A stretch of 64,000 bases of DNA from Bacteroidia bacterium (GTDB lineage: Bacteria > Bacteroidota > Bacteroidia > CAILMK01 > JBBDIG01), in contig JBBDIG010000026.1 of the NCBI GenBank assembly GCA_040880525.1, positions 62,001-126,000 of the forward strand, written 5' to 3'. The notes below the pieces were generated by a model. It was not told the DNA's origin, made no database searches, and saw only the letters and a program-made list of their open reading frames with translations. The position numbers and the translations under genes are program-made. Shown here piece after piece: positions 1 to 64,000 of the stretch (its first letter is position 1; each line of letters opens with the position of its first letter).

Positions 1-249
1 CTTTGGGCCGGCAGGCAGCACCGGGAAAAGCGCGGGGAGTTCAAATACACCCACAGATTTTCCCTGGGCTATCATCCACGCATCCGTGATGTTGTGGGAG
101 TTGCTTCCCTGCCCCGTGGTGGTTTCCAGGCTCACTGAATCTATCCGGATGTAGGACGGGATCTCTTCTGCGGGATTAATGGTTTCGCAACCCTGAAAAA
201 GGACGGGAACTAATATTAATAACAAAAAAAGTTTTGAGGCATCCATCAT
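1..249 (-). CDS. Lipoprotein, partial (runs off the left edge)
   Basis: The reading frame starts at 249 (or at a second ATG at 246) and is still open at base 1, so only the first ~82 residues are visible. The N-terminus is a lipoprotein signal: a hydrophobic stretch followed by the lipobox LFQGC. The mature part begins ETINPAEEIPSYIRID and later reads ITDAWMIAQGKSVGVFELPA, a pattern I recall from uncharacterised Bacteroidota lipoproteins. No enzymatic motif is visible. The first ATG overlaps the stop codon of the upstream oxidoreductase by one base (TAATG), so the two genes are probably co-transcribed and translationally coupled. Function is unknown; an envelope-anchored protein is the safe call. 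Confidence 0.7.
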   Translation of the reverse strand, partial: MMDASKLFLLLILVPVLFQGCETINPAEEIPSYIRIDSVSLETTTGQGSNSHNITDAWMIAQGKSVGVFELPALFPVLPAGPK

Positions 250-1229
250 TAAGTAAAAGAATAATGGTTTATTTTCTCAAGAATTTGATGGGCCAGTTTC
301 AGGGAATTATAACCATCCCGAACGGTTACAACGGGCACTTCATCATTTATAATGGCCGCAGCAAATTTCTCGAGTTCCATTTTAATGGCGTTTACCTCTG
401 GTGAAGGTGGCTGGCTGTAGGCTATCTGTTTGCGTGCTTTCCCTTCGCCCGGATCAATTACAAAACCAATGGGTGATTGCCCTTCTTCCAGTTCTGAGAT
501 CTTGAAGATCGCAGCTTTCTTCGTCAGGAAGTCCAGCGTGATATAGGCGTTTTTCTGAAACATTCGCATTTTCCGCATCTTTTTGAGGGAAACGCGGCTC
601 GCGGTAAAGTTCACAACGCTGCCGTTTTCAAATTCCACGCGGGCATTGGCAATGTCAGGCGTTTCGCTGATCACCGGAACTCCGCTGGCGTGTATGGCCT
701 TCACCTTCGATTTGATGAGGCTGAGGACAATATCTATATCATGGATCATAAGATCCAGCACCACTGATACATCTGTACCGCGCGGGTTGAATTCAGAAAG
801 GCGGTGCGTCTCAATGAATTTCGGCTGAATATCATAATCCGCAATGGCGAGGTATGCGGGATTAAACCGCTCCACATGGCCCACCTGTGCTTTGATGGAT
901 GATGCCTCTACAAGATCCATGAGTTCCCGCGCTTCCTCAATGGTGTTGGTAAGCGGTTTTTCTATGAAAATATGCTTGCCGTGATCAAGTGCCAGTTTTG
1001 CGCAATCAAAGTGGGAAAGTGTGGGCGTTACAATATCCACGGCATCCACCTCCCTGATGAGTTCGTGAATGCTGTCAAATGCCTTTACTTCAAGCTCCTG
1101 AGACACGGCCGCAGCCTGGATGGCATCAGGGTCAAAGAATCCGGTAAGCTGGAATTCCTTTACTTCTTTGAGTAACCGAATATGAATTTTGCCGAGGTGG
1201 CCGGCTCCTAAAACACCTATTTTCAACAT
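249..1229 (-). CDS. Gfo/Idh/MocA-family NAD(P)-dependent oxidoreductase
   Basis: The family catalyses NAD(P)-dependent oxidation or reduction of sugars, inositols and related molecules in the cytoplasm. The Rossmann dinucleotide-binding motif is right at the N-terminus (IGVLGAGHLGKIH), and the family's EKP motif is present (HIFIEKPL, about residue 90). Length, ~326 residues, is normal. I chose the ATG at 1229 rather than an upstream TTG at 1247 because the glycine motif then sits at the usual distance from the start and because a good -7 element (TACTTTTG, 1252-1245) would place the transcript start close to 1238. The substrate cannot be read from sequence. It overlaps the downstream lipoprotein gene by one base. 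Confidence 0.9.
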   Translation of the reverse strand: MLKIGVLGAGHLGKIHIRLLKEVKEFQLTGFFDPDAIQAAAVSQELEVKAFDSIHELIREVDAVDIVTPTLSHFDCAKLALDHGKHIFIEKPLTNTIEEARELMDLVEASSIKAQVGHVERFNPAYLAIADYDIQPKFIETHRLSEFNPRGTDVSVVLDLMIHDIDIVLSLIKSKVKAIHASGVPVISETPDIANARVEFENGSVVNFTASRVSLKKMRKMRMFQKNAYITLDFLTKKAAIFKISELEEGQSPIGFVIDPGEGKARKQIAYSQPPSPEVNAIKMELEKFAAAIINDEVPVVTVRDGYNSLKLAHQILEKINHYSFT

Positions 1230-1244
1230 GGGGATGGATTTCCG

Positions 1245-1252
1245 CAAAAGTA
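1245..1252 (-). promoter_or_regulatory. Bacteroidota-type -7 promoter element for the oxidoreductase gene
   Basis: On the minus strand this reads TACTTTTG, an exact match to the Bacteroidota primary-sigma -7 consensus TAnnTTTG. It ends 16 bases before the ATG at 1229. No convincing -33 TTTG is visible at the expected distance. Confidence 0.5.
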
Positions 1253-1289
1253 GCAGATGAACGGGTGATGAAAAAGCGGGGAAGGCCGG

Positions 1290-1883
1290 TTACAATCCTA
1301 ATCCCACAGAGAAGCCGGCTTTTGGATAAGGTCCGTTGTAGGCCGGCTCCAGAAAGTTCAGCACCGGCTCGTAAATCTGGTTTGCGTTAGTGCTGGTGCT
1401 GTATTGAACGCCACCTCCTATATAAAGATCAATATTGAGGTTGGCCAGTGCAAAAATTTGTACGCCAAAAGTTACACCTCCGGCATATATGTGATAGTCC
1501 GCTTTATCCTCAAGGGGCTCAGGCCTTGAATCGCTCGTGGTGAGCGCCTGATAATTTATAAAAGTTGACATATAGCCTCGCTGGCGGTTTGAACTCATAA
1601 AGTCCATCAGGCTGTTAAAAAATATCCGCCATTTCAGTTCCGCCATATAGCCCTCGTGTTTTTCCTGCTGAAGGGTGCCGGAAGTAATGCCGGCATCCAG
1701 TTCGAGGCTGTGGCGTGATGAGAGAATGCGCTCGTAACCGGCATAAAACGTTGTGGTGATAAAATATTGAGGATAAAGCCGGATGATATCCTTATTCGTT
1801 TCGAACACTTCATTTTCCTGTGCCTGCAATGTCCCCGTGCTGATTCCAAGAAATATACAGGTGATGATTATTAAGTTTTTCAT
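1290..1883 (-). CDS. Secreted or outer-membrane protein, unknown function (paralogue of the gene at 1894)
   Basis: 197 residues. Residues 1-21 form a cleavable signal peptide ending in GTLQAQ. The mature protein contains alternating, aromatic-rich segments (YFITTTFYAGYERIL, ELKWRIFFNS) and ends in GFSVGLGL, the glycine/hydrophobic alternation typical of a small outer-membrane beta-barrel. The neighbour at 1894-2532 has the same plan: signal peptide, an 'xGxERx' segment near residue 50, a YxGGGxxxS/T segment and a closing ...P(K/R)xGxxxG(L/I)x(L/F) strand. The two look like paralogues. It is the last gene of a compact run (10-11 base gaps) starting at 3911. I do not recognise a named family; a DUF3575-like barrel is possible. 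Confidence 0.65.
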   Translation of the reverse strand: MKNLIIITCIFLGISTGTLQAQENEVFETNKDIIRLYPQYFITTTFYAGYERILSSRHSLELDAGITSGTLQQEKHEGYMAELKWRIFFNSLMDFMSSNRQRGYMSTFINYQALTTSDSRPEPLEDKADYHIYAGGVTFGVQIFALANLNIDLYIGGGVQYSTSTNANQIYEPVLNFLEPAYNGPYPKAGFSVGLGL

Positions 1884-1893
1884 TTTTTTAATA

Positions 1894-2532
1894 TTAAAAA
1901 TTAATACCTATCTGAGCACCAACTCGGGGGAAAATACCCTCATACGCTGGCGAAGTTAACGGAACATCGCCTTCTTCCGCAAGTGTAGGATCCGGGTCCT
2001 TAATATCGGTAAACTTTATTCCGCCTCCCACATAGAAATTCACGTGCAGCCATTTATAAATGCTTGCAACCAGCCCCAGCGAAGTACCAATCGCATAAGA
2101 CTGATATTGGGCGTTTATATATTCAAAAGTTGTATGAGTTGGAGTTTGAAATTCCTTACGATAATCTTCATGGAGATAACTGTAGTGCAGAAAAATCCCG
2201 GCATATACACCCTTTAATTTCCAGTCAATGCCGGCAGTATCATTATTTAAAAAATTACTCAGATAATACTTCCGTATTTCGGGTTGGATCAGAATTCCTG
2301 CTGTGCGCTTATCATTTGCTTTTGAAACAAAACCCGTGTTCAGCACAAAGCTTCTCTGATAGGTTTTATTAAATCGTTCCAGCCCTAGGTAAACATTTCC
2401 GTCAAAAAAGTGAAAGGGACTTGCATAAAGAAAGTTTCGCCCAAGTCGCTCCTCCACCATCTGGGCTTTGAGCGGAGCGGCAGCCACAAGAATGGCGAGC
2501 AGGCAAAGGCTCAGTGAGAATTGTCTTTTCAT
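1894..2532 (-). CDS. Secreted or outer-membrane protein, unknown function (paralogue of the gene at 1290)
   Basis: 212 residues with a clear signal peptide (hydrophobic core followed by PLKAQ). The mature part contains YLGLERF, a WLHVNFYVGGGIKFTDI strand and ends FPRVGAQIGINF, consistent with a small outer-membrane beta-barrel. It is similar in length, layout and C-terminus to the following gene at 1290-1883, suggesting tandem duplication. The gap to the upstream lipoprotein gene (2544) is 11 bases and to the downstream paralogue 10 bases, so the three are very likely one transcript. No catalytic residues are evident. Confidence 0.65.
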   Translation of the reverse strand: MKRQFSLSLCLLAILVAAAPLKAQMVEERLGRNFLYASPFHFFDGNVYLGLERFNKTYQRSFVLNTGFVSKANDKRTAGILIQPEIRKYYLSNFLNNDTAGIDWKLKGVYAGIFLHYSYLHEDYRKEFQTPTHTTFEYINAQYQSYAIGTSLGLVASIYKWLHVNFYVGGGIKFTDIKDPDPTLAEEGDVPLTSPAYEGIFPRVGAQIGINF

Positions 2533-2543
2533 CGTTTTGTTGG

Positions 2544-3911
2544 TTAGTTAAATTCATAAGCGCCTATATCCGGCTGCTGATCGCGAAGCTTTCCTTCCAG
2601 GTCGGTTTGAATGCCGGCATCCTTTCCTGCATCAATAGCAGGAGAGGCAGTGTCCAGATGATAATCATATTCAAATGCATCCACAAAGCCGGGATCTAGG
2701 TTGAAAAGGTTACTGCCGGCAAACTGTCCGGTGTTCAGCGTTTTTATCAGACAATGGTCAAAATTAACATCAAAATCTGCAACATTATGGTCAACTAATT
2801 CTACTTCATCATCCAGGCTGCCATCTATGATGCAGTTTACAAACCGGGCTTCCACTATTGTACCCCTCACATCAGGATCCGTAGCAATGATAACTGAAGG
2901 TTCCCTGCGATTAAAAACAAAGTTATAGTTGGCAAACGTGCAGTGTGTAAAGCTGTAATTTCCTCCGTAATTCGTAATGAAGGCATTCCTGCCGCAGTTA
3001 TTGATCAGTACGTTCTCAGCCTCTACGGTGGAGGCAACAGCCAGGATGCCGTATCCCGTCATATTCTGAATGATACAGTTTTTTACACTGAGGCCGGAGG
3101 CATTCAGAAAGAGTGTATCATTATAAGGATTAAATCCGGCTGTAATGCCGATGGAACCATTCTTTATCTCAGCGTGCTCAAAACTGTGCTGTTCGCCTGT
3201 AGGCAGCAACAGGATGCCCAGCCACTGGCCCGGAACTTCGCTATAATAATCTTCCAGCCGGTCTCCCTGGAAAATCACCGGATTGTCCAGGGTTCCTCTT
3301 ACTTCGAGCACTCCCCGCACATAGATGCCGGCATTGTTGTGGGCGTAAATTTTGGTTCCCTCCCTTATGGTGAGTTTGCAGCCGGCCTTCACCAGCACCG
3401 AATCATAGATAACGATGGGCAATCCTTCCGTCCATGTGGTATCGCAACCGATGGCCGTGCTGCGGAAGAAATGTGCATTTTGTCCCCAAGCTACGAGCTT
3501 AACGTCCTGCATATTGCCATTTGTAAGAAACACCAGAGAATCCTTTATGATAAAAGGATTAAGTGAATTGTCAGGGTCAATGTTCACATCTACAAAAACA
3601 TACATACTGTCTCCGGCCTCAAGAATGGCCGGGCCGGTACTGAGTACGGGTTCGCCATCCACATTTACCCGGAACTTTGAACTACCGCCACCTGCCAGGA
3701 ATATTCTTTCAATTTCAACATTCCTTTTATTCAGGTTATACACCTTAAAATTGATGGTGGCCGAGCCTATCGAAGTAAAAACGGTATCGAATAAAACCGT
3801 GTCAGTATTAAACGTAAGCTTAGCATTGGGATCGGTGGTGATATTATCTTCTTTGCGGCAGGACAGAAAAAGGAGGGAAAAAAGCAAAGGCAGGAACAGA
3901 ATATATTTCAT
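2544..3911 (-). CDS. Lipoprotein with right-handed parallel beta-helix (choice-of-anchor Q-like)
   Basis: 455 residues from the ATG at 3911; an upstream in-frame start would add 50 residues that do not look coding and would bury the lipoprotein signal MKYILFLPLLFSLLFLSCRK. The lipobox ends at the cysteine in FLSC. Residues ~30-140 resemble an immunoglobulin-like lead domain. The middle has the short repeated hydrophobic rungs of a pectate-lyase-type beta-helix (VRGVLEVRGTLDNPVIFQG, HAEIKNGSIGITAG, VKNCIIQNMTGYGILAV, VNCIIDGS). The C-terminus reads SPAIDAGKDAG...PDIGAYEF, a signature of choice-of-anchor Q proteins. It is probably surface-exposed with a structural or glycan-binding role. First gene of a three-gene operon with the two small outer-membrane proteins. 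Confidence 0.8.
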   Translation of the reverse strand: MKYILFLPLLFSLLFLSCRKEDNITTDPNAKLTFNTDTVLFDTVFTSIGSATINFKVYNLNKRNVEIERIFLAGGGSSKFRVNVDGEPVLSTGPAILEAGDSMYVFVDVNIDPDNSLNPFIIKDSLVFLTNGNMQDVKLVAWGQNAHFFRSTAIGCDTTWTEGLPIVIYDSVLVKAGCKLTIREGTKIYAHNNAGIYVRGVLEVRGTLDNPVIFQGDRLEDYYSEVPGQWLGILLLPTGEQHSFEHAEIKNGSIGITAGFNPYNDTLFLNASGLSVKNCIIQNMTGYGILAVASTVEAENVLINNCGRNAFITNYGGNYSFTHCTFANYNFVFNRREPSVIIATDPDVRGTIVEARFVNCIIDGSLDDEVELVDHNVADFDVNFDHCLIKTLNTGQFAGSNLFNLDPGFVDAFEYDYHLDTASPAIDAGKDAGIQTDLEGKLRDQQPDIGAYEFN

Positions 3912-4050
3912 GCAAATATGTAGGTCAGTTTCAAATTGAGGATATGGGAAAAGCCGGCTGCAAAATAAAGGCCTTTGACGTGAATACAACCTATCGTACA
4001 GGCCAACAGATGCAGTAACGAACAAGATAGGTTGCACCCGGCAAGCAAAA

Positions 4051-4752
4051 TCAACCGGCATAGGCCAGCGTGGCGATACTCACTTTAGCACCATTGGCGC
4101 GTAATACTGCACGGGCACAAGCCTCCAGCGTGGAGCCGGTGGTTACCACATCATCTACCAGCAGCACATGTTTGTTGTCCAGTTCATGGCCGGGTTGCAG
4201 CCGGAATATATCTTCCACATTCTTCCACCTGGCATAGCGTGATTTTTTGGTTTGTGTAGGATTGAAAATCGCCCGCATCACCGAATCCGTATCCATGGGA
4301 ATTGCGAGCCCTTCCGCCATGCCCTGGCCGAAAAAGGCGCTTTGGTTAAATCCCCGTGCACGGAGTTTCCTTTCATGCAGCGGCACCGGCACTATGCAGT
4401 CGAATGAAAAGCCATCTTGCAGCAACTGCGATCCATACCAGCGGCCAGCCTCCACTGCAGCCTCTTTCTGCTCTTTATATTTAATATTGTGGAGCAGGTG
4501 CTGCACTTTGGAGCTTTTCCTGAAAAAGTAGAAAGCAAGGGCATACTTAATATTCACCCTGCCCCAGAATACTTTTTCCAGTTCATGATATTGTTCGTTA
4601 TGAAATCCGGTTTCGGGCAGTGAGAAGCGGCAGTTCAGGCAGATGAAACCTTCATCCGCAGCCAGAACGTCATCGCAGGCTGCACATAGCCGCGGATAAA
4701 ATAAATCAAGGACATCGCGGTAAACGGAGTAAAAGAAGCTTTTGGCTTGCAT
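4051..4752 (-). CDS. comF: ComF-family phosphoribosyltransferase
   Basis: 233 residues. An N-terminal zinc-ribbon is visible: C23-x2-C26 and C38-x2-C41 (LCAAC, ICLNC). The C-terminal type I phosphoribosyltransferase fold carries the PRPP loop VLLVDDVVTTGSTLEAC near residue 200, and the middle has the usual PVPLHERKLRARGFNQS segment. ComF proteins contribute to DNA uptake or replication-linked processes in several bacteria, but the exact reaction is not settled. Separated by 139 bases from the preceding minus-strand operon. A TACTTTCG sequence (near-match to the -7 consensus) lies a few bases upstream of the ATG. Confidence 0.92.
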   Translation of the reverse strand: MQAKSFFYSVYRDVLDLFYPRLCAACDDVLAADEGFICLNCRFSLPETGFHNEQYHELEKVFWGRVNIKYALAFYFFRKSSKVQHLLHNIKYKEQKEAAVEAGRWYGSQLLQDGFSFDCIVPVPLHERKLRARGFNQSAFFGQGMAEGLAIPMDTDSVMRAIFNPTQTKKSRYARWKNVEDIFRLQPGHELDNKHVLLVDDVVTTGSTLEACARAVLRANGAKVSIATLAYAG

Positions 4753-4879
4753 TTACCGAAAGTATGCAGAATACCTGGAAACCAGTGCATTCATATTTTA
4801 AAACACTGAAAATTTTAAATTGAATTTTATAAAAAAGAGGCTACGCTATACCTGACCTATTTATATGTTTTTTTAAGCA

Positions 4880-4923
4880 AAAAAAAGAAACCCCGGAAGG
4901 GCATACATTGCCTTCCGGGGTTT
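4880..4923 (-). terminator. Rho-independent terminator after the 931-residue T9SS protein
   Basis: A perfect stem of 13 bp (4888-4900 pairs with 4911-4923; AAACCCCGGAAGG and its complement) encloses a 10-base loop. On the minus strand it is followed by a T-rich run (the A tract at 4880-4887 on the plus strand). It begins 22 bases beyond the stop codon at 4946. The short T run on the other side is weak, so it works mainly on the minus strand. Confidence 0.85.
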
Positions 4924-4945
4924 GCAATTAAGAACCTTTTGAAGC

Positions 4946-7741
4946 TTACTTCTTAATAAATCTCTGGGTGGCAGTGCCATCCTTAGTCGAAACATGGAGC
5001 AGGTAGACACCTTTCTCCAGATCGGCTATATTGATCATGGTGGCGCCCGGTTGCACATTCACCAACTCCATCACCTGCTGGCCGAGTAGGTTGGTGAGGC
5101 GTACCACATCCAGGTTTTCACTGGCTTCCAGCGTCAGTATATCGTTGGCCGGATTGGGATAGATAGAAATATTGCTGAGCAAGCCTTTTTCTTCCATTCC
5201 AATCGGATCGTCATCAATAATAGTGACGATCATCACTGAGTCTCCGAGGCTGGCGTGGTTATCAGGATTTCTCAAGACCAGGACAATGGTCTCGTTCGGT
5301 TCTGTCATGGCATCCTCTATCAATTCCACCGTCACAGTTTGAGATGTGCTGGAATTGGCGGGGAACGTAACGAACGTTGGTGTGAAATCGAAGTCTGTTC
5401 CGCTGTTTGCAGTGGAAGAACTGCTGAGGTCTACTTCTACCGATGTGGCCCTGTCGTTTTCATTGGTGAGCGTGATTATAATATCAATGCTGGAGTCCGC
5501 TTCCTGGTAGGCTACAGAATCAATAGAGAAAGAAATGGTGGGATCGGTGAAGGAAATGATGTCATTTACGTCCCGTGGCAGGAATTGGTATCCGTCCAGC
5601 AAACCATCACCATCATTCCCGTCAAACTGGCCTCCAATGCCAATGGCGATGAAAGTATCCATCGGGGCGGGATCATCATAAAGATCTACATCATCGTCAA
5701 TCCTCATAGCGATCGTATCACTTCCGTTCGTAACGTCCACGTTAAATCCGGCACCGGCACTTGTCCATTGAGCAGGATTTACCAGCCATGCCCTTCTGAA
5801 TCTAACGATTTCACCTTCGGTATTTTCTCCAAGTTCCTTAATTGTCATAGGATCTGGTAAGGCATTTCCTGATGATATATGATCAATGGAATCGGCTTCA
5901 ATCTGGCCCAGGCCTCGAAATTCGTCCACCTTGCCCCATACCACGATACTGTCTCCACGGGTAACTGAATAATTCAAATTTTCCTCTGAATAAATATGCA
6001 TCCCGGCAGTCCTGTCATAAATGGCAAACAAATAATCATTTGTACTGAAATTGTCAGAAGTTACAACTCCGCTAATCCTTATTCTTTCACCAAAATGGAT
6101 ATAATTGCCCATTGCATCTACGTTGTCAGCCGTATCAATGGTGTAATGATGATATTCATTGTCGTTAATGGTGATGGTATGCACCGAATCGCCAAATGAT
6201 CCTTCGGAGAGATCCTGAAGCAACAGAACGATCTCTTCCACTTCTTCATAGCTCATATCATCTATGATTATGACTTCCGCAAACTGCGAGGTGGTTGTGT
6301 TAGCAGGAAAGGTTAGGGTTTGCGGAGTAAAGTTAAAGTCTGCACCCGGAGTAGCCGTAGTACCTGAACCATCCAACGCCACATCCACGGTGATCGCATT
6401 GTTGCTTTGGTTGGTAATAGTTACTTCTATATCCAGGGTATCCTGCCGTTCCGTGAGGGTTGTGGTTCTGGAATCAAACGAGATAACAGATCCGGGAGGA
6501 GGAGCGACACAATCACTGGTATGTCTGCCCAGGAAGGTGACGTTATCCTGGCTGCGCACATCCCAGTCATATTTCCAGGTAAGGCTGTCAGTGGTTCCCC
6601 GTTCCACCGAAGATTTCCGTACGAGCGTATAATTCTGCGTAGTCCCACCGGAAATATTCCAGAAGTCTCCGGGGTCCTGGCCCAGGATTCCAAAAATATC
6701 CAGCGTATCTCCTGTGCTTACATCAACTAAAATTAGCGCGTCATCTCCGTTAAAAAAAGTCATAGAGTGGAGCGTATCTGATTCCGCTATAATAACGGGA
6801 TCTACCGGCTGTCCGCTTGTAGAAGGATTTCCAATTACGTAAACATCGCCTGAGTTTAACATTCCCGTTAATTGGAGTGAATCATTGGCTGAAGTTGCAC
6901 CATTATTAAAGCGGTATAATTTGTAATCACTAAGATCAAGCGTGGCTGATGTAGGATTGTAAATTTCAATGGCCTTGTTGTTTCCGCTGCCTTCAATGTA
7001 CTCAGAGAAAAATGGAGCAGAACAATCCGCAATCGGTGGTCCGCTGGCATCTCTGGCTATAATCTGGAAATCATCAATGGCGAGCGCGTCATCCGCACCT
7101 GTAATATTCATGTCCTCAAACCGCAACCAGCCGGACTGCCCGTTCAGGATAGGTGAAGGAAGACTAACCGTCACTGAAACCCGCGTTTGATTATCAGGCA
7201 GGTTTCCATTGAGTACTCCCGTTGCACTATCGTTGTGGGGACTTACCAGCGTATCCACATTTACCCAGATTCCGGAATTTAAAGGGCCTCCGGCAAAGAA
7301 AGGGCTGGCGGCAACCAGGATCGTATCCAGCCGGCCTGTGCTGCCTATCTTCCACAATTCGATTGTAAAACTTATTTCTATAGAATTAATGGCCGCACCC
7401 GTGTTATTGCTAAACTCTACTCCGTAATAAGGGTCGAGGGTATTGCTGGCGAGGCTGCCAAGCGCACGTTCACTGTTGCCTGTCATTCCATAGCTATAGA
7501 TGTTTTCGCCACCGCTGCTGCCGTTGTCTGCTTCATAAGAGCCATCAGCCGCACTGCTGGATCCTGATTCAGTTATGGCCCACCCGGTGGGGAGCGAACT
7601 GGAAGTACCAGAATTTGCAAGGCTATTAAAGCCCTGGGTATGAGGTGTGTTCAAGCTGTTGATCATCACCTGTGCCTGTGCTTCGGTGAATGCGGCAATG
7701 CTAAATGCCATCACCGCAATTGTCAAAATTCTTCTCGTCAT
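4946..7741 (-). CDS. Large multidomain T9SS cargo: lamin-tail, two Calx-beta and an OB-fold-like domain
   Basis: 931 residues with a signal peptide (cut near AQAQ, residue 24). Domains read in order: a lead domain (25-235); a lamin-tail domain (~239-400, starting FFSEYIEGSGNNKAIEIYN); Calx-beta 1 (~418-527); an OB-fold-like segment (~530-640, GERIRISGVVTSDNF); Calx-beta 2 (~734-843); and a type A T9SS sorting domain (~855-931, with IYPNPANDILTLEA and a final RFIKK). The two Calx-beta copies share the phrase FDFTP...TFPAN. Cargo with this plan is exported across the outer membrane and anchored or released. Lamin-tail/OB combinations often accompany extracellular nucleases, but no nuclease domain is present, so I infer only an adhesive or structural role. 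Monocistronic with its own terminator. Confidence 0.9.
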   Translation of the reverse strand: MTRRILTIAVMAFSIAAFTEAQAQVMINSLNTPHTQGFNSLANSGTSSSLPTGWAITESGSSSAADGSYEADNGSSGGENIYSYGMTGNSERALGSLASNTLDPYYGVEFSNNTGAAINSIEISFTIELWKIGSTGRLDTILVAASPFFAGGPLNSGIWVNVDTLVSPHNDSATGVLNGNLPDNQTRVSVTVSLPSPILNGQSGWLRFEDMNITGADDALAIDDFQIIARDASGPPIADCSAPFFSEYIEGSGNNKAIEIYNPTSATLDLSDYKLYRFNNGATSANDSLQLTGMLNSGDVYVIGNPSTSGQPVDPVIIAESDTLHSMTFFNGDDALILVDVSTGDTLDIFGILGQDPGDFWNISGGTTQNYTLVRKSSVERGTTDSLTWKYDWDVRSQDNVTFLGRHTSDCVAPPPGSVISFDSRTTTLTERQDTLDIEVTITNQSNNAITVDVALDGSGTTATPGADFNFTPQTLTFPANTTTSQFAEVIIIDDMSYEEVEEIVLLLQDLSEGSFGDSVHTITINDNEYHHYTIDTADNVDAMGNYIHFGERIRISGVVTSDNFSTNDYLFAIYDRTAGMHIYSEENLNYSVTRGDSIVVWGKVDEFRGLGQIEADSIDHISSGNALPDPMTIKELGENTEGEIVRFRRAWLVNPAQWTSAGAGFNVDVTNGSDTIAMRIDDDVDLYDDPAPMDTFIAIGIGGQFDGNDGDGLLDGYQFLPRDVNDIISFTDPTISFSIDSVAYQEADSSIDIIITLTNENDRATSVEVDLSSSSTANSGTDFDFTPTFVTFPANSSTSQTVTVELIEDAMTEPNETIVLVLRNPDNHASLGDSVMIVTIIDDDPIGMEEKGLLSNISIYPNPANDILTLEASENLDVVRLTNLLGQQVMELVNVQPGATMINIADLEKGVYLLHVSTKDGTATQRFIKK

Positions 7742-8092
7742 TGTTTTTTGGTTTACTGTGAATTATTTTTAGTGTGCAAACTTATTAGCGGTAGATTACC
7801 ACCACTTTACCACACAGATAATTTTACAAACAGGAAACTAAAGACAGGGTTGTGTGAATTCTAAAATTTCTTTGGGAGTTTTTGTCAATGCCCAACAAGA
7901 TCGAAGAAATACTTCAAAATCATGGAGAGAAGGATAAGGTTAGCAAAGGCTAAATGACTCACACGATTTTTTACAGTGGTCTATCCAATATGTGTTTTCA
8001 ATTTCCTTCTGGAAGGCTACCGGTATGGCCACCCCGATATTCTGAACAATAGAGATGTTAAATCAAACCATCCGTGAATATTTCCAAACTCA
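7742..8092. other. 351-base intergenic region with one candidate promoter
   Basis: Separates two minus-strand T9SS genes. Apart from the -7 element at 7777-7784 I see no coding potential, hairpin terminator or repeat here. The sequence is AT-rich near the downstream gene. Confidence 0.6.
7777..7784 (-). promoter_or_regulatory. -7 promoter element for the 931-residue T9SS protein
   Basis: Reads TAAGTTTG on the minus strand, an exact match to TAnnTTTG, 35 bases before the ATG at 7741. No TTTG was found at the ideal -33 spacing. Confidence 0.5.
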
Positions 8093-9787
8093 CTACAGCC
8101 CATCTTTTACAAACCGCCCAACGGATCTGCCATTCTCTGAGGCTACTAATATGGTGTATAGCCCTCTTGGCAATGTGGCTACATCCAACGTTATGCGGCC
8201 GGAGATTACTTTCGGTAGAGGAATGTGAAGCACGGGCCTGCCAGTCAAATCGAAAACGTCAACAGAAGAAATTTTACCGTCAGGCACTTCAATGGAGGTT
8301 GTATGCAATGCCGGATTTGGAATGCAAACCAAATCAATAGCTTTTTGCTGATGGCGTTTTATTTTAGGCTCCTTGATGGCAGTCAATTCCTGCATGCAGG
8401 TTTTCCATACAAATGATCCCCATTGGCCGGGCATTGATAATTGGGTGGAAGGAAGATCAAGATTTTCATTAAATCCACCAGATATATAGATATGATCATT
8501 ATCTGATACATAAGGTTTAGCTACAGTAATATGCTTGCTGGATTTCAGTTCTATTGAATTCAGCACATGGAAAGCAGTATCCAATATCACCAGAAAACCT
8601 TTCCGCGGGTCAGAAAAATTTTGAGGATAGGAAGAAAACGTAAAGCCCGCTACTTCCAGAGAATCTTTATATGAACCCGAAATAAGAAGGCGATTATTCT
8701 TATAGCCTTCTGTCCCCCCTAAAAATATATTCTGGCCATAAAGTTTGAGGCGATCAAGGACATTCCCCATGCTGTCAATCCGGACAAACTGCATGTTTTC
8801 ATCATCATCCTCAAATATTGTATCATTCCAGTAGGGATCCAAAAGATTACTTAGGGATCCATAAAAATTTCCATGATCATCCGCATAGGTTAAAATAACG
8901 GTTTCATCTACCAATCCCGTAAAAGCTTTTGTCCAATGCAAATTCCCATCGTCAGTGTATCGTGAAACCCCGACATCTGATCCTTCGAAAAGTGTTCTGT
9001 TGATGATAGAGTCCCCATTTTGCAGGACAAGGTTTCCGAAAAAAGAGAAGCTTAAATATACAGAACCATCTTTGCCAACCACTATGCTGCCTGGAAATAT
9101 GGTTTCAGCTTCCCCACCTTGCACTACCCATATCCGTTGGCCTGTCTGGTCAAAAGCAGCAAGGAACCAGGAATTTGCATTGCTAAACAGAGTGTCCTGT
9201 CCGATGACCGCCTCATGCATAAAGGAGTTAAAAAGCAGGCCTGTTCTTCCATCGCTTGCGAAATTATAGCTGGGTATAGCTATCAAACCTCCCGTATCAC
9301 CCCTTTGGATCAAAGGGACAATGCTGCTGACGGATCCGTCAGGACGAATAAGCACCCGGTAAATGGCCCCTGTAGTATCCGTACCTGCCTGTATTCCGCC
9401 AAATTGAACGGACGTTGCGTTGCTATAAACAATCAGATGAATATTAAAATCCTTGTCAACTTCTACATGCCGCACAAATAGGTGGGGTTGGAGATATGAT
9501 TGGATCGCCCAGGCTGGGTTGCCATCTTTTCCAATTTTTATGAGTCCGATATCCTGATATTGCCGTGCGTCCCCCGTTGCAGCCAGGGTCAGGTTACCTG
9601 CGCGAATAGTATCGTAGAAGCTGAGGGCTATATAAAAGTTGCCGGAGTCGTCTGTGGTGGATTGGCTCAACATGGCTGCTCTGTCTGCTTTTTGAATGGT
9701 TTGCAACCAACCGCCAGGGCATTGTGCTAATGCTACCCCAATACTTAAATTAAAAAAAGTAATTGTAGCTATTAGAAAGGCTTTCAT
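8093..9787 (-). CDS. T9SS type A cargo with SBBP/beta-propeller-like body
   Basis: 564 residues with a signal peptide ending ALAQ (residue ~22). The body repeats short segments of the form 'G-N-x-a/h-W' (DGNPAWAIQ, TGQRIWVVQGG, DGNLHWTKAFTG) and 'D-x-x-G-N/S-x-Y' (DSGNFYIALS, KDGSVYLSFS, DHGNFYGSLS). These are typical of Bacteroidota proteins that fold as beta-propellers (SBBP-like repeats). The last ~75 residues are a T9SS sorting domain (CIPNPALHTTSIEV ... GLYTILVASENG ... FVKDGL). Predicted surface or secreted. No enzymatic motif is visible. It has its own transcription unit. Confidence 0.85.
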   Translation of the reverse strand: MKAFLIATITFFNLSIGVALAQCPGGWLQTIQKADRAAMLSQSTTDDSGNFYIALSFYDTIRAGNLTLAATGDARQYQDIGLIKIGKDGNPAWAIQSYLQPHLFVRHVEVDKDFNIHLIVYSNATSVQFGGIQAGTDTTGAIYRVLIRPDGSVSSIVPLIQRGDTGGLIAIPSYNFASDGRTGLLFNSFMHEAVIGQDTLFSNANSWFLAAFDQTGQRIWVVQGGEAETIFPGSIVVGKDGSVYLSFSFFGNLVLQNGDSIINRTLFEGSDVGVSRYTDDGNLHWTKAFTGLVDETVILTYADDHGNFYGSLSNLLDPYWNDTIFEDDDENMQFVRIDSMGNVLDRLKLYGQNIFLGGTEGYKNNRLLISGSYKDSLEVAGFTFSSYPQNFSDPRKGFLVILDTAFHVLNSIELKSSKHITVAKPYVSDNDHIYISGGFNENLDLPSTQLSMPGQWGSFVWKTCMQELTAIKEPKIKRHQQKAIDLVCIPNPALHTTSIEVPDGKISSVDVFDLTGRPVLHIPLPKVISGRITLDVATLPRGLYTILVASENGRSVGRFVKDGL

Positions 9788-10029
9788 GGATTCTGTGTTA
9801 TAAAATGGACAGCGAATATAGCTAAGGCCAGTGGGTTTAATATTAAAATTTCACAAGTGGATAATGAATTTTTCATAGTTCTGAAAAATGGAATCATTGA
9901 AATAGGAAGATGTGGGCTTGAATAGGCGAAAGAAGAACGAGATAAATTAAGCTTCCAATACCAGATACAAGTCGTTGGAATCCGTGGTGGCAGAATAACA
10001 ACCCCTAATTTCGCAGGCAACATCCAACA

Positions 10030-11649
10030 ATGGGAATGAAACAACTTTGGGCGGAATTGGCGCAGCGGCCTGCAGTTCTGCGGGGTATTTGTGTTTTGCT
10101 GCTCATCCCGGCTTTCTTCATCAATCTGGGGTTGATGCCGCTCCTCGCGGATGAATCTATACGGGCAATGGTGTCGCTGGAAATGATCATCTCCGGCAAT
10201 TACATTACGCCTACCATGAGCGGTGAATTCTACTACAACAAGCCTCCGCTCTATAATTGGATACTTGCTGGACTGTTTCAACTCACTGGCAGTTTTTCAG
10301 AGCTTGTTGTCAGGCTGCCTTCGGTGGTGCCATTGCTGTTATTTGGCCTCACCATATTCTGGTTCGTTAAAAAGCACCTGGGATTTGAAACAGGATTTCT
10401 TGCGGCATTGCTTACGGTGACCTGCGGCCGAATGGTGGTTTACGCTTCCATGCTCGGGCATATTGACCTCTTTTATTCCCTCGTAACCTACGCCAGTTTT
10501 ATCGTCATCTATGAGGGGTTTCGCAAGGAAAAATGGTGGTTTCTTTTCCTGGTCTCTTATGGGCTGGTTTCCATTGGTTTTCTCTCCAAAGGCCTTCCAT
10601 CACTGGTTTTCCAGGGTTTTACTTTGCTTGCATATTTTATTATTAAAAAGGATTTTAAACGCCTGTTTTCCATTCAGCACATCTGCGGGTTCTTGCTCTT
10701 CCTGCTTGTGGTAGGTACTTACTTTTATGTTTATCATCAGTATAATTCACTTGAAGCATACCTAACCACGCTGTGGACACAATCCAGCCAGCGCACGGTG
10801 CTCGAGAAGGAGTGGTACGAATCGTTCCTGCACCTGTTTGTTTTTCCTTTCGATACACTTTACCACATCCTGCCCTGGTCGCTGCTGGTAATTTATGCTG
10901 CAAGGCGTGGCTTTTGGCGCCTTGTTATGAAGCATGATTTTCTGCAATTCAATTTCATCGTTTTGTTTGCCAATATCTGGGTGTATTGGTTGTCGCCCGA
11001 AACGCTGCCTCGATACATTTTTATGCTTTACCCGCTTATTTTCACCATTATCTGCTGGTTCTATGTGCAATACCGGGAAGAAGACCGGAAGCGAACCAAG
11101 GTGCTTCATTCCCTTCTCTTTGTTTTGATTTCTGCAATCACCTTGGCCTTACTTGTTCCCTTTTTTCAATTGCCGGTGGAGGTGCCGTATCGTTATGGCA
11201 AAAGCATCGCATTATTTCTTGGAGCAGCGTTTCTGGTTTGGGCGTTTATAAAAATTCCCCGGCAGCGGCTGATTATTGCCGTGATGGTGTTGCTCATCGG
11301 GCGCATTGGGTTTAACTGGTTTGTGCTGCCGGAGCGGCAAGCCAACGCAACTGAAAGCCGGTTTAAAGAGGAAGGAATCGTAATCGCTCGACTTTCCGAA
11401 GGCAGGGACGTTAAATTTGTAGGCCCTATCGGACCTGACCTGGACATCAGATACTACATTCAGCGGGAGAATAAGACGATCGTCCGGTACGGGCCGGGAA
11501 GTGCAAATCGCGATACCACTTCCTTTTACATTTCAACACAAAGATTTATTGACGATTGTCCGCATCAACTTATTCATTCTTTTCACTCAATTCCCCAAAA
11601 CACGACTTTTTTCCTCGTGAAATATGAGGAGCCCTGCATGTATCCATGA
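10030..11649 (+). CDS. GT39/ArnT-like membrane glycosyltransferase
   Basis: 539 residues and about 11-12 hydrophobic segments. The first periplasmic loop carries the acidic pair seen in GT-C enzymes (PLLADESIRAM, D41-E42), followed by PTMSGEFYYNKPPLYNW, the classic 'K-P-P-L' motif of ArnT/PMT-type transferases. Such enzymes use polyprenyl-phosphate-linked sugars to decorate lipid A or other envelope acceptors in the periplasm. The stop codon overlaps the start of the downstream GT2 gene by four bases (ATGA). The gene order GT39, GT2 (polyprenyl-phosphate sugar synthase type), flippase-like protein suggests that the GT2 makes the lipid-linked donor used by this enzyme. Confidence 0.88.
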   Translation: MGMKQLWAELAQRPAVLRGICVLLLIPAFFINLGLMPLLADESIRAMVSLEMIISGNYITPTMSGEFYYNKPPLYNWILAGLFQLTGSFSELVVRLPSVVPLLLFGLTIFWFVKKHLGFETGFLAALLTVTCGRMVVYASMLGHIDLFYSLVTYASFIVIYEGFRKEKWWFLFLVSYGLVSIGFLSKGLPSLVFQGFTLLAYFIIKKDFKRLFSIQHICGFLLFLLVVGTYFYVYHQYNSLEAYLTTLWTQSSQRTVLEKEWYESFLHLFVFPFDTLYHILPWSLLVIYAARRGFWRLVMKHDFLQFNFIVLFANIWVYWLSPETLPRYIFMLYPLIFTIICWFYVQYREEDRKRTKVLHSLLFVLISAITLALLVPFFQLPVEVPYRYGKSIALFLGAAFLVWAFIKIPRQRLIIAVMVLLIGRIGFNWFVLPERQANATESRFKEEGIVIARLSEGRDVKFVGPIGPDLDIRYYIQRENKTIVRYGPGSANRDTTSFYISTQRFIDDCPHQLIHSFHSIPQNTTFFLVKYEEPCMYP

Positions 11650-12602
11650 AAAAGCTTTCAATATTAATTACGGTATTAAATGAAGAGGATAACATAAAGC
11701 CGCTACTGGAAGAGATACACCAGGCCCTTCAGGGGTTTGATTATGAGATCGTGATTGTGGATGATGGCTCTACCGACCGAACGCGTCCCAACATCCGGAG
11801 AGAGGCAAATCACCGGGTGAAGCTTGTAGAACTGACCAAAAACTATGGACAGAGTACTGCGATGGCTGCAGGTATTGATGCGGCTGAAGGGGAGTTTCTC
11901 GTGACGATGGATGGCGACCTTCAGAACGATCCGCACGATATTCCGGCAATGCTGAAAAAGCTGGAAGACGGGGAATGGGACCTGGTGGCGGGATACCGCA
12001 AAAACCGGCAGGATAAAATGCTGAGCCGTAAGCTCCCCAGCCGCCTGGCCAACAGCCTCATTCGTTGGCTTACGGGCGTCAAGATCACCGACTATGGATG
12101 CACCTTGAAAGTTTACCGGGTGGACATTGCCCGCGGGCTCGGCCTGTATGGAGAACTGCATCGCTTCATTCCTGCGCTGGCCTTTATGCAGGGCGCGCGC
12201 ATTACGGAAGTTCCCGTGAATCACCGTTCGCGTAAATATGGCCAGTCAAAATATCGCCTTAGCCGTACATTCAAAGTGATCAGTGATCTGATCCTCATCG
12301 TGTTTTTTCAGAAATACCTGGTGCGGCCCATGCACCTGTTTGGCGTAGCCGGATTTATAATTTTGGTGGTGGGAATTTTTATTAACCTCTACCTCGCAGC
12401 CCTTAAAATTGCCGGGCAGGACATTTGGGGAAAGCCGCTGCTCATTCTGGGACTGCTGCTCACGCTGGGCGGATTTCAGCTCATCACTACCGGCATTATC
12501 ACAGAGTTGCTAATGCGTACTTACTACGAATCCCAAAATAAAAAGACCTACAAAATCAGAAACACGTTTGTTGGAAAAGAAAAGAAAGCCGGGGTGGAAT
12601 AA
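11646..12602 (+). CDS. GT2 glycosyltransferase, polyprenyl-phosphate sugar synthase type (ArnC/DPM1-like)
   Basis: 318 residues. The catalytic domain (~1-220) has the nucleotide-binding start SILITVLNEEDN, VIVDDGSTDRT and the metal-binding MDGDLQNDP. The C-terminus (~225-290) has two membrane helices, the layout of ArnC/GtrB/DPM1-like enzymes that transfer a sugar from a nucleotide donor to undecaprenyl phosphate on the cytoplasmic face. It overlaps GT39 upstream by 4 bases and the next gene by 35 bases, so the three are coupled. The specific sugar cannot be assigned. Confidence 0.9.
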   Translation: MKKLSILITVLNEEDNIKPLLEEIHQALQGFDYEIVIVDDGSTDRTRPNIRREANHRVKLVELTKNYGQSTAMAAGIDAAEGEFLVTMDGDLQNDPHDIPAMLKKLEDGEWDLVAGYRKNRQDKMLSRKLPSRLANSLIRWLTGVKITDYGCTLKVYRVDIARGLGLYGELHRFIPALAFMQGARITEVPVNHRSRKYGQSKYRLSRTFKVISDLILIVFFQKYLVRPMHLFGVAGFIILVVGIFINLYLAALKIAGQDIWGKPLLILGLLLTLGGFQLITTGIITELLMRTYYESQNKKTYKIRNTFVGKEKKAGVE

Positions 12603-13494
12603 ATACCTGAAAATAGCGGTCAAGGTCGTTGTTTCAGGGCTGGCGCTTTATCTGGTCATGAATAAGCTGGACACGCAGCAACTCTGGGAAACGATCAAGG
12701 GAGCACAGTGGTGGGCTTTATTTGCTGCACTTTGGATGCTGTTTCTATCCCAGGTATTTTCCTCCATCCGCTTTATGATATTTCTAAATGCCATTGGGAT
12801 CAGGATCGGTTTCCTGTTTAATTTCAGGATTTACCTTACGGGTATGTTTTACAACCTGTTCCTGCCGGGCGGTATAGGAGGCGATGGCTACAAAGTGATC
12901 CTGCTGAAGCGGCAATACAGAGCAGGCTGGAAACCATTGGTAAAGGTTGCCTTTCACGACCGGCTCAATGGTCTTATGCTGCTGTTAATGATGATTGCTA
13001 TCCTTATCCCGTTTGTATCGCCTGATCCCGTTTGGGGTATCCTGGCTTTGGCGGCTATTCCGACTGGCTTCCTCATTTACCGGCTGGTGATGAAAAGGTT
13101 GTTCAGGGAAGTGAAGTCGTCCTTATTAAAGATCAGCGTTTATTCGCTGGTGGTTCAGGGGCTGGTGCTGGTATCGGTTTTTTTTATTCTCCTGGCGCTC
13201 CGCATTCCGTGGGAAGCGTGGCCTCCCTACCTCTTGCTTTTTCTGGTGGCTTCCATTGCGGCTATTCTGCCCATAAGTTTTGGGGGCATTGGCATCAGAG
13301 AAATTGTCTTTTACTACGGTGCTGTTTATTTCGGCACGAGTGAGGCGGAAGCTATTTCCATTTCGTTGCTCTTCTTTGCCATTGCTGCACTGCTCTCATT
13401 GTCAGGTGCATTTGTGCAGCCCAAAATAAAGAAAGAGGTGAAGAATCTGCCAGGATCTTTGCACACAAAAGAAGGGACCCGGATCATAGAATAA
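12568..13494 (+). CDS. Flippase-like (UPF0104/LPG_synthase_TM) membrane protein
   Basis: 308 residues with about eight hydrophobic segments. It contains FLPGGIGGDGYKVILL near residue 92, the glycine-rich signature of the lysylphosphatidylglycerol synthase TM/flippase-like family, and SFGGIGIREIVFYYG near residue 235. Members are proposed lipid or lipid-linked-sugar translocators. Its start (MLEKKRKPGWNKYLK) lies 35 bases inside the upstream GT2 gene; no later in-frame start retains the first helix, so I keep the overlapping start. Context with GT2 and GT39 suggests a role in moving the polyprenyl-linked sugar across the membrane, which is inference. Confidence 0.85.
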   Translation: MLEKKRKPGWNKYLKIAVKVVVSGLALYLVMNKLDTQQLWETIKGAQWWALFAALWMLFLSQVFSSIRFMIFLNAIGIRIGFLFNFRIYLTGMFYNLFLPGGIGGDGYKVILLKRQYRAGWKPLVKVAFHDRLNGLMLLLMMIAILIPFVSPDPVWGILALAAIPTGFLIYRLVMKRLFREVKSSLLKISVYSLVVQGLVLVSVFFILLALRIPWEAWPPYLLLFLVASIAAILPISFGGIGIREIVFYYGAVYFGTSEAEAISISLLFFAIAALLSLSGAFVQPKIKKEVKNLPGSLHTKEGTRIIE

Positions 13495-13507
13495 AATTTA
13501 CAGTCCC

Positions 13508-14488
13508 TCACACCTTCCCTGCAAAAAGGGAATCAATAAAATCTTCGCGGTTGAATACGCGGAGGTCCTGCATCTTTTCGCCTATACCAATATACTTTAC
13601 AGGAATTTGAAACTGATCAATAATTCCGATCACCACGCCACCTTTTGCCGTGCCATCCAGTTTGGTGAGGGCCAGCGCGTTTACCTGGGTTGCGGCCATA
13701 AACTGTTTAGCCTGTTCGATGGCGTTTTGCCCGGTAGATGCATCCAGTACCAGCAAAATTTCGTGGGGCGCATCGGGCATGAGCTTTTTCATTACGTTTT
13801 TTACCTTGCTGAGTTCGTTCATCAGGTTCACCTTGTTGTGCAGGCGGCCTGCGGTATCAATGATCACCACATCCGCTCCCTGGCTTAATCCGGATTGCAC
13901 AGAATCATAAGCTACTGCTGCCGGGTCGGCCCCCATGCCGCGGCTGATGAGCGGTACGCCAACACGTTCGCTCCATATCTTTATCTGATCTACGGCTGCA
14001 GCCCGGAATGTATCAGCCGCACCCAGCAAAACCTTGTAACCTTGTGCCTGTAGCTGATGTGCCAGCTTACCGATGGTGGTGGTTTTGCCTACGCCATTCA
14101 CACCCACCACAAGGATCACGTAAGGCTTTTTGTCTGCAGGAATGGAGAACTCCCGGTATACCGGCTGATTGTTTTCTGCCAGAAGTTTTGATATTTCGTC
14201 CTTCAGCAGCTTATTCAATTCTGCAGAATTGAGGTACCGGTCTTTTGCCACCCGCGTTTCCAGGCGTTCAATGATCTTGATGGTGGTATTTACGCTTACG
14301 TCTGCCTGCACCAGAATTTCTTCGAGTTCATCCAGGAATTCTACATCAACGGTAGTTTTCCCTGCCAGAGCTTTTCCCAGTTTATTGAAAAATGTAGACC
14401 GGGTTTTCTCCAGCCCTTCATCCAGCGTTTTCTTTTCGCCTTCTTCTGGTCGTGGCTTATTCTTTTTTCCTTTAAAGAAATCGAACAT
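13508..14488 (-). CDS. ftsY: Signal recognition particle receptor FtsY
   Basis: 326 residues. The SRP-GTPase NG domain is complete: P-loop GVNGVGKTTTIGKL (near 130), DTFRAAAVDQ, DTAGRLHNKVNLMNEL and TKLDGTAKGGVV. The acidic A region seen in enterobacterial FtsY is short here, as is usual in Bacteroidota. FtsY docks the signal recognition particle carrying nascent membrane proteins at the inner membrane. It lies downstream of rpmB-rpmG-DUF4295 in the same direction, the usual order in this phylum, but a hairpin terminator (14519-14552) separates it from them. Confidence 0.97.
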   Translation of the reverse strand: MFDFFKGKKNKPRPEEGEKKTLDEGLEKTRSTFFNKLGKALAGKTTVDVEFLDELEEILVQADVSVNTTIKIIERLETRVAKDRYLNSAELNKLLKDEISKLLAENNQPVYREFSIPADKKPYVILVVGVNGVGKTTTIGKLAHQLQAQGYKVLLGAADTFRAAAVDQIKIWSERVGVPLISRGMGADPAAVAYDSVQSGLSQGADVVIIDTAGRLHNKVNLMNELSKVKNVMKKLMPDAPHEILLVLDASTGQNAIEQAKQFMAATQVNALALTKLDGTAKGGVVIGIIDQFQIPVKYIGIGEKMQDLRVFNREDFIDSLFAGKV

Positions 14489-14518
14489 AAACGTTGTGTT
14501 TACACGGGTTCATAAATA

Positions 14519-14552
14519 AAAAAAGCCTCCCTAATCACTGGGAAGCTTTTTT
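14519..14552 (-). terminator. Terminator between the rpmB-rpmG-DUF4295 cluster and ftsY
   Basis: A hairpin of about 12 bp with one mismatch (AAAAAGCCTCCC ... GGGAAGCTTTTT) and an 8-base loop. On the minus strand it is followed by a T7 run. It lies 18 bases after the DUF4295 stop and 31 bases before the ftsY start, so part of the transcription may read through to ftsY. Confidence 0.75.
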
Positions 14553-14569
14553 ATGACAGAAGATGGTTG

Positions 14570-14719
14570 TTATTTTTTAACATATTCCTTTACCATGTCT
14601 TTTGGAATGATTCGCTCCTTAAACGTGTATTTTCCTGATTTGGGTGATATTTCAGACACGATCACTTTGACCCAGTCTTTCGCACCCTTCTTCTGCATTT
14701 TGGATATCGTCTTAGCCAT
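14570..14719 (-). CDS. DUF4295 small basic protein of the ribosomal cluster
   Basis: 49 residues, lysine-rich, beginning MAKTISKMQKKGAKDWVK and ending MVKEYVKK. I recognise this as DUF4295, a short protein almost always found directly after rpmB-rpmG in Bacteroidota. The gap to rpmG is 8 bases. The size, charge and location suggest a ribosome-associated protein, but no function is established to my knowledge. A useful phylum marker. Confidence 0.9.
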   Translation of the reverse strand: MAKTISKMQKKGAKDWVKVIVSEISPKSGKYTFKERIIPKDMVKEYVKK

Positions 14720-14727
14720 AGTGCCGC

Positions 14728-14910
14728 TTATTTAATTTCTTTGTGAACGGTGTGTTTACGCATGATGGAATTGTATTTTTTCAATTCCAGGCGCTCAGGA
14801 GTATTTTTCCTGTTCTTGGTCGTGATATAGCGTGAGGTACCGGGAATGCTTGTGGTTTTTTGTTCCGTGCACTCGAGGATTACCTGCACCCTGTTTCCTT
14901 TTTTTGCCAT
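14728..14910 (-). CDS. rpmG: 50S ribosomal protein L33
   Basis: 60 residues, starting [18 protein letters not shown] with the conserved [20 protein letters not shown] core of bacterial L33. It has a single cysteine (C14), so it is the zinc-free type. It is 3 bases after rpmB and 8 bases before DUF4295, forming one operon. Confidence 0.97.
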
Positions 14911-14913
14911 TTC

Positions 14914-15153
14914 TTAAAGTATTTTCTTGCCTTTCTTTTCAAGTTCCATGATGAAGTTGTAGATCCCTTTTTTGTCAATGGTGCGCATTGCCTTTGTGGA
15001 AATACGCAGGGCTACGGTTTTCTTCAATTCCGGAATATAGAACTTCTTATCCTGCAGATTGGGATAAAATCTGCGCCTGGTCTTACTATTGGAGTGAGAA
15101 ACTTTATTCCCAAACATTGCCTTCTTACCTGTCAATTCACAAACTCTGGACAT
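14914..15153 (-). CDS. rpmB: 50S ribosomal protein L28
   Basis: 79 residues. It starts MSRVCELTGKKAMFGNKVSH and has the NSKTRRRFYPNLQDKKFY segment typical of L28. First gene of the rpmB-rpmG-DUF4295 operon, with a good promoter candidate upstream at 15176-15207. Confidence 0.97.
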   Translation of the reverse strand: MSRVCELTGKKAMFGNKVSHSNSKTRRRFYPNLQDKKFYIPELKKTVALRISTKAMRTIDKKGIYNFIMELEKKGKKIL

Positions 15154-15175
15154 AACATCGCTGATTTTAGGGGTG

Positions 15176-15207
15176 CAAATATCTGCAAATATATTGAGAT
15201 CAACAAA
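15176..15207 (-). promoter_or_regulatory. Promoter of the rpmB operon
   Basis: The minus strand has TTTG (15207-15204), then 20 bases, then GATATTTG (15183-15176), one base off the TAnnTTTG consensus at ideal spacing. A second, perfect -7 match, TATATTTG (15193-15186), lies inside the spacer. Either could direct initiation ~15-30 bases before the ATG at 15153. Confidence 0.55.
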
Positions 15208-15243
15208 ACAATTCTGAAGCTGATAACAGCCTGAGGGAAATGC

Positions 15244-16227
15244 CTACTTATCCTTATTATTACCGCCACCGCCAAAGGAAAGCACTGAAAAATTAAGGTA
15301 ACGATGCGGATTCTTTTTAATGTCCAGCACCAGATTATCCAGGTCTCTGGTTGCCGCTTCCAGGTTTTGGTAGAGTTTGGGATCATTTACGAGCATTCCC
15401 AGGCTGCCCTCGCCATTGTTGACTTTTATCAGAATATCTTCCACTTCTTCTAATGCTGCATAAGCCCGCTCCACGGTTCCTTTAAAGTCGGTCGCAGCAA
15501 GGGAATCGCTGATCTGCGCAAGGTTATTATTGATGATGGTAAAGGTATCCAGATTTGAGTTCAGCTTTGTAGAGATCTGCTCTACCGTAGTCAGGATCCT
15601 GCTCAGCTTCACCGATTCGGAAGTAGCCATCCTGTCAAAGGTACTGGTGGTGTTTTCCACATTCTTCAACGTTTGCGCTATGCTCCTGAAGCTGCCTTCA
15701 ATATCGGCCTTAGTGTTGGTATCCAGTACCTCCTGAAAAATTCCGAGGAGCGAGTCAAGGCTGCCTATCAGGCTTACGGTTTTTTGCTGCAACGGGTTCA
15801 GCACTTCATTGATAGATTCGGTGAGGCTAACTTCAATATCTCCGGCAATCGTGTCGCCATCCTCAACGAACGACATGCTTTCGCCCGGCACCACCTCAAG
15901 GGCTTTGGTTCCCAGCAGGTCAGTGCTGAAAATGCGGGCAACCGAATTATGGGCAATATTCGCCTCGTCCCGGATGGAGAAAGAAATCAGAATACGCGGA
16001 TTGACGCCATACTCGATCACTTCAATGCTCTCCACCTTTCCTACTTGGTAGCCGTACATAAACACCGGGTCAGAAACTGAAAGGCCGTTAATTTTTTGAT
16101 AAGAGGAGTATAGCTTTTTGGTACTTTTAAAAAGGTCATTTCCTTTAATAAAGTTAAAACCCAAAATAAGAATGGTGAGAGCTACGACAGCCAACACACC
16201 TATTTTGAATTCATCAGAAAGTTTCAT
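15244..16227 (-). CDS. MlaD/MCE-family lipid-transport protein
   Basis: 327 residues. One N-terminal membrane anchor (IGVLAVVALTILILGFNFI) is followed by an MCE domain at ~38-115 (NGLSVSDPVFMYGYQVGKVESIEV, with GTKALEVVPG near the end). The rest is a long helical region rich in coiled-coil heptads (~150-300). MCE proteins form hexameric rings in the periplasm that carry phospholipids between membranes together with an ABC transporter (MlaE/MlaF), whose genes are not in this window. It follows the cell-wall amidase gene in the same direction, with 276 bases between. The order LptD / amidase / MCE is common in Bacteroidota. Confidence 0.9.
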   Translation of the reverse strand: MKLSDEFKIGVLAVVALTILILGFNFIKGNDLFKSTKKLYSSYQKINGLSVSDPVFMYGYQVGKVESIEVIEYGVNPRILISFSIRDEANIAHNSVARIFSTDLLGTKALEVVPGESMSFVEDGDTIAGDIEVSLTESINEVLNPLQQKTVSLIGSLDSLLGIFQEVLDTNTKADIEGSFRSIAQTLKNVENTTSTFDRMATSESVKLSRILTTVEQISTKLNSNLDTFTIINNNLAQISDSLAATDFKGTVERAYAALEEVEDILIKVNNGEGSLGMLVNDPKLYQNLEAATRDLDNLVLDIKKNPHRYLNFSVLSFGGGGNNKDK

Positions 16228-16244
16228 AGTGTGGAAAATTTGGT

Positions 16245-16252
16245 CAAAAATA
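16245..16252 (-). promoter_or_regulatory. -7 promoter element for the MCE gene
   Basis: Minus strand TATTTTTG, an exact TAnnTTTG match ending 17 bases before the ATG at 16227. No clear -33 TTTG. Confidence 0.45.
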
Positions 16253-16503
16253 GGAAAAGTTTAAGCAGGTATTCCGGTGTATATAGAAGGAATGAACCGG
16301 ACTTTTTCTGAATGCTGGCTACATGATCTCTGCTATATTTTTTACTGCTAACGTAGTTTGCCCGGTTTGGTTGATCATTGACGCAGCGAAAAATGATAAG
16401 TAACGAAGATTCATGTGGATTGAAATCATAAGTTGCCAGTCGCATAAAGCAAATTCCACTTGACATTTCCGGGTAAGCAGCCCTGCCGGGAATTGCCGGG
16501 CAA

Positions 16504-17292
16504 TCAATTATCGCTGGCTTCCATTTCTGCTTTATAATCTTTAAAAGCGCGGTAAATGGCAGAAGCCATGTAAACCTGTCCAAGATCGGTTTCAAGAAAC
16601 TTCCTGTCGTTGTCATTCGTAATGAAACCGGTCTCTACCAGCACCGAGGGCATGGTCGCTTTCCAGAGCACAATAAATCCTGCTTGCTTCACGCCCCGGC
16701 TGTGGCGGTTTACCCGCTCGCTGAACTGCTGCTCAATTTTGGAGGCCAGGTTCAGGCTTTGATTGAGATACGCATTTTGGTACAGGGAAAAAATAATATG
16801 CGCTTCAGGAGAATTAGGATCAAAGCCGTCATATTTTGTTGAATAATCCTCCTCCATGAGGATCACCGAGTTTTCCCGTTTTGCCACGTCAAGGTTGCCA
16901 TCACTTTTGTGCAATCCCATGGCATAAGTTTCAGTGCCGATGGCTGATTTGCTGGCGGCTGAGTTTACATGGATGGAAATAAATACATCGGCATTGTGGC
17001 GATTGGCCAGTGCAGAGCGCTCATTCAGTTCGATAAATTCATCCTTATCGCGGGTGTAGACCACCTTCACATCCTCAATATTTTCCTGGATAATTTTGCC
17101 CAGCTTCAGCGCAACATTCAGGGCGATCTGCTTTTCCTGCACTTTGGCATATTGACATCCGGGGTCATGGCCACCATGGCCGGCATCTATTACCACCGTT
17201 CTGACATAGTATTTGCTATCATTCAAACTCCCGAAAGAGGACAGCAGGAAAAAGACGCAGATCAATGAAAACACCGGGAATATTCTTCTCAT
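16504..17292 (-). CDS. N-acetylmuramoyl-L-alanine amidase (Amidase_3)
   Basis: 262 residues with a signal peptide (cleavage near SSFGS, residue ~22). The zinc amidase signature is complete: VIDAGHGGHDPGC, FISIHVNSAASKS (second zinc histidine) and LVETGFITNDNDRKFL with the catalytic glutamate. It cleaves the bond between N-acetylmuramic acid and L-alanine in peptidoglycan, in the periplasm. Length is normal for a single-domain amidase without cell-wall-binding repeats. Divergent from lptD with 168 bases between. Confidence 0.95.
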   Translation of the reverse strand: MRRIFPVFSLICVFFLLSSFGSLNDSKYYVRTVVIDAGHGGHDPGCQYAKVQEKQIALNVALKLGKIIQENIEDVKVVYTRDKDEFIELNERSALANRHNADVFISIHVNSAASKSAIGTETYAMGLHKSDGNLDVAKRENSVILMEEDYSTKYDGFDPNSPEAHIIFSLYQNAYLNQSLNLASKIEQQFSERVNRHSRGVKQAGFIVLWKATMPSVLVETGFITNDNDRKFLETDLGQVYMASAIYRAFKDYKAEMEASDN

Positions 17293-17460
17293 GACAACGT
17301 TTACTTTTTTCTTTGCATCTGGAAAAACAATAATTAACCCACAGTTACAGAATTTTTTGAAATGCCATTAATATTAGGCACAACCGGCTCTTTTGGCTAA
17401 TATGATACGCTTACCAAATATTCAAAAAACATAGCAAAATTATTATAAGAACAAAATAGC

Positions 17461-20103
17461 TTGAACTCCTGCCCGGCCAACTTATCCACACTTTTTGTTA
17501 TTAACCTGATCCTGTTCATCGTTGCTCCTGCACAGGGGAAAGAAGGGGAGCGTATACTTACCCCTCAGCTCTTTACCAACGCTACGTTTCCCGTGCAAAT
17601 TTACCAGTCCTTTCCTCCTGACACGATTCCGCCCGATACGCTGGACTTTGGTGCTGACAGCCTGGGAAGGGACACAACCTTCCAGGATTCCCTGGACCTT
17701 AGTTCTTCAGCATTTGATTCACCCGTGCCTTACTCGGCAGACGACTCCATCCGGTACGACCTGAAGAAACGCAGGGTGCATTTTTATGGAAACGCCAAAG
17801 TGAAATATCAAAAGATTGAACTGCAGGCGGCTCATATCTATCTGACTCTGGACAGTGCAACAGTGTATGCTGAAGGAGTGGAAGACAGCATGGGCGTGCT
17901 AACGGGCAACCCGGTCTTTATAGAAGGCGCAAGGGAATTCAAGGCCAAACGGATGGCCTATAATTTTGATACTAAAAAGGGAAAGAGCTATGAGATCATA
18001 ACGCAGGAAGGCGAAGGCTTCCTCCATGCAGAGGAGGCGAAGAAGGACAGCAATGACGTGCTGTACGTTCGCCATGCGGCCTACACTACCTGCGACCTTG
18101 AACATCCGCACTACTATATCTCCACCGGCAGAGCCAAGGTAATGCCCGGAAAGCAGATCGTAACGGGGCCGGCCAACCTTGTGGTGGCAGACGTTCCTCT
18201 TCCATTGGCCATTCCATTCGGGTTTTTCCCCGACCAGCAAAAGCAAACCAGCGGGATCATCATTCCGGCTTATGGGGAAACTACCCGGGGCTTTTTCTTT
18301 AACAACGGTGGGGTTTTCTTTTCACTGAATGATTACCTCAACTTCGCACTCACCGGGGATATCTATACCCAGGGCGATTACCGGCTGGCGTTAAGCACCA
18401 AATATGCGAAGCGCTACAAGTACCGCGGAAACCTGGATCTGGAGCAAGCCGTATTATTTGAAGGCGTGCGCGAAACCCCCACCTTCAGCCAGAACAGATC
18501 TTACCGCATTCAATGGACGCATGTTCAGGATCCTAAAGCGCGGCCCAACTCAAACTTTTCCGGCAACGTCAATTTTGCCACCAGCAGCGATTTTGACAAG
18601 GAGCTTTCCATTAATACGAATGAACTGCTCCGCAGTGAGGTCAACTCCAGCATTTCATATTCAAAGGATTTTGCCAATACCCCTTTTCATTTAACCTCAT
18701 CTTTAAACCATTCACAACATACATTTCCCGACACGGTGAATGATGTCCGGTTTACCCTGCCTGATGTTACTTTAACAATGAACCGGGTCACGCCATTTAA
18801 AAGGAAAACTCCGGTGGGTGGCCCAAAGTGGTATGAGTCGCTGGGATTTACTTACCGGCTTTCATATTTAAATGAAATTGAAACCAAAGACACAATTTTC
18901 AGGGATTTTTCACCTGCCGTTTTTCGCGATTTCCGGCAGGGTTTTCAGCATTCAGTTCCTTTATCCACCAGTATTAAAGTGATGAAATATTTTAGGCTGA
19001 ATCCCTCATTCTCCTACAACGGGTTTCTTTATTTTGACCGGGAACGCATCAACTATGATCCTGCGCGGGATACGCTTATTTCCTCTGCAGAAAAAGGATT
19101 TTATGACCTGCATTCCTATAATGTCAATCTTTCCTTGACCACCCTGGTATATGGATTTTATGAAATTAATAAACTTGGAATTACCCAGATGCGGCATGTA
19201 GCAACTCCCGAAGTCTCGTTAAGTTATAAACCAGACTTTGCTCGGTCAAATTATGGATATTATGCAAACTATATAAATGAGGCCGGGGAAAGTGTTACTT
19301 ATTCACTTTATCAATCTAATGTTCATTCTTACCCTGCACAGGGCGAACAGGGCTCATTAATATTTAAATTAAATAATAACTTTGAGATGAAAGTAAAATC
19401 TCAAACGGATACAGGCGAAACGATCAAGAAAATTGTCCTTCTCAGATCACTGGATATTAACTCTTCATACAATTTCCTGGCTGATTCCCATCAATTGGCG
19501 CCTTTCAGGTTAAGTGCCAATACAAATTTTTTGGAGAACTATACTGTCCAGTCCAATGCCACTATACATCCTTACGCTATACGGGATGACAGTTCCGGAA
19601 TTTCAAAGGCTTATGAATGGGATAAAACCGGTAAGCTGGGACGGCTTACGAATTTTGATATTTCATTTAATGCCAGCCTCAATCCCAGGAACAACGACCG
19701 GGAGGACAGGCGGGGTTTGCCTGATACTGATGTATCGCTTTATTATTATGATTATTACGACTATTATGCAGACTTCAGCGTTCCGTGGAATTTAACATTT
19801 GGATATCAGTTCAGATATTCAAAAACTTTAATAGAAAAAAATACAACGCAAACTTTAAATATTACAGGAGATGTAAATATTACAGACAAATGGAAAATAA
19901 ATGTAAGGGGTGATTATGATTTTGAAAATAAGCAGGTGGCGTATGCTGAATTTAAAATTATCAGGGATCTGCATTGCTGGGAAATGCTCTTCAATTGGTC
20001 GCCAATTGGCCCTTACCGAAATTACTATTTTGTACTGCGGGTAAAAAGCACGATCCTCAGCGACCTGAAGCTTGACAAAAGAAGGACACAACGCGATTTT
20101 TGA
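17461..20103 (+). CDS. lptD: LPS-assembly outer-membrane protein LptD
   Basis: 880 residues. It begins at a TTG codon at 17461; no ATG lies in a suitable place and the TTG gives a complete signal peptide (hydrophobic core then VAPAQG). Residues ~85-230 are an OstA/LptA-like jellyroll (KKRRVHFYGNAKVKYQKIEL). PFGFFPDQQKQTSGIIIP at about 250 leads into a large beta-barrel running to the C-terminus. LptD inserts lipopolysaccharide into the outer leaflet. The Bacteroidota version lacks the classic cysteine arrangement of E. coli LptD, as here. The barrel contains an unusual tyrosine-rich tract (YYYDYYDYYADFSV) encoded near 19740. Confidence 0.9.
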   Translation: MNSCPANLSTLFVINLILFIVAPAQGKEGERILTPQLFTNATFPVQIYQSFPPDTIPPDTLDFGADSLGRDTTFQDSLDLSSSAFDSPVPYSADDSIRYDLKKRRVHFYGNAKVKYQKIELQAAHIYLTLDSATVYAEGVEDSMGVLTGNPVFIEGAREFKAKRMAYNFDTKKGKSYEIITQEGEGFLHAEEAKKDSNDVLYVRHAAYTTCDLEHPHYYISTGRAKVMPGKQIVTGPANLVVADVPLPLAIPFGFFPDQQKQTSGIIIPAYGETTRGFFFNNGGVFFSLNDYLNFALTGDIYTQGDYRLALSTKYAKRYKYRGNLDLEQAVLFEGVRETPTFSQNRSYRIQWTHVQDPKARPNSNFSGNVNFATSSDFDKELSINTNELLRSEVNSSISYSKDFANTPFHLTSSLNHSQHTFPDTVNDVRFTLPDVTLTMNRVTPFKRKTPVGGPKWYESLGFTYRLSYLNEIETKDTIFRDFSPAVFRDFRQGFQHSVPLSTSIKVMKYFRLNPSFSYNGFLYFDRERINYDPARDTLISSAEKGFYDLHSYNVNLSLTTLVYGFYEINKLGITQMRHVATPEVSLSYKPDFARSNYGYYANYINEAGESVTYSLYQSNVHSYPAQGEQGSLIFKLNNNFEMKVKSQTDTGETIKKIVLLRSLDINSSYNFLADSHQLAPFRLSANTNFLENYTVQSNATIHPYAIRDDSSGISKAYEWDKTGKLGRLTNFDISFNASLNPRNNDREDRRGLPDTDVSLYYYDYYDYYADFSVPWNLTFGYQFRYSKTLIEKNTTQTLNITGDVNITDKWKINVRGDYDFENKQVAYAEFKIIRDLHCWEMLFNWSPIGPYRNYYFVLRVKSTILSDLKLDKRRTQRDF

Positions 20104-20111
20104 TAATTTTG
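20104..20111 (+). promoter_or_regulatory. -7 promoter element for cinA
   Basis: TAATTTTG, an exact TAnnTTTG match, begins at the base after the lptD stop codon and lies 51 bases before the cinA ATG. cinA may therefore have its own promoter as well as read-through from lptD. Confidence 0.4.
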
Positions 20112-20161
20112 CCACGGTCTCTTTTTCAAAGGATCATCGCTTTTTTTAATATAAATCTCGC

Positions 20162-21406
20162 ATGAAAACCGAAATCCTCATCATAGGAGATGAAATACTG
20201 AACGGTGAAACCCAGGACACCAATTCGCGATTTATAGCCCGGCAACTCTCGCAAATGGGGCTGTTCGTCAACCGCATTACCACAACGGCAGATCATCCTC
20301 AAGCCATCAGCGAAGCCCTGGGCGAGGTACTGAGCCGCGCAGATCTGGTACTCACTACTGGCGGCCTCGGCCCTACGCATGATGACATTACCGCCACCGC
20401 ACTGGCCGGTTTCTTCAATTGCGAAATGATATTTAATGAAGCGGTATACAGCAGCATTAAGGCGCGTTTTGAAAAGAGAAATAAGCCGGTAAATCCGCTC
20501 AGCCGGCAGCAGGCATTTATTCCTCAAAAGGCAAGACCGATTATAAATCCGGTGGGAACCGCGCCTGCTTTGTGGTTCGAGGAAGCAGGTAAAATCGTGG
20601 TGGCGCTGCCGGGTGTTCCCAGCGAAACTGAATTCCTTGTGGAGCACCACATTATGCCGTTGCTGCGAAGTAAATTACCGGATCATTATATCCGCTATCA
20701 TAAGTTGTTTTTTACCGGCATTGGCGAATCAGATCTTGCCCCGATGCTGGCAGAAATTCAGGCCACCCTGCCCAGGGATGTTACAGTAGCCTACCTGCCT
20801 GGCCTCGGCTACGTTAAGATCAGGATTACAGCCTCTGGTGATGATAAGGAAAGAATATCCAGCGCTTTATCCGAAGTGGCCGGTAAAATGAAATCGGTTG
20901 CGTCTCAATATTATTTCGGAGAAAACGAGGACAATTTTGCGCGAATGGTGAGCCGCGGATTAATTACCTCGCAAAAAACAGTATCAGCCGCTGAAAGCTG
21001 TACCGGTGGCTACCTGGCCCATCAGCTCACGAGCATTCCGGGGTGCTCCGCCTATTTTAAAGGAAGTTGCGTGGCTTATCACAATGAGGTGAAGCAGAAC
21101 GTGCTGGGCGTAAAAGCCGAAACGCTTGAAAAATACGGAGCCGTTAGCGAACCCACCGTGAGAGAAATGGTGCTGGGTGCGCTAAGGATATTTGACAGCG
21201 ACATAGCCCTGGCCACCAGCGGGATTGCAGGTCCTGCGGGCGGCAGTGAGGGAAAGCCGGTGGGAACCGTTTTTATCGGTGCCGGAACAAAAGACCATGT
21301 CGAGATCAGGGAATTTCATTTTAATAAAGACCGGATGCAGAATATTATATTAAGCGCTAATATGGCGCTCATCATGTTAAAGCCTTATTTGAATATCGGG
21401 AAATAA
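20162..21406 (+). CDS. cinA: CinA-family protein / nicotinamide-nucleotide amidase
   Basis: 414 residues with both expected domains: an N-terminal MoCF-like domain (~1-170: IIGDEILNGETQDTNSRFIA, TTGGLGPTHDDITATALA) and a C-terminal CinA/PncC domain (~250-410: AAESCTGGYLAHQLTSIPG, CVAYHNEVKQNVLGV, ATSGIAGPAGGSEGKPVG). The C-terminal domain hydrolyses nicotinamide mononucleotide to recycle pyridine nucleotides; the N-terminal domain in characterised relatives has ADP-ribose pyrophosphatase activity. Length is normal. Confidence 0.95.
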   Translation: MKTEILIIGDEILNGETQDTNSRFIARQLSQMGLFVNRITTTADHPQAISEALGEVLSRADLVLTTGGLGPTHDDITATALAGFFNCEMIFNEAVYSSIKARFEKRNKPVNPLSRQQAFIPQKARPIINPVGTAPALWFEEAGKIVVALPGVPSETEFLVEHHIMPLLRSKLPDHYIRYHKLFFTGIGESDLAPMLAEIQATLPRDVTVAYLPGLGYVKIRITASGDDKERISSALSEVAGKMKSVASQYYFGENEDNFARMVSRGLITSQKTVSAAESCTGGYLAHQLTSIPGCSAYFKGSCVAYHNEVKQNVLGVKAETLEKYGAVSEPTVREMVLGALRIFDSDIALATSGIAGPAGGSEGKPVGTVFIGAGTKDHVEIREFHFNKDRMQNIILSANMALIMLKPYLNIGK

Positions 21407-21584
21407 TAAAGATGAGTTTGGTTAATAACGTTTATTCTGAAAATACGGATAAACCAAAACCAAGAACAACTTATTTTCATTTATTCCAAATTATTAGTGA
21501 CGGCAAAAACACAATTAACTCAAACCTTTTACCTAAAGGATGAACAGGTGCTAAATACTAGTGCCCCTGGCAAATGAGCCGTTA

Positions 21585-22553
21585 TTACAAATGTTGCATT
21601 TCAAATACCGGAACTCCCTTTTCTCCGGTGGATGAATAAAAATCAATGAAGTGTAATTTCACATACCGGCCTGCTGTGGTGTGAATAACGTAGTTCAGCT
21701 CAGGCCGGATAATGTATGTAGCCAGATCGAAGTCATAATATTTCCAGTCGTAGCCTATGCTGTTTATTGAATCCTGAAACGTGTACCCGGCAATATCGTC
21801 ATAGCTGATCTCATTAAAATCCATTGTACTTTCTGCCGCAACCTGCACTTTATTCCGGTTTATGAGGCTTCCTGAAACCAGGTAGGCCACATTTCCGGGG
21901 AATACATGAATATATTGGGTAAACAACAAATCCCATTCTTGCTTGCCGGGTTCTATGGGTACGACCTCATCTTTATCAAATGAAAAGCTTATGAAATTCA
22001 CCTCCGGATCCTTTTCTATAGATAAGGTTTTCTCTCCGCTGCCCTCCAGGTTTGCGTAGCGGAAAGTGTAGTGTGTTTCGGTTACTTCTTCAAAAGTTAT
22101 TTTTCGATAGCCGGTGTGGTTTGCAGCTTCGTCATATCCCCGGTCTATAATATATACGGTGGAAGAATTTCGCCAGTCGCCAATGGCTGTGCTGTCAAGG
22201 TTTCCTTTCTGATCGTCCCAGGCCCATGCTGCATTCTGATGGCTGGTAACGGCTGCGAAATCCGTAGTTGCTGCCCTGGCCGCTGCCCCTGCGCGTGCAG
22301 AATTCAGCACAATGTGCCAACCCGTTTCTGAAGCCTCAAAACCCAGGTCCCAGTCAGTCCTTAAATTCCGGCTTACCACCGAGTTGGTTTCCAGATCGTA
22401 AAATACCTGATACCTGTAATCGCTTCCCATATTTACAGAGGCGGTAATTACATCGCCAGGTTCATGGGCAGGAACAGGCAATTCACCTTTGTCGCAACCG
22501 CTGAAAAGAGTCAACCAACCGATTGTGATGATCCAATGAGAATTATTTTTCAT
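21585..22553 (-). CDS. HmuY-family heme-binding lipoprotein
   Basis: 322 residues from the ATG at 22553. A longer frame upstream exists but overlaps the receptor gene and hides the lipoprotein signal (hydrophobic stretch then FSGC, cysteine ~20). The body matches the HmuY layout: ITASVNMGSDYRYQVFYDLE, WDLGFEASETGWHIVLNS near 70-90, WAWDD, and a closing WDLLFTQYIHVF...YDWKYYDF section. HmuY-type proteins capture heme at the cell surface and pass it to a TonB-dependent receptor. Here the receptor gene is directly upstream and overlaps by 11 bases, so production is coupled. Last gene of the 28444-21585 operon. No obvious conserved heme-ligand pair can be assigned by eye. Confidence 0.8.
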   Translation of the reverse strand: MKNNSHWIITIGWLTLFSGCDKGELPVPAHEPGDVITASVNMGSDYRYQVFYDLETNSVVSRNLRTDWDLGFEASETGWHIVLNSARAGAAARAATTDFAAVTSHQNAAWAWDDQKGNLDSTAIGDWRNSSTVYIIDRGYDEAANHTGYRKITFEEVTETHYTFRYANLEGSGEKTLSIEKDPEVNFISFSFDKDEVVPIEPGKQEWDLLFTQYIHVFPGNVAYLVSGSLINRNKVQVAAESTMDFNEISYDDIAGYTFQDSINSIGYDWKYYDFDLATYIIRPELNYVIHTTAGRYVKLHFIDFYSSTGEKGVPVFEMQHL

Positions 22554-24813
22554 GAGATGTAGAGAAAAAATTAAGATCAAATTTAACTGCGGTAAAAAAT
22601 GAACGGCCCCAGGAAACGGGTACGTTACCACTGGCTGTAGAGTGTACACCTGCGGAAGTGCCGGTGGTAGCAATATCCTGCACATCCAGCAGATTTTTGG
22701 CTCCCAGAGTCCACGTCAGCCGCTTGTTCCAGAAAGTCCGTGAGGCAGTCAGATCCATAAGATGGTAGCTGCCTATGCGCGTTTGGAGAATATCACCCTC
22801 ATCATCCATTGCGAAACCGGGCAAAGCGCCAGTGTATTTATAAAAGGCAGCCACATTGGTGCGTATTTTCGCGAAGTGATATAACATGCTGCCCCGAATT
22901 TCTCCCGAATAACTGAAATCCGGGACGTTTTCTGTAGCGGAAATGCCGTTGGAACGCCCTGTGTAGGAGGCGCCAGCGCTCAGCTTCAGGTGCCGCGTCA
23001 TTAATTCTGCACCGGCCTGCGCTCCAAATGTTCGGAAGCGGCCTATATTAATATATGTGAATTCTGTCCCGCTTCCGTTTTGCGCCAGCGTGATCAGGTT
23101 TCGGATGTCATTCCAGAAGCCTCCGCTTTCAAGTTTAAGGATTCGCTGTCCCTTCACCTGCTGCCATACAATATTCAATTGCAGGTTATCCGATTCTTCA
23201 GCATTCAATGCGGCATTGCCAAGAATATTATGATTTACATCTACAAATTCAAAATATAATTCTTTGAGAGAAGGTGCTCTGAATCCACGTGCGTACGAAG
23301 CACGGAAGGTGGATTTGCGCCATTTGTACCGCACATTAATAGAAGGAACCAGCGGTGCATTGTAAGTTGAATTATAGGCATAGCGCAAGCCGGGCCGGAA
23401 AGTGAGCGGTTCGATGGGCCGGTATTCTGCACTTGCAAACAGTGCTGCATCCAGCATTTCCTGCTTCTCCCTGCCGGTGCGTTTTCCCCGGGCTGTTTCC
23501 AGGTTCAGGTCATACCCAGCCTCAAAATTCACTTTTACGCTGTCTGCGGAAGTAGTGAAACTCCCTCTGGACATCCAGTTGATGAATTGTGAGGTATCCT
23601 GATCATCCGGGTTGGGAGAAAGTTCCTGCTCCAGGTTGGTAAGGTCCTTAAAATAGGTGTTCTTTATCCTTCTGAAATTATTGTGAGATGCCAGCACATT
23701 GATGTTTTTATGCCTGCCAATTTTCCCGGAGAGTTGCAAGCCTCCATTTGCGCGCCTGGTGTTGTAGTAGTCGTCAAAAGCTGTTTCGCGGTAGGGTTTG
23801 CGGGGCGCACCGCGATTAGTGATGGTTTCGGTGAATATGTCGCCAAAGGGGGAGAAGGAGAACTTCTTTAACTTGTAGCGAAACCGGCCTTGGACAAAAT
23901 GCTGCTCCTTTGGATTCCATTCCCTGACTCTGCTGCTGTCTGCAAGGCGTTTTTCAGGAAACTGCAATTGTGGATCATTGGGCGACCAGCCATCAAAATA
24001 ATTGCGCCCGCCTGAAAAATCGAAACCGTAATTTGTTTTGCTCCAGCCTATCCTTGCATCGGCATTGTATTGCCCGGCTGTTTCGTAGTAGGTGTTGGCT
24101 CCGGCAGAGAGCCCGCTACGGCTGCCTTTTTTAGTAATGATATTGATGGTTCCGGCCAGGGCATCCGTTCCATAGTTTACGGAGAGCGGCCCCTCCACAA
24201 TCTCAATGCGTTCCACATTATTCAGATTGATTTGGCTGAGGTCAATATTGCCATTCAACCGTCCGGTGATGGGAACGCCATCCATCAATATCTTCACATT
24301 CTGTCCGGAAATACCCTGGATGCTGAGGCTGCTGCCCAGCACATTATCCTGCGAGATCCGGACGTTCAGCTCGTTTTGCAGCACATCCCGCAGCGTTATG
24401 GCTCCCTGTGCATCTATCTTTTTCCGGTCAATGATCTTCACCTTGTGAACCGCCTTTTCGGGGCTGTTCGGGGCATATTGCGCTGTCACGATCATGCCGT
24501 TCAATGCCACCGCTGAAGGCTGCATCCGGTAGCTTTTCTTTGCTCCGGCCGGCAGCGTATCCGTTATTTTATAGAATCCGATATATGTTATTTCAATACT
24601 AAATACCGGGTGCTGCCGGGTAAAGGTTTCAGGAATTATTGCCGTACCTGAGTCACCCGTGATCGCCATGCCGGATGCAGCGCCTGCGACTCCTGAGTAG
24701 ACCACGTGAGCAAAAGGCAGCGGCTCTCCCAAATCATCCATCACCGTGATCACTGTCTGGCTATGACCACGGATTGCGGTGAACATCAGCAGCAAAAAAA
24801 GGCTGAACCTCAT
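22543..24813 (-). CDS. TonB-dependent outer-membrane receptor (heme/metallophore type)
   Basis: 756 residues. Signal peptide to ~19 (RGHSQ). A carboxypeptidase-regulatory-like beta-sandwich follows (20-100, VITVMDDLGEPLPFAHVVYS), typical of Bacteroidota receptors. The plug is at ~120-228 (LRDVLQNELNVRIS, KILMDGVPITGRLNG, VERIEIVEGPLSVNYGTDAL). A 22-strand barrel fills the rest, with YARGFRAPSLKELYFEF near 515, the position of the FRAP/NPNL region in heme receptors. Flanked by an HmuY-type lipoprotein gene (11-base overlap) and a flavin/iron-sulfur membrane protein gene (4-base ATGA overlap), so it is most likely a heme or other metal-tetrapyrrole transporter. Energy comes from TonB-ExbBD, not encoded here. 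Confidence 0.9.
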   Translation of the reverse strand: MRFSLFLLLMFTAIRGHSQTVITVMDDLGEPLPFAHVVYSGVAGAASGMAITGDSGTAIIPETFTRQHPVFSIEITYIGFYKITDTLPAGAKKSYRMQPSAVALNGMIVTAQYAPNSPEKAVHKVKIIDRKKIDAQGAITLRDVLQNELNVRISQDNVLGSSLSIQGISGQNVKILMDGVPITGRLNGNIDLSQINLNNVERIEIVEGPLSVNYGTDALAGTINIITKKGSRSGLSAGANTYYETAGQYNADARIGWSKTNYGFDFSGGRNYFDGWSPNDPQLQFPEKRLADSSRVREWNPKEQHFVQGRFRYKLKKFSFSPFGDIFTETITNRGAPRKPYRETAFDDYYNTRRANGGLQLSGKIGRHKNINVLASHNNFRRIKNTYFKDLTNLEQELSPNPDDQDTSQFINWMSRGSFTTSADSVKVNFEAGYDLNLETARGKRTGREKQEMLDAALFASAEYRPIEPLTFRPGLRYAYNSTYNAPLVPSINVRYKWRKSTFRASYARGFRAPSLKELYFEFVDVNHNILGNAALNAEESDNLQLNIVWQQVKGQRILKLESGGFWNDIRNLITLAQNGSGTEFTYINIGRFRTFGAQAGAELMTRHLKLSAGASYTGRSNGISATENVPDFSYSGEIRGSMLYHFAKIRTNVAAFYKYTGALPGFAMDDEGDILQTRIGSYHLMDLTASRTFWNKRLTWTLGAKNLLDVQDIATTGTSAGVHSTASGNVPVSWGRSFFTAVKFDLNFFSTSHEK

Positions 24814-26189
24814 TTTTTCTTTGGTTTATAATTTACACTGTCTGAAACAAAGTCCAGCACCGAGCCGGTAGGGCAGAGGAGGCGGCACCAAAGCATTGGA
24901 TACCGGACGCTGAGCAACACAACGCCAATAGCCACAAAAAACCACATAGCGAGGAAGTCAGGCCCAAACAGATCAGGAAAAAGCTCATAGTTGCTCCAAC
25001 TTCGCAACCCCAGCAAAACTCCCACTATCAGTACGATTGCAAGAGCTCCGCGAATTCTTTTTACCCATTTATTCGGAATAAAGAATTTGGTGCTTGCCTT
25101 TTTTGGAGCCATCTGCAGGAGCAGCCGCTGCACGTTTCCAAAAGGGCAAACGTATTTGCAGTATGTGTTTTTACCCCAAATAGCGCCCAGCAGTACAAAC
25201 AGCGCATACAGGCCGGTGAGCGATGAAACCGTAGTTCCGATAAAAGGATGTAAAAAGGAGATGTAGGTGAATGAATTGTTGAGAAAGAACCCAATATAAG
25301 CGACCGAAATAATACTCAGGATGATGATCCCGCGCTTGCTCTTCCGCCATTTTTTTTGATAACCATAAATGAAAATGGAGAGAATAACCAGAATGTGGGC
25401 GACCCACCATAAGCTTAGCCCGGCCTCTACTGCAAAGCCCTCTGCATCCTCCAGAGCGGCAAAAGAGAAAAGCGGCTCTGGTGCTGCTTCATGGATCAGC
25501 GCTGTGGCGGTTTTGGCGATGGCTTCTGAGGTGATGGTGGCGCCCGAAACGCCATCCACCAGATGCTCCTTTTCCAAAGGTAAACCCTGGTATTGCTCGT
25601 AATAGCCCCGGTTGCTCATGCGCTGCAGGTAGCTTTCCGTTTCTTTGGATGAGACGTGATGGACCGTGCGCAATGTCCCGTCTTTGCTAAGCACTACGCC
25701 CACATTTATCAACCCGGCATATCCATGAATATCATTGATAATTCCTTTGCTTTCCAGGTACAGCAACTTGTCATTTCCTTCTGCACTCACGTAATAAAAA
25801 TTATCGCTGGACTTGAGCTGCAAAGGATTTTCGTTGCCTAAAATGGTTTTTGCATGTTCGAGCAATTGCTCCACGAATTCGCCCGTGGCATTCGCATCAT
25901 TCTCAGGAGAAACGATTATCCCGGCATTTTCGCTGTTCACCGGCTTATCCAGGATGAGGCCGTGGCCAAAGCCTTTGGTTTCTTCATCCTCAATGGTTCC
26001 GAAATTCTGGCGCTCGGCTCTCTCACCCACCAGTCCGGGTTTGGAAAATTCAGTCTCCTCCTGTTCCAGGTTAATTACTTGAAGGTCTTGCAGCAAAGGC
26101 CCGTTTATCCAGAAAAACATGAAAAAGCCAGCAACGGCAAGTGTGGCCAGGAGCTTCAGTTTTTCCTGCCTTATGAAATTAACGGGCAC
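24810..26189 (-). CDS. NosR-like membrane protein: flavinylated FMN-binding domain plus 4Fe-4S motifs
   Basis: 459 residues. Helix 1 (12-30) anchors the protein. A periplasmic FMN-binding domain follows (~125-235), carrying the covalent flavinylation motif DGVSGATITS at 212-221 with T218 as the expected acceptor for ApbE-transferred FMN. About five helices follow (260-425). Two cysteine pairs sit beside the membrane: CKYVCPFG (C344, C348) and CRLLCPTG (C435, C439), as in the 4Fe-4S_5 family (NosR/NapH/CcoG relatives). Proteins of this plan move electrons between the quinone/cytoplasmic side and periplasmic acceptors. The ATGA overlap with the receptor gene and the 5-base gap to the chelatase gene place it in tetrapyrrole or iron metabolism. 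My inference is a reductant supply for periplasmic heme or iron handling. Confidence 0.85.
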   Translation of the reverse strand: MPVNFIRQEKLKLLATLAVAGFFMFFWINGPLLQDLQVINLEQEETEFSKPGLVGERAERQNFGTIEDEETKGFGHGLILDKPVNSENAGIIVSPENDANATGEFVEQLLEHAKTILGNENPLQLKSSDNFYYVSAEGNDKLLYLESKGIINDIHGYAGLINVGVVLSKDGTLRTVHHVSSKETESYLQRMSNRGYYEQYQGLPLEKEHLVDGVSGATITSEAIAKTATALIHEAAPEPLFSFAALEDAEGFAVEAGLSLWWVAHILVILSIFIYGYQKKWRKSKRGIIILSIISVAYIGFFLNNSFTYISFLHPFIGTTVSSLTGLYALFVLLGAIWGKNTYCKYVCPFGNVQRLLLQMAPKKASTKFFIPNKWVKRIRGALAIVLIVGVLLGLRSWSNYELFPDLFGPDFLAMWFFVAIGVVLLSVRYPMLWCRLLCPTGSVLDFVSDSVNYKPKKK

Positions 26190-26194
26190 CTTTA

Positions 26195-27097
26195 TTAAAG
26201 CGATTCTACGGTTTCATTGGAAATCTGCACTACCCATTTATTCAGGTTGTCATCGGGCAGAATGGCATCCTGCACGTAGTGCACCCTGCCGGAGTTCTCT
26301 ACTTCATCTACGGCCTTCTGAATAATGTCGTTCTGGAAATAGGGATCGTTGGCCACGAGCACCGGCACTACCAGCACCTCGTCTTCCAGTTGAAACAGTT
26401 TGGTTATACCGTCTTTTGTCGGGGAGGTAGAATAGTTCACCAGGTGTCCGCACCAGGCGTAGGCAATGCTCTCATGGCCGGTTTTTACTTTCAGGTATTT
26501 GCCAATATCCTCCACCATTTTTTCCCATTGCTGGTTGTATTGCTCGTCTCCATAAGCCACCAGCAGAATTCCCTCGTTTTGGGCGTTTTTGCTCAAGGCA
26601 CGTACCCTGCGCTCCACATTCTTTTTGAGCAGCGTGGTATAGTCCAGTGCAGGAGTTACCGTAACGCGGGCTTTGGGTTTATATACTTCGATCTTCTCTT
26701 TTGCCAGTTCTTCACGGATTTTCTGGTCATTCATTATTCCGCAAATCACAGGGATGTCATGAGAATAGTGCGAACTGACCGTCAGGAAAATAGGCACAAC
26801 CACGATTTCGTCATAGTTCTCTTCATCATATTCTTTAAGGCGGGTGGCTATTGACGGCTCATTGTATTCCATAAAAGCTGTACGTACATCCGCGATTCTT
26901 GGATTTTTCAGCATTTCTGCTTTTACGGTTTCCTCAACGTCCACCAGCATATCGCGCCACATCTCAGAATGCGATCCATGATTCACCAGCACTATCCCCA
27001 CTTTTTTTCCCTTAGCTGAAGTTTCTTCAGGTTGTTGTTGCTTGCATGCCCCGGCAACTATTCCCACGAGCATAATCAGAATGATAAGTTTTTTCAT
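26195..27097 (-). CDS. Periplasmic lipoprotein of the CbiK/CbiX sirohydrochlorin cobaltochelatase family
   Basis: 300 residues. A lipoprotein signal ends VAGAC (C18), so unlike ordinary CbiK/CbiX it is envelope-located. The class II chelatase fold is visible as two similar halves (~32-160 and ~175-275), each opening with a beta strand and glycine loop (GIVLVNHGSH; GILLVAYGD). Candidate metal/porphyrin residues are H40 and H43, H110 and H113 in SSHYSHDIPVICG, and H218 in AWCGH. Family enzymes insert cobalt or iron into sirohydrochlorin; a periplasmic CbiK of Desulfovibrio that can bind heme is known. Sandwiched between an HmuY-like protein and a flavin/Fe-S protein in a TonB-receptor operon, a role in periplasmic heme handling or demetallation is more likely than cobalamin synthesis; that is inference. 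Confidence 0.82.
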   Translation of the reverse strand: MKKLIILIMLVGIVAGACKQQQPEETSAKGKKVGIVLVNHGSHSEMWRDMLVDVEETVKAEMLKNPRIADVRTAFMEYNEPSIATRLKEYDEENYDEIVVVPIFLTVSSHYSHDIPVICGIMNDQKIREELAKEKIEVYKPKARVTVTPALDYTTLLKKNVERRVRALSKNAQNEGILLVAYGDEQYNQQWEKMVEDIGKYLKVKTGHESIAYAWCGHLVNYSTSPTKDGITKLFQLEDEVLVVPVLVANDPYFQNDIIQKAVDEVENSGRVHYVQDAILPDDNLNKWVVQISNETVESL

Positions 27098-27125
27098 TTT
27101 CTGGCTTTTTTGAATTGATTTTTAA

Positions 27126-27167
27126 AATGGAAATGTCCATCAGATTTACTGACCGGACATTTCCATT
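27126..27167 (-). terminator. Intra-operon hairpin (possible attenuator or mRNA stabiliser)
   Basis: Perfect 13-bp arms (AATGGAAATGTCC at 27126-27138; complement at 27155-27167) around a 16-base loop. It lies between the HmuY-T9SS gene and the chelatase gene. The downstream T run on the minus strand is interrupted, so it is probably a partial terminator or a 3'-end stabiliser that lets the first gene be expressed more than the rest. Confidence 0.6.
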
Positions 27168-27168
27168 A

Positions 27169-27202
27169 TTGGGTTGCTACTATTTTTGGGTTGCTACTAT
27201 TT
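27169..27202. repeat. Exact tandem duplication of a 17-bp unit overlapping a stop codon
   Basis: The unit TTGGGTTGCTACTATTT occurs twice without a gap (27169-27185 and 27186-27202). The second copy contains the stop codon of the HmuY-T9SS gene (TAG at 27199-27197). It is adjacent to the hairpin at 27126-27167. Confidence 0.9.
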
Positions 27203-28444
27203 AATGAATAGTTTCTGAGTAAAGACGTGGCCACGGCTCCGGAGCGAAACCAGATATATTCCAGGCCTCAGCCCGTGTGTGCTTATTTGCAAAGCCGCCC
27301 AGTCAGCACCCGCAATCCGCGTGGATGACTGCATTTTGCCGGCAAGATCATATATCTGCAGTTCCGCATTTTCTCCTTCAAAAGGATGAATAATGTTTAC
27401 CTGACCCGCAGTTGACGGATTCGGAAAAATTTGCAGTTCTTCAGCTTTGAAATTTTCCTTTAGACCGGTCCGGAGCACAAGTTCTTTCTGAAAATACATC
27501 TTGCCATTTGCACTTCCGCCAAATCCGGAAAAGATCATTTTCCAGATGCTGCCTTCCGTATCCTTCACGAAGTACAACAAGGAATCTTCTATTATATATT
27601 CAAATGTTGTGTTGTCAAAACGTTTCCAGTCGTAGCCGATGGTGTTGATGCTGGTACTGAGTGTATGGGCGCTGTGGTCTGTATAATATTCAGGATCGTT
27701 TACGGGATGCACCTTTGCTGCTGTTACGCCCATGTTCTGCAATACACCGGTAACGCTGTAATAAAGACCTGGCGCCACCTGCGTCATGTACCGGGTAAAG
27801 ATCAGGTCATAAGATTGCTTTTCCGGTTCGCGGTCAACCTGCTGATGATCAGCCAGGGAGTAGTACCCGAAGTTTTTGTCAGCAAAGTCTGCTTTCTTTA
27901 ATGAAGCGGTGCGGTCATCGCTTCCGTCAATATTTGCGTAGCGGAAATTGTAGCTGCCGTTAAGGAGCGTTTGTATCCATAATTTCTTCCAGCCTGAAGC
28001 CACTTTAACCAGATATATGGAATCACCTTTTACCACGTGGCTTATTGGATTATAAATGCCCCAGCCAATGTCAAAGGGATCTGTGCCATTCAGTGTGGCT
28101 TCAAATGCGCCCAGGCTCCATGAAGTATCGCTGTCATAAAGTTGCGGCCACGCTGCCATTCCGCTGGTATCAGGGCTGTTCCAGTCGGCAGTATCTCCAT
28201 TTGAGTACAGGTATAGCTCGGTCCTGGTCGCGCTGTTTACGCGGATTGATGATCCCTGATTGGTTACATCAAAAGCCAGGTCCCAGTTGGTATTGTCTTC
28301 CATGGCAATTTCGCCCTGGCTCAGGCTGTAATAGGAATCCTGTCCATAACCTGCTCCCATTGCGATAGAATCTGAGATCGGTTGTGCGAGTACAGGAGAG
28401 ATTAGAAATGGAAAGAAAAGGATCAGGCAAGTGGAGCGTTTCAT
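27197..28444 (-). CDS. HmuY-like protein carrying a T9SS type A sorting domain
   Basis: 415 residues. Signal peptide to ~20 (PVLAQ). Residues ~25-330 align in layout with the lipoprotein at 21585: NTNWDLAFDVTNQGSSIRVNS (compare WDLGFEASETGWHIVLNS), ...KSYDLIFTRYMTQVAPGLYYSV, then SINTIGYDWKRFDN (compare SINSIGYDWKYYDF). The C-terminal ~75 residues are a T9SS sorting domain (LQIFPNPSTAGQVNII ... GIYLVSLRSRG ... LFIK). This copy is therefore predicted to be exported through the T9SS and attached to, or released from, the cell surface, whereas its paralogue is a lipoprotein. First gene of the operon, with promoter and palindromic operator upstream. Confidence 0.85.
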   Translation of the reverse strand: MKRSTCLILFFPFLISPVLAQPISDSIAMGAGYGQDSYYSLSQGEIAMEDNTNWDLAFDVTNQGSSIRVNSATRTELYLYSNGDTADWNSPDTSGMAAWPQLYDSDTSWSLGAFEATLNGTDPFDIGWGIYNPISHVVKGDSIYLVKVASGWKKLWIQTLLNGSYNFRYANIDGSDDRTASLKKADFADKNFGYYSLADHQQVDREPEKQSYDLIFTRYMTQVAPGLYYSVTGVLQNMGVTAAKVHPVNDPEYYTDHSAHTLSTSINTIGYDWKRFDNTTFEYIIEDSLLYFVKDTEGSIWKMIFSGFGGSANGKMYFQKELVLRTGLKENFKAEELQIFPNPSTAGQVNIIHPFEGENAELQIYDLAGKMQSSTRIAGADWAALQISTHGLRPGIYLVSLRSRGHVFTQKLFIK

Positions 28445-28471
28445 TCTGTGTTTTTGCGTTTTTTGATTTTA

Positions 28472-28488
28472 TTTAGAATAATTCTAAA
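28472..28488 (-). promoter_or_regulatory. Palindromic operator (Fur-family-like box) of the heme operon
   Basis: TTTAGAATAATTCTAAA: a perfect 7-bp inverted repeat with a 3-base spacer, also readable as a 7-1-7 box (TTAGAAT-A-ATTCTAA), the geometry of Fur/PerR-family sites. It begins 6 bases downstream of the -7 element and ends 27 bases before the ATG at 28444, so a bound protein would cover the transcription start. A near-identical site precedes the regulator gene (29280-29300). Confidence 0.7.
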
Positions 28489-28494
28489 CAAGCG

Positions 28495-28525
28495 CAAATG
28501 TAGAATGGGAAAGCGCTCCTCACAA
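28495..28525 (-). promoter_or_regulatory. Promoter of the heme-acquisition operon
   Basis: The minus strand has TTG (28525-28523), a 20-base spacer and TACATTTG (28502-28495), an exact match to the -7 consensus at ideal spacing. The palindrome 28472-28488 lies immediately downstream, so repression by blocking initiation is likely. Confidence 0.65.
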
Positions 28526-28591
28526 TCGCTCTCGCAGGGCATTTTTCAAGATCACGTAAAGGAGGTAGCAGGATACCTTAAAGAGGGTAGC

Positions 28592-29266
28592 TTAGTGTTG
28601 TTCAGGAGCTTCGATATCCTCGGGTTTTACGATGCCGGCATTCACGGCATACATTACCAGCGCAGAGGCAGAGCGGATTTGCAGCTTTTTGAGGATATTC
28701 TTGCGGTGGGTGCTTACGGTATGAATGCTCAGGAAAAGATGCCGGGCAATGTCTTTATTGGTAAAACCCTTTGCAATGAGGCGGGTCACTTCTATTTCCC
28801 GCTCGGTAAGGCTTGTGGGTGCGCAGTTATCCTCTTCCTGTGGAGAAAAGCTGCGCTCCATCAGGATGTTGATGATTTTATTACAATAAAACTTTTGTCC
28901 TTTAGCAATGGAAAATACGGCATTAATGATCTCTTCTTCATCGCAGGTAAATGTGAGGTATCCGCTCACACCAGCCTCAAGTACTCTCATAATGGAGTCC
29001 TGATTATCGTCCGCTGAAATCACCAGCATTTTGAGATTGGGAAACTTTGACCGGATCCGTAGCAGATCGTCCATCGTAAAATGCGGTGGCTGCTGATAAT
29101 CCATAATGAGCAGGGCCGGCATAGCAGCGCCTATTTCCTTCATCAGTTGCGAGATGTCAGGGATCTGCCTGATGAAGCTAATGCCGCCACCTTTGCTTAA
29201 AACTGCCTTCAACCCCTGGCGTGCGAGGGGGCGGGAATCTGCGTGTATAATTGTGAGACCTTCCAA
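28592..29266 (-). CDS. NarL/LuxR-type response regulator with a degenerate receiver
   Basis: 224 residues, starting at TTG 29266 (no usable ATG nearby). Receiver at ~1-130, with D10 in the acidic pocket, phospho-acceptor D56 (LLIMDYQQP) and S84 (LVISADD). The lysine expected after GYL is absent (SGYLTFTCDEEE, position ~106 is F), so classical phospho-activation is doubtful. A NarL-type HTH follows at ~152-215 (LTEREIEVTRLIAKGFTNKDIA, HTVSTHRKNILKKL). Three cysteines (108, 128, 147) sit between and around the domains. No histidine kinase gene is adjacent. It lies upstream of the heme operon and is preceded by the same palindrome, so it probably shares its repressor and may regulate the operon. 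Confidence 0.88.
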   Translation of the reverse strand: MEGLTIIHADSRPLARQGLKAVLSKGGGISFIRQIPDISQLMKEIGAAMPALLIMDYQQPPHFTMDDLLRIRSKFPNLKMLVISADDNQDSIMRVLEAGVSGYLTFTCDEEEIINAVFSIAKGQKFYCNKIINILMERSFSPQEEDNCAPTSLTEREIEVTRLIAKGFTNKDIARHLFLSIHTVSTHRKNILKKLQIRSASALVMYAVNAGIVKPEDIEAPEQH

Positions 29267-29279
29267 GATGGTTCAAAAC

Positions 29280-29300
29280 TATTTAGAAAGATTCTAAATA
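29280..29300 (-). promoter_or_regulatory. Second copy of the palindromic operator, before the regulator gene
   Basis: A perfect 9-bp inverted repeat TATTTAGAA-AGA-TTCTAAATA, sharing the 14 arm bases TTTAGAA...TTCTAAA with the site at 28472-28488 and the same 3-base spacer. It ends 13 bases before the TTG start at 29266. A weak -7-like ATATTG lies directly upstream (29308-29303), the same arrangement as at the heme operon. Confidence 0.7.
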
Positions 29301-29392
29301 GACAATATTTGATAAGATTATTATTTTAATATTTTTAACGAGGAGGGCAAATGCGTTCTTTAAAACGGGGAATGGATCTTAAAATATGTCAC

Positions 29393-30712
29393 TTACTGTG
29401 CAATTGTTCTTTCCCACAGCAGCGTTCCTTCCGAATTAAATATCTGCATTTTCAATTGACGCTCACGGAAAGCTCCCGAGAAAGTTAACATCCCGAAGTT
29501 ACGTTCCTGTACCAGCGTACCTTCTTCCCTGTGGCGGTTCACTTCCGTAACGTTGGTATTTGGGCCCGATGTAAGAGGCGATACCGTAAAATCATAAATA
29601 GTAATGCCTGCCGTGTCCAGCTTGCTGAGTTCCGTGTGGTGGCGATCGCCTGTGAGGAACACCACATTCGGTATTTTTTCTTCCACGATGAGCTCCAGCA
29701 GCTTTTGGCGTTCCTCGGGGAAAGTTGAGTATGTTTCATGCACCGCTGCCGTGTTGAGGAACTGTCCGCCCATCACTACCATCTTAAAAGGAGCGCGGCT
29801 GGTTTTCAGGGCGTCAATCAGCCATTCAATCTGAGCGTTTCCAAGGATGGTGCGCTGGCCCGTAGTGCGCCTGTTCGGGCTGCGGAAGTAGCGGTTGTCC
29901 AACAGGAAATAATCAATATCGCCAAACTGGAACTGGCTTGTAATGCCGCCCTCTGCGCCTGGCAAACCGCTAATGCGGTTGGGCCAGAAAAGCCGGAACG
30001 CCTCCAATGTCTGCTCCTTGCCTATAAAGCTGCGGTTGGCATCATTGGGTCCATAGTCGTGGTCGTCCCAGATTGCGTAGTGATGGGTAGAAGCTAGGAG
30101 CGGCTGCATTTCAGGCGTGGAACGGGTATGGGTATATCGGTCCAGGATGCCGCTTCGTGAATACCAGTCGGCCTCCCGCAAATAGACATTGTCTCCCAGC
30201 CACAGCATCATGTCGGGGTCCTTTTTATGGATGGATGTAAAAACCTGATAGTCGTTTCCATAAGTCCTTCCGGGTCGGTCATAAGCCGAATCATTGATAT
30301 AGGTGCAGCTTCCCAGCGCCACCGTGTACTGCGGAGGATCCTGGTCTCTTCGCCATTGCCACAGGCTCTGCGTCTGAAAGGACGTTTCATACGGCAGGCT
30401 GATTTTTTTCCGGTTAATGAATAGGGCATAGTGATAAGTTTTGCCCGGTTCCAGAAACGGAATTTGGAAAACAGCGGTAAACGCTTCTTCATACGCTGTG
30501 CTGAGGCGCCTGGTGCGGAGGCTGGCCATGCTATCCTCTGCCTGCCAGTAGCGAAGAAATACATCGGCCGGTCCGGCAGTTTGCACCCATACGGCCACCT
30601 CCCTCATTTCGGAATAGCCCACCATAGGGCCGGATTTCAGGAGATCGGATTGCGCCATTAGCGAAACCGGCAACAGCGCCCAAAACAGAAAAAGGTAAGG
30701 TAGTTTGTACAT
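29393..30712 (-). CDS. PhoD-like alkaline phosphatase/phosphodiesterase, secreted
   Basis: 439 residues with a signal peptide (VSLMAQ, ~20). A purple-acid-phosphatase-like N-terminal beta domain is followed by the metallophosphatase core: LGSCTYIND, MLWLGDNVYLREADW, AIWDDHDYGPND (HDxGxND), VVMGGQFLNT and FLTGDRHHTELSK. These supply the metal ligands of the PhoD family, calcium/iron enzymes that release phosphate from phosphomonoesters or diesters in the periplasm or outside. Length is normal. A lone gene on the minus strand; no Pho box is recognisable. Not part of the heme operon, as it lies upstream of the regulator with its own start region. Confidence 0.9.
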   Translation of the reverse strand: MYKLPYLFLFWALLPVSLMAQSDLLKSGPMVGYSEMREVAVWVQTAGPADVFLRYWQAEDSMASLRTRRLSTAYEEAFTAVFQIPFLEPGKTYHYALFINRKKISLPYETSFQTQSLWQWRRDQDPPQYTVALGSCTYINDSAYDRPGRTYGNDYQVFTSIHKKDPDMMLWLGDNVYLREADWYSRSGILDRYTHTRSTPEMQPLLASTHHYAIWDDHDYGPNDANRSFIGKEQTLEAFRLFWPNRISGLPGAEGGITSQFQFGDIDYFLLDNRYFRSPNRRTTGQRTILGNAQIEWLIDALKTSRAPFKMVVMGGQFLNTAAVHETYSTFPEERQKLLELIVEEKIPNVVFLTGDRHHTELSKLDTAGITIYDFTVSPLTSGPNTNVTEVNRHREEGTLVQERNFGMLTFSGAFRERQLKMQIFNSEGTLLWERTIAQ

Positions 30713-30874
30713 GCCTGTAATTTAAGATGCGAAACTAACGGATGTGGGTTATTTGTGTATTAATTCTTAATTCATAAGTAAAAGATGAAAACTTTCCTCC
30801 GCAGTCCGAAACTTCACAAATGCCCGGAGCCTCAATTTTCCTGAACTTTGCCGCGTATAATCCAACAACAAAAT

Positions 30875-33493
30875 ATGAAGTCAGCCGAAATCCGCCAGAA
30901 GTTTCTCGATTTTTTCGAAGGCAAAAACCATAAGGTAGTTTCCTCAGCGCCCATTGTGCAGAAGAACGACCCTACGCTGATGTTTACCAATGCGGGAATG
31001 AACCAGTTCAAGGACATCTTCCTGGGAAACCGGGATTCCGAAGCGAGGCGGGTGGCGGATACCCAGAAATGCCTGCGTGTTTCCGGCAAGCACAATGACC
31101 TTGAGGAAGTGGGTTTCGACACCTATCATCACACCATGTTCGAGATGCTGGGCAACTGGAGCTTTGGCGACTACTTTAAGAAAGAAGCGATCAATTGGGC
31201 TTTCGAACTGCTGACGAAAGAGTATAAACTGCCGGAAAAGGATCTGTACGCCACCGTTTTTGAAGGCGATGAATCAGAAGGTCTTGCTCCCGATTCTGAA
31301 GCGCTGGATCACTGGAAAAAGCTGCTGCCTGAACAGCAGATCCTAATGGGTAACAAGCGCGACAACTTTTGGGAAATGGGCGATGCAGGCCCCTGCGGTC
31401 CCAGTTCTGAAATTCATATTGACGTGCGAACGGAGGAGGAGAAGCGTAAAGTCCCAGGCCGCGAATTGGTAAACCAGGGCCATCCGCAGGTCATCGAGAT
31501 ATGGAATCTGGTCTTTATCCAGTTCAACAGACGCACAGACGGGAAGCTGGAAAATCTGCCGGAAAAGCATGTAGATACCGGAATGGGCTTTGAGCGGCTC
31601 TGCATGGTGATGCAAGGCAAAACCTCCAGCTATGACAGTGATGTATTTACTCCGCTGATCCGCCATCTGGAACAGCGCTTTGGGAAAAAGTATGGCGCAG
31701 ACAAAATGGTGGATGTAGCTATGCGCGTGGTGGCCGATCATATCCGTGCGATTTCATTCACCATTGCTGACGGGCAGTTGCCGTCAAATACCGGTGCAGG
31801 CTATGTCATCCGCAGGATATTGCGCAGGGCTGTGCGCTATGGCTACCGCTATCTCGGTGCGGAAGAGCCATTTCTCTTTGAACTATGCGAGGTGTTGGCA
31901 TCGCAGTTTTCCGATGTCTTCCCGGAGTTGGCAAAACAGAAGGATTTTATTGAGAAGGTGATAAAGGAGGAGGAGCAGAGTTTTTTAAAGACACTGGCGG
32001 TTGGTACTAAACTATTCAATCAATATGTAGAGAAGCGCCATGAAAAAATGATCGAAGGTGTTTTTGCATTCGAGCTTTATGACACATTCGGTTTTCCCAT
32101 TGACCTTACCCGGTTAATGGCAATAGAAGCCGGAAAAGATGTAGATGAAAAAGGTTTCGAAGCGAAACTGGAAGAACAAAAATCCCGCTCCCGGACAGCT
32201 TCAGCTAAAGAAGAAACCGATTGGGTGGTGCTGAATGATCAGCGATCCAATGAGTTTGTGGGATATGATGTATTGGCGGCCCCGGTGAGCATATTGCGCT
32301 ACCGCAAGCTAAGGCAGAAAAACAAGGAATTTTACCAACTCGTTTTAGACCAAACGCCATTCTATCCTGAAGGCGGTGGTCAGGTAGGCGATACGGGCGT
32401 TATCAGCAGCAACGGGTACAGCTTGCCGATTCGCAACACTTATCGCGAGAACGAACTGATCGTGCATGAAGTGGATCAACTGCCCGAAAATCCGGAGCAG
32501 AAATTCACGGCCATCGTGGATGAACCCAAACGGCTGGATACTGCCGGCCACCACAGCGCCACACACTTGCTCCACCAGGCGCTTCGCAGCATCCTGGGTA
32601 CGCATGTGCAGCAAAGGGGTTCACTGGTTACGCATAACTATCTCCGCTTCGATTTTTCACACTTTAATAAAGTAACAAATGAGGAACTGCGGCAGGTAGA
32701 GCAGTTCGTTAATGAAAAGGTAAGGGCTAACCTTCCGTTGCAGGAAGAACGGGCGGTTCCCGTTGAAGAAGCGAAACAGCGCGGGGCAATGGCGCTCTTT
32801 GGCGAAAAATATGGCGAAACCGTGCGCGTCATCACGTTTGGTGATTCGGTGGAATTGTGCGGAGGAATTCATGTTGGCTATACCGGCCGTATTGGCCTGT
32901 TTCGCATTCGCAGTGAGAGTGCTGTGGCAGCCGGAGTGCGCAGAATTGAAGCGGTGGCAAGTCGCTATGCCGAGGCATGGATGTATAATAAAGAGGATGA
33001 ACTGGCCAGCGCATATATTGCCATGAAGAACCCGCAAAAGCTGATTCCTGCATTGGAGAATCTTCAGAATGAAAACAAAACGCTACAGGAACAACTGGCA
33101 GTTTTGCAAAAAGAAAAAGCAGGTACGCTGCGCGAAATGCTGGAAAAGCAAGTGAAACCGCTGCACGGCAACTACCGGATTATCTGCGAGAAGCTGGAAG
33201 GAGCGGACGTAGATGCCGTCAAGGATCTGGTTTTTGAATTAAAAAACAAACTGAAAGACACCGTAATCCTCCTGGGAGCGGGGACTGAAGGCAAGGCCAA
33301 TCTCTGGCTGGCAATTCCTGATGAACTTGTAAAAGAAAAGAGCCTCGATGCCGGAAATATCATCCGCGAAATCGCTAGGGAAATAAAAGGCGGTGGGGGA
33401 GGGCAACCGGTTTTTGCTACAGCCGGAGGCAAAGATCCCGAAGGTGTGGATCGGGCTCTTGCCCAGGGACGGGAGATGGTGGGTGGCGACTGA
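30875..33493 (+). CDS. alaS: Alanyl-tRNA synthetase
   Basis: 872 residues from the ATG at 30875 (MKSAEIRQKFLDFFEGKNH); nine upstream in-frame residues are not typical of the family. The class II catalytic domain is at ~1-250 (NAGMNQFKDIFLG, TYHHTMFEMLGNWSFGDYF, GFERLCMVMQG). The editing domain has HHSATHLLHQALRSILG and CGGIHV zinc ligands. The C-terminal DHHA1-type domain contains KGGGGGQPVFATAGG. It charges tRNA-Ala and hydrolyses misacylated Ser/Gly-tRNA. A GAACTTTG sequence at 30843-30850 resembles the -7 element. Confidence 0.98.
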   Translation: MKSAEIRQKFLDFFEGKNHKVVSSAPIVQKNDPTLMFTNAGMNQFKDIFLGNRDSEARRVADTQKCLRVSGKHNDLEEVGFDTYHHTMFEMLGNWSFGDYFKKEAINWAFELLTKEYKLPEKDLYATVFEGDESEGLAPDSEALDHWKKLLPEQQILMGNKRDNFWEMGDAGPCGPSSEIHIDVRTEEEKRKVPGRELVNQGHPQVIEIWNLVFIQFNRRTDGKLENLPEKHVDTGMGFERLCMVMQGKTSSYDSDVFTPLIRHLEQRFGKKYGADKMVDVAMRVVADHIRAISFTIADGQLPSNTGAGYVIRRILRRAVRYGYRYLGAEEPFLFELCEVLASQFSDVFPELAKQKDFIEKVIKEEEQSFLKTLAVGTKLFNQYVEKRHEKMIEGVFAFELYDTFGFPIDLTRLMAIEAGKDVDEKGFEAKLEEQKSRSRTASAKEETDWVVLNDQRSNEFVGYDVLAAPVSILRYRKLRQKNKEFYQLVLDQTPFYPEGGGQVGDTGVISSNGYSLPIRNTYRENELIVHEVDQLPENPEQKFTAIVDEPKRLDTAGHHSATHLLHQALRSILGTHVQQRGSLVTHNYLRFDFSHFNKVTNEELRQVEQFVNEKVRANLPLQEERAVPVEEAKQRGAMALFGEKYGETVRVITFGDSVELCGGIHVGYTGRIGLFRIRSESAVAAGVRRIEAVASRYAEAWMYNKEDELASAYIAMKNPQKLIPALENLQNENKTLQEQLAVLQKEKAGTLREMLEKQVKPLHGNYRIICEKLEGADVDAVKDLVFELKNKLKDTVILLGAGTEGKANLWLAIPDELVKEKSLDAGNIIREIAREIKGGGGGQPVFATAGGKDPEGVDRALAQGREMVGGD

Positions 33494-34000
33494 TGTCATT
33501 ATGCCGTCTCTGGCAGAGTATGCCTGCATTTGCTTCTCGTTATGGATTGGTGAATTTGCATCTAATCCTTCTCTTTCCATGAGGGCGCCACTGGGATAAA
33601 CAAAGCAAAAATTCAATTAAGTAAATTGCCACTTTAGTTACAAACGGTATGATACTACGCCAGAACCTACAAGGTTTCCAAAAACCTTGTAGGTTTGATA
33701 GCCGCGCCTGATTAACCAAAACACATCTAAGTTCGTGCTTAAATAATACATTGTTTTTTATATTTTATTAATAAGACATAAAGCTTAAAATATTTAAATT
33801 AAAACCTGATAAAATTAAATAAAATAATGGCCATTGAACCGGGCCGATATATACAGGGTGTAGTTTCTGGCTGTCACTGAGCCGCAAAATTCTAATGCCG
33901 GATAAGTTTCTTCACCTTACTTTCGAAGTATGAAACTAATGTGCTACAGCCCGCTGTTTGAGATGGGTGTTGACACCTTGATCCTTTAACGAAATAGTCC
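33494..34000. other. 507-base intergenic region, AT-rich, with one palindromic repeat
   Basis: No coding potential seen. It holds the inverted repeat at 33664-33695, a very AT-rich stretch (33720-33830), and a TACTTTCG at 33918-33925 that could be a weak -7 element for the gene at 34001, implying a ~70-base leader. Confidence 0.6.
33664..33695. repeat. Dispersed palindromic repeat (AACCTACAAGGTTT type)
   Basis: Perfect 14-bp arms (AACCTACAAGGTTT and its complement) separated by CCAA. I recognise this motif as a dispersed intergenic palindrome seen in many Bacteroidota genomes. On the plus strand it lies 170 bases beyond alaS without a T run, so it is a repeat and not an ordinary terminator. 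Confidence 0.75.
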
Positions 34001-37000
34001 ATGAATCCTATCTACAAACTGTTCCTGTTATTCTTGTTTATAGCGGCCTCGATGCAAGCCAGTGCTGCAACGATACTAAGCTCAGAACTTAGATGGAAAT
34101 CGCTGGGGAATGATTCTTTTGAAATCACGGCCATCATTTTTACGGATTGTAATGGTACTGCGCTCGGTGATACCATAGAAGTGAAGCTGCAGGGTACGGA
34201 TGTCGCGCATGCTTTTACTGACACTGTTTCCCTTTACAAAATATTTTCAGCGGATGTAACCGGGCAATGTACCAGCGTTCAAAACCGCTGTCAATTAGAT
34301 ACTTCAACTTTTGCTTATGGCATTGAAAAGCATATTTATAAAGATACCATTGATCTTTCTTCCCGGAGCGGTTGCAGCTTCAGGGTAAGTTTTAGTGAAT
34401 GTTGCAGAAGTGGTGACTCGTATACTAGCGGTCCTCTTTATACTTTTTGTGATATAAATTCCTGCGATACATTTATTAATAGTTCCCCGGTATTAGAAAA
34501 TGATCCGGAGTTTTTAATAGTATCCGGCCAATGTTATATTTATAATTTCCAGGGTACTGATGCCGATGGTGATTCACTGGTATATTCTCTTGTGCCGTCC
34601 TTACAGGATTCTGTTTCCCCCCTTGTCTATAACAGTCTCTACAGTTATGATTGGCCCTTAAATACAGGGATACCGTTTCCTGGCCCGCCCTCTCTACAAC
34701 TTTGCCGGGGCTTATATCTATGGCCCGAATCAGGAGATCTCATGTTCAGACCTATGCAACAGCAATCCACCTGGTTTGCCACGGAAGTAACTGAATACCG
34801 GAATGGGATAAAAATTGGGAGTACCAGGCGCGAGTGGCAACAAATTGTAATAAATTCTCCTGGTGGTAACGAGACTCCGAGATTTTCCGGAACATCATCT
34901 GCCCGAGTATGCGAAGGAGATACACTGAACTTTGATTTTCTTATAACCGACAGAGATTCAGCCGATACCGTACGCGTGTTGCATTCGGGTCTGATGCCGG
35001 GAGCATCTATCACCTACACCGGTTCAGGCGATTCTGTCTATGGACATTTGGAGTGGATTCCCAAAAACACCGCACCCGGAAGATACAATATCAGAATCAT
35101 TGCAAAAGATAATGCATGCCCCGTCAATAATTTGTTCTTTGGCGACTTGCATATTAATCTGGATTCCATGCCGGCCGTAACCTATTCGGCCCGGGCACTC
35201 GGATGTGGCCAGGTAGAGCTCGATGCCCCCGTTTTGCCCAATATGGATTACACTTGGGGAGTTGATACCTTTACTTTAGAGGGGGAAAATCATACACATA
35301 AATTTGATTCGGGAGGATGGGAGCCATTTTATCTGGAAGCGGAGCATCATTCATGTTCCGCCATTTTCTCCGATAGCGTATTTATTCCTCACTATCAGAA
35401 AGTTACGGTCTCAGTGGGGCCTGATACGGCTGTATGCTGGAATGGCTGGGCATTCCTCGTGCCTACTGTACTCACAGGAAATGGGGGGTATGAGTATCTG
35501 TGGCTGCCCGATTCTCTGACTTCGGAAATATATCAGGGAAAAATAACAACCTTAAAAAGCATTACTCTGGAAGTAACCGATTCGGTGGGTTGCAAAGGCA
35601 GTGATCAACTTATGGTTTATACGCTGGCACCTCCTGCACTAACGCTCAGCCCGCTGGAGACTTGCAGTGTCTCCGATACAATTGATCTTGCGCCTTTTGC
35701 CTCACCCGCAGGGGGCAATTGGGTCGGCCCCGGAGTTAGCAACAACATGCTTGAACTTGCTCATGCCACTTTCGGAGACTGGTTTTATTATTCCTACTCA
35801 GACACGAATGGTTGTAGCAGTACAGATTCCGTTCGGCTGGCCAAAGCCCCTGACCCTGTGGTTTCGGCAGGCCAGGATTTTTATGTTTGCGAAAATTCGG
35901 GAATGGTGATGCTTGGCGGAAGCCCGGTCCAGGGCGTCTGGTCGGGTCCGGGTGTGATCCGTTCAGGAGTACAATGGAATTTCAGCCCGGCTCAGGCCGG
36001 AGTGGGCATTTCCGAATTGGTCTACACAGTAACCGATTCTCTCTCCTGTATGGCTTCTGATACAATCCGGGTTACCGTGCATCAGCCAACATCCATTACT
36101 GTGCAAGCTGATTTTTCACGATGCTTAAATGAAGATACGGTGAAGCTGACAGGACAACCATCCGGTGGGGCCTGGACCGGAAAGGCTGTTAATTCAGGTA
36201 TATTTTATCCGCAATTTGCAGGGGCTGGTATACATCCACTCCGGTATGTTTTTTCAGATTCCAATGGTTGCGTAAGCCGCGACACGCTTTGGGCAACAGT
36301 ACACGCAGTACCGCAGGTAAATGCAGGCAATGGTTTATCCGCCTGCAAAGACGGCTGGCCTGTGCCGTTAAGCCCTCAACCTGCGGGCGGAACGTGGTCG
36401 GGCTCCTCTGTAGTGTCAGGAAATTTTTATCCTTCACTTTCAGGTCTGGGAAGCTTTTACCTTACCTATAGCTTCACAAATGCAGCGGGCTGTTCAAGCT
36501 CAGATAGCCTGCTGGCTACCGTCCATGACCTGCCGGAGGTGAATGCTTTGGCCGATACCGCTATATGCATTAACGAACCACCCCTTGCTCTTGCTGGTCA
36601 GCCGGCAGGTGGCACATGGACTGGGCCGGGCATCGTGGGCAATTGGTTTATGCCCTCAAATGCAGGTACCGGAAAACATCAGATTATCTATTCCTATACA
36701 GGTTTATGCGCAAACAGCGATACTTCGGAAATTGAGGTTTTGCCCCGTCCGCAAATTATGGCGACTGTTACTCCGGTTTCAACTTATAGCATGCAATTCA
36801 ATCTCACTTCATCGGATTCGCTTGCTGGCATTCACTGGGATTTTGGCGATGGCCATGATACTGTCCAGCGAAACCCGCTGCACACCTATCCTACGGGTCA
36901 AGGCAATTATCTTGTAGTTGCGCGAGGCACCGGAGCCAATGGCTGCTGGAATACGGATACTTTACAAGTGATCATTGATCCGCTTTCCACCAATGAAATG

Positions 37001-37246
37001 CCGTGGATGCGCAATGTGCAAGTATTCCCGAATCCAGTAAGCGGTACCTTGACCGCTATACCCCAAAACGGAACATTGTTGCACACTGTCGAACTTCAAA
37101 ATGCAATTGGAAAAAAAGTCCTGCAACTTGAATTAATTAATGATCACTTTACAGGCAATGTATCAGAATTGGCACCCGGAATTTATTTTTTGGAAATATT
37201 CAATTCAAATAAAGAAAGAGCTGTGGTGAAGGTTGTGGTGCAGTAA
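34001..37246 (+). CDS. Giant T9SS cargo with five GTWSGPGV-type repeats and a PKD domain
   Basis: 1081 residues with a signal peptide (cleaved near QASAA). The N-terminal ~370 residues have many cysteines and a GTDADGDSLVYSL motif as in gliding-motility-associated or cadherin-like proteins. About five ~75-residue modules follow (bases ~35660-36740), each with a core such as PAGGNWVGPGV, PVQGVWSGPGV, PSGGAWTGKAV, PAGGTWSGSSV, PAGGTWTGPGI. Then comes a PKD domain (IHWDFGDGHDTVQRNPLHTY) and a type A sorting domain (VQVFPNPVSGTLTAIP to the end). It is likely a surface adhesin or matrix protein. Monocistronic. Confidence 0.88.
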   Translation: MNPIYKLFLLFLFIAASMQASAATILSSELRWKSLGNDSFEITAIIFTDCNGTALGDTIEVKLQGTDVAHAFTDTVSLYKIFSADVTGQCTSVQNRCQLDTSTFAYGIEKHIYKDTIDLSSRSGCSFRVSFSECCRSGDSYTSGPLYTFCDINSCDTFINSSPVLENDPEFLIVSGQCYIYNFQGTDADGDSLVYSLVPSLQDSVSPLVYNSLYSYDWPLNTGIPFPGPPSLQLCRGLYLWPESGDLMFRPMQQQSTWFATEVTEYRNGIKIGSTRREWQQIVINSPGGNETPRFSGTSSARVCEGDTLNFDFLITDRDSADTVRVLHSGLMPGASITYTGSGDSVYGHLEWIPKNTAPGRYNIRIIAKDNACPVNNLFFGDLHINLDSMPAVTYSARALGCGQVELDAPVLPNMDYTWGVDTFTLEGENHTHKFDSGGWEPFYLEAEHHSCSAIFSDSVFIPHYQKVTVSVGPDTAVCWNGWAFLVPTVLTGNGGYEYLWLPDSLTSEIYQGKITTLKSITLEVTDSVGCKGSDQLMVYTLAPPALTLSPLETCSVSDTIDLAPFASPAGGNWVGPGVSNNMLELAHATFGDWFYYSYSDTNGCSSTDSVRLAKAPDPVVSAGQDFYVCENSGMVMLGGSPVQGVWSGPGVIRSGVQWNFSPAQAGVGISELVYTVTDSLSCMASDTIRVTVHQPTSITVQADFSRCLNEDTVKLTGQPSGGAWTGKAVNSGIFYPQFAGAGIHPLRYVFSDSNGCVSRDTLWATVHAVPQVNAGNGLSACKDGWPVPLSPQPAGGTWSGSSVVSGNFYPSLSGLGSFYLTYSFTNAAGCSSSDSLLATVHDLPEVNALADTAICINEPPLALAGQPAGGTWTGPGIVGNWFMPSNAGTGKHQIIYSYTGLCANSDTSEIEVLPRPQIMATVTPVSTYSMQFNLTSSDSLAGIHWDFGDGHDTVQRNPLHTYPTGQGNYLVVARGTGANGCWNTDTLQVIIDPLSTNEMPWMRNVQVFPNPVSGTLTAIPQNGTLLHTVELQNAIGKKVLQLELINDHFTGNVSELAPGIYFLEIFNSNKERAVVKVVVQ

Positions 37247-37368
37247 CAAAGCGGTTAACTGAATTATTTCAGGAGGCGCGCATTACAAAAGTCAGCTCAC
37301 CGGAGTTAAAAAAGTTGAGATATAGTCACGATCAAATATTTTATATTATTTCACTATGTCTTTACCCG

Positions 37369-38688
37369 TTACTCCACCCCCATCACGACCCGAAACCCGA
37401 TCCTGCTGCTGGGGCGATCTTCCGAAAAAGCTTCGCGACTGGCGCAGAGCATGTAGGCCGGACCATCTGCCCAGGAGCCGCCCTTGACGATGCGGGGCTG
37501 TGGGTTCTTATATAGAACGTGTGAATTATGCTGCACGACTTCAGGTAGTTGGGTCTCGGTGGAAGGAATATCGGAAGTCCATTCGGCTACGTTGCCGGCC
37601 ATATTATAGAGCCCATAATCATTGGGCCGGTAAGTTTTAAAGGTGCTGCGCTGTGGCTTAGCAGCAACGGGATAAAGGCCCCCATCCTCGATGTACCACT
37701 TCAGCGTGAGGCCATTCTGTGCCACGATGTTACCGAAATTTGCCCTGTACCTGCCACTATTGTCGCGGGTGTCAACACCATCCCAGGGAAAAATGCGTTT
37801 GAAGGACTTCTGTTCCGGGACTTGACCTATTTGTGCCAAAGCTGCATATTCCCACTCTGCCTCAGTGGGCAACCTGAATTCTCTGAGTGCTCCGGCATCC
37901 CGTCCTTTAGCCGCGGCATGCCGGAATTGAACACTTCTCCAGCGGCAATAGGCGTTTGCCTGCTGCCATGTCACTCCAATCACAGGATAATCATTATACG
38001 CTTCATGCCCGAAGTAGCTGTGCGCCATTGGTTCATTGACGGCCTTTTTCCAATCCTTGATCCACACCAGGGTATCAGGATAAGCTACGATGCTCACGGC
38101 TTCTCCGCTCTCGGTATAACTGTAGCGCATTTCGCTATAGCTCAGCATTCTGCCTTTGGACTCCGGAACGTCATCCCTCAACATAGAAGCAAGTACTTCA
38201 TCATGTACGGGATTTCCCTTCCACAGTTCTTTTCTGCGCTGCCAGTCCAGAGTCTTTTTATCCGCATCGGCATAATAGGAAGGATCCTTTTGTGCCAGCA
38301 GCGTAAGGGCAATTGAGTCACGAACCCAATGCACGAACTGCCGATATTCTCCATTTGTCACTTCATGCTGGCTCATGTAAAAGGCGGCAACGCTTTGCTC
38401 TGCAGGCGTGATTCCTAAAATCAGGGTCGTATCATTCTTATCTGCTGTTAGCTCTCCTTTTTGATAACCCTTTACAAAGCTGCCGGCCGGGATATATCGC
38501 ATACCCTCAAAATAGGCACGGGCTTCTTTGGTTAAAGACCTGTTCTGCTTCTTCATGGTGGAAGCAATTTCCCGCAGTTCCTTCTTTTCCTCCTTTGTGG
38601 GTTTATTGACCTGGTATGCCTGCGTGCAGCTCATCATCAAAAGGGGCAATGAGACAAGGGTTGACAGAATTCTAACGGACAATTTCAT
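37369..38688 (-). CDS. GldK/GldJ-like lipoprotein with formylglycine-generating-enzyme (SUMF1) fold
   Basis: 439 residues. The lipoprotein signal ends LLMMSC (cysteine ~21). A charged helical linker leads into the FGE-sulfatase domain: YIPAGSFVKGYQKGE, FYMSQHEVTNGEYRQFV, AYNDYPVIGVTWQQANAYCRW, FRLPTEAEWEYAAL, YGLYNMAGNVAEWTSD, IVKGGSWADG and a final RIGFRVVM. The phrases about YPVIGVTW and VWIKDW...NEPMAHSYFGH match GldK/GldJ, outer-membrane lipoproteins of the T9SS/gliding machinery, rather than catalytic FGE. Canonical gldK precedes gldL-gldM-gldN; here none is adjacent, so it is probably a paralogue that serves secretion or surface organisation. Confidence 0.8.
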   Translation of the reverse strand: MKLSVRILSTLVSLPLLMMSCTQAYQVNKPTKEEKKELREIASTMKKQNRSLTKEARAYFEGMRYIPAGSFVKGYQKGELTADKNDTTLILGITPAEQSVAAFYMSQHEVTNGEYRQFVHWVRDSIALTLLAQKDPSYYADADKKTLDWQRRKELWKGNPVHDEVLASMLRDDVPESKGRMLSYSEMRYSYTESGEAVSIVAYPDTLVWIKDWKKAVNEPMAHSYFGHEAYNDYPVIGVTWQQANAYCRWRSVQFRHAAAKGRDAGALREFRLPTEAEWEYAALAQIGQVPEQKSFKRIFPWDGVDTRDNSGRYRANFGNIVAQNGLTLKWYIEDGGLYPVAAKPQRSTFKTYRPNDYGLYNMAGNVAEWTSDIPSTETQLPEVVQHNSHVLYKNPQPRIVKGGSWADGPAYMLCASREAFSEDRPSSRIGFRVVMGVE

Positions 38689-38723
38689 AGCATTGGAATT
38701 TTGAATTAAGCGGGAAAGTTAAG

Positions 38724-38775
38724 GATTTCAATGACGCAGAGACGAAGAATTCTGCGTCTCTACGTCATTGAAATC
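38724..38775. repeat. Long hairpin repeat (GTAGAGACGC/GCGTCTCTAC type) overlapping the fmt stop
   Basis: 21-bp arms with one mismatch (38724-38744 and 38755-38775; start GATTTCAATGACG) around a 10-base loop that is itself partly palindromic (AGAATTCT). The right arm includes the fmt stop codon (38765-38767). The central AGAGACG/CGTCTCT belongs to a palindromic repeat family common in Bacteroidota and cyanobacteria. No T run follows, so termination is uncertain. Confidence 0.75.
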
Positions 38776-39691
38776 TCGTGAACCGGTCAGTATATCCTCT
38801 TAAAAAACCTCCAATGTCCATTCTTTTCTTTCCCGCTAACTGCACTTCAATTATATTAATAAAACCACCTTTTACTGCCGCTTTTAAATATTGCTTGTCA
38901 TCCGTAGCGATTGTCCCAGGTTTAAGATCATGGTCTGCCAATTCCTTTCTGGCAATAAAAATCTTAAACATCTTACCTTCCAGATGCGTCCAGGCGGTGG
39001 GGTACGGGCTAAGCCCACGGATAAAATTATGGACCTCCTCCAGCGGCCTGCCCCAATCTATACGGCAATCTTCTTTGAAAATTTTGGGTGCTTTCTTCTC
39101 ATTTCCCGTGTAATGCTGGGGCGTGGGTTTCAATGTATCACCTTCAATTGCCTGCACCGTTTTCAGCACCAGGTCAGCGCCTTTCGTCATGAGGCGGTCG
39201 TGAAGTTCGCCAGCCGTTTCTTCGGGGCCTATTTCCAGTCGCTCGCGGAAGAGGATATCGCCCGTGTCAATTTCATGTTTCAGAAAAAAGGTGGTAAGGC
39301 CGGTTTCTTTTTCCCCGTTAATAATTGCCCAATTAATTGGCGCTGCCCCACGATAATCGGGCAGCAGGGAAGCGTGCAGGTTAAACGTTCCCAGCCGGGG
39401 CATGGCCCACATGGCTTCCGGCATCATCCTAAATGCGATCACAATTTGAAGGTCGGCATTTAAAGCGCGCAGTTCTTTCAGAAATTCCGGGCTTTTGAGG
39501 TTGGTGGGCTGTAGGATATTCAACTCGTGGGCGCTGGCAAATTTCTTTACCGCTGATTCCTGCAAAGCCAGGCCGCGACCAGCGGGGCGGTCGGGCGCAG
39601 TAACAACGCCCACAACCGGGTAGCGGTGCCGCAGCAACACTTCAAGGGCAGGAACGGCAAAATCAGGAGTACCAACGAATACAATGCGCAT
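38765..39691 (-). CDS. fmt: Methionyl-tRNA formyltransferase
   Basis: 308 residues, full length. The N-terminal formyltransferase domain begins MRIVFVGTPDFAVPALEVLL; the active-site region HASLLPDYRGAAPINWAIIN and the conserved aspartate in FFLKHEIDTGDI are present. The C-terminal domain has NFIRGLSPYPTAWTHL. It formylates initiator Met-tRNA using 10-formyl-tetrahydrofolate. The 5' end and promoter lie in a 62-bp segment that is duplicated before recJ (43412-43472). The last codons lie in a hairpin repeat. Confidence 0.97.
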   Translation of the reverse strand: MRIVFVGTPDFAVPALEVLLRHRYPVVGVVTAPDRPAGRGLALQESAVKKFASAHELNILQPTNLKSPEFLKELRALNADLQIVIAFRMMPEAMWAMPRLGTFNLHASLLPDYRGAAPINWAIINGEKETGLTTFFLKHEIDTGDILFRERLEIGPEETAGELHDRLMTKGADLVLKTVQAIEGDTLKPTPQHYTGNEKKAPKIFKEDCRIDWGRPLEEVHNFIRGLSPYPTAWTHLEGKMFKIFIARKELADHDLKPGTIATDDKQYLKAAVKGGFINIIEVQLAGKKRMDIGGFLRGYTDRFTRFQ

Positions 39692-39730
39692 GGGTTTCGG
39701 TTTGCGGCAAAACTATAACCTTTGTATCTT
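39669..39730. repeat. Direct repeat, left copy: fmt start plus divergent fmt/recJ-type promoters
   Basis: 62 bases, about 95% identical (one 1-base gap, three substitutions) to 43412-43472 in the same orientation. It covers fmt codons 1-7 and 39 bases upstream. Within it, CAAAACTA (39708-39715; TAGTTTTG on the minus strand) is a perfect -7 element for fmt, and AACCTTTG (39717-39724) is a plus-strand near-match. Confidence 0.9.
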
Positions 39731-39869
39731 CTTAGAAATTAAACATTTTCCCGTTTACGTTCCATCCATCCACCCCACCACCCGCTTTCTGTCATTTCGA
39801 GTATTTATTTTAAGGCATTAAAAATGAAAGATTTAATGACAGGTCTGGCAGGATGCATGTGCCTACACA

Positions 39870-39905
39870 CTCAGTAGCGTAGGGTTTAAACCCTACGCTA
39901 CTGAG
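39870..39905. repeat. 36-base perfect palindrome without a loop
   Basis: Two 18-base arms, CTCAGTAGCGTAGGGTTT and its exact complement, meet without spacer at TTTAAA (39885-39890). No T run on either side. Perfect conservation of both arms suggests a recent origin or selection as a mobile palindromic element. Confidence 0.95.
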
Positions 39906-39944
39906 CCAAGAAAGAGCCTGATTCTGAGTGCCTTTACAACATCC

Positions 39945-39976
39945 GTCATGGGTACCAGCGGGAGAAATCCTGGCGT
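39945..39976. repeat. 32-base dispersed repeat (GGGAGAAATCC type), left copy
   Basis: 28 of 32 bases match 43296-43327 in the same orientation; the core CGGGAGAAATCCTGGCGT is identical. The phrase resembles the GTCATTTCGAC...GGGAGAAATC repeats found between genes in many Bacteroidota. Confidence 0.8.
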
Positions 39977-40007
39977 GCGTGGACAGCCTCCGGTTAGACT
40001 ACTTCTA

Positions 40008-40991
40008 TTATTGTTTAATGAACCTGCCGAAATAATCAGTGCCGTCCCGTGTAATTTTTAACACAAATATTCCGGGCTTTAATTCCGCAACGTTAATCTC
40101 ATTTTCATAATTACCGGCCCTTACCCTTTTTCCTAAAACATTAAATATTTCGTACTGGGCTTGTGAAAGGTTTTTGACATGGATTTTTTCTGAAACAGGA
40201 TTGGGGAAAACAGTAATTTTTTTTACTACGGTTTCCTCAATATCGTCACGAACTATCCGCTCCGCCAGAGCCGCAACGGAATCTTCATCACAAAAAGCAG
40301 TAAAACCGTGGTAGAAATAAGTTACGGAATCACCATAGAGCAATTCACTTTTGTGACAGGCGGAAATAAGATTAAGCTCTTCAGCAGGACCTATACCACT
40401 AATACGGAATGGTAGCAGGCCGGTATCAAAGCCTATGCTGCTCATCGAAATTCTTTGATTGCTGAAAGACATGGAAGAATTACATGGCCCGGAATTAATC
40501 CTACCCTGGGGAAAAAAATATCTTTTAGACGATAGTGGCATTCCAGTGGGATCAAACGTAATGCTATCTATAAGATAATTGCACTTCCACCAACCGGGAA
40601 TGGCAATTTCTATTGTATCATCTTTCTCAAGCTTGAAATCGAATATTTTCAGGTTTTTAAAAGCTTGTATTGAATCAAAGTCTACGTATATATCCCCGTT
40701 AAAATATATTACCGAATCACTCACTCTTAATTGATAAGTAAGAGAATCTTCTATATGTGAGGTAGTTGTAAATGGCCTCCTGACAACGCTATAATATTCA
40801 TTTAGGGCCGAGATGGAATCGAGCTTGATTTCTTCTTTATAAAATGAAGGAAAATAGCTGCTACCCGGTGAAATACTTGGTTGATACCTGAATACATACC
40901 AAACGGTGCTATCCTTATAGAAGGTTTGAGCATTGGCAGAAAAAGAGAGCAGCAAAAAACTAATGGCTAATAATAATCTTATGCGTTTCAT
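40008..40991 (-). CDS. T9SS type A cargo, unknown function
   Basis: 327 residues from the ATG at 40991, which gives a clean signal peptide (LLLSFSANAQ); an upstream extension of 83 residues is unconvincing. The mature region begins TFYKDSTVWYVFRYQP and has no motif I recognise. Its start, 'STVWYVF', and the mention of units such as YHLxxDT are reminiscent of uncharacterised Bacteroidota cargo. The C-terminus is a sorting domain (ITVFPNPVSEKIHVKNL ... GIFVLKITRDG ... RFIKQ). The gene overlaps the 3' end of the upstream T9SS gene by 32 bases, so the two form an operon in the accessory segment between fmt and recJ. Confidence 0.8.
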   Translation of the reverse strand: MKRIRLLLAISFLLLSFSANAQTFYKDSTVWYVFRYQPSISPGSSYFPSFYKEEIKLDSISALNEYYSVVRRPFTTTSHIEDSLTYQLRVSDSVIYFNGDIYVDFDSIQAFKNLKIFDFKLEKDDTIEIAIPGWWKCNYLIDSITFDPTGMPLSSKRYFFPQGRINSGPCNSSMSFSNQRISMSSIGFDTGLLPFRISGIGPAEELNLISACHKSELLYGDSVTYFYHGFTAFCDEDSVAALAERIVRDDIEETVVKKITVFPNPVSEKIHVKNLSQAQYEIFNVLGKRVRAGNYENEINVAELKPGIFVLKITRDGTDYFGRFIKQ

Positions 40992-42606
40992 AATGATTGG
41001 ATTTTGAGTTTTTAAGGTGTATAAAATAAATTCCCGGGGGAAGATGGGCGGTAGGAATGGAATGGCGGAAGCTACCTGCTGGCGATGCTGCTGACGATCG
41101 GCCCATTGCATCCGTGAGCCGTATTTCCCAATTAAATGGCTGGTTTTCCGGGAAGACGATATTGATCTGCTGGCTGGCCGGATTGGGGAACACACGGCAA
41201 AGCTGCTGTGGTCGGGGTGTTTCAGAAATGCCGTCTGCAAGCTGGCAGCCGGGCTGCAGGCAGCCTAAGCTGTCCAGTTTCAGGATGGCCGCCTTTTGCC
41301 AGAACTCGCCATTGGTAAGCTGGCCTCCATAGTTCAGGTATTCACCTGTTAAAATAAAACCCTTGTCAGGTGTTTGGGTAAAACTGTAGACTTGCATGCC
41401 TTTGTCCCCGGTGTCTCCGGGATACATTTCATACTCACGATACCAGATAGGATTGCCGGAAAGGCCCGTTTTAAAGATAACCGGCAAATACTTCCAATAG
41501 ACAGGGGCAGGCCAATCCACCCTTAATCTCCGACCCACCCAAACAATACTATTATTAGAAACCAACTGGGCGTCATAAATGAAAACGCTTTGGTGCCTGT
41601 CGGGGGCCGTGTCGGGTTTACGTGAGGCTAAATATTTTCTGATATTTTTCCTCCAAAGCACCTTCCCTGTAATATAATCTATTTCTGCAAACCATACCGT
41701 TGCACTGTCATTAACATCCACATAAGGGTTATCTTTTGTGGGATGTTTATGGGGTGGGTGATAAAAATTATTCCAGGCACATATCAGGTTGCCATCCGAC
41801 TTTTGCACCATTTGGAAAAGGGTGGTATTCACACTGTCGTTGTTATTGGGCCGGCACTTCCAGATGGTATTGCCAGCAGTATCCATTTTGGTAACGTCCG
41901 CCTGCCAGGATTGGGGGCCTCCTGCAAAATCCCACTGATCGTATTCCAACAAAAAAATATTTTGTTTATCCTGATTGTCACTTTTCACCCGGTCAAACTC
42001 TACCTCATGGCATCCTGCACATATTTTATTGGTTATTTGTTGTTTTAATAGTATTGGATCTTCATTTTCCTCTAATCGTAATAATTTATAGCTATATGTA
42101 GAGCCTAAACTCCCAAATTTTTGCTCCCAATTTACGATTGCATAAAATTTATCATTAATTTTCGTATACTGCAATATCTTAGTGTCGAATGTATCATGGT
42201 TTAACATGTAAGGGAGCTTCCTGAATGGATTAGCCGCAAAGATTGAAGATTGCCACTTTAACCCGTTATTAATTGAATCCAGATAAGCGAAGCCTAAACT
42301 TAAAACATGGGTTTGGGAATCGTAATAACTTAACCAGGGTGTACGGTATTCATTACTAGTTAGTGTGTCTCCTGAAATTACGGCATAATCTAATGTGTCG
42401 GTATATAATAGTTCCCCACTATTTAAATCAGAGTAGTTTATATTTGTTATCAGCTTAAATCCAACATCTCCTGGACATAATGTAATTAATGTGTCTCCTG
42501 ATACTTCATTATTATTGGCTCGCCACCCAGGCAACAACTTAAACCAAGTGTTTTGAGCATTTGCATTGAGGCTAAAGAACAATAAGAAAACCCATATATA
42601 TTTCAC
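40960..42606 (-). CDS. T9SS type A cargo with a beta-propeller-like body
   Basis: 548 residues with a signal peptide (LFFSLNANAQ, ~18). The body has WxxxI/V-type sheets (TAGNTIWKCRP, YITGKVLWRKNIRKYL, SGNPIWYREYEMYPGD), as in propeller proteins that combine with Por-type sorting domains. A CAGCHEVEF segment (near residue 195) looks like a CxxCH heme-binding motif, but no other heme-protein feature supports it. C-terminal sorting domain from LCRVFPNPASQQINIVF. Overlaps the following T9SS gene by 32 bases. Substrate or partner unknown. Confidence 0.83.
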   Translation of the reverse strand: MKYIWVFLLFFSLNANAQNTWFKLLPGWRANNNEVSGDTLITLCPGDVGFKLITNINYSDLNSGELLYTDTLDYAVISGDTLTSNEYRTPWLSYYDSQTHVLSLGFAYLDSINNGLKWQSSIFAANPFRKLPYMLNHDTFDTKILQYTKINDKFYAIVNWEQKFGSLGSTYSYKLLRLEENEDPILLKQQITNKICAGCHEVEFDRVKSDNQDKQNIFLLEYDQWDFAGGPQSWQADVTKMDTAGNTIWKCRPNNNDSVNTTLFQMVQKSDGNLICAWNNFYHPPHKHPTKDNPYVDVNDSATVWFAEIDYITGKVLWRKNIRKYLASRKPDTAPDRHQSVFIYDAQLVSNNSIVWVGRRLRVDWPAPVYWKYLPVIFKTGLSGNPIWYREYEMYPGDTGDKGMQVYSFTQTPDKGFILTGEYLNYGGQLTNGEFWQKAAILKLDSLGCLQPGCQLADGISETPRPQQLCRVFPNPASQQINIVFPENQPFNWEIRLTDAMGRSSAASPAGSFRHSIPTAHLPPGIYFIHLKNSKSNHYETHKIIISH

Positions 42607-42673
42607 AGCCAGGTAATTTTATTAAAGAAGAAAAGACAAAAGATCAGAATATTCAGTCCCTCTGTGGCTTTAC

Positions 42674-42910
42674 CTACTCCAGTAGATTACCGACAGAGAT
42701 ATCGTCATCCAAGGCCTGCCAGTGAATTCCTTCCCCTCCTCCAATAAAACGCCAATTATTCAGCTCCTCGGCAGAAGCATTGCGAAGCTTTGGAAACCAT
42801 TCCAGCGGCACGGATAGTTCGCGCCCGTCCTCAAGCTCAATAATCATTTTATGCGCTGTGAAGCTAAGTCCTGCGTCATTGGCCGATTTCTTAATGATTA
42901 AAATATTCAT
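42674..42910 (-). CDS. DUF2442-domain protein
   Basis: 78 residues. The characteristic DUF2442 pattern is present: a short beta strand with an acidic turn (MIIELEDGRELSVPLEWFPKL) followed by RNASAEELNNWRFI and IHWQALDDDISVGNLL. It lies 9 bases after the stop of the DUF4160 gene, forming a two-gene unit. Such pairs are often described as putative toxin-antitoxin or phage-related modules, but a mechanism is not established. Part of the accessory segment between the two fmt-type direct repeats. Confidence 0.88.
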   Translation of the reverse strand: MNILIIKKSANDAGLSFTAHKMIIELEDGRELSVPLEWFPKLRNASAEELNNWRFIGGGEGIHWQALDDDISVGNLLE

Positions 42911-42919
42911 TCCATGGTT

Positions 42920-43123
42920 TTAAAATGTTTCAAAATCCTCCTCTCTAAAAACCCGAATTTTGCGAAGCTCTGATGCATTGAAACGCCTTGAGCTTTCAAT
43001 TTCAATGGGCGCCAGGTAAAATTTTGCTGTCTCGCCATCCTTTTCAACATAAATAGATGCCGGAGGATGATCGTTTGCGTAAATGAAAAACCTGAAACCA
43101 TTTTTAGTCTTAATCGTGGGCAT
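42920..43123 (-). CDS. DUF4160-domain protein
   Basis: 67 residues from the ATG at 43123 (MPTIKTKNGFRFFIYANDH), which matches the usual DUF4160 start; an upstream extension of 24 residues is not supported. It has the family pattern PPASIYVEKDGETAKFYLAPIE and ends RKIRVFREEDFETF. Typically paired with DUF2442, as here. Role unknown, with a possible toxin-antitoxin-like function by association only. Confidence 0.85.
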   Translation of the reverse strand: MPTIKTKNGFRFFIYANDHPPASIYVEKDGETAKFYLAPIEIESSRRFNASELRKIRVFREEDFETF

Positions 43124-43295
43124 TGTCCCGCAGGGTAAGTTGCACTGGCCTTTCAAATTTAAGCAACTTCCTGATCTATGGAGGGAGCCGCTCATACAAA
43201 TTTTTAGGAAATGCTTACTTGTATTTTCAAAATCACATCTGGTGCGAGCATCCGCTCGTACCCTACGCGGCTACCTACCTCGCCACAACCTTTTT

Positions 43296-43327
43296 GTCAT
43301 TTCTACCAACGGGAGAAATCCTGGCGT
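43296..43327. repeat. 32-base dispersed repeat (GGGAGAAATCC type), right copy
   Basis: Matches 39945-39976 at 28 of 32 bases in the same orientation. Lies 84 bases inside the right copy of the larger direct repeat. Confidence 0.8.
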
Positions 43328-43411
43328 ACCTGACCGACCTTCAGCCATGATTCCGAACCAACTATGTTTTCTCGCTATCGTTACCCATGACAATGGGAGG
43401 CCTATGGTTTT

Positions 43412-43472
43412 GTACCAACGAATGTAATGCGCATGGCTTCGGTTTGCGGCAAAACTATAACCTTTGTATCTT
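43412..43472. repeat. Direct repeat, right copy: fmt relic and recJ promoter
   Basis: 61 bases, ~95% identical to 39669-39730. On the minus strand it encodes a truncated relic of fmt, MRITFVGT, which continues KP and a stop. The divergent promoter elements are kept: TAGTTTTG (43457-43450, minus) and AACCTTTG (43459-43466, plus, 64 bases before the recJ start). Confidence 0.9.
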
Positions 43473-43530
43473 TATTGCCCCTTATTCAAAAGTGCCAAAT
43501 CAAATAGTTTATTAACCTAAAACACCCACC

Positions 43531-45240
43531 GTGCTCCTTAAAAAGAAATGGATACCTAAAACGGAACCCGATAAACTGCTGGTGGAGAAACTCAGCAGGG
43601 AGTTGGGTATAAAGCCGTTGTTATCAACCCTCATCGCGCACCGCAACCTGCTAAGTTTTGAGGAGGCTCGGCAATATTTTACGCCAGATTACAGTGCACT
43701 CCACAATCCTTTTCTGATGAAGGGCATGGAGCGGGCCGTGGAGCGGATCGCAGACGCCATTCAAGGCAATCATCCAATAATGGTATATGGCGATTATGAT
43801 GTGGACGGCACAACCTCGGTGGCCCTGGTCTACACTTTTCTTTCGCAATTTTCTGAGAAAATTACCTATTACATACCGGACCGGCAAAAGGAAGGTTACG
43901 GCATTTCCACGCAAGGGATTGATTATGCAAACGACAATGGCATCGGGTTGATCATTGCCTTGGATTGTGGAATAAAGTCAGTAGAAAAAGTTGATTACGC
44001 AAAAAGCCTGGGCATTGACTTTATAATATGCGACCATCATACCCCGGGCGAGGAACTGCCAGGTGCCGTGGCGATACTCAATCCCAAGCAGGAGGATTGC
44101 CCTTATCCCTACAAAGAGCTTAGCGGGTGCGGCATTGGTTTCAAGCTGGTGCAGGCGCTCTCAGAAAAGCAGTTGCCTGACGACCAGATACACCGCTACC
44201 TGGACCTGGTGGTGACGAGCATCGCCTCTGATATTGTTCCCCTCACAGGCGAAAACCGCCTTCTGGCCCATTTCGGCCTTGAGATACTGAACCATAGCCC
44301 ACGCCCCGGTTTGGAGGCACTGCTCGAGATAAGCGGCACATTGCCTCCGCTTAGCATTGGCGATATCGTCTTCAGGATTGGGCCGCGCATAAATGCCGTG
44401 GGAAGAATGGCCCACGCCAATGAAGCCGTGCGGTTGCTCTGTTCGCAAGATATTGATGAGGCGTTGGCCATTGCGAGAATAGTGGACGACAAGAATACCC
44501 TCCGCCAGAGCTACGATGCATCCATCACGGAGGAGGCCATTGAGGTGATAGAATGCAGCACAGATTTGATGCAGCGAAAGTCCACCGTGCTGTTTAACCC
44601 TGCCTGGCACAAAGGAGTAATTGGTATCGTTGCTTCACGGCTCATTGAGCACTTCTACCGGCCTACGGTGCTGCTCACCGAATCGAATGGAATGGCAGTA
44701 GGCTCCGCACGGAGTGTTCGCGGTTTCGACCTTTACACAGCAATTTCGGGTTGCAGCGACTTGCTGGAGCAGTTTGGCGGACACCGCGCAGCCGCAGGCA
44801 TGACGCTAAAGAAGGAACGGATTGAGGAGTTCCGCGATCGTTTTGAAGAGGTGGTCACGAAGCAGATCACCGGGGAACAACTGGTTCCTGTAATAGAATT
44901 TGATGCGGAAGTAAAAACAAAGGATTTAACGCATCGGTTGCTTAAAACGCTGCACAGGTTCGGCCCGTTTGGCCCCGAAAACATGCGCCCCGTATTTGTG
45001 GCCCGCCAGGTAAAAAACCGCTACCCGCCAAAGCTGGTGGGCGACAAACACCTGAAGCTTTGTATTGATACGGGCGGGGGCCGCCACCTCAGCGCCATCG
45101 GTTTTAAGATGGGAATTCTGCTCGATGAAATCACCACCGCGCCCCACTACGACATTTGTTTTACGCTGGAAAGAAATGAGTGGAACGGAAAGGTGTCGCT
45201 GCAATTGAACCTGAAGGATGTGCAGGTGGGGGTGGAATGA
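43531..45240 (+). CDS. recJ: Single-stranded-DNA-specific exonuclease RecJ
   Basis: 569 residues, starting at GTG 43531 (MLLKKKWIPKTEPDKLL), a normal RecJ start. The DHH motifs are present: YGDYDVDGTTSVALVY, IALDCGIKS and ICDHHTPGEELPGAVAILNP. The DHHA1 region carries GVIGIVASRLIEHFYRP and the glycine/histidine motif FGGHRAAAGMTL. The C-terminal OB-fold ends in LQLNLKDVQVGVE. It degrades single-stranded DNA 5' to 3' in recombination and mismatch repair. Its promoter region is the right copy of the fmt direct repeat, implying that recJ and fmt were once divergent neighbours. Confidence 0.96.
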   Translation: MLLKKKWIPKTEPDKLLVEKLSRELGIKPLLSTLIAHRNLLSFEEARQYFTPDYSALHNPFLMKGMERAVERIADAIQGNHPIMVYGDYDVDGTTSVALVYTFLSQFSEKITYYIPDRQKEGYGISTQGIDYANDNGIGLIIALDCGIKSVEKVDYAKSLGIDFIICDHHTPGEELPGAVAILNPKQEDCPYPYKELSGCGIGFKLVQALSEKQLPDDQIHRYLDLVVTSIASDIVPLTGENRLLAHFGLEILNHSPRPGLEALLEISGTLPPLSIGDIVFRIGPRINAVGRMAHANEAVRLLCSQDIDEALAIARIVDDKNTLRQSYDASITEEAIEVIECSTDLMQRKSTVLFNPAWHKGVIGIVASRLIEHFYRPTVLLTESNGMAVGSARSVRGFDLYTAISGCSDLLEQFGGHRAAAGMTLKKERIEEFRDRFEEVVTKQITGEQLVPVIEFDAEVKTKDLTHRLLKTLHRFGPFGPENMRPVFVARQVKNRYPPKLVGDKHLKLCIDTGGGRHLSAIGFKMGILLDEITTAPHYDICFTLERNEWNGKVSLQLNLKDVQVGVE

Positions 45241-45414
45241 AGCGTGTAATTTTTTGGCACATCTGGTTATTACCTTTAAATGTGGAAACGCGAAGTCATG
45301 AATATTCTTGGGCATTGGCATATTCCTTCTGGAGAACAACGAAGTATCAGCGCCTCTTCAAGTTCTTTTTTTCTGATCTTTGATTCGCAGAAATATTTTT
45401 AATATCATTTATTA

Positions 45415-45640
45415 CATGGACTTATTAGTATCACCTTTGGAACTGAACAAACATTTGCCGGGTATGCCTGCAGAGCAAGAGGTTTTAGAAGAAAGGTTTG
45501 ATGAAGTTGAAATGCAGACCATGCAGCAGCAGGAGATTGAGGAGTTGACACTTTACACCATTGCCCAGCAAAAGAAGATTGAAGCATTGGAAAAGCAACT
45601 TTTGCTTCTTCTGGGGAAAATTGAAAGCCATGATGAATAG
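45415..45640 (+). CDS. Small coiled-coil protein, perhaps a 3' fragment
   Basis: 75 residues from the ATG at 45415 (a TTG at 45380 would add 12). The second half is a heptad coiled coil, MQQQEIEELTLYTIAQQKKIEALEKQ in two parts. This tail resembles the C-terminal coiled coil of Bacteroidota surface or tail-fibre-like proteins (domain followed by 'ELTLY-IxQQKxIExLExQ'). It may therefore be the last exon-like remnant of a longer gene or a free small protein. The next gene's start overlaps by 11 bases. Confidence 0.45.
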
Positions 45641-46160
45641 GTATTTTCTCTTTTGGTTATGTGTTGCCTGGGTCGGTTTTTCAGGCTGCAATAAATGCGA
45701 TGACCCAAGGTTTCCTGAATGTGATAATTACGATCCTTGTTACGATGATGATGGTGTGGATACAGTAACTAAGAATATGGTAAGAGTGGATTACTCAGGA
45801 GGTGATTTTATACCGGGAGTCGATGAATTTTTTCATTTCGATGCTGCCGATCCGGATGATCCCACAAAAACCTGGACATTTACGATCTTTCGCGAGTTCA
45901 ACGACAGCTTATCATCTACTCCCTATTTCTATCTTGACAACATTCCCAAGGGCTATAAGAAGGTTTATGGGATTAGTGTAACCGATGCATCCTTTGGATA
46001 TAAATTCGGTTATTTTGTATATAATTCTAGCCAATGTTTCCTACGATTGGAATGGATAGGGGGCAATCAATATAACTGCCGGTTGGAATATTATAATATC
46101 CGGACCCAAAGTAAAGAGGATGCTACCAAGTTAAATTTCAAAGCCACTAAAAGAAATTAA
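45630..46160 (+). CDS. Lipoprotein, unknown function
   Basis: 176 residues from ATG 45630 (alternative 45633). Signal plus lipobox: LFWLCVAWVGFSGC (cysteine ~20), followed by NKCDDPRFPECDNYDPCYDDD, a cysteine- and aspartate-rich segment that could bind metal or form disulfides. The rest (FIPGVDEFFHFDAADPDDPTK, FDDS...YFYLDNIPKGYKKVYG) looks like a small beta-sandwich. The end, KEDATKLNFKATKRN, is hydrophilic. No family recognised. It overlaps the preceding coiled-coil frame by 11 bases. Confidence 0.7.
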   Translation: MMNRYFLFWLCVAWVGFSGCNKCDDPRFPECDNYDPCYDDDGVDTVTKNMVRVDYSGGDFIPGVDEFFHFDAADPDDPTKTWTFTIFREFNDSLSSTPYFYLDNIPKGYKKVYGISVTDASFGYKFGYFVYNSSQCFLRLEWIGGNQYNCRLEYYNIRTQSKEDATKLNFKATKRN

Positions 46161-46207
46161 CCTAAGGAAGTTGGTTATTTACCAATAGATTTTTTTTAAG
46201 CACGTGG

Positions 46208-46532
46208 ATGAAAAATCAGTTTATAGCTCCACTACTCATTACACTTTTTTGCTCTGTAACACCTTTGTTTTGGCAGAGATCGGATACCACGGATTTAAAT
46301 CGTTTCAGCATAGGAGTAAGGGGTTGAATTCAACAAACCCGAATGCAAGATCTAAATCACTTGATCGAAGCCTGGTATTCTGATGGCAAGCACTATAATC
46401 CTATCTTACTACAGGACATGTGGTATATATCATGATAGTCTGTTCTATGTTGAGAATTTACCTGTTGAATTGGGCGATACCTTTGACTTTACGGCCCGGG
46501 CGGCATCAATAGATGAATTTTATTCTTGTTAG
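46208..46532 (+). pseudogene. Broken gene for a secreted protein
   Basis: ATG 46208 begins a good signal peptide (MKNQFIAPLLITLFCSVTP) and a mature start RSDTTDLNRFSIGVRG, which then hits a stop at 46323. In another frame, coding-like sequence resumes and ends with CGIYHDSLFYVENLPVELG...SIDEFYSC and a stop at 46530-46532. A frameshift and/or internal deletion in a once intact gene explains this best. Family not recognised. Confidence 0.45.
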
Positions 46533-46796
46533 ATAACTTATTGCTGGATTAATAGTCAAATAGGATTTGTAGGGTGGTGAATCAAATCGGGGATAATATT
46601 CAAGGATATACGGTTGAATGACACTCAAAATCAAAATAGTTGAAGAAAACAATAAGAGAACAATATTGTGAAAACGGCCTGCGCCATAAAAAAGAACCCT
46701 TTTGATCCTGTAAATTATCCAAGTTAGAGCAAACACAGCCAATAGCGCTAAAATGAAGATGGATGATAATGTTGCCAGGGATAGTTGGTTGATCAT
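46506..46796 (-). CDS. Small hydrophobic membrane protein, hypothetical
   Basis: 96 residues from the ATG at 46796 (an ATG at 46811 would add five). Two transmembrane helices are visible (LATLSSIFILALLAVFALTW; NIVLLLFSSTILILSVIQPY) with a basic loop between them. The end TRIKFIY is basic. No homologue recognised. The frame overlaps the end of a pseudogene on the other strand by 27 bases and sits in a decayed region, so it may be a chance or residual frame. Confidence 0.4.
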   Translation of the reverse strand: MINQLSLATLSSIFILALLAVFALTWIIYRIKRVLFYGAGRFHNIVLLLFSSTILILSVIQPYILEYYPRFDSPPYKSYLTINPAISYLTRIKFIY

Positions 46797-46912
46797 AATT
46801 TTTAAGGTCAATGTGATTAAGAAGTGTGTGTAGAGTATGGGTGTGTAATTAGAACTAATTCCGATTAAAATTTCCTATCCAATATTTTCGCTCTGCCAAG
46901 TAACGAAATACG

Positions 46913-47107
46913 TTAGTAGGGCTTTTCCCGGTTTTCTCTCAATTTCTTTTCATAGCCCTGAATGGCTTCATCATATTGTTGGATAGAACGGTCTTCAATT
47001 TTCTTTTCTGAATTGGCCATTAAGGTACCGGCAAAAAAAGTATACCCAGTAGAGCTGGTACCTGATTTCTGGTCGTTAAACTTATCCCGCAAGTCCTCGA
47101 AGGCTTC
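46913..47107 (-). pseudogene. Fragment of a degraded gene
   Basis: A 64-codon open stretch with strongly protein-like content and no sensible start: EAFEDLRDKFNDQKSG, YTFFAGTLMANSEKKI, IQQYDEAIQGYEKKL, ending RENREKPY and a stop at 46913-46915. An in-frame stop precedes it directly (47108-47110). The helical, charged composition suggests the 3' end of a lost gene. Family not recognised. Confidence 0.4.
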
Positions 47108-47149
47108 TTAACCCAACTGAAGCAAGATGTGTATGAATAGTGTTTTTAT

Positions 47150-47262
47150 TTCTCGCCAAGGCGTAAAGGCGCTAAGTTTTTTATTGCTCGCAAAAGCGCA
47201 AAGCCGCAGAGCATATTTTCTTTGCGCCTTAGCGTCTTTGCGTGAGATCTTTTGCGTGCAAT
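47150..47262. repeat. Degenerate GC-rich repeat cluster (AAGGCGCAAAG type)
   Basis: Variants of GCCAAGGCG, AAGGCGCTAAG, GCGCAAAGCCGCAG and the reversed CTTTGCGCCTTAGCGTCTTTGCG follow one another, forming an imperfect inverted arrangement of ~25-base blocks. This is a widespread class of bacterial intergenic repeat built from 7-8 base units. Confidence 0.65.
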
Positions 47263-47463
47263 CATGTCATCAGCAGATAGGGTTTGAAGTTGTTCGCTAT
47301 TGTCATCGAAACGCTGTTCTGTTATCGGCATTATTGGTTCAAGAAGGCTGTGCAGCTTCTATGACTGCGGGAGGCAAAGGAAAGACTTGGGGTAGATTGC
47401 CCCGGCTGGTTCCAACCTAATCTCCCCTGTGGTAAATAAGCCCAACAGAGCGAAGCAAAACCC

Positions 47464-47565
47464 ATGTTGGTGAGCCTTACCAAAACGCTGGTGGAAGTAG
47501 AGTTGTCTTTGGCTGAACTTAAAAAGCTTGAAATGAGCATGGAAAACAATGCTTCCGAAAAGTAG
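47464..47565 (+). CDS. Possible very short gene or gene tail
   Basis: 33 codons: MLVSLTKTLVEVELSLAELK, then KLEMSMENNASEK and stop. Amphipathic helical composition and a terminator 29 bases after the stop are the only support. A stop codon lies 11 codons upstream of the ATG in frame, so it is not simply the end of a longer intact gene. Could be a remnant. Confidence 0.2.
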   Translation: MLVSLTKTLVEVELSLAELKKLEMSMENNASEK

Positions 47566-47594
47566 TAACGAAATTTTCCTTCTTGTAATAGCAC

Positions 47595-47619
47595 GGCCTG
47601 CTTCATTGCGGGCCTTTTT
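47595..47619 (+). terminator. Rho-independent terminator
   Basis: GGCCTGC (47595-47601), a 6-base loop, GCGGGCC (47608-47614), then TTTTT. The stem has one T-G pair. It would end transcription of whatever plus-strand gene once preceded it and insulate the ABC transporter gene. Confidence 0.65.
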
Positions 47620-47775
47620 ATGTGTTGTGGTTTTCTGCCAATGTTGCTGTTCTTGTCTATGGCAACACGCCTGGAACTGACAATTGAAGCAGCTTTTATT
47701 AACGCTGGCCGGGTGGTAGGATTTGTGCCATGCCGCCCGGATTGAATTTCACCCATCAGCCATATTCAAAATGAG

Positions 47776-49566
47776 ATGAAGCTACTTCTCTCCTACCTCC
47801 GCAATTATTGGAAACTTATACTCCTGGCTCTCTTCCTGGCAGCCGTCAATCAGCTTTTCTCTCTTATTGATCCGCTCATATTCCAGCGCATTATTGATGG
47901 CTATGTCACTGATTTTGGTGATCAGACTGTTGACGAATTTATCAGAGGAGCGGGTTTGTTGATTCTGCTGGCGATGGGTGCTGCTATGGTTTCGCGAATT
48001 GCCAAGGCCTTCCAGGATTTTTATGTGAATACCATTACCCAGCGACTGGGGGCGCAGATCTATAATGATGGAATTCGCCATTCTCTGGAATTGCCGTATC
48101 AGGTGTTTGAAGACCAGCGCAGTGGCGAAACGCTCGGAATTATCCAAAAAGTGCGGGAGGATGTTCAGAAGTTGATCTCCGCGATGATCAATGTACTTTT
48201 TACCTCTCTAGTGGGGATCATTTTCGTGGTGGTTTATGCCATCAATGTTTATTGGGTCATCGCCCCCGTTTATTTCTCCATGATCCCCATACTCGGCTAT
48301 CTCAGTTCGGTGCTGAGCAAGCGCATCAAAAAAATACAGAAGCGAATAGTGGGGGATACCACCGCGCTTGCCGGAAGTACAACCGAATCGCTCCGGAACA
48401 TTGAATTGGTGAAAAGCCTGGGACTTAGCAAGCAGGAAATCACCCGCCTCAATTCCACCACCGATAAAATACTCATCCTCGAATTAAAGAAGGTGAAATA
48501 TCTGCGCAGCCTCAGTTTCATCCAGGGCACCATTGTAAACCTGATGCGGAATGTGATCCTCTTTTTTATGCTGTTTCTCATTTTCTCAGAGGATATTACC
48601 ACCGGGCAGTTTTTCGCACTTTTTATCTACTCATTTTTCATTTTCGGGCCATTGCAGGAGTTGGGTAATATTATCAATATTTACCGTGAAGCGGAGGTTT
48701 CACTGGCTAACTTCAAACGAATTATCGAATCTCCGGTGGAACCCAGGCCAGCGAAGCCGGTGAAGCTGGAGGCTGTGAATGAACTTGAATTCAGCGAAGT
48801 TGTGTTTCAGCATCAAACTGCCCGCCAGCCGGCCCTGAATGGAATATCATTTAGCACCAGGCTGGGTGAGACCATAGCGTTTGTGGGTCCTTCAGGGTCG
48901 GGCAAAACCACTTTAGTAAAGTTGCTAGTTGGGCTTTATCATCCCAGAGAAGGCGATATAAAGTACAATGGCCATTCCTACAATGCTGTGAGCCTGGAGG
49001 AATTGCGGGAACAGATTGGCTTTGTAACACAGGACACACAATTGTTTTCAGGGACGATCCGGGAAAACCTCCTCTTCGTTCAACCCAATGCTACCGATGA
49101 CCAGATTCTGGAAGTGCTGAATAAAGCGGCCTGCCAGAATTTACTTGCCCGTGCTGATAAAGGGCTGGATACCGTGATTGGGGAAGGAGGCGTAAAGGTA
49201 TCGGGCGGTGAGAAGCAGCGGCTTTCCATTGCCCGCGCATTACTTCGTCATCCCACGCTCCTGGTTTTTGATGAAGCTACCTCAGCGCTCGATTCTATTA
49301 CTGAGGAGGAGATCAACCAAACCATACGTGATGTTTCAGAGCGCAAGGATCATATTACAATTCTCATTGCCCACCGGCTGAGCACGGTAATGCATTCAGA
49401 TCAGATCCATGTGCTGGAGCGGGGCAGGATCGTAGAGTCCGGAAAGCATCTGGATTTGCTGGACAAGAAGGGATTATATTATGCCATGTGGCGCCAGCAG
49501 ATAGGAGAGCGGAGTTCCGGACATGAGACAGATATTGTTGAAACCAATCAGGAAAGCTGGGGTTGA
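47776..49566 (+). CDS. ABC transporter, fused permease and ATPase (exporter type)
   Basis: 596 residues. Six transmembrane helices (~15-310) form an ABC type 1 exporter domain; the nucleotide-binding domain (~340-575) has Walker A VGPSGSGKTTLVKLL, Q-loop VTQDTQLFSG, signature VSGGEKQR, Walker B LLVFDEATSALD and the switch histidine in IAHRLSTV. It works as a homodimer or heterodimer that expels lipids, drugs or peptides. MsbA-like family membership cannot be narrowed to a substrate by eye. Single gene, in front of the RRM gene with 126 bases between. Confidence 0.93.
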   Translation: MKLLLSYLRNYWKLILLALFLAAVNQLFSLIDPLIFQRIIDGYVTDFGDQTVDEFIRGAGLLILLAMGAAMVSRIAKAFQDFYVNTITQRLGAQIYNDGIRHSLELPYQVFEDQRSGETLGIIQKVREDVQKLISAMINVLFTSLVGIIFVVVYAINVYWVIAPVYFSMIPILGYLSSVLSKRIKKIQKRIVGDTTALAGSTTESLRNIELVKSLGLSKQEITRLNSTTDKILILELKKVKYLRSLSFIQGTIVNLMRNVILFFMLFLIFSEDITTGQFFALFIYSFFIFGPLQELGNIINIYREAEVSLANFKRIIESPVEPRPAKPVKLEAVNELEFSEVVFQHQTARQPALNGISFSTRLGETIAFVGPSGSGKTTLVKLLVGLYHPREGDIKYNGHSYNAVSLEELREQIGFVTQDTQLFSGTIRENLLFVQPNATDDQILEVLNKAACQNLLARADKGLDTVIGEGGVKVSGGEKQRLSIARALLRHPTLLVFDEATSALDSITEEEINQTIRDVSERKDHITILIAHRLSTVMHSDQIHVLERGRIVESGKHLDLLDKKGLYYAMWRQQIGERSSGHETDIVETNQESWG

Positions 49567-49627
49567 CAGGTGTTTTCCTCGTTCATTGCGTCAGTAAACG
49601 AAAAAAATTATGAACTAAATTGTCAAC

Positions 49628-49660
49628 TTGTAATTTCTCATATAAGAAGAATTATCTTCG
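49628..49660 (+). promoter_or_regulatory. Promoter of the RRM gene
   Basis: TTG (49628-49630), a 22-base spacer and TATCTTCG (49653-49660), one base off TAnnTTTG. It lies 32 bases before the ATG at 49693. Confidence 0.45.
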
Positions 49661-49692
49661 TATATATTTTTAACTCCGTAAACGCATTTACA

Positions 49693-50076
49693 ATGAACAT
49701 TTTTTGTGGCAGCCTCCCTTTCTCCTTAGGAGAAAACGAACTGCAGGAACTATTTGAACAGTATGGTGAAGTATCATCAGCGAAGATCATTACAGACAAA
49801 GCCACTGGCAGAAGCAAGGGTTTTGGATTCGTAGAAATGCCCGATGACGACAACGCACAAAGGGCAGTTGAAGAACTGAACGGCTCTGAAGTACAAGGCC
49901 GTGAAATCGTGGTCAACAAAGCCGAAGAAAGGAAACCCGACAGCCGCAGAGGCGGTGGTGGTGGTGGCTACGGTGGCGGTGGCAGCCGTGGCGGCAGTGG
50001 TGGCGGTGGCTATGGCCGCAGAGAAGGCGGTGGTGGCGGTGGCTACAACAAAGGCGGCAACGACAGAAGATACTAA
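49693..50076 (+). CDS. Glycine-rich RNA-binding protein with one RRM
   Basis: 127 residues. A single RNA recognition motif fills ~1-80 with RNP2 MNIFCGSLPF and RNP1 KGFGFVEM. The C-terminal ~40 residues are a low-complexity tail of glycine with arginine and tyrosine (RRGGGGGGYGGGG-type runs), as in bacterial and plant glycine-rich RNA-binding proteins. Likely an RNA chaperone active in cold or stress. The ATG at 49693 is chosen over an upstream frame because it starts exactly at the RRM. A strong terminator follows at 50188-50226. Confidence 0.95.
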   Translation: MNIFCGSLPFSLGENELQELFEQYGEVSSAKIITDKATGRSKGFGFVEMPDDDNAQRAVEELNGSEVQGREIVVNKAEERKPDSRRGGGGGGYGGGGSRGGSGGGGYGRREGGGGGGYNKGGNDRRY

Positions 50077-50187
50077 TCGTATTTGCGATAGGAGCTTGCT
50101 GCTAAGTTTTGCGGCAAGTGATCTGGCCAGGAAAAGTTTGAGGGAGAACTTCAAACAATTTCTGAAATAACCTACAAATTAATTCTT

Positions 50188-50226
50188 AAAGGCTTTTACC
50201 GGCACTGGCTGGTAAAAGCCTTTTTT
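50188..50226 (+). terminator. Strong Rho-independent terminator after the RRM gene
   Basis: Perfect 13-bp arms (AAAGGCTTTTACC at 50188-50200; complement at 50211-50223), 10-base loop, then TTT. The A-rich left flank makes it partly bidirectional, which suits the converging wecB operon (ends at 50285). Confidence 0.88.
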
Positions 50227-50284
50227 GCTTTGCACTATCTTGCTTTCAAAGCCGTGGGAAATCGGCGGGGAATCTTTGCAAACA

Positions 50285-51418
50285 CTAAACGCGAACTGTG
50301 CTATTGGCAGGTTTCGCATTGCCTGTCAATACATTCACAAGAATTTCCGTGATTCGTCCAGCCGCTTCCCCATCCCATAATTCCGGCACTCTGCCGGATT
50401 TGCGATTGCCTGAGAGCACCCCCTCAGCCGCTTTCTTCACCGCATCCAGGTTGGTCCCAATCAGTTGATTTGTCCCCAGATCCACCGTTACGGGTCGCTC
50501 AGTGTTGTCCCGTACCGTAATGCACTGCACACCCAAAAAGGTGCTTTCTTCCTGGATGCCGCCACTGTCAGTCACAATCAGGTCAGCATGTTTTACCAGG
50601 GCAAGAAAATCAATGTAGCCAATGGGTTCTGTCAAGATCACATTTTTGTCAAGCTTGTCATAAAGCCCATTCGCTTTCATGTGCTTCGTGGTCCGTGGGT
50701 GAGCTGGGAAAATCAGTTTCTTAAATTTTGCCAGATAATTTAACGTGGTTACCAGTTTCTGCAAAAATTCAGGATCATCCACATTGGCCGGACGATGAAA
50801 GGTTCCGAGGATGTAATCACCCTGCTTAATGTTCAGTTGGTCGAAAATTTCTGAAGCGTCAATTTTTGGTGTAAGCGCAACCAGGCTGTCAATCATTACA
50901 TTGCCCGTAAAGAATACTTTTTCATCGCTGATTCCTTCATTCGCAAGGTTCTTCATTCCGCTCGGTTCGGTCACGAAAAGATAATCTGCGAGAACATCGG
51001 TTACCATCCGGTTGATCTCTTCGGGCATGGTTCGGTCAAAGCTGCGTAGTCCGGCTTCCACATGCGCCACCTGAATTTGCAGCTTGGAAGCTACCACAGT
51101 GCAGGCCATTGTTGAATTTACATCACCCACTACCAGCACCAGGTCAGGTTTTTCCTTCAGCAGCACTTCTTCAAAAGCCATCATGATCTGTGCTACCTGT
51201 TGTGCGTGGGAGCCTCCGCTTATTCCTAAGTGGAAATGCGGTTTCGGTAATCCGAGCTGCTCAAAAAATATGTCGCTCATCTTTTTATCAAAATGCTGCC
51301 CGGTATGGCAGATGAGGTGTTGAACCTTCTGCGAGTGATTTTTAACGAATGCTTTATGAAGCGGAGCAACTTTGATGAAATTGGGCCGTGCCCCTACTAC
51401 TGAGATGATCTTTTTCAA
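50285..51418 (-). CDS. wecB: UDP-N-acetylglucosamine 2-epimerase (non-hydrolysing)
   Basis: 377 residues. Family signatures: VGARPNFIKVAPL, CHTGQHFD, VVGDVNSTMACTVVA, HVEAGLRSFDRTMPEEINR and TDSGGIQEESTFLG. It converts UDP-GlcNAc to UDP-ManNAc in the cytoplasm, feeding ManNAc or ManNAcA into surface polysaccharide. First gene in minus-strand order is the deacetylase at 54310; wecB is the last, after a 53-base gap. Context with DUF354, a formyltransferase and a deacetylase marks a glycan locus. Confidence 0.95.
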   Translation of the reverse strand: MKKIISVVGARPNFIKVAPLHKAFVKNHSQKVQHLICHTGQHFDKKMSDIFFEQLGLPKPHFHLGISGGSHAQQVAQIMMAFEEVLLKEKPDLVLVVGDVNSTMACTVVASKLQIQVAHVEAGLRSFDRTMPEEINRMVTDVLADYLFVTEPSGMKNLANEGISDEKVFFTGNVMIDSLVALTPKIDASEIFDQLNIKQGDYILGTFHRPANVDDPEFLQKLVTTLNYLAKFKKLIFPAHPRTTKHMKANGLYDKLDKNVILTEPIGYIDFLALVKHADLIVTDSGGIQEESTFLGVQCITVRDNTERPVTVDLGTNQLIGTNLDAVKKAAEGVLSGNRKSGRVPELWDGEAAGRITEILVNVLTGNAKPANSTVRV

Positions 51419-51471
51419 AATATTGAATTTTAAATTTTAGGAAAAAACAATTTGACTTCTGCAACCCCGGT

Positions 51472-52599
51472 TCAGCTTGCGATCTGGAAAGTTGCCGGTT
51501 GTTCCATAAATTGTTTCTGGGTGTGCGAGTCGGCCAGCATTTGCTGGGCACTTTTTGGGTAATTTTCAATGAACCAGATCATGAAGGCTGTAACGTCAAT
51601 TTTTTCGGCCAGCATTTCCTGTCTTCGTTTAGCCCATATTTCCCTTATATCGGGAATGTTCAATAATTCCTTAACCTGGCTCACAAGTCTCTCCGGTTCA
51701 GAGGTAGGAATGCCAAAGGTAAGATGGTGCTGAAACTCAAGCTCGTCCAGGTAACTTAGCTTACCCACAAAATCATTGAAGCGGATGGATGGTGTGCCCA
51801 ACACCGCAGCCTCCGCAGCCATTGTCTGGCTGTCGCCAATATACATGCTCGCAAAATACATGGCATGGTGCATATCCATGGGATCAATAGAAATGCGGTA
51901 TGGCTCAAACTGCGGCTCCAACTCCCGTTCGGAGGTAATATAGATCTTGCCGCGTGGTTTCAGCAACGAAATAATGCGCTCGGTCAGTTCAGGGGTCATA
52001 CCGGTTTTACCCTCATCATGGTGTGCCGTTAGTTTGGCAAAGCGTAAAATGAAATATTTCTCCTGGCCATCAAATAGCGGTTCAATCAGTTTTCTGTCTG
52101 GATGAAAATATTTGGGTGACAAATACGCCAGTTCATGATAGCCTTTATATTTCACCGACTTAGTATCAAAACGTGTGGTACGTACTACGTGCGGACAAAG
52201 AATATAATTGGCGAATGGATACCCTACATTGGCTGTTTTTGCCACCACATCAAAATCATCCTCGTTTACAATTACGCTCGGTCTGCCCAGAAGCTTCCCC
52301 ATTAGCGAAATAATAATGGAAGTCCCCAGCATAAGGTCTGGTCTAAAATTCTTCACCGTTTTGTAATACCCCAGATTCTTGCTCAGGAACTGCGTCATCA
52401 GCCCCAGCTTAGATGAGGTGTTGGTAGTGGCCTTGATCTTAACGCTGTACTGCTTCAGCGATGAACTTGCCAGCAGGTTCTCCAAAACGTCTTTTTCATT
52501 GTAGGTGATCATCACCTCATGACGCTTTTGCAGGTCCTGGATAGCTTCTTTAAACAGATGGAAATGGGCTGGGTGGGCAAGGTGAAATACAATCTTCAT
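51472..52599 (-). CDS. DUF354-domain protein (GT-B-like, UDP-sugar-binding fold)
   Basis: 375 residues. The start MKIVFHLAHPAHFHLFKEAI is the typical DUF354 opening. A C-terminal Rossmann-type half has GDSQTMAAEAAVLGTPSIRF, the nucleotide-sugar-binding loop seen in UDP-GlcNAc 2-epimerase/MurG-like folds. Archaeal and bacterial DUF354 proteins sit in glycan clusters; activity is not established, so a glycosyltransferase or epimerase role is inferred. It overlaps the upstream formyltransferase gene by four bases (ATGA). Confidence 0.85.
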   Translation of the reverse strand: MKIVFHLAHPAHFHLFKEAIQDLQKRHEVMITYNEKDVLENLLASSSLKQYSVKIKATTNTSSKLGLMTQFLSKNLGYYKTVKNFRPDLMLGTSIIISLMGKLLGRPSVIVNEDDFDVVAKTANVGYPFANYILCPHVVRTTRFDTKSVKYKGYHELAYLSPKYFHPDRKLIEPLFDGQEKYFILRFAKLTAHHDEGKTGMTPELTERIISLLKPRGKIYITSERELEPQFEPYRISIDPMDMHHAMYFASMYIGDSQTMAAEAAVLGTPSIRFNDFVGKLSYLDELEFQHHLTFGIPTSEPERLVSQVKELLNIPDIREIWAKRRQEMLAEKIDVTAFMIWFIENYPKSAQQMLADSHTQKQFMEQPATFQIAS

Positions 52600-53393
52600 G
52601 AGAAAGCTTTTTTTAGCCGGCTTGCCCGGTATTGCAATGCATCTTTAAAAGTGGGTACCGTATTATATGTGGCGGCATCATCAGGATTATCCAATAATTT
52701 ATAGTCTCCCCGCTCAAGCACATCCAATGCCTTGAGCATGGCCTTAGCTGCCAAAGTATAGTTTTTCCTTACAATCGTATTAAACGTGTCATCTTTCTCT
52801 ACCGGGAATTTTTCCTGCACCACGATCTGTCCCGAATCAATGCCTTCATCCACAAAATGTATGGAAACCCCGGTCTCTTTCTCTCCTTTTTTCATTACCC
52901 AAAATGGTGTAAGCCTTCCGCGGTTTTTGGGCAAAAGCGCATTGTGCCTGTTCAATACGCCAATCGTGGGGATTTCCAACAGTTCCTTCTTGATGATGCT
53001 CTGGCTCTGGTTAATAATCACATCCGGTTTCAACTCCCGCAGCATTGCACGGAAGCTTTTGCTGTTGGGTGTCTTTATTTCATGGGTCGGAATGCCATAT
53101 TCCTTAGCCACCGCAATAATGGACGGGTCATTTACGCCCGGCACTTTTCCGCTCAGCTTCTTTTTCAGCTTATAGCCATACGTAATCAGCGAATACTTCA
53201 TAAAGCTTGGCAGTCCCATAATCAGCAGCAGGCTGAGGAGGTAGGTGGTTTTGCTACGGTTCTTCCCGATGGTGAGCCGGTCTCCCTGCGGCACTGCCAG
53301 GCCAACCACGTCATTGTGACGCTTTTCCAGTATTTCCTTAAAAAACGGAACGGTATAGACCGGGTCGTCCATTGTTATAATAAATATTCTCAT
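52596..53393 (-). CDS. Formyltransferase-family protein (sugar N-formyltransferase-like)
   Basis: 265 residues from ATG 53393, which overlaps the deacetylase stop by four bases (ATGA); a TTG seven codons upstream is less likely. The formyltransferase core is present: IINQSQSIIKKELL, GVLNRHNALLPKNRGRLTPFWV (active-site asparagine and histidine region) and SIHFVDEGIDSGQIVVQEKF. It lacks the Fmt C-terminal domain. Together with WecB and glycan genes it more likely formylates an amino sugar than a tRNA. The sugar is not identified. Confidence 0.85.
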   Translation of the reverse strand: MRIFIITMDDPVYTVPFFKEILEKRHNDVVGLAVPQGDRLTIGKNRSKTTYLLSLLLIMGLPSFMKYSLITYGYKLKKKLSGKVPGVNDPSIIAVAKEYGIPTHEIKTPNSKSFRAMLRELKPDVIINQSQSIIKKELLEIPTIGVLNRHNALLPKNRGRLTPFWVMKKGEKETGVSIHFVDEGIDSGQIVVQEKFPVEKDDTFNTIVRKNYTLAAKAMLKALDVLERGDYKLLDNPDDAATYNTVPTFKDALQYRASRLKKAFS

Positions 53394-54310
53394 AGCAGTC
53401 CTTTCTCCTTGCAATAGTCTTGTATGGTTAAAAATTTATAACCGCGCTTGCTGTAATAGCTGATCTTATTTTCATATAGAGGAATGGCTTTGCGGCCCAG
53501 GTTCTTCACCTTCAACTGGCCGCGGATCAGGTCGGCCAGCACGTAGCTGACAAAGTTGGTGGCCCTGCGCTCCACAGTACGTGCTCCGTTTGCTTCCTCT
53601 ATAAATTCGTTGGGATGAATATCGAAAACCAGCGGCTTGCCTGACATTGATGTTTCAGCATGCAAAACCTGGCGTTGCATCTTCGTAACCGTGGGGAATA
53701 TACGCATCGTGGTGCCAACATAAGGAAAGATCATGGCTGTCAACGGAATTTCCACCAGCGGACTGTTTCCCTTTTTAAACAGGTTTCCTTCAGCCGTGCG
53801 GTAAGGAAGCCGTGGCGCAGACAGCCACTTCAGCTTTTTGAGGCCGCCAAACGACATAAACATATCGAACCGCTGTGAGGCCACCGAGCTGTCAGTCCTG
53901 AACCCGGTTTCAATGAGCGCATGGGATGTATTTGAATTGACCCGGAGCGCAGGTGCCCGGAAGGATATTACTTCCTGCCCCGAAATATCTTCGAGGATCT
54001 GCTTCGATTTTCGCAGGTGCTCCACCTGGTCCTTGTATGAAAGCACATCGAATCCATGAAAAACCTCGTGGGAGTAGCCGTGCGAGCCTACTTCATGTCC
54101 GTAGGGAAGTATCATCTTCACCACTTCCGGGAACTTCTCAGCAATATAGCCCGTGAAATAAAACGTGCTCTTTACATTATATTTCTGATAGAGATCGAGA
54201 AGGATAGGCATTCCCTCTTCCAGTACCTTTTTTCCCGTCTCATCCCGCAATGTGTTGTACCAAATAGAATGTGTCTCCACATCGTTGGTCAGCAAACAAT
54301 ATTTTTCCAA
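53390..54310 (-). CDS. Polysaccharide deacetylase-family protein
   Basis: 306 residues, no signal peptide. NodB-type signature: LLTNDVETHSIWYN (motif 1 aspartates), KSTFYFTGYIAEKFPEVV, GHEVGSHGYSHEVFHGF (zinc histidines) and SFRAPALRVNSNTSHAL. Family members remove acetyl groups from N-acetylated sugars. The cytoplasmic location and the ND-E motif match deacetylases in exopolysaccharide loci. First gene of the four-gene minus-strand unit; divergent from the ABC permease at 54581 across 270 AT-rich bases. Confidence 0.88.
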   Translation of the reverse strand: MEKYCLLTNDVETHSIWYNTLRDETGKKVLEEGMPILLDLYQKYNVKSTFYFTGYIAEKFPEVVKMILPYGHEVGSHGYSHEVFHGFDVLSYKDQVEHLRKSKQILEDISGQEVISFRAPALRVNSNTSHALIETGFRTDSSVASQRFDMFMSFGGLKKLKWLSAPRLPYRTAEGNLFKKGNSPLVEIPLTAMIFPYVGTTMRIFPTVTKMQRQVLHAETSMSGKPLVFDIHPNEFIEEANGARTVERRATNFVSYVLADLIRGQLKVKNLGRKAIPLYENKISYYSKRGYKFLTIQDYCKEKGLL

Positions 54311-54580
54311 GTGCTTAAAGTATTGAAATACAAATAACCGTTAAATAAATATTTTTTCCTCAATTTGCTTCTAAATTTTTTGAAGCAAGGAGCCAAATAT
54401 ATTGCACTGCAAAAGTAGCAAAACTACACTGTCATTGAGTGTTTCATCTTTTAATAAAAAAAATGGCAACCCGGGATATAAAAAACTATTTCCTATTTTT
54501 TTGGAAAGAAGCCAACGTAAAGAAGGAAAATGAATGACGGGCTTAAACTTTAGCTTTGAAACCACGTACGCAGAAAAATA
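54311..54580. other. 270-base divergent promoter region
   Basis: AT-rich region between the deacetylase and the ABC permease. Holds the perfect -7 element at 54551-54558 for the permease. No clear -7 element for the deacetylase was found. Confidence 0.5.
54551..54558 (+). promoter_or_regulatory. -7 promoter element for the glycan-export operon
   Basis: TAGCTTTG, an exact TAnnTTTG match, 22 bases before the ATG at 54581. A -33 TTTG is not found at the ideal spacing. Confidence 0.5.
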
Positions 54581-55462
54581 ATGGAAAAGGAAACAGGATC
54601 TCTGGAAGTCACAGAAAGCAATAAGCAGCAATGGACGCTGGTGCTAGAGCCGTCACGCGGATGGTTTGATTTGCACCTGAAAGAGGTGTGGCAATACCGC
54701 GACCTGCTGCTGCTCTTCGTGAGGCGGGATTTTGTTTCGGTTTATAAGCAGACCATCCTGGGGCCGCTCTGGTTCTTCATCCAGCCATTGCTCACTACGC
54801 TGGTGTTTTTCGTCATTTTTGGTAAAATCGCAAAGATCCCTACCGATGGCATTCCGCAGCCGCTCTTTTACCTTGCGGGGATTGTGGGCTGGAACTACTT
54901 CGCTGAATGCCTTCGCACCACTTCCGACAGCTTCAAGAAGAATGAGCACATTTTCGGCAAAGTTTATTTCCCGCGCATCATCATGCCCTTGTCAGTTGTC
55001 ATTTCCAACCTACTGAAGTTTGGGATACAGTTGTTGCTGTTCCTGGCCGTGATGGGTTGGTACCTTTATATGGATGCGGCAATTTCCCCGAATGCGTATG
55101 TGCTGCTGTTCCCAATGCTGGTCCTGATGATTGCAGGACTGGGGCTGGGGTTCGGGTGCATCATTTCTTCCCTCACCACAAAATACCGCGACCTCAGTTT
55201 CCTCATCGCATTCGCTATTCAGCTTGGATTGTATGCCACGCCCGTCATTTATCCGCTTTCAGAAGTTCCGGATTACCTGCGGCTTTTCGTGCTGCTCAAC
55301 CCCATGTCATCCATTATCGAAGCTTTCCGGTCCATGTTCCTGGGGACGGGCGCTTTCAATATCGGCTATCTCGCCTATAGTTTCATCGCCATGCTGCTTA
55401 TCCTGGTGAGCGGGATCATCATCTTCAACCGCAGGGAACGCACATTTATGGATACGATTTAA
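54581..55462 (+). CDS. wzm: ABC-2 type polysaccharide export permease (Wzm-like)
   Basis: 293 residues with six membrane helices. The N-terminal amphipathic segment and DLLLLFVRRDFVSVYKQTILGPLWFFIQP are the standard ABC2_membrane opening; KNEHIFGKVYFPRIIMPL and LNPMSSIIEAFRSMFLG are further family positions. With the Wzt ATPase at 56505 it forms a transporter that moves lipid-linked O-antigen or capsule glycan across the inner membrane. The stop overlaps the start of the sulfotransferase by one base (TAATG). Confidence 0.93.
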   Translation: MEKETGSLEVTESNKQQWTLVLEPSRGWFDLHLKEVWQYRDLLLLFVRRDFVSVYKQTILGPLWFFIQPLLTTLVFFVIFGKIAKIPTDGIPQPLFYLAGIVGWNYFAECLRTTSDSFKKNEHIFGKVYFPRIIMPLSVVISNLLKFGIQLLLFLAVMGWYLYMDAAISPNAYVLLFPMLVLMIAGLGLGFGCIISSLTTKYRDLSFLIAFAIQLGLYATPVIYPLSEVPDYLRLFVLLNPMSSIIEAFRSMFLGTGAFNIGYLAYSFIAMLLILVSGIIIFNRRERTFMDTI

Positions 55463-56508
55463 TGAGCGTACAGCCAAAGCATATCTTCATAGGTGGCCCA
55501 AACCGCTCCGGTACCACGTTTCTGCAAAAGCTCCTGGTTTTGCATTCTGAAATTAAGGGCGGTCCTGAATTCGACTTCCTGCCAAATCTTTTGCGGATTT
55601 ATCGCAGAATGAAAACCGATTTCCATTTGCAGCGTCAGGGTTATTATTATAACGAGGAGAAGCTGCGGGTGGAGTGGTATCATTTCTTACGAGGGATGAT
55701 AGATCGACAACACCCCCCTGCCCCTCCGAAAGAGTCCGGAGTCCTTCGGACCCTCAAGGGGGGAGTTTCGGAACCTGCGGTTCCTTCGGATGAGGCAGCT
55801 CAGTCTCACCAATTAGGGGATCGGGGCGTGCTTTCAAAACGCAAAACGCAGAACGCAGAACCCAGAACCCGGAACCCGGAACCCGGAACCCAGAACGCAG
55901 AACCCAAAACCTACCTCTCCGAGAAAACCCCGGACAACATTTACGTAGCCAGGGAACTGCTGGAAATTTTCCCGGAAGGGGTATTTATTTATATGTACCG
56001 CGATGGCCGTGATGTGCTGAATTCCCTGAAAAAGGTGAAGCAGCGGATGAAACAGGACGGAAAGCAGCCAAAGCTGAAGATCAGCCTTCACCATGAGGCC
56101 ATGCGCTGGAACAGCAGCCAGAAACGTTACCGGGAACTACGGAAAGACGGACGGTTTTCAGGCCGTCATTTCGCCATACAATATGAAGCTTTGCTGCGAA
56201 ATCCGCAGGAGGAACTGCAGAAACTGATGGCCTTCCTGGGCCTGGAACTGGAACCACAGCAGTTGAAACCAGAACAATTTGGAAGTGAACAAACGCAATC
56301 GGTGGTAGACACGGTGTGGTACACAGAAGCCATGTACCGCCAGCCATTCGAAACCAAAAACATCGGCAAATGGCAGCAAGGGATGTCCTGGCAGGAAAAG
56401 TTAATGGCCAATGTTCTAATGGGCGAAGAGCTGGCACGGGCGGGATATTCTTACAGCACAGTTGCGCTAAAGATGCAACAGCTTTTAAAAGGAGCTAAAA
56501 TTAAATGA
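55462..56508 (+). CDS. Sulfotransferase-family protein with a repeat-derived insertion
   Basis: 348 residues. The PAPS-binding 5'-phosphosulfate loop is at 12-20 (GPNRSGTTFLQKLL) and the 3'-phosphate motif at 178-190 (YMYRDGRDVLNSLKK). Between them, residues ~83-150 (bases 55711-55910) form a low-complexity, proline/asparagine-rich insertion (QNAEPRTRNPEPGTQNAEPK) that does not belong to the family. The DNA there is a palindromic repeat followed by ten 7-base repeats, so intergenic-type DNA has been taken into the gene without breaking the frame. Sulfation of the exported glycan is the likely role. ATGA overlap with wzt downstream. Confidence 0.85.
   Translation: MSVQPKHIFIGGPNRSGTTFLQKLLVLHSEIKGGPEFDFLPNLLRIYRRMKTDFHLQRQGYYYNEEKLRVEWYHFLRGMIDRQHPPAPPKESGVLRTLKGGVSEPAVPSDEAAQSHQLGDRGVLSKRKTQNAEPRTRNPEPGTQNAEPKTYLSEKTPDNIYVARELLEIFPEGVFIYMYRDGRDVLNSLKKVKQRMKQDGKQPKLKISLHHEAMRWNSSQKRYRELRKDGRFSGRHFAIQYEALLRNPQEELQKLMAFLGLELEPQQLKPEQFGSEQTQSVVDTVWYTEAMYRQPFETKNIGKWQQGMSWQEKLMANVLMGEELARAGYSYSTVALKMQQLLKGAKIK
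55711..55790. repeat. Palindromic GC-rich element inside the sulfotransferase gene
   Basis: CCCCCC (55713-55718) and GGGGGG (55758-55763) bracket a CCGAAAGAGTCCGGAGTCCTTCGG core, followed by GGAACC-TGC-GGTTCC (55770-55784). Resembles intergenic palindromic repeats but lies inside a coding sequence. Confidence 0.65.
55841..55910. repeat. Ten-unit heptanucleotide tandem repeat inside the sulfotransferase gene
   Basis: Ten consecutive 7-base units of the form (G/C)C(A/G)(A/G)AAC: GCAAAAC, GCAGAAC twice, CCAGAAC, CCGGAAC three times, CCAGAAC, GCAGAAC, CCAAAAC. The 70 bases are not a multiple of three, so the full insertion must be compensated by its flanks to keep the frame. Confidence 0.95.
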
Positions 56509-57800
56509 GAATGCAAATAGAACATCTCAGCAAGCAGTACCGCCTCGGGACGATTGGGACAGGAACGCTGGGCCACGACCTGAACCGCTGGTGGCATCTT
56601 GTTCGCGGCAAAGCTGATCCATACCGCAAGCTTGGTGAGGAAAACAACCGTGAAGCGGCAGGCCGGGAGCGGTATGTATGGGCGCTGAAAGATGTATCAT
56701 TCAATGTGGAACAGGGCGAAGTGATTGGCATTATTGGAAATAATGGCGCGGGAAAATCCACGCTGTTGAAGATACTTTCCCGCATCACGGCACCTACGGA
56801 GGGCGTGGTAAAAGTGAATGGCCGCATTGCCAGTCTTCTTGAGGTTGGCACCGGCTTCCATCCTGAACTGACGGGGGAAGAGAATATATTCCTGAACGGG
56901 GCCATTCTCGGCATGTCCCGCCAGGAGATCAAAAACAAGTTCGATGAAATTGTCAGCTTTTCAGGCACTGCACGGTACATCAAAACGCCCGTAAAGCGAT
57001 ACTCTTCAGGAATGCGCGTGCGGCTTGCCTTTGCCGTAGCAGCGCACCTGGACCCGGATATCCTGGTGGTGGATGAGGTGCTGGCCGTGGGCGATGCAGA
57101 TTTCCAGAAGAAGGCCCTGGGAAAGCTGCAAAGCGTAAGCAGCCAGACGGGGAAAACGGTGCTTTTCGTGAGCCACAACATGGAAGCGATCAACCGGCTT
57201 TGTCAGCGCGGGCTGGTGCTTGATAAGGGAAAACTGGTCTTTTCCGGGACGGCTGCCGAGGCTATCCAAGCCTACTCTACCCTGGGCCGGCAGACCGAAG
57301 CCAGCGAATTGCGGACGAGAACCGACAGGAGTGGAAAAGGGGATTTCAAGTTCACCAACGCCTGGATTGAGAATGAGCACCACCAGAGAATTGCTGATGC
57401 AGAAACCGGGTCAGCCTTACAGATAAAGGTGCTGGTGGAGCCCCAAAAAGATACCCTGCCCATTGATGCTTATGCCTCAGTAATTGTGCGTGATGCCTTT
57501 GGTGCCCGGCTTTTCACGCTCTCTGCCGGGATGCTGAACAAACGGTTGCACTTTGGTAGTGCCACCCTCCTCAGCTTTAATATTGCACAACTGCCACTGC
57601 CGGAAGGTCAGTACAACTGCGACCTATATCTGGCAGAACAAACAGGCGGAAAGGGAGTGCAGGATTCGGTGCATAATGCCTTTCCGCTGTCGGTTTTTGG
57701 TAATGACTTTTTCAAAACCGGGCAGCCGCAAGCCCAGGGACTGGACAAGTTTTTTGTGGGTTTCACCGTGGTGGCCGGGCCTCTAAAGGAACATGTATAA
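56505..57800 (+). CDS. wzt: ABC transporter ATP-binding protein with C-terminal glycan-binding domain (Wzt-like)
   Basis: 431 residues. ATPase domain ~1-245 with Walker A GIIGNNGAGKSTLLKIL, signature YSSGMRVRLAFAVAAHL and Walker B DILVVDEVLAVGD. The C-terminal ~150 residues (270-425) form the beta-sandwich Wzt_C-type domain that reads the modified end of the glycan before export. Overlaps the sulfotransferase (ATGA) and is followed by asnB with a TAATG overlap. Pairs with the permease at 54581. Confidence 0.93.
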   Translation: MRMQIEHLSKQYRLGTIGTGTLGHDLNRWWHLVRGKADPYRKLGEENNREAAGRERYVWALKDVSFNVEQGEVIGIIGNNGAGKSTLLKILSRITAPTEGVVKVNGRIASLLEVGTGFHPELTGEENIFLNGAILGMSRQEIKNKFDEIVSFSGTARYIKTPVKRYSSGMRVRLAFAVAAHLDPDILVVDEVLAVGDADFQKKALGKLQSVSSQTGKTVLFVSHNMEAINRLCQRGLVLDKGKLVFSGTAAEAIQAYSTLGRQTEASELRTRTDRSGKGDFKFTNAWIENEHHQRIADAETGSALQIKVLVEPQKDTLPIDAYASVIVRDAFGARLFTLSAGMLNKRLHFGSATLLSFNIAQLPLPEGQYNCDLYLAEQTGGKGVQDSVHNAFPLSVFGNDFFKTGQPQAQGLDKFFVGFTVVAGPLKEHV

Positions 57801-59710
57801 TGTGTGGCATTACTGGCATTTGGCACTTAAATGGGCAGGTCTTGCCCCGGCAAAAGCTTGAGCGGATTACCCGCAGCATTGCCCACCGTGGCCCGGATGG
57901 CGAAGGTTTTTATCTGGATGAAAATACGCCTCTCGGCCTGGGCCATTTGCGGCTTTCTATCCTCGATTTATCCGCTTCCGGGGCACAGCCTATGAGCTAC
58001 GGAAACGGTCGTTTTCAGATTGTTTACAACGGGGAAATATTCAATTTCCTTGAACTGCGAAATGAGCTAAGGCAACTGGGACATTCTTTCATTACCGAAA
58101 GCGATACTGAGGTGGTGCTGGCCGCTTTTGCCGAATGGAAGGCGCAATGCCTGCTGAAATTCAACGGCATGTGGGCTTTCGCAATATGGGATGTACAAGA
58201 GCAGATGCTCTTCCTTGCTCGCGATCGTTTCGGCATTAAGCCGCTTTATTATCTTCATCGGCCAGGGAATATTTTTGCTTTTGCTTCCGAAACCAATGCC
58301 TTTAAAAATCTCGAAAATTTTAACCGGGAAATAGATCTTGAAATGACAGTACGTGCAATCCGGGACGCGGCAGCCCTGGAAGGCAGCGGATATACCATTT
58401 ATAAAAACCTGCGACAATTGCTTCCCGGCCATTTTATCTATTATAAAAAAAATGATGTACAGGTCCGGCAAAAGCGATGGTGGAACACGCTTAGTCATTT
58501 GCCGGAAGTGCCGCAACAATATGAGGAGCAGTGCGAAGCTTTCCGGGATCTATTCGCGGATGCCTGCCGGTTGCGGCTGCGCAGCGATGTGCCGGTAGCT
58601 TCAGCTTTGAGCGGAGGAATAGATTCCACAGCCGTTTATTCAATGATTTATCATTTAAAGGATCAACAGGGCGAGCGGAAGGCGCAGGAATGGCAAAAGG
58701 CTTTTGTGGCAACTTTCCCCGGAACTGCGCAGGACGAGCGGGAGTTTGCTGAGAAAGTTGTCCAACAAACCGGTGGAGAAGCGGAGTATCTGGAAACAGA
58801 CTTTTTCGATTTGCAAAATACCCTGGTGGAAAGCACGATTCAGTTCGATGCCATTTACGGTTCACCAAATTTTATCCTGAACCCGGTTTACGCTACGATG
58901 GGGCGCAATGGCTATAAAGTTTCGATGGATGGCCACGGAGCAGACGAACTGCTCTTTGGCTATAGCGCCATGATCAGGGAAGCACTGACACTGGCCGCTA
59001 CAACAGGAGCGGAGGAATGGCAAGTTGCTCTGGAAAAGGTGATAAAGGAAATGGGGCCTGCGCCAATATTTCATGCTAAAAAAAATACACAAGCCGAGGT
59101 TTTTAATAAATTATTTAAAAGCATTTTAAAAAGACTAAAAAATGGTTTAAACGGAAAACCAACACGTGGGTGGCGAAACGGGTTTGAATTAAAACCGTTG
59201 CCAGCACTTACCGATTCTGAAGTTAATATCCAGACGCTGGATGAATACAACCGGATTACCTGGAAATATTTTCACCAGAATCCATTGCCTGCCATCCTGC
59301 GGAATTTTGACAAAGCCGCGATGCGCTATGGAGTGGAGGTGAGAATGCCATTTATGGACTGGCGGCTGGTCTGTTTCTGCTTTGCACTGCCAATGGAAAG
59401 CAAATTACGCGGGGGCTTCACCAAGGCGGTATTGCGAGATGCCCTGCAAGGAATCATGCCCGATGAAATTCGCACACGAAAATTAAAGACCGGCCTCATC
59501 GCACCAATGAACGATTGGTTTTCCGGCCCGCTTGCATCATTTATCATGGATACCGTAAGCAGCCGTTCATTTATTCAAAGTGATTTGTGGAACGGACCGG
59601 TGATAAGAGATTTTGCAAAAAATAAAATAATAACGAAAAGCTGGACCATGGACGATGGCCACCGTTTCTGGCCTTATCTGAATGCACATATTTTGATGAC
59701 AGGGAATTGA
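57800..59710 (+). CDS. asnB: Asparagine synthase (glutamine-hydrolysing)-like amidotransferase
   Basis: 636 residues. The N-terminal class II glutaminase domain begins with catalytic C2 (MCGITGIWHL) and has RGPDGEGFYLDE. The PP-loop ATP pyrophosphatase/synthetase domain begins SALSGGIDSTAVYSMIY (~270). AsnB makes asparagine from aspartate and glutamine; in polysaccharide clusters AsnB-like enzymes often amidate a uronic-acid or aminoacyl substituent. Its start overlaps the wzt stop by one base (TAATG), so it belongs to the glycan-export operon and a modifying role is plausible. Confidence 0.92.
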   Translation: MCGITGIWHLNGQVLPRQKLERITRSIAHRGPDGEGFYLDENTPLGLGHLRLSILDLSASGAQPMSYGNGRFQIVYNGEIFNFLELRNELRQLGHSFITESDTEVVLAAFAEWKAQCLLKFNGMWAFAIWDVQEQMLFLARDRFGIKPLYYLHRPGNIFAFASETNAFKNLENFNREIDLEMTVRAIRDAAALEGSGYTIYKNLRQLLPGHFIYYKKNDVQVRQKRWWNTLSHLPEVPQQYEEQCEAFRDLFADACRLRLRSDVPVASALSGGIDSTAVYSMIYHLKDQQGERKAQEWQKAFVATFPGTAQDEREFAEKVVQQTGGEAEYLETDFFDLQNTLVESTIQFDAIYGSPNFILNPVYATMGRNGYKVSMDGHGADELLFGYSAMIREALTLAATTGAEEWQVALEKVIKEMGPAPIFHAKKNTQAEVFNKLFKSILKRLKNGLNGKPTRGWRNGFELKPLPALTDSEVNIQTLDEYNRITWKYFHQNPLPAILRNFDKAAMRYGVEVRMPFMDWRLVCFCFALPMESKLRGGFTKAVLRDALQGIMPDEIRTRKLKTGLIAPMNDWFSGPLASFIMDTVSSRSFIQSDLWNGPVIRDFAKNKIITKSWTMDDGHRFWPYLNAHILMTGN

Positions 59711-59781
59711 TGCCGGGGAAAAATACGTTTGTGAGATCAGGAATGATCAATTTCGCAGAATAGTAAAACAAGAATTGCCAA

Positions 59782-61014
59782 ATGTTCGACTTTGATAAAT
59801 GGCAGGAAATATTTCATACGATTTCCAAAAATAAGCTGCGCACGCTGCTCACGGGTTTCAGCGTGGCGTGGGGTATTTTCATCCTCATCATTTTGCTGGG
59901 TACGGGCACCGGTTTGCGGAACGGAGTACAATACGCTTTCAGGGACGATGCCACCAACAGCATCTGGATCAGGAAAGGGCAAACGAGCATTCCTCATGAC
60001 GGAATGCAGCCCGGCAGGCGCATTCAGTTCGACAACCAGGATTATGAGCAACTGGCGCAGGAACTAAGCGGCTCCCACCACATTACCGGGCGCTATTACA
60101 TCAGGGGCGCAACCCAGGTGACTTACAACAACGAGTTCGGAGCTTATGACATTCGCTCAGTCCATCCGGATCACCTTCATCTGGAAAATACCATCATCAC
60201 CCAGGGCAGGTTCGTGAATAAAGCAGACCTGACTCAATTTCGTAAGGTGGCGATAATCGGGGAGTTGGTAGCGCAGGAAATGCTCAAAGTGCCCGATCCC
60301 ATCGGGCTTTATATCAACATCAATAATATTCCTTTTAAAATAGTAGGCGTATTTAAAGATGCTGGTGGCGAGGGCGAAATGCGGCAGATCTACCTGCCTA
60401 TCACCACCGCCCAAAAGGTCTTTGGCGGAGGCAACCTGGTGGACAACCTGATGTTTACCACAGGCGATGCAGATATGGAGGAAGCGACCAAGATGGCTGA
60501 CCGGGCTCATCAAACGCTTGCCAACCGCCATAATTTCTCCGTGGAAGATGAACGGGCAGTATTTATCAATAATCGCAATGAAGATTTCCAGCGCTTCAAT
60601 GAAATGATCACCGGCATCAATATATTTATTTGGGTAATCGGCATCATGACCATCATTGCCGGAATCATTGGCATAAGCAACATTATGCTGGTGGTGGTGC
60701 AGGAGCGAACCCATGAAATTGGTTTGCGCAAAGCGCTGGGCGCAACTCCGGCTTCTATTGTCGGGCTTATTTTATTGGAATCTGTTTTCATCACAGCAGT
60801 AGCGGGGTATATCGGGTTGGTGCTGGGTGTGCTGGTGCTGGAAACCGTAGCGCCCCTTATTCCCGCATCTGATTTCTTTCACAACCCCGAAGTGAATCTG
60901 CAGATCGCTATTACGGCAACCATCATCCTGGTGGTGGCGGGTGCCCTGGCAGGGCTTGTACCCGCCATGCGTGCAGCCGGTATACAACCCGTGGATGCAC
61001 TGCGGGATGAGTAG
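59782..61014 (+). CDS. MacB-like ABC transporter permease
   Basis: 410 residues. N-terminal helix (~20-42, NKLRTLLTGFSVAWGIFILII), a periplasmic MacB_PCD domain (~45-270, including VAIIGELVAQEML) and three C-terminal helices with the FtsX fold (IGISNIMLVVVQERTHEIGLRKALGAT at ~295). Permeases of this class act with a separate ATPase to move envelope substrates or transmit mechanical work. It is paralogous to the gene starting at 63892, and an accessory block lies between the two. Confidence 0.9.
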   Translation: MFDFDKWQEIFHTISKNKLRTLLTGFSVAWGIFILIILLGTGTGLRNGVQYAFRDDATNSIWIRKGQTSIPHDGMQPGRRIQFDNQDYEQLAQELSGSHHITGRYYIRGATQVTYNNEFGAYDIRSVHPDHLHLENTIITQGRFVNKADLTQFRKVAIIGELVAQEMLKVPDPIGLYININNIPFKIVGVFKDAGGEGEMRQIYLPITTAQKVFGGGNLVDNLMFTTGDADMEEATKMADRAHQTLANRHNFSVEDERAVFINNRNEDFQRFNEMITGINIFIWVIGIMTIIAGIIGISNIMLVVVQERTHEIGLRKALGATPASIVGLILLESVFITAVAGYIGLVLGVLVLETVAPLIPASDFFHNPEVNLQIAITATIILVVAGALAGLVPAMRAAGIQPVDALRDE

Positions 61015-61062
61015 CCACTCTCCCGGGTTTTGTTAAGTTAGCTGCCTCAATATTATGCTCCT

Positions 61063-61242
61063 ATGAAAAATTTATCTTCCCGGTTTAGCGATAAAATCGT
61101 TGTTATTACCGGTGGCTCATTAGGTATTGGATTGGCTACGGCTCACGAGTTTGCAAAGTTGGGATGCCGCCTTGCATTGATTTCAAGAAGAGAAGAATTG
61201 CTTCAAAAAGGAATCACCCTGAATCCATTGAAGCTTTTGTAA
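61063..61242 (+). pseudogene. Truncated short-chain dehydrogenase/reductase
   Basis: 59 codons: the SDR start SSRFSDKIVVITGGSLGIGL with the TGxxxGIG cofactor loop and LALISRREEL, then the sequence stops resembling the family (QKGITLNPLKLL) and ends. Intact SDRs have ~250 residues; the substrate and catalytic (YxxxK) parts are missing. Best explained as a 5' remnant left by a deletion or insertion. Confidence 0.8.
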
Positions 61243-61420
61243 AATATACAGGGGACGCAATATGGTAATGGCCGTTTGGCGGGTTTTTCTAAATTTTGAT
61301 TCAACTGCCTGCGAAGATGTTGTGAAACTTCTCCGGCAGGAATCCTCTCCGTTTAATTCCAGGGAATTCCAAATCATTGGGAACGCGAACGAGAGTGCTT
61401 GGTGGGGACATTCTTTTTGC

Positions 61421-61462
61421 GTACATTGCGTTACGTAAAACATGTAACGCAAAACGTGCAAT
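61421..61462. repeat. Heptamer-periodic repeat before the ATPase gene
   Basis: Six 7-base units run into the ATPase start codon: GTACATT, GCGTTAC, GTAAAAC, ATGTAAC, GCAAAAC, GTGCAAT. It also contains an 8-bp inverted repeat (TGCGTTAC 61427-61434 and GTAACGCA 61444-61451). The unit GCAAAAC also occurs in the array at 55841-55910. Confidence 0.75.
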
Positions 61463-62579
61463 GAAAACACCCATCAATCCTTTTGTTATCTCCGGCTATG
61501 CAGGGGCAACGTATTTCTGCAATCGTCAGGAGGAATTGGCGTGGATACAGGACCAAGTGCTAAACGGACGAAATATGGTGCTTCACTCTTGGAGAAGAAT
61601 GGGCAAAACCGCGCTCATCCAGCATTATTTTAATACATTTCAAAGCAAGGACAATCTTTTTATTTATGCAGATCTCCTTTCCGCAACTTCCCAAAATGAA
61701 GGGCTACATCTTATTATACAGGCAGTTATTAATAAATTAGGAGGCCTTGAAAGAGGGATAGGAAGCACACTGAAAAAACTGTTGGGCCAAATTGGCGCTA
61801 CCATCTCTTTTGATAATGTTACGGGTATGCCTAAGATTAAACTTGCTTTGCAGGATACGGAGCAACCGGAACATACACTGGAGCAAGTAGGGGCATTTTT
61901 GTCATCACAGAATAAAAATGTCCTGTTTGCCATTGATGAATTTCAGCAGATCGTCCATTTCGGGGAGAAAAATACAGAAGCCCTACTCAGAGGTTGGATA
62001 CAGTCCCACCCCGATTTACGCTTTCTTTTCAGCGGAAGCCATCGAAATCTGATGATCTCCATGTTTAGCGAAGCGAACCGGCCATTTTACAGATGTGCCT
62101 CTATTTTTCAATTGAATAAAATAGATGAGCAGGACTACCGTAATTTTATTCATGAAAAATTCAATAAAGCAAAAAAAGAAATACCCAATGAAATTATAGA
62201 TGAAATATTAAGCTGGTCCAGGTATCAAACTTATTATATTCAGCTCCTTTGCAACAAGATTTATGGGAGCAACCAATCACCGGACATGAATTTAGTGTAT
62301 TCCATTCTTAATGACATTATTGAGCAGGAATTACCGGTTTTTTATAATTATCAGAAGCTTTTGACTAGCACCCAGTGGAACGTTCTTACTGCTATTGCCA
62401 AAGACGAACCCGTACGCAATCCTTTGTCCCAGGACTTTCTGCAGCGGCACCGCCTTGGCGCAGCCAGTTCTGTCAGAACTGCGCTGGAGGCACTGGTTAA
62501 GAAGGAAATGGTAATTTACTGGAATGACACCTATCGTGTACATGATACTTTGCTTTGCCGATGGCTTCAACAGACCTGA
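61461..62579 (+). CDS. AAA-type ATPase of the archaeal ATPase/DUF234 kind
   Basis: 372 residues from the ATG at 61461. An N-terminal P-loop reads LHSWRRMGKTALIQHY (~42-57), Walker B NVLFAIDEFQQIV (~152-164) and a sensor-1-like FLFSGSHRNLM. The C-terminal ~90 residues form a winged helix (SVRTALEALVKKEMVIYW). Proteins with this plan (PF01637-like) are common single genes in archaea and Bacteroidota; their biological role is unknown and a link to mobile DNA is often suggested. It follows a truncated SDR gene, inside an accessory block between two paralogous ABC permeases. Confidence 0.85.
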   Translation: MKTPINPFVISGYAGATYFCNRQEELAWIQDQVLNGRNMVLHSWRRMGKTALIQHYFNTFQSKDNLFIYADLLSATSQNEGLHLIIQAVINKLGGLERGIGSTLKKLLGQIGATISFDNVTGMPKIKLALQDTEQPEHTLEQVGAFLSSQNKNVLFAIDEFQQIVHFGEKNTEALLRGWIQSHPDLRFLFSGSHRNLMISMFSEANRPFYRCASIFQLNKIDEQDYRNFIHEKFNKAKKEIPNEIIDEILSWSRYQTYYIQLLCNKIYGSNQSPDMNLVYSILNDIIEQELPVFYNYQKLLTSTQWNVLTAIAKDEPVRNPLSQDFLQRHRLGAASSVRTALEALVKKEMVIYWNDTYRVHDTLLCRWLQQT

Positions 62580-62700
62580 AATTTTTTAAAAGAAAGCGGA
62601 ATGAATGAAGGCATCCCGATAACTTTTGCTTGCACCTAAATTTTGGATCAGCTACAAGTACGGACTTTATTTCACATCTTTAGCCTTCAATTATAAATGT

Positions 62701-63690
62701 ATGGAGCCAGGACTTGAAATTCAGAACACGCTGTTTAGCCTGATAAAGATGGGCTTGCCGAAGCATTTTTCGTTGGTAGACGAGGTAGCAGATTATCTCA
62801 ATGTGAGCAACGATAGTGCATACAGGCGCATCCGTGGAGAAAAGCAGTTGTCCATTTCAGAACTCGCCATTCTCTGCAAGGTCTACAAGGTTTCGTTCGA
62901 TTCGCTGCTCAGCATTGACAATCAGTCGGTGGTGCTGCACGGGCGGCCACTGCAAGCGGATAAGCTCACCTTTGAGCACTATCTGGGAACAATGCTGGCG
63001 CAGTTAGGGCAAATAAGGCAGGCGGAAGAGCGGCAGATAATTTATTATGCTAAAGACATTCCCGTGTTCCACTTTTACAATTTCCACAATCTGGCTGCTT
63101 TTAAATTTTACTTCTGGATGCGGATTATTCTGGAAGTGCCAGACTATCAGGAAAAAAAGTTTAAGGCCAATATAATTGACGATAAGTTAATCGAAACAGC
63201 CAATGAGATTATCCGGGTATATACCCAAATTTCTTCGGTGGAAATATGGACACCGGAGATTGCCAACAGCACCCTGTGGCAACTAAGGTATTGCGAAGAG
63301 ATGGCGCTGTTCGAGTCTCAGCAGGACTTGGATACACTATATACCGAACTACAAGGGCTGATAGCCCACGTGGAACTTCAGGCGGCTGCAGGGGTAAAGT
63401 TCCTACCCGGACAGACGGCTGCTAACGGTGCAGCAACCCTGGAGCTTTACAACAACTCCATGCTGATGGGCGATAATGCCATCTTTACCATTACGGACGG
63501 CAAAATGACGTACTACCTGATACATGGCGTCATTAACTATCTCGCCACTATCAATGAGGCTTTTTGCAGGTATAGCCATGCCTCACTGAAAAATATCTGC
63601 AAGCGATCTTCCCTCATCAGTTCTGTGAATGAGCGGGAGCGAACACAGTTTTTTAGAAAACTTAGGGAGAAAGTGGTAGTGAATAAGTGA
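62701..63690 (+). CDS. Helix-turn-helix protein (BetR-like), probably transcriptional regulator
   Basis: 329 residues from ATG 62701 (25 upstream residues are unlikely to be coding). The N-terminus holds a helix-turn-helix: FSLVDEVADYLNVSNDSAYR, RRIRGEKQLSISELAILC, as in XRE/BetR-like regulators. The remaining ~260 residues are helical with aromatic residues and no known ligand domain (PVFHFYNFHNLAAFKFYFW). The last codons, KVVVNK and the stop, lie within a heptamer repeat (63672-63742), so the C-terminal end is repeat-derived. No regulated target can be named. Confidence 0.75.
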   Translation: MEPGLEIQNTLFSLIKMGLPKHFSLVDEVADYLNVSNDSAYRRIRGEKQLSISELAILCKVYKVSFDSLLSIDNQSVVLHGRPLQADKLTFEHYLGTMLAQLGQIRQAEERQIIYYAKDIPVFHFYNFHNLAAFKFYFWMRIILEVPDYQEKKFKANIIDDKLIETANEIIRVYTQISSVEIWTPEIANSTLWQLRYCEEMALFESQQDLDTLYTELQGLIAHVELQAAAGVKFLPGQTAANGAATLELYNNSMLMGDNAIFTITDGKMTYYLIHGVINYLATINEAFCRYSHASLKNICKRSSLISSVNERERTQFFRKLREKVVVNK

Positions 63691-63742
63691 TAAGTAGTAA
63701 GTGGATAAGTGATTAGTGAATGGTGATCGGTGATGAGTGGAG
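63672..63742. repeat. Heptamer-periodic repeat at the end of the HTH gene
   Basis: About nine 7-8 base variants of AGTGATA (AGTGATA, AGTAGTA, AGTGGATA, AGTGATT, AGTGAAT, GGTGATC, GGTGATG, AGTGGAG). The stop codon (63688-63690) lies inside it. Confidence 0.8.
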
Positions 63743-63891
63743 GATGGGCTGGATGCGGGCCTCAATATTTTGGTATAATCGGCTTCAGCCAAATTCCTAC
63801 ACGGCATTTCCCGCTTTCTCTCCACGTGAACTAAAGGTTTTACGCATTACTTTTGAAGCCAACCCGGCAACTATTGCGGTAATTACCAACT

Positions 63892-64000
63892 ATGTTTGAT
63901 CAGGATCGCTGGCAGGAAATATATAGTGCGTTGAGCAGGAACAAGCTTCGCACTTTCCTCACCGCTTTTGGCGTGTTTTGGGGTATTTTGATGCTCATTA
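63892..64000 (+). CDS. MacB-like ABC transporter permease, partial (runs off the right edge)
   Basis: 36 codons are visible from ATG 63892: [20 protein letters not shown], followed by a hydrophobic helix [15 protein letters not shown]. The start closely matches the gene at 59782 (MFDFDKWQEIFHTISKNKLR), so the two are paralogous ABC permeases of a tandem family, now separated by the accessory block 61063-63742. Confidence 0.85.

Follow-up and report, generated by a model that had tools for sequence, protein, structure and literature searches.

The window, that is, the whole stretch of 64,000 nucleotides analysed, contains five genes on the minus strand that the original prediction had described as an operon joining HmuY-type surface proteins to a TonB receptor, a chelatase-like lipoprotein and a flavinylated Fe-S membrane protein. 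Their order and coordinates were all confirmed, and their domains were identified with Pfam (Table 1). The spacing proposed for the later genes also holds: 5 bases lie between genes 2 and 3, with overlaps of 4 bases between genes 3 and 4 and 11 bases between genes 4 and 5. Genes 1 and 2 are 99 bases apart, and the spacer holds a strong RNA hairpin; situated behind the gene for the secreted HmuY-like protein, it may keep the level of this hemophore above that of the rest of the operon. At four other loci (L011, L013, L014 and L068) this spacer likewise contains a hairpin, with no relation in sequence. The start of gene 5 is most likely at 22553 (MKNNSHW..., lipobox LFSGC), and hence the longest open reading frame, which begins at 22685, overshoots by about 130 bases. 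Gene 5 ends the operon; the next gene (20162-21406), CinA-like by inspection, is convergent on the opposite strand. Neither HmuT, HmuU or HmuV genes nor an IhtCDE-type ABC transporter gene are found within the window's operon. An ABC-ATPase-like neighbour group was seen at three other loci (representative in L047).

Table 1. Position and supporting evidence of the operon genes and of the adjacent features, in window coordinates.
Feature	Position	Strand	Evidence
Gene 1: secreted HmuY-like protein with T9SS type A sorting domain, 415 aa	27197..28444	-	Pfam HmuY, Por_Secre_tail; TIGR04183
Gene 2: class II chelatase lipoprotein, CbiX/SirB/CfbA type, 300 aa, lipobox VAGAC18	26195..27097	-	Pfam CbiX
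Gene 3: inner-membrane FMN-binding/4Fe-4S electron-transfer protein, 459 aa, GTG start	24810..26189	-	Pfam Fer4_5, FMN_bind
Gene 4: TonB-dependent receptor, 756 aa, nearest the BtuB/Cir/heme-receptor group	22543..24813	-	Plug and barrel profiles
Gene 5: HmuY-family lipoprotein, 322 aa, lipobox LFSGC20	21585..22553	-	Pfam HmuY 72.9 bits
Intercistronic RNA hairpin in the spacer of genes 1 and 2	27126..27167	-	-24.7 kcal/mol, z = -6.5
Orphan LuxR/NarL-type response regulator, immediately upstream of the operon	28592..29266	-	Pfam GerE 1.3e-19, Response_reg 1.3e-9
Palindrome TTTAGAATTATTCTAAA, immediately ahead of gene 1; putative operator for an iron regulator	28472..28488	-	Exact TTTAGA-N5-TCTAAA site
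Palindrome TTTAGAATCTTTCTAAA, upstream of the response-regulator gene	29282..29298	-	One of five exact sites in the genome

The lipoprotein encoded by gene 2 had been assigned to a joint CbiK/CbiX family. The lipobox and the relationship to the CbiX/SirB/CfbA type stand, with 62 bits against Pfam CbiX (cut-off 22), while the CbiK part of the assignment does not, as PF06180 gives 17.7 bits, under its cut-off of 26.2. A structure model of the protein (pLDDT 90.5) has SirB (3.9e-8) and HemH (1.6e-7) as its best PDB matches in Foldseek, and also matches CbiX and the periplasmic CbiK of Desulfovibrio vulgaris (2xvx, E 1.1e-4). H40, H110, C216 and H218 are invariant in 54/54 homologues. The first two form the metal-binding His pair, in the motifs NHGS and HxxxDIP of the N-terminal half, the same position as in SirB and CbiX-L, whose active site is in that half (PMC4063343); C216 and H218 belong to an invariant WCGH motif in the C-terminal half. 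A lipobox-like Cys is present in about 74 of the 81 chelatase rows (68 by pattern, 6 by eye). These features suggest that gene 2 encodes an exported class II chelatase, for which dechelatase activity is predicted. A second, fast-evolving chelatase paralogue was observed at L047:2018-2980 and L038:8708-9667, with the reductase gene lying between the copies.

Gene 1 reaches 31.6 bits with the HmuY profile (cut-off 27) and 39.8 bits with Por_Secre_tail, and also matches TIGR04183. Comparison of gene 5 with PDB folds gave ten matches at E <= 1e-3, all of them HmuY-type or putative B. fragilis lipoprotein entries, with a loose TM of 0.19-0.33 to those HmuY folds, the gene 5 protein being larger; PDB searches with HmuY profiles returned weak matches only. 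HmuY proteins are known to vary in ligand mode, some binding porphyrin without coordinating iron (PMC12106395). The best model for the gene 4 receptor is that of the B12 receptor, though the score is far under its cut-off. At six loci (L006, L007, L011, L013, L059 and L076) a small DUF6686 protein of about 105-120 aa, with a CxxC motif, is inserted before the TonB receptor.

Gene 3 scores 45 bits with Fer4_5 and 41 bits with FMN_bind. It carries the motif DGVSGAT218, which fits the flavinylation consensus Dxx(S/T)GAT and places the predicted flavin site at T218; D212, G216, A217 and T218 are kept in 27/27 FMN-type homologues, in which all four Cys of the two CxxxCP motifs are likewise invariant (27/27). 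Judging from hydrophobicity, residues 30-255, containing the FMN site, would be periplasmic and both CxxxCP motifs cytoplasmic. Two copies of the flavin transferase ApbE are found in each of the FMN-type genomes G000 and G056, and ApbE is present in one of three genomes of the alternative type described below.

The distribution of the arrangement was studied at two scales. Among 60 related genomes the chelatase was found in five, that of the window included, and the other four carriers have the same gene order. A scan of one genome per species, covering 84,980 species, detected 147 relatives; the best 80 of these were retained, so that counts reflect closer relatives and should not be read as unbiased frequencies. 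In all, 84 loci were compared, including four taken from whole genomes, three of which also occur among the scan loci, and 79 rows could be scored after two contig-edge rows and two second chelatase copies were left out. The core of the 84 loci consists of the chelatase and a membrane electron-transfer protein, in most cases accompanied by genes for HmuY and a TonB receptor. Among the carriers are Flammeovirga, Reichenbachiella, Flavicella, Chromatiaceae, Chlorobiota, Planctomycetota and Verrucomicrobiota. Dozens of genomes share the arrangement, which is thus far beyond what chance would give. A search of viral contigs found no relatives.

In 73 of the 79 scorable loci (best 80 of 147 relatives), the gene directly after the chelatase encodes a membrane electron-transfer protein. 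Co-occurrence of this kind, usually extending to the HmuY and TonB receptor genes, is what the original prediction had looked to as a check; it had specified the FMN/4Fe-4S gene, and this part holds for 31 loci, the window included, whereas 42 carry a PepSY_TM-like protein instead (again among the best 80 of 147 relatives). The two kinds of partner are unrelated to each other. The second, PepSY_TM_like_2 (PF16357/PF03929), is about 190 aa long with three predicted membrane spans, and has three membrane-flanking His that are invariant in 42/42; a sequence search found no relative of it in the PDB. Both classes have been tied to extracytosolic reduction (PMC8238504; PMC13038864, the latter on VciB and FoxB). 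The chelatase tree splits cleanly by partner type, with FMN rows on one side and PepSY rows on the other (support 100/99). As the type of reductase split once, deep in the tree, the swap represents one evolutionary event rather than many. A partner is missing from six loci of this set (best 80 of 147 relatives), three of which, from Ignavibacteria and Chloroflexota, form one clade in which the chelatase lacks a signal peptide and no reductase, HmuY or TonB receptor lies beside it. These signal-less versions (L080, L084 and L086) are apparently cytoplasmic.

Other genes recur near the cluster at lower frequency. In six loci the gene next after that for HmuY encodes a ChaN-type heme-binding protein (PF04187). 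An AraC-family regulator is found beside the cluster in nine (e.g. L037:6693-7640), and was observed several times in Flammeovirga-type loci with a weak palindrome. The response regulator recurs beside the cluster in six loci, its homologues adjoining it in L006/L011, L067, L073 and L087. In the window this regulator has a receiver domain without the usual conserved Lys (GYLTF), and it is possibly ligand-sensing rather than phosphorylated; two Cys (in FxCNK and DNC.P) are common to some of the homologues.

Evidence bearing on regulation includes the palindrome TTTAGA-N5-TCTAAA, of which five exact copies are present in the 3.8 Mb genome against about 0.4 expected from base composition. These precede the operon itself, its response regulator, sufB (L109:3777), a pair encoding a TonB receptor and a DUF4374 lipoprotein (L108:7133) and a cytochrome c/ACIII operon (L107:6846), and the genes concerned represent a candidate iron regulon of this lineage. 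In B. thetaiotaomicron, the DUF4374/TonB/PepSY genes of the locus BT2063-65 are induced 489- to 676-fold in low iron, the strongest such induction in that species (PMC10434189). Allowing at most one mismatch, the palindrome lies before the first gene of 26/79 homologous operons versus 24/737 other ORFs, and shuffling of the upstream sequence leads to an expectation of 0.35 against the 26 found. Genome-wide, sites with at most one mismatch are not enriched (20, against 25 for the reversed control), and exact sites alone were therefore used at that scale. Some homologues from Gammaproteobacteria have Fur boxes in its place, at L027:4422 (19/19, some 570 bases ahead of the ORF called for the TonB receptor), in L039 (16/19, 112 bases before the chelatase) and in L041 (14/19). 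The original prediction would have expression follow the supply of iron or heme, and predicted regulation is indeed iron-linked in two phyla, through the neighbours of the palindrome in one and Fur boxes in the other. Identification of the palindrome as a Fur/PerR box was dropped, there being only five exact sites, and three matches to DtxR-family regulators in the genome of the window; candidates for the protein that binds it are a Fur-like regulator, a DtxR-like regulator or the adjacent response regulator. A scan for sigma-70 promoters and terminators detected fewer sites than in shuffles and was set aside.

At the level of whole genomes, FeoB is present in 5/5 carriers and HemH in 4/5, including that of the window, G013 having no recognised ferrochelatase. 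CobN/HmuS (PF02514) was detected in none of the five carriers and in none of the 55 non-carrier relatives. An argument that the operon replaces HmuS was consequently dropped, because the absence of PF02514 from all 60 relatives, regardless of whether they have the operon, is not evidence of replacement. That the operon is a different solution from HmuS, as originally proposed, is nevertheless plausible.

A mechanism can be outlined in which the two HmuY-family proteins, one exported by the T9SS and the other a lipoprotein, would catch heme, or a close iron-tetrapyrrole, at the surface, and the TonB receptor would move the ligand into the periplasm. There the FMN/4Fe-4S protein would pass electrons from its cytoplasmic 4Fe-4S centres to the covalent periplasmic FMN, by which ferric heme would be reduced. 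The chelatase lipoprotein, putatively facing the periplasm, would then free Fe2+ from the reduced porphyrin, in a reversal of the ferrochelatase or sirohydrochlorin-chelatase reaction, and the Fe2+ would be taken up by FeoB. It is very probable that this is an iron-regulated system for the acquisition of tetrapyrroles or iron in which the chelatase and the reductase act together, and on sequence grounds both the predicted iron regulation and the pairing of these two proteins are well supported. The envelope route for tetrapyrrole iron in the original prediction, with an exported chelatase and electrons from a flavin/Fe-S protein, likewise gains support. We infer that heme is the ligand, that it is reduced and demetallated, and that the reaction runs in this direction; the full mechanism, in which iron is harvested from heme outside the cytoplasm, has a probability of roughly 0.55. 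Weighing against the demetallation reading are the WCGH motif, the variable ligand mode of HmuY proteins, the loose match of the gene 5 protein to solved HmuY folds, the single split in reductase type and a result from B. fragilis, where disruption of a class II cobaltochelatase gene left heme-iron use unaffected (unpublished data, as cited in PMC6460266).

The periplasmic CbiK of Desulfovibrio vulgaris has been discussed in connection with heme. Given the fold match to that protein (2xvx), the lipoprotein could be a former chelatase serving as a periplasmic heme carrier, with the reductase merely altering the redox state of heme so as to ease transfer and intact heme being passed on; C216/H218, as an extra invariant motif, could serve binding, and intact heme could be useful to a carrier such as G013 that has no recognised ferrochelatase. 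However, both catalytic-type His are invariant in 54/54, the operon contains no heme ABC transporter, and the genome of the window has its own HemH, making iron, not heme, the likelier need. Such a relay is therefore regarded as unlikely. Reduction of some other iron complex, either a siderophore or a non-heme chelate, with the CbiX-like lipoprotein as an Fe2+ binder or shuttle, would agree with the sharing of the iron operator with the TonB/DUF4374 pair and with the reduction of ferrisiderophores by PepSY_TM proteins such as FoxB (PMC13038864). It is decidedly improbable in view of the two HmuY-family proteins, the ChaN neighbour in six loci and a tetrapyrrole-chelatase fold whose His pair is intact, all of which indicate tetrapyrroles.

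Readings that invoke a different metal are given less weight still. The CbiX annotation of the family, and the best score of the TonB receptor being with the B12 model, albeit far under cut-off, could indicate salvage or biosynthesis of cobalamin or another cobalt-tetrapyrrole, in which the chelatase inserts or removes cobalt. Co-occurrence with cobalamin biosynthesis genes was an outcome the original prediction had named as contrary to its scheme, and no such gene was recognised beside the operons; the corrin synthesis marker CbiC is found in 0/5 carrier genomes, the window contains no match to any RNA family, no cobalamin riboswitch is present in the window or in eight loci, and the operators are of iron type. 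A role in cobalamin metabolism was rejected on these grounds and is considered very improbable. Acquisition of copper for respiratory oxidases, the membrane protein serving to reduce cupric ions, has a precedent in Bordetella CrtA/CrpH, a copper-regulated operon that likewise combines a TonB receptor with a PepSY_TM protein (PMC12914433, PMC13038864). This is scarcely credible and was also rejected, because the operators are of iron type, being common to suf and a siderophore-type locus, with Fur boxes in the Gammaproteobacteria, and because HmuY and a tetrapyrrole chelatase would be left unexplained.

Extraction of iron from heme by demetallation has precedents. IhtB, an outer-membrane lipoprotein of P. 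gingivalis resembling CbiK, was proposed in 2000 to remove heme iron (Dashper 2000, as cited in PMC6460266; PMC10913741). The Iht system (TonB receptor IhtA, IhtB and the ABC transporter IhtCDE) similarly places a class II chelatase-like lipoprotein by a TonB receptor (PMC10913741, PMC6460266, PMC13227078). However, IhtB is described as a CbiK homologue, whereas the chelatase of the window is of the CbiX/SirB/CfbA type and falls under the CbiK cut-off; the Iht system includes an ABC transporter and is described with neither HmuY nor a flavin or PepSY reductase, and IhtB is not under the control of PgFur (PMC10913741). HmuYRSTUV shares with the operon an HmuY-type hemophore, a TonB receptor, proposed periplasmic release of Fe2+ and expression on iron starvation (PMC12583661, PMC13227078). 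In that system HmuS, a relative of CobN-type class I chelatases of about 1450 aa, was shown in 2025 to turn heme into PPIX and Fe(II) in an NADH-dependent manner with an unknown electron path (PMC12583661), and its activity is stimulated by inner membranes (PMC13227078); the mechanism outlined above parallels that of HmuS. By contrast, the operon of the window encodes a class II chelatase of about 300 aa and a dedicated electron-transfer protein, and lacks HmuS, HmuT, HmuU and HmuV. Use of heme iron by B. fragilis requires FeoAB (PMC6460266).

Likenesses to individual components are also evident. CbiKP of D. vulgaris (2xvx) is another exported class II chelatase of similar fold, but is a distant relative, not known here beside HmuY or a reductase, and the metal in its co-crystal is cobalt (PMC4063343). 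Flavinylated NapH-like systems (Meheust 2021, PMC8238504) likewise combine FMN_bind with a Fer4_5/NapH-type membrane protein and a genome-encoded ApbE; the main text of that study makes no mention of HmuY, CbiX or a chelatase (PMC8238504). The partner in 42 loci resembles the PepSY_TM ferric reductases FoxB and VciB in its assignment to PF16357/PF03929 and its invariant membrane-flanking His, and differs from them in having about 190 aa and three predicted spans and in adjoining a chelatase. A search of the open literature, with subscription papers and preprints mostly outside its scope, found no HmuY operon in which a lipoprotein of CbiX type is partnered by a reductase of the FMN/4Fe-4S or PepSY kind. 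Hence, within the literature searched, the combination of a class II chelatase and its own, interchangeable reductase appears not to have been described, and its novelty is limited by the proposal for IhtB in 2000 and the demonstration for HmuS in 2025.

The arrangement bears on how anaerobes and many environmental bacteria obtain iron from heme when they use no heme oxygenase, a task for which HmuS is the demonstrated enzyme among Bacteroidota. There is an even chance that it represents a widespread heme-iron extractor, shared by Bacteroidota, Gammaproteobacteria, Chlorobiota and other groups. In such a system an exported, demetallating class II chelatase would be driven by a dedicated transmembrane electron carrier, for which a flavinylated 4Fe-4S protein and a PepSY_TM-like protein have been exchanged in evolution. 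If so, class II chelatases would be working physiologically in reverse. As the reductant would be genetically tied to the chelatase, the questions of iron release and of electron source could both be tested in one small operon, cultured carriers of which include Flammeovirga, Reichenbachiella, Flavicella, Marichromatium and Thiorhodococcus.
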